A program made the translations under genes and the position numbers. This document shows positions 1-35,663 of a DNA stretch of 35,663 nucleotides, piece after piece (the first letter of the stretch is position 1; every line of letters starts with the position of its first letter). The notes beneath the pieces were generated by a model. The model had not been told where the DNA came from. It was given only the letters and a program-made list of their open reading frames with translations, and ran no database searches. Origin of the DNA: Acidobacteriota bacterium (GTDB taxonomy: Bacteria; Acidobacteriota; Terriglobia; Terriglobales; Acidobacteriaceae); contig JAKAAZ010000002.1 in assembly GCA_021802085.1 (NCBI GenBank), positions 1-35,663 of the forward strand. The letters run 5' to 3'.

Positions 1-43
1 CATTGGAATTTTTCCGGATAATTTTGTTGAGCTAGTTAAAATA

Positions 44-190
44 AGAGGAGTCATTCGGAGTCCTTCGACTTCGCTCAGGATAAACTCCGCGAAGAATCCA
101 GAGGGCGATGGCGGCGTGTACGATGCGGACATCGTCTGGATTCTTCACTTCGATCACCGCCGCGACCTCCGTTCAGAATGACTCTACAAA
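44..190. repeat. Composite nested inverted-repeat (REP/MITE-like) intergenic element
   Basis: Outer arms GAGTCATTC (48-56) / GAATGACTC (176-184). Inner arms GAAGAATCCAGA-ggg-CGATG (91-110) / CATCG-TCTGGATTCTTC (130-146). A further left hairpin has GGAGT (57-61) / ACTCC. All read directly from the sequence. Confidence 0.75.
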
Positions 191-250
191 CTGTAAATCG
201 GCTATAAAAGCCGGCAACCAGACGGTCTCATTCGCCGGCATGAACGTCCC

Positions 251-850
251 TCATATCTCTCTGCGTCCTTCCATGGCGCGTGTCATCGTCACTTCATCCG
301 CATACTCGATATCCGCTCCAGCAGGAATGCCGGTTGCGATTCTAGTGATGCGAATCGGCATCGCGCGAAGCAACTGAAGCAGGTATCCGGCCGTGGCTTC
401 GCCTTCCACAGTGGGGTTGGTCGCCAGGATCACCTCCTGCAATGCGCCGTTCCGCGCGCGCTCAAGCAGGCTATCGATGCGGAGCTGCTCCGGACCAATT
501 CCATTCAACGGCGAAAGCGTTCCATGCAGGACGTGGTAGGCGCCGTTGAAATGCTTAGTCCTTTCAATACTGGCGATATTCGATGCCTCCTCGACGACGC
601 AGATGATGGACTGGTTGCGCGAGGGACTGCTGCAGAACTGGCACGGATCGACATCCGTAATGTTGTGGCAGATGGAGCAGAGATGAAGCTGCGCTTTCAG
701 GTCGCGAATGGCATCGGCAAGCGCGAAGGCATCCTGTTCTGTCGCGCGCAAAATGTGAAAAGAAAGGCGCTGGGCGGACTTTCTGCCGATTCCGGGCAGC
801 TTCGACAGTTCTTCAATCAACTGGTCCAGCGGTTGGGCAAAACGCGACAC
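251..850 (-). CDS. recR: Recombination protein RecR
   Basis: Full-length RecR-like protein: LSKLPGIGRKSAQRLSFHIL, four-Cys zinc motif CSICHN..DPCQFC, Toprim-type EVILATNPTVEGEATA. Confidence 0.96.
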   Translation of the reverse strand: MSRFAQPLDQLIEELSKLPGIGRKSAQRLSFHILRATEQDAFALADAIRDLKAQLHLCSICHNITDVDPCQFCSSPSRNQSIICVVEEASNIASIERTKHFNGAYHVLHGTLSPLNGIGPEQLRIDSLLERARNGALQEVILATNPTVEGEATAGYLLQLLRAMPIRITRIATGIPAGADIEYADEVTMTRAMEGRREI

Positions 851-919
851 TGTATTTCCTCAAAAATATGTTGTGAGATGCGGTCGAAGGATGCCGATGC
901 GAGCACAGATTCCGGGCAA

Positions 920-1258
920 TCAATGGCCGAGCATGCGGAGCCACTCCGTGCCACCGAGCATCCCGGACAGCTTTCCCTGTAGCGCTTCATCAACCCGGCG
1001 GGATGCGTCATTCACAGCCGCGGCAATCAGATCCTGTAACATTTCGAGGTCCGCTGTGCTGTCTCCCGGGCCGGTGCCGACGGCGGCCGCGGATGGGTCG
1101 ACATGCACCTGCAGCACCTGTTTTTTCCCATTCATCCGCACCGTAATGGCACCGCCGCCAGCCGAGCCTTCCACCTGGATCTGCGCCATCGACAGCTCCA
1201 TCTGCTGCTGCATCTGCTGCGCTTGTCCCATCATTTCCTTAATTTTGTCCATGTCCAT
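920..1258 (-). CDS. YbaB/EbfC family nucleoid-associated protein
   Basis: MDMDKIKEMMGQAQQMQQQM..., size and position between dnaX and recR. Confidence 0.93.
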   Translation of the reverse strand: MDMDKIKEMMGQAQQMQQQMELSMAQIQVEGSAGGGAITVRMNGKKQVLQVHVDPSAAAVGTGPGDSTADLEMLQDLIAAAVNDASRRVDEALQGKLSGMLGGTEWLRMLGH

Positions 1259-1274
1259 CGGGAGCCCTTTCCAC

Positions 1275-3356
1275 TTAAGATTTCGATGATTGTGGATCGC
1301 GCAAAGAGACGACGCTGCGGATCTCGGCGGAGAAAAGCTGCTGCGCGTGGCGTACCAGCGGATGGTCCTGGGGGCGGGCGCTGCCTTCCACTGTCGCGAC
1401 CGGCGCTGGTTTCCCCCGCGGCTTTCCTCCGTTCGTTGCGGACGAATCGTCCGGTTCTACCCGCACGGTGTGGCCGGGGCCTGCGATTTGCCGGAAGGAG
1501 TCACGCACGATCTGCTGCGCTTGCGTCGTGTACATCAGATCAATGAGCGTCTTCGATGCTCCTACACGGATGCGCAGTTCATTTCCATTCCATTCCCAGG
1601 TTCCCGCTTCGAGCAGGTAGCCCGCGGTTTCGTGGCCCGCCTGGATCATGGCCTGGCTAATCGCAGCGCGGAACGATTCCGTATCCATCGCGGGCGCGGT
1701 CCGCGAGTTTGCGGGTGGCGGGGAAGAAGATGGAATGTCGGTGGATGGACGCGCGTCTTCTGCTTCGGGCAGCTCAGGTTCCGGGGTGAGCAGAGCGATG
1801 GCTTGAGCGATCGACGGGGTGGCAGAATCAGCGATGGGCGTTTCCGCATACTTTGCGGGATGGGGTTCCGACCGCACCGGTGGGTTCGACAGGGGCTGGA
1901 TTTTCGGCGTTGCCGGCATCGTTGCCGGCCTAGAGGCCGCGGCAACCGGGGAACCCGACCCACTTCCGAACATACCCTGTAGAGGATGCGCCTCCGCGGT
2001 GACAGGCGATGCTGTTTCGTTGAGCATCGGAACCGGTTGCTTGAATTCCTCGCGGACGGATTGCCGCGTCGGCCGCGTCGCGGTCGCAATAGGGACTGAG
2101 GAGCGTGGTGCTGAAGACTCCAGTTGTTTCGGTGGATTGCCCGCGCCCGCCAGTCGCGGAGTTGTTGTACTGGAGCTTCCCGGCGCGCGCGAGGGAAGAG
2201 AAAGCTGGCGAAACAGGTCCTCCAGCGGCAGCAGGCGTTGCATGTGGACCAGCTTCAGCAAACCGAGTTCAAGATGGAAACGCTGCTCCTGGCGGTAGCC
2301 GAGATCGTCGAAGGTGCGCAGCATGGAATTGAGAAAGCGCGTCAGGTCCTCTTCGGAGAAGGCGGCAGCGATGCGTCCGGCGCGCGCGCTCTCTTCGTCG
2401 GAAACCTGGAGCAGTTCAGAGCCGGTTCCAGCGAGCCGGGCCATCAGGCAGTTGCGCAAAAAGCGGACCATCTGGCGAGCGATCTGTTGTGGGTTGTTTC
2501 CAGCGTCGAGCAATTGCGCGGCCTGCTCCAACATGGAGGCGGCGTTCGATTCCCTGACTGCTTCCATCATGTTCTCAAAAACCTGATTGGAAACCGTGCC
2601 CATCAGGGAGCGAATCTGCGCGGCTTCCAGCGTATGCGCGCCATTGACCAGCGGAGCGCTGGCAATCGCCTGGTCCATGATGGATAAGGCGTCGCGCATG
2701 GAGCCATCGCCGGCCTCGGCGAGCAGCGAGTACGCCGCTTCATCGACGGCAACGGATTCTTGTTCCGCGATGCCGCGCAACTGGGCGACGATCTCTTGAA
2801 AGCGCACCGCATGGAAGCTGAAATGCTGGCTGCGCGAGCGGATAGTTTGCGGAATGTCTTCCGGCTGCGTGGTCGCCATCATGAAAATGACGTGCGCCGG
2901 GGGTTCTTCCAGCGTTTTCAGCAGCGCATTGAAGGCGGCATCGGTGATCTGGTGGGCTTCGTCGAGGATGTAGATCTTGTAGCGATCGCGGGCGGGGCTG
3001 TAGCGGGCCCCTTCCCGCAGTTCGCGAATTTCATCGATGCCGCGATTGGTGGCGGCGTCGATCTCGATGACATCCATCGCATTGCCGGCGCGAATCTCGG
3101 TGCATGCGTCGCAAATTCCGCATGGCTCCGGCGTGGGGCGTTGGGGCGTGCCCTGCGGTGTGCGGCATTGCAGCGCCATGGCTAGAATCCGCGCGATGGT
3201 CGTCTTCCCGATGCCGCGATGCCCGCTGAAGATGTAGCCGTGCGCAATCCTGTCCTGCGCCAGCGCGTTCAGCAGCGTCTGCGTGACGTGGTCTTGTCCG
3301 ATCACGTCCGCGAAGCGCTGAGGGCGATATTTGCGCGCTAAAACCTGATAAGCCAT
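1275..3356 (-). CDS. dnaX: DNA polymerase III subunit gamma/tau
   Basis: MAYQVLARKYRPQRFADVIGQDHVTQTL, Walker A GHRGIGKTTIARI, Cys4 zinc module, DEAHQITDAAFNALLKTLEEPP. Start moved from 3425 to the MAYQ codon at 3356 by family convention. Confidence 0.96.
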   Translation of the reverse strand: MAYQVLARKYRPQRFADVIGQDHVTQTLLNALAQDRIAHGYIFSGHRGIGKTTIARILAMALQCRTPQGTPQRPTPEPCGICDACTEIRAGNAMDVIEIDAATNRGIDEIRELREGARYSPARDRYKIYILDEAHQITDAAFNALLKTLEEPPAHVIFMMATTQPEDIPQTIRSRSQHFSFHAVRFQEIVAQLRGIAEQESVAVDEAAYSLLAEAGDGSMRDALSIMDQAIASAPLVNGAHTLEAAQIRSLMGTVSNQVFENMMEAVRESNAASMLEQAAQLLDAGNNPQQIARQMVRFLRNCLMARLAGTGSELLQVSDEESARAGRIAAAFSEEDLTRFLNSMLRTFDDLGYRQEQRFHLELGLLKLVHMQRLLPLEDLFRQLSLPSRAPGSSSTTTPRLAGAGNPPKQLESSAPRSSVPIATATRPTRQSVREEFKQPVPMLNETASPVTAEAHPLQGMFGSGSGSPVAAASRPATMPATPKIQPLSNPPVRSEPHPAKYAETPIADSATPSIAQAIALLTPEPELPEAEDARPSTDIPSSSPPPANSRTAPAMDTESFRAAISQAMIQAGHETAGYLLEAGTWEWNGNELRIRVGASKTLIDLMYTTQAQQIVRDSFRQIAGPGHTVRVEPDDSSATNGGKPRGKPAPVATVEGSARPQDHPLVRHAQQLFSAEIRSVVSLRDPQSSKS

Positions 3357-3525
3357 AGGGTCGTATGAAGGAACGTTGGTTATGCGTGGGGTCCGTGACC
3401 AGCCCTTTGATTGTATCGCTTGCACGGCTGTGCAGGGTTCGTGTCGGTGCGGTCCGCGAGGGGGCTTTCTTCGCTGTCATCGCGCTGGAATAGCGGTCGT
3501 TTCCGGTCATCGATCGCGGCTGATA

Positions 3526-4161
3526 TCAGTGGGCTTTTTGAGATTTCTTTACTTTGCCGTGGGACTCTCCGTGCCCGCTGACACGCAAAGTCCGTTTCTT
3601 GTTACTTTCCTTACCTGCGGTTTTCGCGGTCTTTGTTGCATCCGGCGGTGTGCGTTTGGGTGACGCCGGCTTCTTTTTCGCTGCGGGTTTCTCTGTCCTG
3701 GTTTTTACCGGCGGGTGTCGGCGCAGTTCTTTTTCCGCCAGCCGTTTTCGGCGTCGCAGCTCTTCGCGGGAATACATTGAGCCGCGGCATTTCTTCGCTC
3801 CACAATTGCACGGAGCCTCTTCGTCTCCGCCGTCGTAGAGGCAGTAATCGTAGCAAAGCTCCTCGCCCGCGGCGATGTCGCGGATGGCCATGATCCACAC
3901 GCGGCCGTCGATCTCCTCCGTCTCGCAATTCGCGTCGCAGGAATGGTTGATGAACATCGCCGTCCCGTGACCGTCGATGACCCTGGAACCGTCGCCGATG
4001 CCGAATAGATAGGTAACCGGTTTATTCTCATAGCGAAGATCGGCTTCTTCCTTGTCGATCAGGGGGCCGGTGTATTCGACGACGCGCGTACCTTTAGCAA
4101 TGGGCGTGGTGGTATAGCAACCGGCGGCGTGAATGGCGGAGGAGCGAATGATGAGACCCAT
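3526..4161 (-). CDS. SET-domain protein (putative protein-lysine methyltransferase) with basic Lys/Pro/Ala-rich C-terminal tail
   Basis: SET hallmarks: GCYTTTPIAKGTRVVEYTG, AMFINHSCDANCE, IAAGEELCYDYCLYD, post-SET-like CNCGAKKCRGSMY. Tail: KTRTEKPAAKKKPASPKRTPPDATKTAKTAGKESNKKR. Start placed at MGLIIRSS (4161); the ORF extension to 4848 is antisense to the next gene. Confidence 0.87.
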   Translation of the reverse strand: MGLIIRSSAIHAAGCYTTTPIAKGTRVVEYTGPLIDKEEADLRYENKPVTYLFGIGDGSRVIDGHGTAMFINHSCDANCETEEIDGRVWIMAIRDIAAGEELCYDYCLYDGGDEEAPCNCGAKKCRGSMYSREELRRRKRLAEKELRRHPPVKTRTEKPAAKKKPASPKRTPPDATKTAKTAGKESNKKRTLRVSGHGESHGKVKKSQKAH

Positions 4162-4276
4162 GGGATATTGGAAGCAGAACAATGGAGTATAGCAGTCGGG
4201 GAACCGAGAAAATTGTCCCGGCATGGCAATGAATTCGTCTACCCAAATGGACGGAAAACCGTCCAGAATAGTAGGT

Positions 4277-5164
4277 ATGGTGTTTTCTAGAAGGACCGCC
4301 CGCATTTTGTACGTGTTGGTTGGACCGCTCCTGCTTTTGGGCGCCGCGTGCATGCTGGGCCAGCAAAGCAACCAGAATGCTCCGTCCAACGCGGCGACTG
4401 CCAACGGACAGAGCAAGACCGGCCAGCAATCATCTAGCCAGGCGCAAGGTCCCGGCAGCAAAGGGTCGACTCCTGCGCCAGCACAGAACGACCAGTCCAC
4501 GGGCAATTCGTTTCCCATGGCACAGTCGGAGGCAGCGGCGAAGGCGAATGCGCAAAAGAACGCGCAGCCGACACCGAGCGATTCTTCCGCTGCTTCCTCA
4601 GGCTCGAACTCCGATACGTCGAAGGCTGCGAGCGGCGATGGAAAATCGAGCCAGAAACATGATAGCCCGGCGGCGCAGGCCAATCCTTTTCCTGAAGCAC
4701 AATCAAAGGCGGCCGCGAAGGGCGACCAGGGGGGTGCAACGGGTGGCTCGGGAAATTCGCAAGCAGGTTCGTCTTCTCCCTCCGGCGGATACAGTTCCAG
4801 CGACGCGCATCTGCCAGCGCCCGATGTGGGCCAGGGAAATCTTGGCACCCATGAAAAGTTGGATTCCTTTACCCGGGATCAGACGCAGGATGGACGCGTC
4901 CTGGACGACCTGAATGTCGCCGATCTTTACATGAAAAACGGGAATTATCGCGGCGGGTATATGCGCTACGAGGACGCGCTCCAGTACGATCCGCAAAACG
5001 ATACAGCGCTCTACGGCATTGCGGAGGCGCTGTGCAAGGAGAATGTAACCAGCGAAGCCATGGCCCACTTCAAGAGTTATGCGACGAACAATCCGCAGGG
5101 AAAATACGCCAGAGATGCCGAAAAGATGCTGGCGCACCCGGAAAAATGCGAGCACAACCGCTGA
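4277..5164 (+). CDS. Secreted TPR-like protein with Ser/Gln/Ala-rich linker
   Basis: N-terminal hydrophobic segment ILYVLVGPLLLLGAACML, low-complexity linker, C-terminal TPR-like helices (LNVADLYMKNGNYRGGYMRYEDALQYDPQNDTALYGIAEALCKE). Start could also be 4223. Confidence 0.72.
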   Translation: MVFSRRTARILYVLVGPLLLLGAACMLGQQSNQNAPSNAATANGQSKTGQQSSSQAQGPGSKGSTPAPAQNDQSTGNSFPMAQSEAAAKANAQKNAQPTPSDSSAASSGSNSDTSKAASGDGKSSQKHDSPAAQANPFPEAQSKAAAKGDQGGATGGSGNSQAGSSSPSGGYSSSDAHLPAPDVGQGNLGTHEKLDSFTRDQTQDGRVLDDLNVADLYMKNGNYRGGYMRYEDALQYDPQNDTALYGIAEALCKENVTSEAMAHFKSYATNNPQGKYARDAEKMLAHPEKCEHNR

Positions 5165-5165
5165 G

Positions 5166-6047
5166 TCAGCGATAGAACGACAGATACCATGCGATCGCCG
5201 GCTTGCCGGCGAAGATGGCCAGGATGCCTGCGCCGGCAAGAAAGCTGCCAAAGGGAATGCGATCGGAGCCGCGGGCTTTGTGCCGCGCCAGCAACACGAC
5301 GGCGAACAGCGCGGCTGACAATACTCCCACAAAGTAGGCGAACAGGGCGAGCGGCAATCCCATGAATGCCGCCATCATCGCCAGCAGCTTGACATCGCCC
5401 AGGCCGAGGCCCTCCCTGCGGCGCACGATGCGGTAAAGCGCCCAGACAAGCAGCAGCATGGCTGCCGCAATGGCGGCGTCTTCCAGCGTTCGGATGGCAA
5501 CGCGCGCATGGAATCGAATTCCCGGAGCAAAAACTTTCAGCAGGAAAGCGACTGCGATGCCGGTTACGGTGAACGTGTCCGGCAGCAGCATCGTCTGCCA
5601 ATCCATGACAGCCAGCCCAAGCAAGAGAAAGCAGGCGACGGCATCGACCAGCGTTTGCCACACTGGACCAGTATGCAGGACGCAGGCCATGAACAAGGCA
5701 GCCGTGGCCAGCTCCACCAGCGGATATTGAATGGAAATCCGCGCATGGCAAGCGCGGCAACGGCCATGCAGCCATAGCCAACTGAGGACCGGAATATTGT
5801 CGCGCGCACGGATGGGCGCGCCACAGCGTGGGCAATGGGAGCTCGGCGTAACAATCGACTGATGCGCAGGCAGACGGGCAATGCAGACATTGAGAAAACT
5901 GCCGAACATCAGACCCCCCAGCAGAGCGGCGGTCACGACGACCCAGACGGGAATGAAAGCGACAAAAGGCACGCAGCCGCAGTATACGCAGGGGACGAGT
6001 AATCTACAGCATCCGATGGGCCGGTCTAATCGTAAGATGTGGAGCAT
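5166..6047 (-). CDS. Type IV prepilin peptidase / A24 aspartic peptidase (PilD-like)
   Basis: CPRCGAPIRARDNIPVLSWLWLHGRCRACH zinc motif, MDWQTMLLPD and GLGLGDVKLLAMMAAFMG catalytic motifs. Start uncertain: ATG at 6047 overlaps the divergent mazG start; a GTG at 5972 is also possible. Confidence 0.9.
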   Translation of the reverse strand: MLHILRLDRPIGCCRLLVPCVYCGCVPFVAFIPVWVVVTAALLGGLMFGSFLNVCIARLPAHQSIVTPSSHCPRCGAPIRARDNIPVLSWLWLHGRCRACHARISIQYPLVELATAALFMACVLHTGPVWQTLVDAVACFLLLGLAVMDWQTMLLPDTFTVTGIAVAFLLKVFAPGIRFHARVAIRTLEDAAIAAAMLLLVWALYRIVRRREGLGLGDVKLLAMMAAFMGLPLALFAYFVGVLSAALFAVVLLARHKARGSDRIPFGSFLAGAGILAIFAGKPAIAWYLSFYR

Positions 6048-6930
6048 GACGCAAACTTCGCATCGATCCAACAGACGGTCAATACCTCCGTCCTCGCAGA
6101 CCGAACAAGACTCGCTACAGCAGGCGTTCACGCGCGCGATAGAGATCATGGCTCGCTTGCGCGGACCAGGCGGGTGCCCGTGGGACCGCGAGCAGACATT
6201 CGATTCCATCCGCAGATATACCCTCGAAGAGACCTATGAGGTTCTCGATGCCATCGAACATAAGGACTGGCCGGGACTGAAGGATGAACTTGGCGACTTG
6301 TTCCTGCAGGTGCTGTTCTACGCGGAAATGGCGCGGGAAGCAGGGTATTTCACGCTGCAGGATGTGATGGACAGCCTCAGCGAAAAACTGATTCGCAGAC
6401 ATCCGCACGTATTCGCCAACAGAGAGGGAGTGGAGACCTCCGCGCAGGTGGTTGCAAATTGGGAAGAGATCAAGAAATCGGAGCGCGCGGAATCAGTCAA
6501 CCCGAAAGAGACATCATTGCTCGACGCTGTGCCGCGCGCGCTGCCGGCGTTGATGGAGGCCGGCAAACTGGGGAGCAAGGCGGCAACGATTGGCTTCGAT
6601 TGGGAAAGCGCCGAGCCAGTTTTTGACAAGCTTCAGGAGGAGTTGAACGAATTGCGGGAGGCGATGGCGAAGGGGCACCGCGACCAGCAGGAGGAGGAAC
6701 TGGGAGACGTTCTGTTTACGGTCGTCAACCTGGCCCGCAAGCTGGGAGTGCAATCCGAATTTGCGCTGCGTGGATCGAATGCGAAATTTCGGCGCAGGTT
6801 CGCGGCCATGGAGCGATCCGACACAATGGCCGCGCCGCTGGCCCAACTCGCTCCCGAGGCATTGGAGGAACTCTGGAATGGCGTCAAAGCTCGTGAAGGA
6901 AAGGACCCAGCCGGTGAGCAACCCCGTTGA
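6037..6930 (+). CDS. mazG: Nucleoside triphosphate pyrophosphohydrolase MazG
   Basis: LRGPGGCPWDREQTFDSIRRYTLEETYEVLDAIEHKDWPGLKDELGDLFLQVLFYAEMA plus a second EExxD-type module EEELGDVLFTVVNLAR. Confidence 0.95.
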   Translation: MWSMTQTSHRSNRRSIPPSSQTEQDSLQQAFTRAIEIMARLRGPGGCPWDREQTFDSIRRYTLEETYEVLDAIEHKDWPGLKDELGDLFLQVLFYAEMAREAGYFTLQDVMDSLSEKLIRRHPHVFANREGVETSAQVVANWEEIKKSERAESVNPKETSLLDAVPRALPALMEAGKLGSKAATIGFDWESAEPVFDKLQEELNELREAMAKGHRDQQEEELGDVLFTVVNLARKLGVQSEFALRGSNAKFRRRFAAMERSDTMAAPLAQLAPEALEELWNGVKAREGKDPAGEQPR

Positions 6931-7696
6931 CAAGATGATCGAAATCAGAAAAATGATTTCCATTCCAGATTTGGAAGCCTGTGTTGCTCTGCAACAGTCG
7001 GTATGGCAATTCGCCGATCTCGATGTGATCCCACGCAGAATCTTCGTAGTGGCGGGCGCCATTGGCGGTCAGGTATTCGGTGCATGGGACGGAACGAGAC
7101 TTGTGGGTTATGTTGTGGCCGTACCAGGTGTGCGCGATGGATTCTCGTACCTGCATTCGCACATGCTGGCCGTGTCGCCGGAATATCGAAATCATGGCAT
7201 CGGCAAAATGTTAAAAATTGCGCAAAGGGACGATGCGATGGCGAGGGGAATCAATTTGATCGAGTGGACATTCGATCCGATGGAAACAAAAAATGCATAT
7301 TTCAATATTGAACGGCTGGGCGCGGTGGTTCGACGATATACGCCTGATTTTTATGGCCTCTCCACCTCTCCATTGCATGGCGCACTCCCCACCGATCGAC
7401 TGCACGCGGAATGGTGGTTGAAATCAGAGCGAGTGGTGGCATTGATGACTGGGCAGGATATGCCGGAATGCAGCATAGAGGAAACTATTACTGTTACATA
7501 TGAGACTGAGCAGACGAGTGATACACTCCAGCCTCCCTCCGTATTGGCGTTAGAATTGCTGTTGAAAGTACGGCGGCAATTTCTTGCAGCCTTTTCTGGT
7601 GGTTTTACTGTTTTACGGTTTCAAAGATTGTCCGGCGACTCCGCTTGCTATCGGCTTGGGCGCTGGGATGAATCCAGCGCGATCGTTCGCGGCTAG
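6914..7696 (+). CDS. GNAT-family acyltransferase (COG3375-like)
   Basis: LHSHMLAVSPEYRNHGIGKMLKIAQRDDAMARGINLIEWTFDPMETKNAYFNIERLGAVVRRY. Start at GTG 6914 or ATG 6935; overlaps the mazG end. Confidence 0.8.
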   Translation: MSNPVDKMIEIRKMISIPDLEACVALQQSVWQFADLDVIPRRIFVVAGAIGGQVFGAWDGTRLVGYVVAVPGVRDGFSYLHSHMLAVSPEYRNHGIGKMLKIAQRDDAMARGINLIEWTFDPMETKNAYFNIERLGAVVRRYTPDFYGLSTSPLHGALPTDRLHAEWWLKSERVVALMTGQDMPECSIEETITVTYETEQTSDTLQPPSVLALELLLKVRRQFLAAFSGGFTVLRFQRLSGDSACYRLGRWDESSAIVRG

Positions 7697-7762
7697 CCGG
7701 ATGCCGGATCGTATCGAAGTTTGCGACCGCTGCGATTGGATTCAGCTTTCGGGAGAGTGTTT

Positions 7763-8920
7763 GTGAAGATAGACAGCGTGGTTCTGCGGGAAATTCGCAT
7801 GCCTCTGGTGCAGCCGTTTGAAACCAGTTTTGGGCGCACCACCGAGAGACGCATTCTACTGGTGGAGGTGCAGAGCGATGGCGTCACCGGCTGGGGGGAA
7901 TGCACGGCGGGGGAGCATCCCAGCTTCAGCGGGGAGTGCACAGATACAGCCTGGCTGATGCTTGCCGATGAACTGATCCCGGCATTGCTCCACGCGGAGA
8001 TTGACTCCTCTGGCATGTGTCCGAAGGCGTTGAGCCATGTGCGCGGGAACCGGATGGCGAAGGCCGCGCTGGAAAATGCTGTCTGGGATGCGGAAAGCCA
8101 GCAACTCGGAATTCCACTGTGGGAACTGCTGGGCGGGTTGCGAAAAAAGATCCCTTGCGGGGTTTCCTTAGGCATTCAACCATCGATCGAAAAGCTTTTG
8201 GAACTGGTCGAAAGGGAACTGGCCTCGGGTTACCAACGTATCAAGCTGAAATGTAAACCCGGCATCGATGTTCAGTTGTTTGAAGCTGTGCGCAAGCGCT
8301 GGCCGAACATTTCGTTGAGTTGCGACGCGAATGGCTCGTACAGGTTGAAAGATCAGGAACTCCTGCGTTCCTTCGACGCGTTCGGCATGCTGATGATCGA
8401 GCAGCCGCTATGGCACAACGACTTTTATTTTCATGCCCTGCTGCAGCGCCAATTGGAGACTCCCATTTGCCTCGATGAGTCCATTCGCAATCGGCGCGAT
8501 GCGCTGGCGGCGATTGAAATGGAGTCTTGTCGAATCGTGAATATCAAGCTGGGCCGCGTGGGCGGATTCAGCGAAGCGATCCGCGTACACAATGTGACGG
8601 CAGAACGCGGCGTGCCTGCATGGTGCGGGGGAATGCTGGAGACAGGTATTGGCCGAGCGCATAACATTGCGCTCTCGTCGCTGGAGAACTTTACCTTGCC
8701 GGGCGATGTTTCAGCCTCCGCGCGCTACTGGGAGGAAGACATTATCGAGCCTGCGGTGGAGGTTTCGCGGAATGGCGAAATCGAGGTCCCGCAAATTGCA
8801 GGTCGAGGATTTGAAGTGAAGCGGGATCGCGTCGAGCGACTGACCGTTCGCCGCGAACGTTTTCATGCAAGGAACAAGGCCCATGGCGAGGCAACTGGGT
8901 CGATCAAGGCCCGCGCATAA
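7763..8920 (+). CDS. Enolase-superfamily o-succinylbenzoate synthase / N-acylamino acid racemase
   Basis: MLE-subgroup motifs: IKLKCKPG (KxK), SCDANGSY, MLMIEQPL, ICLDESI, IVNIKLGRVGG, MLETGIGRAHNIAL. Likely GTG start. Confidence 0.9.
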   Translation: MKIDSVVLREIRMPLVQPFETSFGRTTERRILLVEVQSDGVTGWGECTAGEHPSFSGECTDTAWLMLADELIPALLHAEIDSSGMCPKALSHVRGNRMAKAALENAVWDAESQQLGIPLWELLGGLRKKIPCGVSLGIQPSIEKLLELVERELASGYQRIKLKCKPGIDVQLFEAVRKRWPNISLSCDANGSYRLKDQELLRSFDAFGMLMIEQPLWHNDFYFHALLQRQLETPICLDESIRNRRDALAAIEMESCRIVNIKLGRVGGFSEAIRVHNVTAERGVPAWCGGMLETGIGRAHNIALSSLENFTLPGDVSASARYWEEDIIEPAVEVSRNGEIEVPQIAGRGFEVKRDRVERLTVRRERFHARNKAHGEATGSIKARA

Positions 8921-8951
8921 TCCGAAATTCGTCTGGATCGTGGATGGCCGG

Positions 8952-9977
8952 TTACGGGTGCGGCAATTCTATTTGTGCCGTAGGCGTCGTGGCGGGCATT
9001 TGTAAGAGCCAGTCGACCGCATCGGTAAATTTCCAGTTCTTAGGCACGGAGTGGTAGTCGGTAGCGGTTTCATCCACTACGATGTTCAATGGCTTCAGTA
9101 TGAGCGCTCTGCCCACCAGGTTCAAATTGAGATGCGCTAACTGCCAGCCGCACTCTGGCGTCCGTGTCTGCTCGATGCTGATTGTTCCTCCTGGGTAGAG
9201 AGTTCCCAGGATTCCCCAGCCATAATCCACAGTCCGGAAAAGGCGGCCTTCGATCTGAACCACGCGCAAATCCGTGGGATCGATCCATATTTCCCCTCGA
9301 ATTCCGGTCAAAATGCGAGATTCCAAAGTAGGCGGGGAAAAGTGAGGATTTGGGGTAAAGGTCAGCCGTATTGCAGGGCCGTTCGGCGTTTCGACCGATC
9401 CCGCAAACTGGTTGAGAAACGCGTCTGGAAGAACACGCATGATGCCGGCGAGTTGAGCCGCATCTTTCCGTTCGCTTCGGTTGCGGTGCTGCTGCGCCGC
9501 CGGATCGGAAGCGAGTTCGCGCAATCGTTCTATCTCCGCTTGTGTCTGCGCGGCGGACAAGGGCTGGTTGCGGATGGCGACCAGGCGAGCCACCCCCCCG
9601 TCGCTGGTTTCCACGATTTCTTTGGTCGTGTCGAGATTCCTGGTTTTCTTTCGGAACAGGTATCGGACTGGCGGGCGATGGCCGTAGGAATTGTTGAATT
9701 CATTTTCCACCGCTGCCCGCACCAGCGCGTGCGGATCGGATTGCGCCAGACTCCACGCGGAAGTGGGCGTGGCCTTCGCCGAGGAATCGGATGAGGCCCT
9801 TGCAGATGGAAGGAAAGACAGCGCCAACACGAAGAAAAGCGCCCAGGGGAGACGGCGCGAGGGCAGAGGGGGCAGGATGTGCTGGAATCCGCAGCCGCGC
9901 AGCTTGAGACGAAGGAACCGCAGCCTGGCAACGGGTATTGGGCCGGCTTTACTGCAATCGCCAATCCTCAAGCGCAA
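8952..9977 (-). CDS. Hypothetical secreted protein
   Basis: Long ORF with an internal signal-peptide-like segment (LPWALFFVLALSFLPSARASS) and a plausible outer-membrane/periplasmic beta-rich C-terminus. True start may be downstream of 9977. Confidence 0.65.
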   Translation of the reverse strand: MRLRIGDCSKAGPIPVARLRFLRLKLRGCGFQHILPPLPSRRLPWALFFVLALSFLPSARASSDSSAKATPTSAWSLAQSDPHALVRAAVENEFNNSYGHRPPVRYLFRKKTRNLDTTKEIVETSDGGVARLVAIRNQPLSAAQTQAEIERLRELASDPAAQQHRNRSERKDAAQLAGIMRVLPDAFLNQFAGSVETPNGPAIRLTFTPNPHFSPPTLESRILTGIRGEIWIDPTDLRVVQIEGRLFRTVDYGWGILGTLYPGGTISIEQTRTPECGWQLAHLNLNLVGRALILKPLNIVVDETATDYHSVPKNWKFTDAVDWLLQMPATTPTAQIELPHP

Positions 9978-10136
9978 ATGTCACCTCAGTTTCCTGACAG
10001 TTTACGATATACATTGGAAGCACACGGACCGTGAACTCTTGCATCCATCGCGATTCAAGATCGGCATATCGCGTATCCCGGATGTTGAGATGCAAACGGA
10101 TTGCGATTGCGGATGTGAAATGGAGATGACGTCAAG

Positions 10137-10790
10137 ATGAGCCCATTGTTTCAACGCGACGCCGGGCATAAAGAGCAACGCAATCACGCCCGCAAGCCTG
10201 CGGCTGGTCGCGTCCCTCGGCACTCCAGCGGTTGGATGAAGATCCTGGGCCGCCTGAAGGCGGAGCAAGGCCTGCGTGTACTGGACATCGGACCTACCTC
10301 TCCCACCAACATCAATTTTTTGACCGGGCTGGGTCACAGCGTTTACATGGCGGATCTGGTGGAAGAAGCCATCAAGCCGGAATGGTTGTTGCCAGTGGAG
10401 GAGAATGAAGCACAGAGGTACGACGTAGACGGGTTTCTTGCGCAGCACATGGATTTTGGCGGCCGCAAATTTGACGTTGTTCTTCTTTGGGATGCTCTGG
10501 ACTATATGCCGAGTCCACTGGCAGATGCAGTCCTGAGGAAATTGAAAGCTGTAATGAACGAGAGTGGGCAAGTCCTGGCGTTTTTTCATTCCCGTATGAC
10601 CGGGCCCGAGACAATTTTTTACCGTTACCACGTGGTGGACGGCGATATGGTTGAGACGCAGGAAGGTCCCGTCCATCCCATCCTAAGGAACTATCAAAAC
10701 CGCCAGATTGAGATCCTGTTGCAAGACCTGGGATCGTGCCGGTTTTTGCTGGCGAAAGATAACACCCGCGAGGTCATCGTCACCCGTTGA
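10137..10790 (+). CDS. SAM-dependent methyltransferase-like protein
   Basis: LRVLDIGPTSPTNINFLTGLGHSVYMADL (degenerate motif I), FDVVLLWDALDYM (motif IV-like), VLRKLKAVMNESGQVLAFFHS. Confidence 0.7.
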   Translation: MSPLFQRDAGHKEQRNHARKPAAGRVPRHSSGWMKILGRLKAEQGLRVLDIGPTSPTNINFLTGLGHSVYMADLVEEAIKPEWLLPVEENEAQRYDVDGFLAQHMDFGGRKFDVVLLWDALDYMPSPLADAVLRKLKAVMNESGQVLAFFHSRMTGPETIFYRYHVVDGDMVETQEGPVHPILRNYQNRQIEILLQDLGSCRFLLAKDNTREVIVTR

Positions 10791-10853
10791 CGACGCGTGG
10801 AGGGGCTTTTAAGCCATTCGTGAAGCAGGACTTCGAGCCAATACAATGAGGAT

Positions 10854-11909
10854 ATGAACAGTTCGCTTGTGGTCGATGTGGCCATTGCCGGCGGAGGCAT
10901 TATTGGATTGTCGCTGGCGTTGGAATTGCGGCAGCGTGGACTCTCGGTCGCGGTGATGGAGCGGGGGCACGCCATGAGCTCGGCTTCGTGGGCCGCGGGC
11001 GGAATGCTGGCGGTGAACGATCCGCAGAATCCTCTGAAACTATTGCCGCTCTGCATTCGCAGCTGGGCACTGTACCCGTCCTATTTGGCCCGCATTGAGG
11101 CGCTCTCTGGGCGGCCCGTCCCGCTGCGTACACAGCGGGCGCTGCAGGAGCAAAAGCCCGAGGGCGGGCTTGGGGGAACAGCGACAGCCGCGGAAATCGC
11201 AGAGCTTGCGCCTGGGCTGGATCCGGGCGGTCACAGCTTCGCATGGCTGGACGAAGGCAGCATCGATCCAAACGATCTCCGCGAGGCGCTGCCAGCGGCC
11301 GTCCGAGCGGCTGGCGGAACGTTGCTGGAAGAAACAGAAGTGCTGAGTGTCGAGACCACGGGCCGCGGAATCGTGGTGGAAACGCTGCGGGAGCGCATCT
11401 CCGCGGGAATGCTGGTGAATTGTTGCGGGGCCTGGGCGGGCGGGCGGCGGCTGGGTGGTGTACCGGTTGAGCCGGTCAAGGGCCAGATGGCCAATCTGCG
11501 GTGCGCGCCGGAACTGTTGCGTTGCGTGGTACGCACGGCGGGAGTGTATCTGGTGCCCCGCGGCGATGGCCGCGTGACCATTGGCGCCACGTTGGAACAC
11601 GCCGGTTTTGATGAGACGGTCGAATCCTCGCTTATCCGCCCGGTGATCGATGCGGCGCTTCGTCTGCTGCCGGAAGCCAGTCTTCCCTCGCCGCTGGACG
11701 CATGGGCCGGACTGCGTCCGGGCACGCCAGACGATTTACCCATCCTGGGCGCGGCGAAATTGGAGAACTGCTGGCACGCCACTGGACATTACCGGGACGG
11801 GATTCTGCTGGCCCCCGTGACCGCGCGCGTGATGGCGCAGGCGATGCTGGGAGAGACCCCCGACGTGTCGCTGGATGCCTTCAGTCCGGCGCGGTTTGGG
11901 TCAGACTGA
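10854..11909 (+). CDS. FAD-dependent amino acid oxidase (glycine oxidase ThiO-like)
   Basis: VDVAIAGGGIIGLSLALELRQRGLSVAVMERG Rossmann fingerprint; C-terminal WAGLRPGTPDDLPILG..GHYRDGILLAPVTA typical of ThiO/DAO. Confidence 0.87.
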   Translation: MNSSLVVDVAIAGGGIIGLSLALELRQRGLSVAVMERGHAMSSASWAAGGMLAVNDPQNPLKLLPLCIRSWALYPSYLARIEALSGRPVPLRTQRALQEQKPEGGLGGTATAAEIAELAPGLDPGGHSFAWLDEGSIDPNDLREALPAAVRAAGGTLLEETEVLSVETTGRGIVVETLRERISAGMLVNCCGAWAGGRRLGGVPVEPVKGQMANLRCAPELLRCVVRTAGVYLVPRGDGRVTIGATLEHAGFDETVESSLIRPVIDAALRLLPEASLPSPLDAWAGLRPGTPDDLPILGAAKLENCWHATGHYRDGILLAPVTARVMAQAMLGETPDVSLDAFSPARFGSD

Positions 11910-11949
11910 GCAGTTTTCCGGTTCAGGTGAAATATCCCGCGGCGATCCA

Positions 11950-13356
11950 TCACCTTCTTTTGGTCGAGACAACGACGCCATCGCGAGGCCGTAGAGAAAT
12001 TTGGGCGCTCAATGGAAGTTCCTTCGGAGCCGAACCGGGAAACCCCAGCCGCCAATTGCGGACCACACTGGCAAGCACCAGCACGGCCTCCATCCAGGCA
12101 AAGTTTTCTCCAATGCAAATTCGCGAACCGGCGCCGAAAGGGAAGTAGGCGTTGCGAGGGCGTTCCGTGACAGCTCTGGGTAGAAAACGATCGGGGTCGA
12201 AGCGCATGGGTTCCGGAAACCAGCGGGAGTCGCGGTGAATGGCAATTTGCGGGACCAGCAGCAAGGATCCAGCAGGAATCGCCAGGCCACGATAGGTATA
12301 GGAAACGGCCGCAGAGCGTGCTGTGACCCATACCGGCGGATAGATCCGCAGGGCCTCCGCGACGACCCGCTGGGCGTATGGAAGACGTTCATAAATTTCC
12401 GCAGCGCTTTGTTGCCGGCGCGATGCAGTGCCTCGGAGGACCTCAGACACTTCGGCAAAGACACGCTCCTGCGCATCCGCATGTTGAGCCATGAGATAGA
12501 AAATAAAGCTCAACCCATTCGCCGTCGTTTCATGCCCTGCCAGCAGCAGTGTAAGGCACTCGTCTCGTATCTGCCGGTCAGTCATCCCGCCGGTTCCACC
12601 TTCCGCATCCTGGCTGGACAGAAACATGGATAGCAGATCGCCATGGTCACGTCCGGATCTTCTGCGATCGGCGATCATCGCATAGATAAGAGCATCCAGT
12701 TTCTTCTGGGATTTCTGGATACGACCTAGAAAGCCGAAGGGAATTTTCAGCAGCAGGTGAGGAAATGGCAAGAATGCCAGCGGAAGAAATCCCATAAAGG
12801 CAGTTACGGAGTCGGAGATGGTTTTGACTTCCGATTCCACATCGCTATCGAACAGACATTTTCCCGTAATGCGCAAGGTCAGCTCAAGCATGGAGCGATG
12901 GATATCGAAGGTGGCCTCGCTCGGCCATCGTGTTGTCATCTCGTCGGCAAACTGCAGCATAGTTTCTGCATAAGCCGCGATTCTCTGGCGATGAAATGCA
13001 TGCTGGACCAATCTTCGCTGGCGCATATGGGCGGGTTCTTCGCTGGTCAGCAGCCCTTCTCCCAGCACAAATTTCGCGCGCTGCATCACGATGCCGCGGT
13101 GCTGCATGGCAGCGTCGCGGACCAAGACTTCCTGCACCATGTCGGGACGATTGAACTGAAAGACATGGCGTCCGAAAGCTTTGTAGTGGACGAGGTCTCC
13201 ATAGACTTGGGCATTTCTCTGGAGAAACTCATGCGTGCTCAGGCGCAGCAATCCAGGGTTGCGCATTCGGTTCCAGGTACTGGGGCCGGGAGGGTAACGG
13301 GTGCTGGCAGTCACGGTCAAAGGAAGAAGTTCGCCTTTCGAGCGGAATTTTGACAT
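11950..13356 (-). CDS. Cytochrome P450
   Basis: I-helix AGHETTANGLSF, ExxR EALRIYPPVW, heme ligand FPFGAGSRICIGENFAWMEA. Confidence 0.95.
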   Translation of the reverse strand: MSKFRSKGELLPLTVTASTRYPPGPSTWNRMRNPGLLRLSTHEFLQRNAQVYGDLVHYKAFGRHVFQFNRPDMVQEVLVRDAAMQHRGIVMQRAKFVLGEGLLTSEEPAHMRQRRLVQHAFHRQRIAAYAETMLQFADEMTTRWPSEATFDIHRSMLELTLRITGKCLFDSDVESEVKTISDSVTAFMGFLPLAFLPFPHLLLKIPFGFLGRIQKSQKKLDALIYAMIADRRRSGRDHGDLLSMFLSSQDAEGGTGGMTDRQIRDECLTLLLAGHETTANGLSFIFYLMAQHADAQERVFAEVSEVLRGTASRRQQSAAEIYERLPYAQRVVAEALRIYPPVWVTARSAAVSYTYRGLAIPAGSLLLVPQIAIHRDSRWFPEPMRFDPDRFLPRAVTERPRNAYFPFGAGSRICIGENFAWMEAVLVLASVVRNWRLGFPGSAPKELPLSAQISLRPRDGVVVSTKRR

Positions 13357-13432
13357 GCAGCCTTGCACTGAACGCTGCATCCGATTAGAAAGAAGTTTGT
13401 TTCAAATTCAAACTGTTAAGGAGAACAAAGCC

Positions 13433-14143
13433 ATGCCGCATTTTCATGGGATGACATTGCAGTGGTTAGGTCATGCCACCTTCTTTCTTGAAACTGCTCA
13501 AGGCACATCGATCTTGATCGATCCTTGGATCGAGTCGAATCCTTCGTGTCCCAAGGGATGGAAAGCTCCCGGGAAAATAGATCTTGTACTTTGCACCCAT
13601 GGCCATGGCGACCATATTGGAGACGCGTTGTCCATGGATCAACGGTATCACCCGACCTTCGTTGGAATCTATGAACTGACAGGCTGGCTGGCATCGCAAG
13701 GGGTGAAGAAGACCGTAGGGATGAATCTTGGAGGCTCATACCGTTTTCACGACGTCAACATCTGCATGGTGGAGGCCAAACACTCATCGAGCATAGAGGG
13801 CAAAGGAGCCGTGATTTATGCCGGAGTTGCCGCAGGGTATGTATTGCAAATCGAGGGTGAACCCGTGCTCTATCACTCCGGAGATACTGCGCTGTTCAGC
13901 GACATGAAACTTTTGCGGGAGCTATATGCGCCCGAGGTGGCCTGTCTGCCCATTGGCGACCACTTTACGATGGGGCCCAGGGCAGCCGCGCTTGCAGCGG
14001 AGTATGTGGGTGCGAGAGAAGTAATTCCCATGCATTATGGAACATTTCCGCAACTGACTGGAAGGCCGGAGGAATTGCGGCATCACCTGCAGGGAAAGGA
14101 AATCGAAGTAGTCGATTTGCAGCCAGGCGGAATTTTGCGGTAG
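13433..14143 (+). CDS. UPF0173-type metal-dependent hydrolase (metallo-beta-lactamase fold)
   Basis: MTLQWLGHATFFLE, LCTHGHGDHIGDA, YHSGDTALFSDM, LPIGDHFTMGPRAAA, VIPMHYGTFP. Confidence 0.92.
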   Translation: MPHFHGMTLQWLGHATFFLETAQGTSILIDPWIESNPSCPKGWKAPGKIDLVLCTHGHGDHIGDALSMDQRYHPTFVGIYELTGWLASQGVKKTVGMNLGGSYRFHDVNICMVEAKHSSSIEGKGAVIYAGVAAGYVLQIEGEPVLYHSGDTALFSDMKLLRELYAPEVACLPIGDHFTMGPRAAALAAEYVGAREVIPMHYGTFPQLTGRPEELRHHLQGKEIEVVDLQPGGILR

Positions 14144-14190
14144 GACTAGCGCTAAGCGGCGACGCGATAAGATTACAACACAAATACTCG

Positions 14191-14215
14191 CAAGGCGGCT
14201 CGTTGCGCCGCCTTG
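14191..14215. terminator. Convergent intrinsic terminator-like hairpin
   Basis: Perfect 9-bp stem CAAGGCGGC (14191-14199) / GCCGCCTTG (14207-14215), 7-nt loop, followed by gtttct; sits between two convergent genes. Confidence 0.7.
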
Positions 14216-14238
14216 GTTTCTCGAGCATTCATTGTGAC

Positions 14239-14532
14239 TTATTTCGTTCCTTGCTGCTTCCTGCGCTCTGCCCAGCGTTTCCGCATCGCATCGGCAATTC
14301 GTTTGCGTCCCTCAGGAGATAGGCGGCGCTTCCGTTTTGCGGATTTCTTGGGTGCAGCCACGGCAGCCACGTGAGTTACCGTTGCAGCCTTGGGACGCCC
14401 CGGGCCTCGCGTCGTTGGTTTTCCTGTCAATAGCGCACGAGCTTGTTGCAGTCGTGAAATCTCTGAATCAATTTCATGTACGAGTCTATTAAAATCCACA
14501 ATCCCTCCAATGTTCGATCCAATCTTGATCAA
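14239..14532 (-). CDS. Small basic AT-hook/histone-H1-like protein
   Basis: 97 aa; N-terminal helix VHEIDSEISRLQQARALLTG, AT-hook-like TTRGPGRPK, basic C-terminus KKSAKRKRRLSPEGRKRIADAMRKRWAERRKQQ. Confidence 0.75.
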   Translation of the reverse strand: MIKIGSNIGGIVDFNRLVHEIDSEISRLQQARALLTGKPTTRGPGRPKAATVTHVAAVAAPKKSAKRKRRLSPEGRKRIADAMRKRWAERRKQQGTK

Positions 14533-14665
14533 TGTTACTCCTGCGAATCCGCCATCTAGTTCGCGGAAGTAAATTACACTATAACATTCTCCAAATACGG
14601 GGACGCTAAGAAAAGTGGTATTTCGTGAAAGAATAGTCTACAGGTTAGTTTCCTGGGTAGAGGCA

Positions 14666-17062
14666 TCAGCGACTCTTGTCTGGCGAGTCGGTCTTTTCCT
14701 GAGATCCAGTTGTACCAACGTGGGTATCTATGGCGGGTATCAGGATCGGCGCGTGGTCTTGTTCCCCTGGAACAATCTGACTGTACTGCGACTGACTGCC
14801 GTCTCCCAGGGATCGGTGCAAACCCTGGATTATTTCCTGCTGGTTTAATTTGTACTCCATGGCGAGACGGCCGAGCGCATACGTGACAATGTCACTGTGA
14901 TGCAATTCGTGCATGGAAGCGTCACCGCGAAACTTCAGCCATAACTGATGGACTAACTCTACGTCCTGCGGTTGCAGGGCGGGCGCATGAGGTCCTATAT
15001 GGAAAAACTTCGCTGAACCATCCGGCATAATTACATAGAAAGTGAATTGCCGCTTGGGTTCCGGCAGGGCTTCCCATGCTTTGCCGGAATAGAAGGCCTG
15101 TTCTTCGGCCGTCATGCGGGTTGAAAGGCCGGCGACAACTGTTGCCGCTTCCAGGGAATTTGCCGTTTGCGCGATCGCCGCAAAAGGGTCGCCGGCGGGA
15201 ACTACCAGCAATGAGATATGGCGTCCGAAGCTTTCCGCAACCGCGACTGCCTGGGTAAAGATCATCTGCTCATGTTCAGTAAAGGCCAACTGCGAAGCGT
15301 CAATATATTCCGGACCGCCGGCTCCCATCAAACGGACCGTGAGTAAAACTACGTCCTGGCTCTCTTCGGAGCTGTGCGCAAGGGCCCAGCGGAGCGCTTT
15401 TGCGGCTCGGATATCCCTCATTGTGACAACAATGCAGCCGGGGCGGATTCGCAGATTCTCGCGGCTGACGGTGTCGTCATTTTCCAGTTGAAAGTGTTCT
15501 TTCATCTCCCGCGCGGTAGCGGCGTGCCGGCGGGCATTGTCCTTCTCGGAGAGGGTAAAGATGATATAGAAAGTGGCGGCAAAGGCAATGCCGCTGACGG
15601 TCGCCACCTCCTTGGTAAGCAGGTTGACGATTGCGGTGCTGAAAAGGACCAGAAAGACGGAGAATAAGCCGATGGGCAGTTCAGTGTTTCCAATCCGCAG
15701 ATTGATAGGTACTTTCCAGCCTCGCACGCCGCGGTAGCGATAGCGCAGTACGAGCATTGCCAACCCATTGAACGTAAAACTCCAGATAACGCCGAATGCA
15801 TAGGCTTCACCAATCACAATGATGTTGCCGCGGCTCAGTATGATCGTCGCAAGTTGCAGCACGGTCACAAGATTGACGATGCGGGTAGGAGTGCCGAATT
15901 TCCGTTGTGGCTTGCGGAACCAGTCATGCAGCACGCCATCTTCGGCCACCCGCATCAGCACACCGGTCGAGCCGATGATGGACGTATTGATGGCGCCCGC
16001 GAGGATAAGAAAACCCACAACCACGACGAAGATACGGAAGGCAACGCGAAGCGCGAGTGGTCCCACCATGTACATCGCAATCCCAGCGATCACATTGTCG
16101 CCGTAGATAGGCACACGGACGCGATCGGGAATCAACATGACGGCAAGCAGAGAGGCTCCGCCGGTGAAGATCAGGCTATAGATGGCAATGACGATGGCGG
16201 CGCGCTTCAGGTTCTTGAGCTTGGGATGCTGGATCTCGCGGTTGACCTGGGCAAGAGTTTCCTCGCCGCTCATGGCCAGCACGGTATGGCCAAAGGCCAT
16301 CAGAACGCCGAATAGTCCAAATGTCTTCGCCAGGCTGGTGTGTTCCAGGAAGCCAAATGAGCTGGGCGTAAAGTTGAAATTCGAAGGTATGGGCAGGGGC
16401 GGGAGATGTGCTCCCTTATAGAGGATCGAGAAGATGCCCCACACCATCATGATGAGTACCATCACGGTGGTGACTTTCATGACGTCGACGGCGCGCTTGC
16501 TCGACGCTTCAATTCCTTTGACGTTCAGCCACCAGTAGTAGACAGTGACGATGACAGCGAGAAAGGCAGCGGTGGAATTGACTGGCAACTGCACGGCCAC
16601 GCCGGGACTAGATAGAAGCGAACCTCCAAGAAGCTGATGCTCGGCGCAGAGACGCAAGAGTTCGTTGAGCAGGCCGACGATGTATTGACCGGCTGACACT
16701 CCCGAGACTGGGCCTGTCAGGATGTAGTCGAACATCAGCGCGGATACGCTGACCTTGGCGAAGGTGCCGCCGAGACCCTCTTTCACGATCCGGTAGACGC
16801 CGCCGCGGGTGAACATCGAACAGCTTTCCACGTAAACGGCGCGCACCGCGAACGAAAACAGCATGACGCCAAGTACGATCCAAGGCGCCGATTTGCCAAA
16901 ATCCTGTTCAGCGATCCCGACAGCATAAAACGCGGAAGACGCCAGGTCATTCAGAACAATTGCTGCCGCGCTCCAAAAGGAAATGAACGTCAGCATCACG
17001 GTGGACGCGACGACAATGCGTACCCGGTTCGGTGTGGGCGCGGAAACGGTCTGCTCTGGCAT
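14666..17062 (-). CDS. APC-superfamily permease with long C-terminal cytosolic USP-like region
   Basis: About 12 hydrophobic segments (FISFWSAAAIVL..., GPVSGVSAGQYIVGLL..., MAFGHTVLAMSGEETLAQVNREIQHPKLKNLKRA), then roughly 270 soluble residues including CIVVTMRDIRAAKALRWALAHSSEESQDVVLLTVRL. Confidence 0.88.
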   Translation of the reverse strand: MPEQTVSAPTPNRVRIVVASTVMLTFISFWSAAAIVLNDLASSAFYAVGIAEQDFGKSAPWIVLGVMLFSFAVRAVYVESCSMFTRGGVYRIVKEGLGGTFAKVSVSALMFDYILTGPVSGVSAGQYIVGLLNELLRLCAEHQLLGGSLLSSPGVAVQLPVNSTAAFLAVIVTVYYWWLNVKGIEASSKRAVDVMKVTTVMVLIMMVWGIFSILYKGAHLPPLPIPSNFNFTPSSFGFLEHTSLAKTFGLFGVLMAFGHTVLAMSGEETLAQVNREIQHPKLKNLKRAAIVIAIYSLIFTGGASLLAVMLIPDRVRVPIYGDNVIAGIAMYMVGPLALRVAFRIFVVVVGFLILAGAINTSIIGSTGVLMRVAEDGVLHDWFRKPQRKFGTPTRIVNLVTVLQLATIILSRGNIIVIGEAYAFGVIWSFTFNGLAMLVLRYRYRGVRGWKVPINLRIGNTELPIGLFSVFLVLFSTAIVNLLTKEVATVSGIAFAATFYIIFTLSEKDNARRHAATAREMKEHFQLENDDTVSRENLRIRPGCIVVTMRDIRAAKALRWALAHSSEESQDVVLLTVRLMGAGGPEYIDASQLAFTEHEQMIFTQAVAVAESFGRHISLLVVPAGDPFAAIAQTANSLEAATVVAGLSTRMTAEEQAFYSGKAWEALPEPKRQFTFYVIMPDGSAKFFHIGPHAPALQPQDVELVHQLWLKFRGDASMHELHHSDIVTYALGRLAMEYKLNQQEIIQGLHRSLGDGSQSQYSQIVPGEQDHAPILIPAIDTHVGTTGSQEKTDSPDKSR

Positions 17063-17217
17063 GGCCTCGTTACATCACAAAACAGCTGCAAAATGGGTGG
17101 ATACTTCGCCAGCTTTCATCAAGACATACACACCAATCATGCGTCGAGATACAAGGCCAGCGTCCCATCAAACGCGGAATTCCGTGGTCTTACAAAATGG
17201 ATATGAGCCAATGAAAC

Positions 17218-17349
17218 TTAATCGTTCCTGCTAAGGAGCTCATGCATGTCTTCCACGAAGCTGATGACAATCACAAAGGCTGAGCCGACGCCGCCGATCA
17301 GGAACATTCCGACCAGAACGTGATCCAGGGCCTTAAGAAAAATCTGCAT
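17218..17349 (-). CDS. 43-aa single-TM small protein (not in the supplied ORF track)
   Basis: Hand translation of complement(17218..17349): MQIFLKALDHVLVGMFLIGGVGSAFVIVISFVEDMHELLSRND*. One hydrophobic helix with an acidic C-terminus; same strand and upstream of the permease. Confidence 0.55.
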   Translation of the reverse strand: MQIFLKALDHVLVGMFLIGGVGSAFVIVISFVEDMHELLSRND

Positions 17350-17409
17350 TGCAAGAGTGTACTGCCGACTGCGTCGCGCGCGCACAATTTACGGCTATAA
17401 ATAATTTGT

Positions 17410-19080
17410 ATGCGCCGGATAAATGGTAGACTGCACCCGATGCGCGCTGGATCGAAACTGGGCTGGGTGCTTGCGGCAGAAAGCGGTGTGCTGCTGGTAC
17501 TGCCATTTCCGGTGGCGGGCCCGCTTCCTCACTGGCGCGCCGCGCTGGCCTGGATAGCATTCATTCCGCTATTGATCGCGCTTCTGGTCCCGAGGGATGG
17601 CTTTGGATGGCCGCGGGTGGCGCGCAATACGCTGCTCGGGTACTTCTGCGGAATTCTCTGGTACGGCGGCACCTGTTACTGGATTGAGTCGACGATGCGG
17701 CTGTACGGGAACCTTTCTCCCTTCATGGCCAGCATCGTGCTTCTGCTGTTCTGTCTATATCTTGGCCTCTACTTCGCGTTGTTTGCATTGCTCGTCACCC
17801 TCGCCCAGCGAGCCACTGGGAGTACGATCTGGACGCTGGTGCTGACGCCTCTGCTGTGGATAGCAGTGGAGCTAGCTCGCGCGCGGATCACCAGTTTCCC
17901 ATGGAATCAACTGGGGGATTCCCAGGTGGACAACCTGCTGCTGACGCGGCTAGCGCCCTGGGCCGGTACCTATGGAATCTCTTTCGTGCTGGTGGCTGGG
18001 AACTGCGCCATGGCCAGCTTGCTTCTTTTTCGAGGGTGGCGGGCGCGCCTTATTCCATTGATTCTTGCGATTGGTTTGGCGGCTGGGTTGTCGAAAGGAT
18101 ATAACCTGCAGGTTGCCCACGAGTCCACCCACGCAACCGCGATGCTGCTGCAGCCGAACCTAAGCGTGAGTGGAGGGAACAACTGGATGGGCGATGTGTT
18201 CGATCTCCACATGCAGCACCTCACAACACTCAGCGAGAACGCATGCGGCGCATATTTTCAAGGCCTTCCCATCCGTGGCGATGCGAGGATTCAGCCGACT
18301 TGCAATCCGCGATACATCGAGAAGCCTGAGATCAATGTAATTGTCTGGCCGGAATCTCCGGCCCCATTGGAAGACTCCGACCCGCGCTTTCGCCACTGGG
18401 TCTCGGCGCTGGCCGAAGATGCACATGCGCCCATGATTGTTGGCGATATCGCAGTTGAGCCCGAGCCTGGTCAGACAGGGGCTGCCCTGTACAACTCAGC
18501 CGCGTTTGTGGCTTCAGATGGAACGTTTGCAGGCCGCTACGACAAGATGCATCTGGTGCCGTTTGGCGAATACACGCCGTTCCCGGAACTATTGTCCTTT
18601 GCCGGATCGCTGACGGATCAGGTGGGCCATATGACCCCTGGAAGGCGTCGCGTGGTATTTGCGGCGGACGGGCATCGCTACGGCGTTTTCATTTGCTACG
18701 AGTCGATTTTTGGCGATGAAGTACGCCAGTTTGTGAAGCTGGGCGCGGATGTGCTGGTCAATATTTCCGATGATGGCTGGTATGGCGATACCAGCGCGCC
18801 ATGGCAGCACTTGAACATGACCCGAATGCGCGCGATTGAAAACGATCGCTGGGTATTGATCGATACCAATAGCGGTGTTACATCTGTCATCGATCCGCGC
18901 GGACGGGTGGCGCAAAGCGCGCCGCGCCATGCGGAGATTTCGTTGTTGGCGCGCTTCAATTATGGTTCGCGGCAGACTTTTTATACGCGCCACGGCGACC
19001 TGTTCGCCTGGCTCTGTGCCATAATCGCAATAGTTCTCGCTGTCGATGGAGCGGTCCAGAACAACTATCGGCAAGCCTGA
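17410..19080 (+). CDS. lnt: Apolipoprotein N-acyltransferase
   Basis: Multi-TM N-terminus then nitrilase domain with VIVWPESPAP (Glu), YDKMHLVPFGEYTPFPE (Lys), YGVFICYESIFGDEVRQF (Cys), NISDDGWYG. Confidence 0.94.
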   Translation: MRRINGRLHPMRAGSKLGWVLAAESGVLLVLPFPVAGPLPHWRAALAWIAFIPLLIALLVPRDGFGWPRVARNTLLGYFCGILWYGGTCYWIESTMRLYGNLSPFMASIVLLLFCLYLGLYFALFALLVTLAQRATGSTIWTLVLTPLLWIAVELARARITSFPWNQLGDSQVDNLLLTRLAPWAGTYGISFVLVAGNCAMASLLLFRGWRARLIPLILAIGLAAGLSKGYNLQVAHESTHATAMLLQPNLSVSGGNNWMGDVFDLHMQHLTTLSENACGAYFQGLPIRGDARIQPTCNPRYIEKPEINVIVWPESPAPLEDSDPRFRHWVSALAEDAHAPMIVGDIAVEPEPGQTGAALYNSAAFVASDGTFAGRYDKMHLVPFGEYTPFPELLSFAGSLTDQVGHMTPGRRRVVFAADGHRYGVFICYESIFGDEVRQFVKLGADVLVNISDDGWYGDTSAPWQHLNMTRMRAIENDRWVLIDTNSGVTSVIDPRGRVAQSAPRHAEISLLARFNYGSRQTFYTRHGDLFAWLCAIIAIVLAVDGAVQNNYRQA

Positions 19081-19108
19081 AAATCCATTTCTGAAGACTG
19101 GTCCGACC

Positions 19109-20237
19109 ATGCTCAATGACTTAGAGTTTGCCTACAATCCCATCGAGCAGAAAGTCCGCGATCTGCAGGAGTATCTTTGACGCGGAACGCCTGCGCAAAG
19201 AACTTGTCTCCATTGAAGAAAAGGTAGCCGATCCGGCCATCTGGGCCAATCCATCCGCCTCGCAACCGTTGATGCGGGAGCGCAAGCGGCTGGAATCCCT
19301 GCTGGCGGACGACACGGAACTGCGCCGGCGCAGAGAAGACATCGCGGCATATTTTGAACTGGCGCGCGAAGGCGAACAGGTTGAACCTGACCTGCTGCGG
19401 GAGATTGAAGGCCTGCGCGCATTTTCAGAGGCGCTGGAATCCCGCACCATGCTTTCGGAAGAAACCGATCCGCTGAATGCGATCGTGACGGTCCATCCGG
19501 GCGCGGGCGGCACCGAATCTCAGGACTGGGCCGAGATGCTGATGCGCATGTACCTGCGGTGGGCGGAACGCCAGGGTTTCAAGACGGAGATCAACGATTA
19601 CCAGGCGGGCGAGGAAGCGGGCATAAAGTCCGCGACGTTTACCGTCACTGGCGACTACGCCTATGGGTTGCTTTCCGGCGAGACCGGCGTGCATCGGCTG
19701 GTGCGAATTTCTCCATTTGATTCCGCCAAGCGCCGCCACACTTCCTTTGCCAGCGTTTTTGTTTCGCCGGAGATTGACGACTCGATTGAAATCGACATCA
19801 GGCCGGAAGATTTGCGCATCGATACCTATCGTTCTGGCGGCAAGGGCGGACAGCATGTGAACACGACGGACTCGGCGGTGCGCATGACGCATCTGTCGAC
19901 CGGGATCGTTGTCTCCTGCCAGAATGAACGCTCACAGCACAAGAACCGCGAGAAGGCGATGAAGATGTTGCGCTCTCGATTGTATGAATATGAATTGGAG
20001 AAGCAGCGGGCGGTGTCGCGGAAAATCGAAGACGCAAAGCTGGAAATCAATTTCGGCTCCCAGATACGGTCGTATGTCATGCAGCCCTATCGCATGGTGA
20101 AGGACCTGCGCACCCGCGTGGAAACGGGAGATGTCGATCGCGTGCTGAACGGCGATCTGGACATGTTTATTCAGGGATTCTTGCGTCTGCGGCGGGAAGG
20201 GAATTATCCTGCGAGCCCGGTGGCAGACTTGGATTAA
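19109..20237 (+). CDS. prfB: Peptide chain release factor 2, expressed by programmed +1 frameshift
   Basis: Zero frame MLNDLEFAYNPIEQKVRDLQEYL then in-frame TGA at 19178-19180; +1 frame continues DAERLRKELVSIEEK. SPF motif (RISPFDSAKRR) and GGQ motif (GGKGGQHVNTTDSAVR). Confidence 0.96.
19166..19181 (+). promoter_or_regulatory. prfB programmed +1 frameshift site
   Basis: SD-like AGGAG, then TAT CTT TGA C; slippery CTT directly before TGA-C, ending at 19181. Confidence 0.95.
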
Positions 20238-20277
20238 GACCATACCCTGGCAACCGAATCGAATCTTTGGAGCCGCG

Positions 20278-20697
20278 ATGAACGAGCCGGAAGCGATCGA
20301 TGAGATTTTGGAGAAAACGAAAATCATCGCCGTTGTTGGGATTTCGAATAAGCCAGAACGACCCAGCCATGGCGTCTCCACGCAGATGCAGCGGCGAGGC
20401 TATCGCATCGTCCCCGTCAACCCTGTGCTGAAGGAAGTGCTGGGAGAAGTTTGCTATTCATCGCTGCTGGAAATTCCGTTTCCGGTGGATTTGGTGAATG
20501 TATTTCGCGCTGCGGAATTTGTGCCGAAGATTGTGGAGGACACCATCGCCATCGGCGCAAAGTATCTATGGCTGCAGGAAGGGATTGTGCATCCGGCAGC
20601 GATTGCCCATGCCGAGGCCAATGGGATCAAAGTGGTGGCGGACCGATGCATGTACAAAGAGCATTTACGATGGACGGCGGACAAGAGGTCGCTTTGA
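20278..20697 (+). CDS. CoA-binding protein (YccU-like)
   Basis: KIIAVVGISNKPERPSHGVSTQMQRRGYRIVPVNPVLKEVLGE..YLWLQEGIVHPAAIAHAEANGIKVVADRCMYKEH. Confidence 0.92.
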   Translation: MNEPEAIDEILEKTKIIAVVGISNKPERPSHGVSTQMQRRGYRIVPVNPVLKEVLGEVCYSSLLEIPFPVDLVNVFRAAEFVPKIVEDTIAIGAKYLWLQEGIVHPAAIAHAEANGIKVVADRCMYKEHLRWTADKRSL

Positions 20698-20748
20698 GGC
20701 CGCGTAGCGGATCGAGGCCCGGGAAAATATCCGTCAGGGGGGAATGCA

Positions 20749-22836
20749 ATGGATCCGCGTCGTAAATCGCGATTCCTTCTGGCGGTGCTTGCTTGTTTTC
20801 TCCTGCTTTGCGGCCACGGTTTTGCACAGGCGGTACGAACGCAGCACCTGACGGTTGAATTGGTGACGGAAACCGGCACCATCGCTCCCAATCGAGATTT
20901 TCTTGCCGGGCTGCATTTCGTATTGGACAAGGGCTGGCACATTTATTGGATCAATGCGGGCGATGCAGGAGAGCCGCCTCGCGTCGACTGGCAGCTTCCG
21001 GCTGGAATCACCGCGGGCGATTTGCAGTTTCCCGCTCCCGAGCGGCTGCCGCTGGGACCGCTGATGGATTTCGGCTATCAGAGCGAGGTATTGCTACCCG
21101 TTCCCATGCGTGCCGACGGCAGCGTCCATTCTCGATCGAAAGAAATCTTGCGCGGCCACCTGCATTTTCTGGTGTGCAGCAATGTTTGCATCCCTGGTAA
21201 GGCGGAACTGGAGCACTCGGTTTCCGTGGCCAGCCAACCGGGTGCGCCCGATGCAAAAATGGAGCCATTGTTTCTCGCCGCCGAGCGAGCGTTGCCGCGC
21301 ACGCTGCCGTTGGGCGTGTCTGTGCAGGTGCAGCAAACGAAGACGGCATTTGTCATCCGGCTCACAGGCAAGAGCGCGGCCAGTGCGGAGTTCTACCCCT
21401 TTGACCAGAACTTGATCGCCAATGCATCGCCGCAAACGGTCCAAAGGCTGGCGGACGGCGTACGCATAACGGTGGAAAAGGCGCAGGGGTTGCAGCAGGT
21501 CCCCGCACAACTGCATGGACTGCTGAAGTTTCCCGATGGCACGGCCTATCAATTCACGTCGCCGGTCACCACCGGATATGCCGTACAGCGCGTGACGGTT
21601 ACGGCACCTGGCGGAGGGCTTCTGCGCGTGCTGGGGCTGGCCTTTCTGGGCGGACTGATCTTGAACCTGATGCCGTGCGTCTTTCCAGTGCTGTTCATTA
21701 AAGGGCTGTCGCTGGTGCAATCTTCGGGTCATGAGCGCAAGCGATTGCGGACGCACGGGGCCATGTACGCACTGGGAATTCTGGTGTCTTTCTGGGCCAT
21801 TGTCGCGCTGCTGCTGCTGTTGCGAGCTGGCGGCCATCATCTCGGCTGGGGATTTCAATTTCAATCTCCCTATTTTGTGGCCTGCATGGCGCTGCTGTTC
21901 TTCTTTCTCGGACTCAGCTTGGCAGGGCAGTTTGAGATTGGTCTGTCCGTTACCAGCGTGGGCGGCGAGCTCGCGCAGCGCAGTGGTTATACTGGCAGCT
22001 TCTTCACGGGCGTTCTCGCGACGGTCGTCGCCACGCCATGCACAGCGCCATTCATGGGGGCTGCGATCGGCTTCGCGCTGAGCCAAAGCGCTGTCATTAC
22101 CTTCGCTGTGTTTACGCTGCTGGCGCTGGGTCTGGCAGCACCCTACGTTCTGCTTACATTGCAGCCCGCTTGGATACGCCTGCTGCCGAAACCCGGCGCG
22201 TGGATGGAGTATCTGAAGCAGGCGGTATCGATTCCGATCTTTGTCGCGGTGATCTGGATGGTCTGGGTGTTCGTGCAGGTGGCTGGCAGCAACGGTGTGG
22301 CCGCGTTGCTTGCAGGTCTGTTGCTTACAGCCATCGCCGGATGGGTGCTGGGACATTGGCCGGCGAAATGGATGTCCGCAGCGGTGGCGCTGCTTCTATT
22401 GCTTGCGGCTGTCGCGTTACCCAGTATTGCCGCAAAGGAACTTCCGACACCAAGTGCTGTTACCCAGACATCTGCGCGAGCCGCAACGTGGCAGACCTTC
22501 AGTCCGCAGCGGCTGGCTGCGGAGCGCGCCCAGGGGAAAGCTGTCTTTGTGGATTTTTCGGCGGCGTGGTGTCTGAGTTGTCAAGTGAATGAGCGCGTCG
22601 TGCTCGACCGGCCCGATGTAGAAGAGGAGTTCCGCAAAAGCGGGGTGGTGATGATGCGCGCGGACTGGACCAATCACGATGACACGATCGCCGCGGCGCT
22701 GGCGCAGCTGGGCCGCAGTGGTGTGCCTACCTATGCGTTGTATTCCGGGGGACCGCAAACCGCGCCGAAGGTGTTGCCGGAGGTTTTGACATCCGGGATT
22801 GTGTTCGATGCGCTGAAGGGCCTGCGTGCCGAATAG
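20749..22836 (+). CDS. DsbD-like thiol:disulfide interchange protein
   Basis: N-terminal periplasmic domain, polytopic core with NLMPCVFPVLFIKGLS and ATPCTAPFMGAAIGFA, C-terminal thioredoxin-like FVDFSAAWCLSCQVNE. Confidence 0.93.
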   Translation: MDPRRKSRFLLAVLACFLLLCGHGFAQAVRTQHLTVELVTETGTIAPNRDFLAGLHFVLDKGWHIYWINAGDAGEPPRVDWQLPAGITAGDLQFPAPERLPLGPLMDFGYQSEVLLPVPMRADGSVHSRSKEILRGHLHFLVCSNVCIPGKAELEHSVSVASQPGAPDAKMEPLFLAAERALPRTLPLGVSVQVQQTKTAFVIRLTGKSAASAEFYPFDQNLIANASPQTVQRLADGVRITVEKAQGLQQVPAQLHGLLKFPDGTAYQFTSPVTTGYAVQRVTVTAPGGGLLRVLGLAFLGGLILNLMPCVFPVLFIKGLSLVQSSGHERKRLRTHGAMYALGILVSFWAIVALLLLLRAGGHHLGWGFQFQSPYFVACMALLFFFLGLSLAGQFEIGLSVTSVGGELAQRSGYTGSFFTGVLATVVATPCTAPFMGAAIGFALSQSAVITFAVFTLLALGLAAPYVLLTLQPAWIRLLPKPGAWMEYLKQAVSIPIFVAVIWMVWVFVQVAGSNGVAALLAGLLLTAIAGWVLGHWPAKWMSAAVALLLLLAAVALPSIAAKELPTPSAVTQTSARAATWQTFSPQRLAAERAQGKAVFVDFSAAWCLSCQVNERVVLDRPDVEEEFRKSGVVMMRADWTNHDDTIAAALAQLGRSGVPTYALYSGGPQTAPKVLPEVLTSGIVFDALKGLRAE

Positions 22837-22962
22837 ATCGTTCTTCATTTCGGAGGCACAGCTATTGGATCGGCCCTAAATTGGCGGGTTGCTGTGTCCG
22901 GAGCGCGCGATATTTTGCGATCCAGCCGATTGTTGCAACTGCGGCTGCTTTCGTCTCCTCTG

Positions 22963-23021
22963 GCGAACTAAGTCAGTTCGCGGGGTTGCGAACTGCTACT
23001 ATGTCTCCGTGCCAGGCACGG
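22963..23021 (+). promoter_or_regulatory. Leader inverted repeats upstream of AAA ATPase
   Basis: GCGAACT-aagtc-AGTTCGC (22963-22981), and the 15-nt palindrome CCGTGCC-a-GGCACGG (23007-23021) just before the ggagg ribosome-binding site. Confidence 0.5.
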
Positions 23022-23040
23022 TCTTGGAGGACCAACAAAA

Positions 23041-24309
23041 ATGGATGATCCAAGAAATAGTAAGTCCATAGACGGACCGCTTCACAAACCCGAAACAGTT
23101 TCCGATGTTGGCGTGCCTCAGAGGGTTCTTGACGATTTGGCGCTGAAGGCTCTCCATTTGTTCGGTCCACTCTCGCTTCTTGAGCTGTCCATGCACATGC
23201 GGCTAAGCCTGAGCATTGTCGAGGAACTGTTTGTCCGAATGAGGGCCCAACATCTCTGCGAAGTTACCGGCATGTCCCATAATGTTTCGGATATAGCGAT
23301 CACGTCCCAGGGCAGATCCCGGGCATTGGAGTTGTTGTCCCAATGCCAATATGCGGGCGCTACGCCGGTGTCTCTCGAAAGCTATGTGAAGCAGGTCCAT
23401 CTGCAGAGCGCTCGCGACATCGAAGTGCATCAGCCCGATGTCGAACGAGCCTTTGCTCATCTTGTGCTGGACAGCAGAATACTGTCGCAGCTCGGAACAG
23501 GACTGAATTCGGGCACCTCAATTTTCCTCTACGGACCGACTGGAGTCGGAAAGACCGTGATCGCGGAAACTTTGTCGCGCGTGGTTGCCGAGGACAAGGT
23601 GTGGATACCGTATGCGGTGGAAGTCGATGGCCAAGTCATCACCGTCTACGATCCCGTGGTCCACAAGGCCGTCGCTGAACCTGTGACTTGGGAGAGCGAC
23701 TGGCGCTGGGTGCTTTGCGACCGTCCCGCGGTCCTCGTCGGCGGCGAGCTGACGGGCGAGATGCTGAACCTGCAATTCAATCCGATCACGAAATTCTATG
23801 TCGGCCCGGTACAAATGAAAGCCAACAATGGGGTCCTAATCATTGACGATTTCGGACGGCAGCGGCTGCAACCGGAAGCGCTCCTGAACCGCTGGATCGT
23901 TCCACTTGATCGCAGGACCGACTTTCTCAACCTGGCAGGTGGGAAAACAATTGAAATCCCATTTGAGATATTGGTGGTGTTTGCAACCAACTTGGACCCT
24001 TCTCAGTTACTGGATGAGGCCTTCTTGCGGAGAATCCACACGAAGATCAAAATCGGCGAGGTTTCCGACGGCCAGTTTCAGGAGATTTTTCGCCGGGTCG
24101 CCAGCGAGCATGCACTTGAATACGATGTGGAGGTCCTCCAAGGCTTGGTCGATGTGATCCGCAGCCACTCAGACTTGTTGCGGCCATGTTATGCGAGAGA
24201 CCTGGTGAATCAGATCCGTTGGGTCGCCAGATACGAAGGCAGAAAACCGTATATCAACCGCGCGGCTGTAATGCGCGCGGCTGAAGCTTATTTTCTGCCC
24301 GCTTCCTGA
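23041..24309 (+). CDS. AAA-family ATPase with N-terminal winged-helix-like region
   Basis: Walker A IFLYGPTGVGKTVIAE, Walker B GVLIIDDFGRQ, sensor FATNLDPSQLLDEAFLRRIHTKI; ggagg ribosome-binding site upstream of ATG 23041. Confidence 0.87.
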   Translation: MDDPRNSKSIDGPLHKPETVSDVGVPQRVLDDLALKALHLFGPLSLLELSMHMRLSLSIVEELFVRMRAQHLCEVTGMSHNVSDIAITSQGRSRALELLSQCQYAGATPVSLESYVKQVHLQSARDIEVHQPDVERAFAHLVLDSRILSQLGTGLNSGTSIFLYGPTGVGKTVIAETLSRVVAEDKVWIPYAVEVDGQVITVYDPVVHKAVAEPVTWESDWRWVLCDRPAVLVGGELTGEMLNLQFNPITKFYVGPVQMKANNGVLIIDDFGRQRLQPEALLNRWIVPLDRRTDFLNLAGGKTIEIPFEILVVFATNLDPSQLLDEAFLRRIHTKIKIGEVSDGQFQEIFRRVASEHALEYDVEVLQGLVDVIRSHSDLLRPCYARDLVNQIRWVARYEGRKPYINRAAVMRAAEAYFLPAS

Positions 24310-24326
24310 AGATAGCTGCATAACGG

Positions 24327-25679
24327 CTATTTGCGATTTCGCTTGCGAATGCTTGCAATCTCTTCCATGCGCTGTTGCAGCATTTTTTCGCGGCCGCGAT
24401 CGGTCGGCTGATAATATTTGCGCCCAATCAATCCTGGCGGAAGGCAATCCATGTCGGAGACCGCGTCCGCCTCATCGTGGGCGTAGCGATAGCCTTTGCC
24501 ATAGTCGAGCGACTCCATCAGCCGCGTGGGCGCGTTGCGCAAATGCAACGGCACCGGCTCGGCTCGCGTCTGTTCCACGTCGCGCGTGACTGCACCGTAG
24601 GCCGTGTAGAGTGCATTGGACTTGGGCGCAAGCGCGAGATAGACAGCCGCCTGGGCCAGAGCCAGATCGCCTTCCGGGCTGCCGAGAAAATCCATCGAAT
24701 CGCGCGCGGACAACGCCAGGTTGAGTGCTTCCGGCGCGGCGAGGCCAATGTCCTCCGAGGCCATGCGCACCAACCGGCGCGCCAGATACATGGGGTCTTC
24801 GCCAGAGCGCAACATGCGCGCCAGCCAATAGAGTGCCGCATCCGGGTCGCTGTTGCGGATGGACTTATGCAGCGCGGAGATGAGGTTATAGTGTTCCTCG
24901 CCGCTCTTGTCGTAAAGCAGGGTTTTCTGCTGCACCGCGTCGGCAATCAGTGGACCGTCGAGCGAGGCTTGGCCCGCGCTCGCAGCCAGTCGGGTCGCGG
25001 CTTCCAGCACGTTGTAGGCCCGGCGCACATCGCCGTTCGAATATCCAGCGATTACGTTCAGCGCATCCTCTGGAGCGGTGATGCCGAAGCCGCCCAGCCC
25101 GCGTTCCGTGTCCGCAAGGGCACGATGCAGCAGTGCAACAATTTGCTCATCACTCAGCGCCTCCAGCACGTAGACGCGGCAGCGAGAGAGTAGCGCGGCA
25201 TTCAGCTCGAAGGAAGGATTCTCGGTCGTGGCTCCGATCAGCCGGATGGCCCCGCGCTCGACGTAGGGGAGAAAGGCATCCTGCTGGCTGCGGTTGAAGC
25301 GGTGAATCTCGTCGATAAATAAAATTGTTCGCATCCCGGCGGAAGCGGCCTGATCGGCTTCCGCCATCACCTGTTTGATCTCTTTGATCCCGCTGACGAC
25401 GGCGGAAAACTCGATGAATGTGGCCTGGGTGGTGTGGGCGACGATTTTCGCCAGAGTCGTTTTCCCCACGCCGGGCGGACCCCACAGGATCATCGACGTG
25501 GTGTCGTCTGTTTCCAACTGCAAACGCAGGGCTTTGCCGGGCGCGAGCAGATGCTCCTGGCCGACGAACTCGTCGAGTGTGCGGGGACGCATCCGCTCGG
25601 CCAGCGGGCGTTGTCGCAGATCGGCTGGTGTGTCTTTCGAATAAGCGGGATCACCCGGCAAAGCGTCAAAGAGGCTCAT
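24327..25679 (-). CDS. rarA: Replication-associated recombination protein A (RarA/MgsA)
   Basis: RPLAERMRPRTLDEFVGQEHLLAPGKALR, MILWGPPGVGKTTLAKIVA, FIDEIHRFNRSQQDAFLPYVE, IGATTENPSFELNAALLSRCRVY. Confidence 0.96.
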   Translation of the reverse strand: MSLFDALPGDPAYSKDTPADLRQRPLAERMRPRTLDEFVGQEHLLAPGKALRLQLETDDTTSMILWGPPGVGKTTLAKIVAHTTQATFIEFSAVVSGIKEIKQVMAEADQAASAGMRTILFIDEIHRFNRSQQDAFLPYVERGAIRLIGATTENPSFELNAALLSRCRVYVLEALSDEQIVALLHRALADTERGLGGFGITAPEDALNVIAGYSNGDVRRAYNVLEAATRLAASAGQASLDGPLIADAVQQKTLLYDKSGEEHYNLISALHKSIRNSDPDAALYWLARMLRSGEDPMYLARRLVRMASEDIGLAAPEALNLALSARDSMDFLGSPEGDLALAQAAVYLALAPKSNALYTAYGAVTRDVEQTRAEPVPLHLRNAPTRLMESLDYGKGYRYAHDEADAVSDMDCLPPGLIGRKYYQPTDRGREKMLQQRMEEIASIRKRNRK

Positions 25680-26503
25680 GGCTTGCCCTGGAAGGATTCC
25701 TGGCTACGCTGGCGCGATGCCTCGCAAAGCAAGATCGACGCGGCGATGGCGGCATTCAGAGATTCCACGTTTCCCGGACATGGAATGTGGACAGTTTCTT
25801 GGCAGAAGGACAGTATCTCTTCGAAAATTCCGGCGCCTTCATTGCCGATGACGAAGGCCGTCGGTCCCCGGAGATCTGCTTCGAAGATGGAAGTTCCAGC
25901 GTCGGCAACGCAGGCGTACAGGGGAATCTGTTTCTCTGACAGACGCCGCAGCAGCGCGGAGTCGTCCAAGGAAACGACGGGCAGACGAAAGCTGGAACCG
26001 GCAGACGCGCGCAGAGCTTTCTGGTTCCATGGACTGACGCTCCCCGGCGTTAGCAGCACTCCAGTCGCGGCGAATGCCTCCGCCGAGCGGATGATGGCGC
26101 CAACATTGCCCGGATCTTGCAGCCCTGCCAGAATGACGAGCCGGGGACGGTTTGCTTCCAGCAGCGATTCCAGAGTCCACCGCGGTAGCTCGACCAGAGC
26201 GGCGGCGCCTTGCGGAGACTCGGTAGCGCAGGCATGATCGAAGGCGCCGGCAGCTACGGGAAAAATCTGGGCACGTTCGAAGGAACGCCAGATGTTTTCA
26301 GCGACGCGGTCCTCACGCAGGAACAAAGTGACGAATCGAAGTCCGCTGCGCTGGGCTTCCTCGACCAGATGATCCCCTTCAATGGCGATCCATCGATCCG
26401 GGCCTAGAGACGGCCGCTGAAGACGCTGGCGCAGGTCCTTCAGCCTGGCATTCTGACGGCTGCGGATGATTTCAGGGGAAGCGGAGGCCACGAAATCCGG
26501 CAT
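25676..26503 (-). CDS. TrmH/SpoU-family RNA 2'-O-methyltransferase
   Basis: VILAGLQDPGNVGAIIRSAEAFAATGVLL, AFVIGNEGAGI, VHIPCPGNVESLNAAIAASILLCE. Start set at MPDFVAS; stop overlaps the rarA start (ATGA). Confidence 0.93.
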   Translation of the reverse strand: MPDFVASASPEIIRSRQNARLKDLRQRLQRPSLGPDRWIAIEGDHLVEEAQRSGLRFVTLFLREDRVAENIWRSFERAQIFPVAAGAFDHACATESPQGAAALVELPRWTLESLLEANRPRLVILAGLQDPGNVGAIIRSAEAFAATGVLLTPGSVSPWNQKALRASAGSSFRLPVVSLDDSALLRRLSEKQIPLYACVADAGTSIFEADLRGPTAFVIGNEGAGIFEEILSFCQETVHIPCPGNVESLNAAIAASILLCEASRQRSQESFQGKP

Positions 26504-26587
26504 ACCTGGCGATTTTACGCCCGGACTGACGCAACCCTTTCGTCGGCGATACGATTCCAGCCTTGCAGGCTTCGTCGAACAGGTATC

Positions 26588-27301
26588 ATGGGTGCAAGCT
26601 TGAAAATACGTCGAAGCCAAAACTTTCGACCCAGAACTCGCTGCTTCGGAGAGACCAGTTTGTCAGCGGAAATACTGCGCGTACATCCGGATGAGCCCGA
26701 ACCGGAAAAGATCGAATATATAGTTCGCTGCCTGCAAAAGGGTAGTGTGGTCGGGATGCCGACGGACACGTTTTACGGACTGGCCGTGGATCCGGTCAAT
26801 CTGCACGCCGTCGAACTGATCTATGAAATCAAGATGCGGCTGCGGCACAAGCCGCTTTCTTTGTTGCTGGCCGATGTTGCACAGGCGTATGAGATCGCGC
26901 GGAGCCTGGATTCGCAATTCGACCGTCTGGCGGAACGCTTCTGGCCCGGACCGCTCACCGTGATCGTGCGGGCGGGGACCCGGTTGCCCTTGCGAGTTAC
27001 GGCCAACACGGGAAATGTTGCCCTGCGTGTGCCCGATGCGGCCATCCCGCGCGCGGTAGTGCGGATGTTGGGGCTCCCGGTGACGGCCACCTCCGCGAAT
27101 GCATTCGGCGCACCGGAGTGCACACACGCACTAGGAGTTCGAGATCAACTCGGCGATCGCCTCCCCCTGATCGTCGACGGCGGCCCGACGGCGCGAAGTC
27201 TTCCGACAACCATCGTCGATCTGTCCTCAGGACCGGGAACCTGGCAAATACTGCGTGAGGGTGCGATTCCGACGCACGAGATCGCTCTCGCGTTGCAATA
27301 G
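26588..27301 (+). CDS. Sua5/YciO/YrdC family (L-threonylcarbamoyladenylate synthase)
   Basis: GSVVGMPTDTFYGLAVDPVN, RLRHKPLSLLLAD, RFWPGPLTVIVRAG, GNVALRVPDAAIPRAVVRMLGLPVTATSAN. Start may be TTG at 26660. Confidence 0.93.
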   Translation: MGASLKIRRSQNFRPRTRCFGETSLSAEILRVHPDEPEPEKIEYIVRCLQKGSVVGMPTDTFYGLAVDPVNLHAVELIYEIKMRLRHKPLSLLLADVAQAYEIARSLDSQFDRLAERFWPGPLTVIVRAGTRLPLRVTANTGNVALRVPDAAIPRAVVRMLGLPVTATSANAFGAPECTHALGVRDQLGDRLPLIVDGGPTARSLPTTIVDLSSGPGTWQILREGAIPTHEIALALQ

Positions 27302-27421
27302 AGCGAATTTCCTCTGGTGTGATCTGTCGAAGCGGAACGTGGTGCGGTTCTCTTTAGCGAGCCGCGCGAAGGTTGCCGACTTCGATACCGCCTATAAAAT
27401 TTCGACTCCAGCGGGGCAAAG

Positions 27422-28075
27422 ATGCGCGACATGCGAACCGGAAAACAATCCGGGACGGAAACGGATGGCCGAGGCAGAACGCGCGAAATTGTGCGCCGGA
27501 TTCTGCGCGGCATGGTCGCGGTTGCGCTACTGGTTGGCTGTGCCTGGTTCTGGTGGCTGTTTCTCCAGATTCGCCGGACTTCTTATCAAGACCAGTCTGC
27601 CCACGCCGATGCGATTGCGGTCTTCGGCGCCGCGGAATACAATGGGCGCGCTTCGCCAGTGCTGACCGCGCGACTGGAGCACGCACTGGATCTCTATCGG
27701 CGAGGACTGGCGCCGCTGCTCATTTCCCTGGGAGGCGGCGTTGACCCGCTATATAGCGAGGGTGCGGTGGGGCGGGATTTTTTTCTGATCCACGGTGTGC
27801 CGGATCGCAGCATCATTGCGGAAACCAGCAGCAGCGATACGGAAGAATCCGTGAACCGGCTGGCGGCGATTGCCCGGGAGAACCATCTGCGGACGATTTT
27901 GGTAGTGAGCGATGGGACACATCTGTTTCGGATCCAGCAGTTGTGCCAGGCCCAGGGCCTGCATGTTCTGCTTTCTCCGCGAGAGACAGGCAAATCGGTC
28001 AGCGGGCTGGAGATGGCCGAACGCTATGCGCACGAGATGGCCGGCTATACCTTGTGGCGTCTGCATCTGCATTGA
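27422..28075 (+). CDS. DUF218/YdcF-SanA family membrane-anchored protein
   Basis: N-terminal TM, ADAIAVFGAAEYNGRASPVLTARLEHALDLYRRG, SLGGGVDPLYSEG, SSDTEESVNRLAAIA, VVSDGTHLFRI. Confidence 0.87.
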   Translation: MRDMRTGKQSGTETDGRGRTREIVRRILRGMVAVALLVGCAWFWWLFLQIRRTSYQDQSAHADAIAVFGAAEYNGRASPVLTARLEHALDLYRRGLAPLLISLGGGVDPLYSEGAVGRDFFLIHGVPDRSIIAETSSSDTEESVNRLAAIARENHLRTILVVSDGTHLFRIQQLCQAQGLHVLLSPRETGKSVSGLEMAERYAHEMAGYTLWRLHLH

Positions 28076-28227
28076 TAGTCGAGCGTTTGAGCCGCATTGC
28101 CGGTGTCCATGGCGCCAGCTTCGGTCGCGCCCACAGGAAATCCGCACTGCGTCCGCGAGAACAGCGGCGCTGATTTACAATCAGTGACAGCTTCAGTTGA
28201 CTGCTGGGAACTACGGGGTATTCAAGA

Positions 28228-29664
28228 GTGTTGTCAGTTTTTGGGCGTAGAAGCCCTTGGGGACTAGTGGCATCGGGTCTTCTATTTGCCTCCATCCTTG
28301 GCTGCGGAGATCTTTTCCGTCCTATCGTGACGAGCGTGCCTCCGGTAGAGCCCTCGGCCCAGCCGATCAAGTATGCGGTCGTCACAACATGTGGCAATAA
28401 CACCAATGCGTCCGCGATTACCATCGATCAGGTCTGCGCCAACAGCACCGTGCCGGGACTGGCTTCCGTAGTGGACTTTGCCGGTGACACGCTGACGGTG
28501 CGGTTAAATCTAGGCAACGGACCGCGTTGGGCCGTAATCGCGCCCAACAGCTTCGGCAATGCAGGCTATGTCTACACTACCAACGCGGATGGAACCATCA
28601 GCTCGTTTTATATAACGACGCAGGTCGAGACCAACAACGTATTTACCAGCACATTGTTGAAAGATGCGGCCCCAAACACGATGTTGTCGACCACCAAATA
28701 TCTGTATGTCTCGCAGCCGGGGCGGGATTCAATCGGCGTGATGCAATCATCCAATGGCCTGCAGGCGCCTGGAGTATTTCTCGAAATTCCCCTCATAGAC
28801 CCAAGAAATCCGGCTGCGGCGCAACATCCGGTCAATCTGGTAGGCAACCCGAACACACAGCGTATCTATGCCATCAGCTATGCCGCCAGCCAGAGAAACA
28901 GCGATGGAAGCTGTTCGGCATCCGGCCCCGGCGGCACTGCGACCGGCATTGAAACAGAGACTAACACTCCTTCATCCGCTCTGCCCCTGGGACTCTGTCC
29001 GATCTACGGCGTGATGAGTCTGGATGACCGGCGGACGTTCATCCTGAATCAAGGCAGCGGGACGGTCAGCGTGATCGACAGCGAGCAGAACCAAATCGAT
29101 ACGAACTCGAATCTGGCAAACGGGCAAACGGGTATACCCGCGGGTCAGATTCCAGTGGGACAGGACCCCGTCTGGGCTGATATCTATAACAATGGTGCCA
29201 TCCTGGCCGTTGTCAATGAGCAGCCAAATGCGGCGACAGGTACGCTCACGCTGATCAATATCAGCGTGGATTCGTTTGGCAACGACAGCCCCAACTTCGG
29301 GAAGATCATTGCCACTGTACCCGTGGGCAACGATCCGGACTCGGTCTCGATCCTGCAGGACGGTACACGGGCGTATGTTGCCAACCATGGGGATGGCACT
29401 GTCAGCGTGGTCAGCTTGACCAGCAACACGGTGACCAAGACCGTCTCCTTGCCGCAGGAGCCATGCACGGCGAGCAACCCGAATGTTCTTTGCACGATTC
29501 ATCCGATTTCCATCGCCGCAACCACCGGAACGCCGACAGGCAAGGTATACGTGGTCTCCCCGGACACCGATATTCTGACCATTATCGACACGGTTGACGA
29601 TACGATCGGCGCCAATTTACAGCTTACGGGAAATGGCATTCAGGTGCGCCTAACATCTCCTTAA
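28228..29664 (+). CDS. Putative lipoprotein with YVTN-type beta-propeller repeats
   Basis: Lipobox-like LLFASILGCGD; repeats NQGSGTVSVIDSEQN, VPVGNDPDSVSILQDGTRAYVANHGDGTVSVVSLTSNTVTKTV. Confidence 0.85.
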   Translation: MLSVFGRRSPWGLVASGLLFASILGCGDLFRPIVTSVPPVEPSAQPIKYAVVTTCGNNTNASAITIDQVCANSTVPGLASVVDFAGDTLTVRLNLGNGPRWAVIAPNSFGNAGYVYTTNADGTISSFYITTQVETNNVFTSTLLKDAAPNTMLSTTKYLYVSQPGRDSIGVMQSSNGLQAPGVFLEIPLIDPRNPAAAQHPVNLVGNPNTQRIYAISYAASQRNSDGSCSASGPGGTATGIETETNTPSSALPLGLCPIYGVMSLDDRRTFILNQGSGTVSVIDSEQNQIDTNSNLANGQTGIPAGQIPVGQDPVWADIYNNGAILAVVNEQPNAATGTLTLINISVDSFGNDSPNFGKIIATVPVGNDPDSVSILQDGTRAYVANHGDGTVSVVSLTSNTVTKTVSLPQEPCTASNPNVLCTIHPISIAATTGTPTGKVYVVSPDTDILTIIDTVDDTIGANLQLTGNGIQVRLTSP

Positions 29665-29763
29665 CTCCTGAAATGCTGCAAGCTTGCGACAACCATCAAC
29701 AGTCGGCTTGACCAAGGGTCCGTTCGCACGCGAAATGTGATCAGACTCTGGAACGGGGCATGG

Positions 29764-30519
29764 ATGAAGCTTCGCCTGGACAAGCTACTGGTGAGCCGGG
29801 GGGTTGCGCCGACTCGCACGCGCGCACAGGAGCGCATCGCTACCGGCCAGATCGCGGTGGATGGCGCCATCGTCACCAAGGCCGGATTTCTCGTCGATCC
29901 TCACCAGGCAATTCAATCGCTCGGAGAAGATTTTGGGTATGTAAGCCGCGGAGGGATCAAGCTGGCTGCCGCACTGGATGCCTGGGGGATTGAGGTCGCC
30001 GGAAGTATTTGCATGGATGTCGGCATTTCCACGGGAGGATTCAGCGACTGCATGCTGCAGCGGGGAGCGGCGTACATCGTCGGCATCGACAGCGGCCACG
30101 GCCAGTTGGCGGAGAAACTTCGCTCGGACCCGCGCCTGCTGTTGCTGGAGGGCACCAATGCGCGCCATCTCACCACGGAGATGCTGCCGAGGGGGATTCG
30201 CTTTTTCGCCGTCGACGTTTCTTTTATTGCCGCTTCGCTGGTGCTGCCGGCGGTGATTGCCGCAGCTTTTCCTGCGCGGGAGACAACATCGGACGGTTCC
30301 AGACGCGAAGCGGTGGTTTTGGCCAAGCCGCAGTTTGAAGCAGGCAGGGAATTCGCCGGCAAACATGGGATTGTGCGCAGCACCGCTGCGCATCAGCGCG
30401 CCATCGACAGAGTGCAGCAGACACTGGACGCTCAGGGTGCGGTGGAGACCAAAGTGATGGACTCGCCCATACCCGGCGGGGATGGAAACCGTGAGTTTTT
30501 GGTATACGCTCGGTTTTGA
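29764..30519 (+). CDS. TlyA-family rRNA methyltransferase / hemolysin A-like
   Basis: S4-like N-terminus (MKLRLDKLLVSRGVAPTRTRAQERIATGQIAVDG), YVSRGGIKLAAALDAW, CMDVGISTGGFSDCMLQRGA. Confidence 0.94.
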   Translation: MKLRLDKLLVSRGVAPTRTRAQERIATGQIAVDGAIVTKAGFLVDPHQAIQSLGEDFGYVSRGGIKLAAALDAWGIEVAGSICMDVGISTGGFSDCMLQRGAAYIVGIDSGHGQLAEKLRSDPRLLLLEGTNARHLTTEMLPRGIRFFAVDVSFIAASLVLPAVIAAAFPARETTSDGSRREAVVLAKPQFEAGREFAGKHGIVRSTAAHQRAIDRVQQTLDAQGAVETKVMDSPIPGGDGNREFLVYARF

Positions 30520-30528
30520 GGAGAACCC

Positions 30529-31386
30529 ATGCGATCGATCGCAATCATTTCCAAACCGCAAAAACCGGAGTTGGCAACGATTCTGCCGGAACTAGCGGTC
30601 TGGTTGAAACAGCATGGCTATATACCCATTCTGGACCCAATCAGCGCTGGATACACGGGGTCCGCGGAGGTGTTGCCGCGACACTTGATGCATGAGCGCG
30701 AGCCGGAACTGGTGATCGTATTGGGAGGGGATGGCACCTTGCTGGCGGCGGCAAGGGCATTCGCGCGCACCGGGACGCCCATTCTCAGCGTCAATCTTGG
30801 CTCGCTAGGATTTCTGGCCGAAGTGCCCCTGTCCGAGCTCTTCACAACATTGGAATCCTGGCGCGAGAATGGTTGCGCCATCGATGAACGCGCCATGCTG
30901 CATGCCGAGGTCCGGCGCGGAGGCCTTGTCCACCACGAATTCGAAGCCTTGAACGACGTTGTCATCACCAAAGGAACCATCGCACGCATGGTCAGCATCC
31001 TGGTGAAGGCTGGCGAGCAGACGGTCGCCCAGTTCAGCGCGGACGGCGTGATTGTGGCAACGCCAACCGGTTCGACGGCGTACAACCTGGCCGCCAACGG
31101 TCCCATTCTTGCGCCCGATATCGACGGGATGATCATTACCGCTGTATGCCCGCACCATCTGACGGTGCGGCCGCTGGTGGTGCGCGGGGATGCGAAGCTC
31201 ACGCTGAGTATCGAAGGAATTCCGGAGCAGATTTATCTGACCGTCGACGGTCAGGAGGCAATCGAATTGAAGCTGGGCGACGAACTGCATTGTTGCCGGT
31301 CTCGCTATACCCTTCGCCTGATCCGCAGGAGCGGAAACAGCTTTTTCGACGTGCTGCGCGCCAAGCTGAAGTGGGGCGAGCGATAA
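30529..31386 (+). CDS. nadK: NAD kinase
   Basis: VIVLGGDGTLLAAARAF, GSLGFLAEV, ALNDVVI, FSADGVIVATPTGSTAYNLAANGPILAP. Confidence 0.96.
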   Translation: MRSIAIISKPQKPELATILPELAVWLKQHGYIPILDPISAGYTGSAEVLPRHLMHEREPELVIVLGGDGTLLAAARAFARTGTPILSVNLGSLGFLAEVPLSELFTTLESWRENGCAIDERAMLHAEVRRGGLVHHEFEALNDVVITKGTIARMVSILVKAGEQTVAQFSADGVIVATPTGSTAYNLAANGPILAPDIDGMIITAVCPHHLTVRPLVVRGDAKLTLSIEGIPEQIYLTVDGQEAIELKLGDELHCCRSRYTLRLIRRSGNSFFDVLRAKLKWGER

Positions 31387-31421
31387 CGAATCTGTGGCGC
31401 ACTGGATAGGTTTCTACCAGG

Positions 31422-32030
31422 TCATTTGGACAACTCGTCGAGCAGGATTCTCGCCTTATTCGCCAGCGTCTGAGCTCCGACCAAGTCATTCATATTCAAG
31501 GCTTGCTTGGCTTGCGCCAGAAACGAGCCAACCTGCGAGACGGTGTCCTTATGCGCGGCCTGCTGTTGAGGCGAAAGATCTTTCAGAAGGCGTTCCGTGG
31601 ATTCGATGAGGCGTTGAGTCTGCACAGTTTGGTCGGGATTGGTTGTCGAGTCATCCGCCGATAGCTTGCCCACAAGGGTACTACTGCCAGACTCAGCCGG
31701 TGGCGCGCTAGCTTCCGTTCCAGGAGAAGAGGGCCGCGATTCAGTTGCCGCAGGCTCACCTTCCGGTTTATGCATGGCGGTGCGCCGACGGCGCGCCCGG
31801 GCTTTCTTTTTGGGCGCTTCGGCGGGAGCGAGCGGCGGCAGGGAAGGCTGCTGCGGCTCGCTCGTGGCCAGTTGCACCGTCTGCAGATCCAAGGGGGGGA
31901 TGGGTGGCAGAGTACTGATAATGGGAGCCTGGGCTTGCGGAGGCGGCAATACTGGCTCAGGCCTGCGATGGCAGCCGGAGATCGTGAACGCTAGCAGAAA
32001 AAAGACAAAAGATAGGCGCCAGTACCGCAT
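31422..32030 (-). CDS. Putative lipoprotein, Pro/Ala-rich linker with basic patch and helical C-terminus
   Basis: Lipobox-like LAFTISGCHRR; PKKKARARRRR patch; C-terminal LLKDLSPQQQAAHKDTVSQVGSFLAQAKQALNMNDLVGAQTLANKARILLDEL. Confidence 0.75.
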   Translation of the reverse strand: MRYWRLSFVFFLLAFTISGCHRRPEPVLPPPQAQAPIISTLPPIPPLDLQTVQLATSEPQQPSLPPLAPAEAPKKKARARRRRTAMHKPEGEPAATESRPSSPGTEASAPPAESGSSTLVGKLSADDSTTNPDQTVQTQRLIESTERLLKDLSPQQQAAHKDTVSQVGSFLAQAKQALNMNDLVGAQTLANKARILLDELSK

Positions 32031-32101
32031 TCTTCCCCTGCATTCCTTTGACGCGTATAGCCCGGTCCGTACTTGTACCGGCTGAGGAACATCCAGCGAA
32101 T

Positions 32102-33994
32102 TTAGCCAGCGCTTGTGCTTGCAATCGGTTTCGGCTCTGGCATCGAAGCCACAGGAAGCCTGAGCGTAAACTGCGTACCCACGTCCACCTCAGATTCTAC
32201 TTGAACAGAGCCGTTATGGAGTTGGAGTATACGATATGTCATCGCCAGGCCAATCCCTGTTCCATCCCGTTTCGTTGTGAAATAAAGATTGAAGATGCGA
32301 CTGAGAATTTCTCGCGGAATGCCACAACCCTGATCGCGGATGCGCAAGCTTGCTTCGTGGCTGTGCTGCCGAAGTTCCACGTGCAGTTCACCCCCGCCGG
32401 TCATGGATTGCGCGCCGTTTAGCAGCACATTCAGCAAAGCCTGCTGGATCATGTCCGCATCTACCCGAACATACACAGGGGCACTCGGCATCAAGCTAAC
32501 CACATGGACGGCGCGTTGCTCCAGCTCTGGCTCCGCCAGGGTCAGTACGGAGGTAACGATGGAGCGCAAGTCGTGCAAACCCAGATCCAGTTCCACGGGC
32601 CGCGAAAAGTCGATCAGGGTCTGGACCACGCGGTCGAGACGCCGAATCTCATTCTGGATGACATTGATATGACGCTCAGCGGTGCTATCCTGCCGCGCGA
32701 GTTTTTCGCGCAGCAGTTCCAGGTGTACCACAATCGCATTGATCGGGTTTTTTACCTCGTGACCCACGCCGGAGGTCAGCCGGCCAAGGTCTGCCAGGCG
32801 CCGCGAAACTTCCAGTTCATTCTCAATTTGCCGCATGGATTCGCTATCGTGCAAGGTCAGCAGAGCGCCCAGCGTATCGGAGGGGGTGGTCTGATCTTCA
32901 CTATGAATGAAGTCCAGAGAAACCTGAATGCGGCGCCCAGTCTCGGTAACGACCTCTTCCTGCATCAGCATGACCTTGGCATTGAAAGCACGGCGAACGA
33001 CCTGGCCGAGAGTCGATTGGCGATCGAAGATGTCATGCAGTTCGACACCGAGCATCTGTTGCCGGGTGAGCCCGAGAAAATGCTCTACGGAATTGCTGAC
33101 CATGACGACGCGGGCATCCTGGGTGAACAGCATGACGCCATCCTGCAGGTTCTCGAGCACCTGGTCAAGATTTTCTTTGAGCGCCGTAAATACTTCCTCG
33201 ACACTGCGCATGCGCTGGCCGATGCGTTCAATTTTGCTGGACACGCGGGAGATTTCGTCTGTTTTGGACAATGGAGGTGCGGGCTCAGATGCCGATTGCG
33301 GCTCCGCCAGCATGAATTGATCGAGCCGATCGCTGATGACCTGCAGTGGATGCAGGGCCATATTGGAGAGAAATGCCGCCAGCAGAATGCTGAGCAGCAC
33401 GGACAGGATGGCAATGATGAATTCGGCGCGCAGCCAGGGCGCCAATTGACTGCGGAGAAATGTCGTTCGAACTCCCACGCGAATGGTGAGAAACGGAGCG
33501 CCGTTGCGGTCCAGTCCGGCATCGACCGCATAGACAGCGGGAGGACCGAACACGATGCGAAATTTTTGCCATGCGTTTTGTTGCTGCAATGAAATGAAAC
33601 TTGGTTCGCGAGGCAGAGTGTTTCCTTGATACAGGGGGTCCGTGCTGAGCAGAATCTTGCCGCGACTGTCCGCGATATTGATGTCGTATATCGTGGGCTC
33701 GTAGCGGATAAAGGAAGTCAATATCAGATGAAGTGCGGCATCCTGCTGCACGGCGCTGGTCACGGCTTCGTCGAGCGCATTGGGATCGTTCGGAGGCAAT
33801 GGAACCTGGGGGATGCCATGTTCGATGGCGCCCCGCACCGCCAGCATGACCTGGTTGGCGGCAATCTCGGTATGCAGGTAACTCTGCTGGATGCGCTCTG
33901 ACAGCAGCTGCGACAAATAAAGCGCGGACAAGAACAGCACACTGGCAAAAACCATGCCCGTGATTGCCAGTACGAGTTTGACTCGGATTCTCAT
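32102..33994 (-). CDS. Sensor histidine kinase (periplasmic sensor, HAMP-like, PAS, HisKA, HATPase_c)
   Basis: Two TM segments, PAS-like VLENLQDGVMLFTQDARVVMVSNSVEHFLG, H-box LGRLTSGVGHEVKNPINAIVVHLELL, N/G boxes ALLNVLLNGAQSM, IRDQGCGIP, TTKRDGTGIGLAMTYRI. Confidence 0.95.
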   Translation of the reverse strand: MRIRVKLVLAITGMVFASVLFLSALYLSQLLSERIQQSYLHTEIAANQVMLAVRGAIEHGIPQVPLPPNDPNALDEAVTSAVQQDAALHLILTSFIRYEPTIYDINIADSRGKILLSTDPLYQGNTLPREPSFISLQQQNAWQKFRIVFGPPAVYAVDAGLDRNGAPFLTIRVGVRTTFLRSQLAPWLRAEFIIAILSVLLSILLAAFLSNMALHPLQVISDRLDQFMLAEPQSASEPAPPLSKTDEISRVSSKIERIGQRMRSVEEVFTALKENLDQVLENLQDGVMLFTQDARVVMVSNSVEHFLGLTRQQMLGVELHDIFDRQSTLGQVVRRAFNAKVMLMQEEVVTETGRRIQVSLDFIHSEDQTTPSDTLGALLTLHDSESMRQIENELEVSRRLADLGRLTSGVGHEVKNPINAIVVHLELLREKLARQDSTAERHINVIQNEIRRLDRVVQTLIDFSRPVELDLGLHDLRSIVTSVLTLAEPELEQRAVHVVSLMPSAPVYVRVDADMIQQALLNVLLNGAQSMTGGGELHVELRQHSHEASLRIRDQGCGIPREILSRIFNLYFTTKRDGTGIGLAMTYRILQLHNGSVQVESEVDVGTQFTLRLPVASMPEPKPIASTSAG

Positions 33995-34116
33995 CGCAGA
34001 TGTTGGATCGCGGGATCGCTCTCGGGCGTGGGTTGGCAGTGTTCGATGCGGACCCTAAATCTGACGCAGAGCTTCTCTACGTCCGAACCGCAGGGTTGGT
34101 CGAGTCCGCCCGACGC

Positions 34117-35493
34117 TCAGTCACTCGGCGCTACCGAACTTCCATATTCCTTGAGTTTATTGTGCAGCGTTTTCAGGCTGATACCAAGAATTTCCGCGGC
34201 GCGAGTCTTGTTATTTCCCGTGGATTCCAGGGTGCGCAGGATCAGCCGCCTCTCCGCCTCATCGACCGTTGTTCCGACAGGCATCTGAACCTGATTGGAA
34301 TCGCTGACGCTGGCAATGTGGGCCAGGCCGAAGCCGGGAGGTAAATGCTGCCGGCCCAGAATCCCGCTGCCGCACAGTACTACGGCTCTTTCCAACACGT
34401 TGCGGAGCTCGCGGACATTTCCCGGCCAATCGTAGGAAAGGAATTCCCGCAACAGGTCAGGTTCAATGCCGGTCACTTGGCACCCGTGGCGTTCATTCAT
34501 AGCGCGGATCAGTGCGTCGGCAATCAACGGAATATCTTCGCGATGCCTACGCAGCGGGGGCATTTCAATATTGAATACGTTCAGGCGGTAGTACAGGTCG
34601 TTGCGCAGATGGCCGTCGGCGATGGCGGTTGCAGGATCTTTGTTGGTTGCCGCCAGCACCCGCACATTGATCTGGGTTTCAATCTTGCTGCCCAGTCGCC
34701 GCAGGGTACGATCTTCCAGCACTCGCAGCAGCTTGGCCTGGGTTGCGATGGGCATCTCGCCAATCTCATCGAGCAGTAACGTGCCCTCCTCCGCCAGTTC
34801 GAAGCAGCCAGCCCGGCGTTCGACCGCGCCTGTGAAAGCGCCTCGTTCGTGGCCGAAAATTTCGCTTTCGATCAAGGTTTCCGGAATGGCCGCGCAGTTG
34901 ACGGCAATGAAGGGCTTGGAGCTACGCCCACTGAGTTCGTGGAGGGTCCGGGCCACTACCTCTTTGCCCGTCCCACTCTCTCCAGTAATCAACACGGATA
35001 CATTGTTGGGTGCGATGCGCTCAATCAGGCGAAAAATCTCCTGCATGGGCGCCGATTTTCCAACCAGGGAACCGAGTACTCCGGTTTCCTGCACCTTGCG
35101 GCGCACAATTTCAATCTCGCGCTCTGCTTGCTGCTGCGAACTGGCGCTGGCCAGCAGCCTCTTCAGGCGGATGGGATCGACTGGCTTCTGAAGGTAATCG
35201 AATGCACCCAGCTTCATGGACTCAACCGCGCTCTCAATGCTGCCCTGGGCGGTCAACATGATCACGGCAAGCTTTTCCTCCATCCTGACCAACTGAGACA
35301 GCAGAGTCAGGCCATCCATGCGCGGCATCTTCAAGTCGGAGATCAGTATCGAAGGATGCCAGTCCTGAATACGTTCCATCGCTTCCACGCCATCCTCGGC
35401 CATGGCTGTTGAGTAGCCCCAGCCCGAGATCAACTCCGCCAGGCCCATGCGGGCGTTGGCTTCATCTTCGACAATAAGGACTTTTTGATTCAT
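34117..35493 (-). CDS. NtrC-family sigma-54-dependent response regulator
   Basis: Receiver MNQKVLIVEDEANAR..ISDLKMPRMDG; GESGTGKEVVART, ERGAFTGAVERRAG, GTLLLDEIGEM; Fis-type HTH NNKTRAAEILGISLKTLHNKLKEYG. Start moved to MNQKVL at 35493. Confidence 0.95.
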   Translation of the reverse strand: MNQKVLIVEDEANARMGLAELISGWGYSTAMAEDGVEAMERIQDWHPSILISDLKMPRMDGLTLLSQLVRMEEKLAVIMLTAQGSIESAVESMKLGAFDYLQKPVDPIRLKRLLASASSQQQAEREIEIVRRKVQETGVLGSLVGKSAPMQEIFRLIERIAPNNVSVLITGESGTGKEVVARTLHELSGRSSKPFIAVNCAAIPETLIESEIFGHERGAFTGAVERRAGCFELAEEGTLLLDEIGEMPIATQAKLLRVLEDRTLRRLGSKIETQINVRVLAATNKDPATAIADGHLRNDLYYRLNVFNIEMPPLRRHREDIPLIADALIRAMNERHGCQVTGIEPDLLREFLSYDWPGNVRELRNVLERAVVLCGSGILGRQHLPPGFGLAHIASVSDSNQVQMPVGTTVDEAERRLILRTLESTGNNKTRAAEILGISLKTLHNKLKEYGSSVAPSD

Positions 35494-35663
35494 ATAGGGA
35501 AGTGGCTTCGTTGCGGCTGTCCCAGAGTGTGGCCGTGCCACTTGCAGCGCGCTGGATGCCGATCCTCCAAGGGTGCCTAGTCTACCCTGTTTGTACCATG
35601 GAGGGCGGTTTGACGCTTCCACGCCTGCGCAGAACATAGCGGACCCCGTGGTCTTCCACCTCG

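Follow-up and report, generated by a model that had tools for sequence, protein, structure and literature searches.

The SET-domain methyltransferases of the KMT2/MLL type, such as human MLL1 and yeast Set1, combine a SET core with a post-SET zinc site. The bacterial SET enzymes that have been studied are mostly host-directed effectors, among them BtSET from the Burkholderiales, a T3SS effector that methylates H3K4 (PMC3980110, PMC7819608). Chlamydial SET proteins have been reported to act on different targets: C. pneumoniae cpnSET methylated the histone-like protein Hc1, whereas C. trachomatis NUE methylates host histones, automethylates and did not methylate Hc1 (PMC3980110), so that the statement in the original prediction that chlamydial NUE methylates histone-like proteins applies to the C. 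pneumoniae protein and not to the C. trachomatis one. In archaea, Go1-SET methylates MC1-alpha, a small chromosomal protein (PMC3980110). BurB, a stand-alone bacterial SET protein, is a methionine S-methyltransferase (PMC12542666). How protein modifications affect bacterial DNA processes is a named open question (PMC10117894).

We analyzed a stretch of 35,663 nucleotides (contig JAKAAZ010000002.1, hereafter the window) from a soil bacterium of the Acidobacteriaceae, which encodes a SET protein of 211 aa. This protein shares the SET core and the post-SET zinc site with the KMT2/MLL type, including a PCNCGAKKCR stretch identical to that of MLL1, but it stands alone, without other chromatin domains. 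The chlamydial proteins cpnSET and NUE are comparable by description, as bacterial SET proteins with basic stretches; however, they come from intracellular pathogens, and Hc1 was not detected in the genome of our bacterium (86% complete). Go1-SET, likewise prokaryotic, differs in being archaeal, and BurB in its methionine substrate. The small SET proteins of the Burkholderiales (Paraburkholderia, Caballeronia, Trinickia) form a sister clade, with 43-47% identity among the matches listed and short basic tails, but these tails are shorter than the one described here and the gene neighbourhood is different. Within its family the protein is nothing unusual; it adds an annotated example to a kind that is already known. 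The features of the locus are as follows.

251..850, minus strand: recR (ORF; order conserved)
920..1258, minus strand: gene for a YbaB-type nucleoid-associated protein (ORF; order conserved)
1275..3353, minus strand: dnaX, clamp-loader subunit, downstream neighbour of the SET gene (ORF; linkage in relatives)
3526..4161, minus strand: SET-domain methyltransferase gene, ATG start at 4161, stop codon at 3528-3526 (ORF list, Pfam)
3529..3738, minus strand: lysine-rich low-complexity tail, residues 142-211 (composition, dN/dS, pLDDT; low confidence, disordered, beyond about residue 160)
3718..3768, minus strand: predicted basic helix, residues 132-148, EELRRRKRLAEKELRRH (AlphaFold2; the last well-predicted element, partly conserved)
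3787..3810, minus strand: post-SET zinc motif C118-x-C120-x4-C125, with C75 of NHSC as partner (invariant in 67 homologues; aligned with MLL1 PCNCGAKKCR)
3844..4122, minus strand: SET domain, residues 14-106 (Pfam PF00856; columns invariant or nearly so in 67 homologues)
within 3844..4122, minus strand: SET-domain residues E29-Y30-x-G32, F53, N72-H73-x-C75, Y104 and Y106
4223..5164, plus strand: TPR-protein gene, divergent and head-to-head with the SET gene (Pfam TPR_19, 5e-7; likely start at 4277)
14239..14532, minus strand: basic protein of 97 aa, TTG start

The SET gene and its catalytic core

The start of the SET gene is shared by its orthologues in a 27-sequence alignment (A1), and the ORF is open in ten members of the genus; a plus-strand reading of 3526-4161 was ruled out, as stops interrupt the frame. 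The SET core (residues 1 to about 130) with a lysine-rich tail of about 70 residues, as well as the motifs INHSCDANCE, EELCYDY and CNCGAKKCRG, are present as originally described. Pfam SET (PF00856) is the sole Pfam domain of the protein, with an E-value of 9.8e-21 and 74.6 bits against a cut-off of 22.4, and the NHxC, EYxG and catalytic-tyrosine signatures accompany the SET fold, placing the protein among the SET-domain methyltransferases. In NCBIfam the protein matched LegAS4 alone, far below threshold (23 bits against 550), and the Pfam SET model found no second SET gene in the genome (about 86% complete).

To place the active site, we compared the protein with human MLL1 and with 67 homologues spanning five phyla (Acidobacteriota, Pseudomonadota, Verrucomicrobiota, Gemmatimonadota and Nitrospirota). 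S8, G14, Y30, G32, D63, N72, H73, C75, N78, E101 and Y106 are invariant in these homologues, as are C118, C120 and C125, which with C75 make up a complete post-SET signature (CxCx4C plus the Cys of NHxC); Y104 and F53 are nearly so. Counterparts of Y30, F53, N72, H73, C75, Y104, Y106, C118, C120 and C125 are found in MLL1, and a loss of catalytic SET residues, which had been named as grounds for dropping the original prediction, was not seen at any position checked. We take Y30 to be the EYxG tyrosine, F53 the lysine-channel phenylalanine, N72-H73-C75 the SAM-binding NHxC, Y104 the F/Y switch, Y106 the catalytic tyrosine and C118/C120/C125 the post-SET cysteines.

The top PDB sequence match of the protein was the MLL1 SET domain (4e-21), and a profile of the family matched yeast Set1 and the MLLs best (3e-38). 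In agreement with this, AlphaFold2 predicted an MLL-like core with pLDDT mostly of 84-98, for which Foldseek ranked MLL1 SET first (E 4.6e-12, 39% identity), so that both the structure prediction and the Pfam search that had been proposed as checks bear out the SET assignment. The core is under purifying selection, with pairwise dN/dS of 0.01-0.07 between genus members. Given that the SAM-site, channel, catalytic and zinc positions are kept, that the core is constrained to this degree and that the model matches MLL1 SET, the protein is very probably an active methyltransferase. The tyrosine, not phenylalanine, at position 104 would predict mono- or dimethylation.

The lysine-rich tail

The 70 aa from residue 142 on include 16 K, 6 R and 6 D/E, and K/R/P/A/S/T make up 70% of them. 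AlphaFold2 confidence is high for residues 121-150 (pLDDT about 93-95) and drops to about 46-62 from residue 161 on, which predicts disorder. Pairwise dN/dS in the tail is 0.3-0.8 among ten genus members, indicating that it is translated and weakly constrained in sequence. In these ten, the tail measures 32-93 residues with 29-44% K+R; outside the genus it ranges from none to about 60 residues, mostly as short basic ends. Over all relatives the span is 0-95 residues, and the sequence varies too. One orthologue (L017) ends at residue 135, without a tail, and several others end at 140-150, suggesting that the tail is dispensable for the basic function of the family. No tail lysine is conserved by position, which speaks against a single specific automethylation site.

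What persists is charge. The last 25 residues carry a mean net charge of +7.1 in 80 homologues, compared with +0.9 in 644 neighbouring ORFs, and 80% of the homologues lie above the 95th percentile of that background; by group, two separate Acidobacteriaceae-type sets averaged +7.8 and +6.5, and the Burkholderiales +7.5. By these comparisons, the basic tail is a trait of this clade and its Burkholderiales sister, preserved as charge and not as sequence, and its occurrence in two phyla suggests a shared targeting principle. The original prediction had likened the tail to those of H1 and Hc1 and had proposed to check its conservation, a tail neither conserved nor binding nucleic acid being taken to speak against it. 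The likeness holds for composition but does not extend to a match with a linker-histone or Hc1 model, as the Pfam search of the protein returned SET alone; likewise, the sequence of the tail is not conserved, but its basicity and predicted disorder persist.

The Burkholderiales proteins (L124-L137, L140, L142-L145) end in lysine-rich tails, such as SKKAKKK, that differ in length from short to medium. Another class of SET proteins, in other Acidobacteriota families (L150, L152-L154, L156, L157, L160-L163, L167, L169, L172), stops four residues past a CxCxxxC-type post-SET motif and has no tail.

Descent and gene neighbourhood

SET proteins had been called sporadic outside eukaryotes, a description that does not fit this lineage: the Pfam SET model detected the gene in 27/31 sampled genomes of the family and 91/297 of the phylum, and SET genes had already been noted in more than 500 bacterial genomes in a 2014 review (PMC3980110). 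A protein search gave matches in 36 of 61 relatives overall, with orthologues in the bacterium itself and in each of the nine further genus members, and a scan of named genomes yielded at least 583 confirmed relatives; those listed include Edaphobacter, Granulicella, Bryocella, Paraburkholderia, Gemmatimonadota and Verrucomicrobiota. Some Acidobacteriota genomes carry up to four SET genes. In a core tree, built from few columns by a quick method, all 50 Acidobacteriaceae-type sequences form one clade (SH-aLRT 99), the genus likewise forms one clade (SH-aLRT 98) and the Burkholderiales join as sister (SH-aLRT 87). Moreover, SET identity tracks RecR identity (Spearman rho 0.85, n=14). Together, the clade and this correlation indicate that the gene, which is single-copy, was inherited vertically within the family rather than acquired recently from a eukaryote.

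The SET gene ends 172 bp before the dnaX ATG (3353), on the same strand, and is followed by ybaB and recR, confirming the arrangement from which a link to the nucleoid had been proposed. The nine other genus members all have dnaX on the same strand, at a distance of 120-340 bp from where the SET match ends. Of 18 relatives outside the genus, 8 show the link, 8 lack it within at least 4 kb and in 2 the contig ends too soon; in a wider set, dnaX lies downstream on the same strand within 3.9 kb in 30 of 55 named Acidobacteriaceae-type loci, and in 0 of 25 loci from other phyla. The neighbourhood is therefore conserved in the genus and in about half of the wider family, but is absent from the other phyla: an association that is old within one lineage, yet loose. 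Since about half of the Acidobacteriaceae-type loci and all 25 from other phyla lack it, a nucleoid role does not follow from this position, and the proposed link is not supported by it. In most bacteria ybaB adjoins dnaX, and its proximity to the SET gene here is explained by its travelling with dnaX.

On the other side, the divergent SET-TPR pair is kept across the genus and in many family members, about as often as the dnaX link; the TPR protein has a hydrophobic N-terminal segment and a long low-complexity region rich in S/A/Q/G. Apart from genes specific to single lineages, the neighbours that recur around SET genes are the dnaX-ybaB-recR block and the divergent TPR gene together with the genes next to it; across phyla, no linked gene points to a substrate. 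A promoter and terminator scan of the SET-dnaX interval gave no minus-strand site and counts no better than those of shuffled sequences, and an RNA feature upstream of dnaX, such as SRP RNA, was rejected, as Rfam had no credible match in 1-9000. One record titled Verrucomicrobia bacterium Tous-C9LFEB (L102) carries an Acidobacteriaceae-type SET-dnaX-ybaB-recR locus and is probably mislabelled or contaminated.

Probable activity and candidate substrates

On balance, we lean slightly towards a cytosolic housekeeping SET plus post-SET protein-lysine methyltransferase that is active, is held near nucleic acid or basic targets by its tail, and may be automethylated. In this model, the core would bind SAM, its lysine channel would be closed off by the post-SET loop with its bound zinc, and it would transfer one or two methyl groups to protein lysine; being acidic (net charge -5), it would suit basic, lysine-rich targets. 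The disordered tail would most likely attach the enzyme to DNA, RNA or ribosomes by non-specific electrostatic contacts, bringing the core near such targets, and could plausibly itself be methylated in cis.

A narrower version, in which the enzyme is a dedicated nucleoid modifier that methylates HU, YbaB or the 97-aa AT-hook-like protein while its tail holds DNA, so that regulation at a chromatin-like level would be linked to the dnaX-ybaB-recR locus, appears unlikely to us. The same-strand dnaX link throughout the genus (10/10 genomes) and in the 30 Acidobacteriaceae-type loci is consistent with it, as are the three HU genes of the genome, the genus-wide 97-aa protein and the precedents of Go1-SET on MC1-alpha and cpnSET on Hc1 (PMC3980110). 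However, the remaining loci and those of other phyla have the same enzyme core without the link, the distance to dnaX varies from 14 to 3900 bp, which is hard to reconcile with an obligatory operon, and the nearness of ybaB comes with dnaX. Furthermore, the three HU proteins carry no lysine-rich tail, and an HU with such a tail was rejected as partner. The enzyme was also not found together with bacterial histones: the histone fold (PF00808) was absent from 41 genomes and Hc1 (PF07432) from 21, the bacterium's own (86% complete) included in both and with working controls; a linker-histone search (PF00538) gave no match, but neither did its control, and it is uninformative. A nucleoid role is possible, but its support does not extend past the loose gene linkage. 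Bacterial ribosomal proteins are commonly methylated on lysine, by non-SET enzymes, and the substrate might instead be a protein of the ribosome or of translation, or some other lysine-rich protein of high abundance, with the tail bound to rRNA and not DNA. The tail, a generic polycation without a DNA-specific motif, would allow this, but the flanks examined revealed no linkage to or co-conservation with ribosomal genes, and we consider such a substrate improbable.

As BurB illustrates, a free amino acid can be the substrate of a bacterial SET protein (PMC12542666), and a similar small-molecule activity would be conceivable here. Yet the BurB structures (9L4T, 9L4V) are missing from the best 60 PDB matches, whether the query was the protein, the family profile or a Burkholderiales sister, suggesting that the clade is not close to BurB, and all of the best 60 listed are protein-lysine methyltransferases. 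In addition, the post-SET zinc motif and the catalytic tyrosine are invariant in the family, whereas BurB Y124F retains more than 60% activity (PMC12542666); we therefore regard a small-molecule substrate as very unlikely. Least probable, to a degree that we would give it little credence, is a secreted effector whose target would be a eukaryotic host, be it amoeba, fungus or plant, and whose tail would be a nuclear-localisation signal. Lysine-rich stretches can be such signals, and several studied bacterial SET proteins are injected (NUE, RomA/LegAS4, BtSET; PMC3980110, PMC7819608), but this gene is single-copy, vertically inherited, near-universal in a mostly free-living soil family and adjoined by housekeeping genes. 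The protein also begins directly with the SET fold, its first predicted strand lying at residue 3 with no extension ahead of it, which would leave no space for a signal at the N terminus.

What SET enzymes do for bacteria themselves could be studied cleanly in this free-living and partly cultivable family (Edaphobacter, Granulicella, Bryocella), where the SET gene is single-copy and near-universal. It is a doubtful but specific proposal that conserved, vertically inherited SET enzymes of free-living bacteria, in the Acidobacteriaceae and separately in the Burkholderiales, methylate proteins of the cell's own nucleoid or proteins that bind its nucleic acids, and are held there by a fast-evolving tail that is itself methylated; if true, bacteria would have an equivalent of histone methylation that is not directed at a host. 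One candidate substrate or partner, and a candidate only, is the 97-aa protein at 14239-14532, which is kept in 10/10 genomes of the genus, with paralogues in some, and could be a nucleoid-type protein: it has a coiled-coil-looking N-terminal region, an AT-hook-like RGPGRPK and KRKRRLSPEGRKRIADAMRKRWAERRK.
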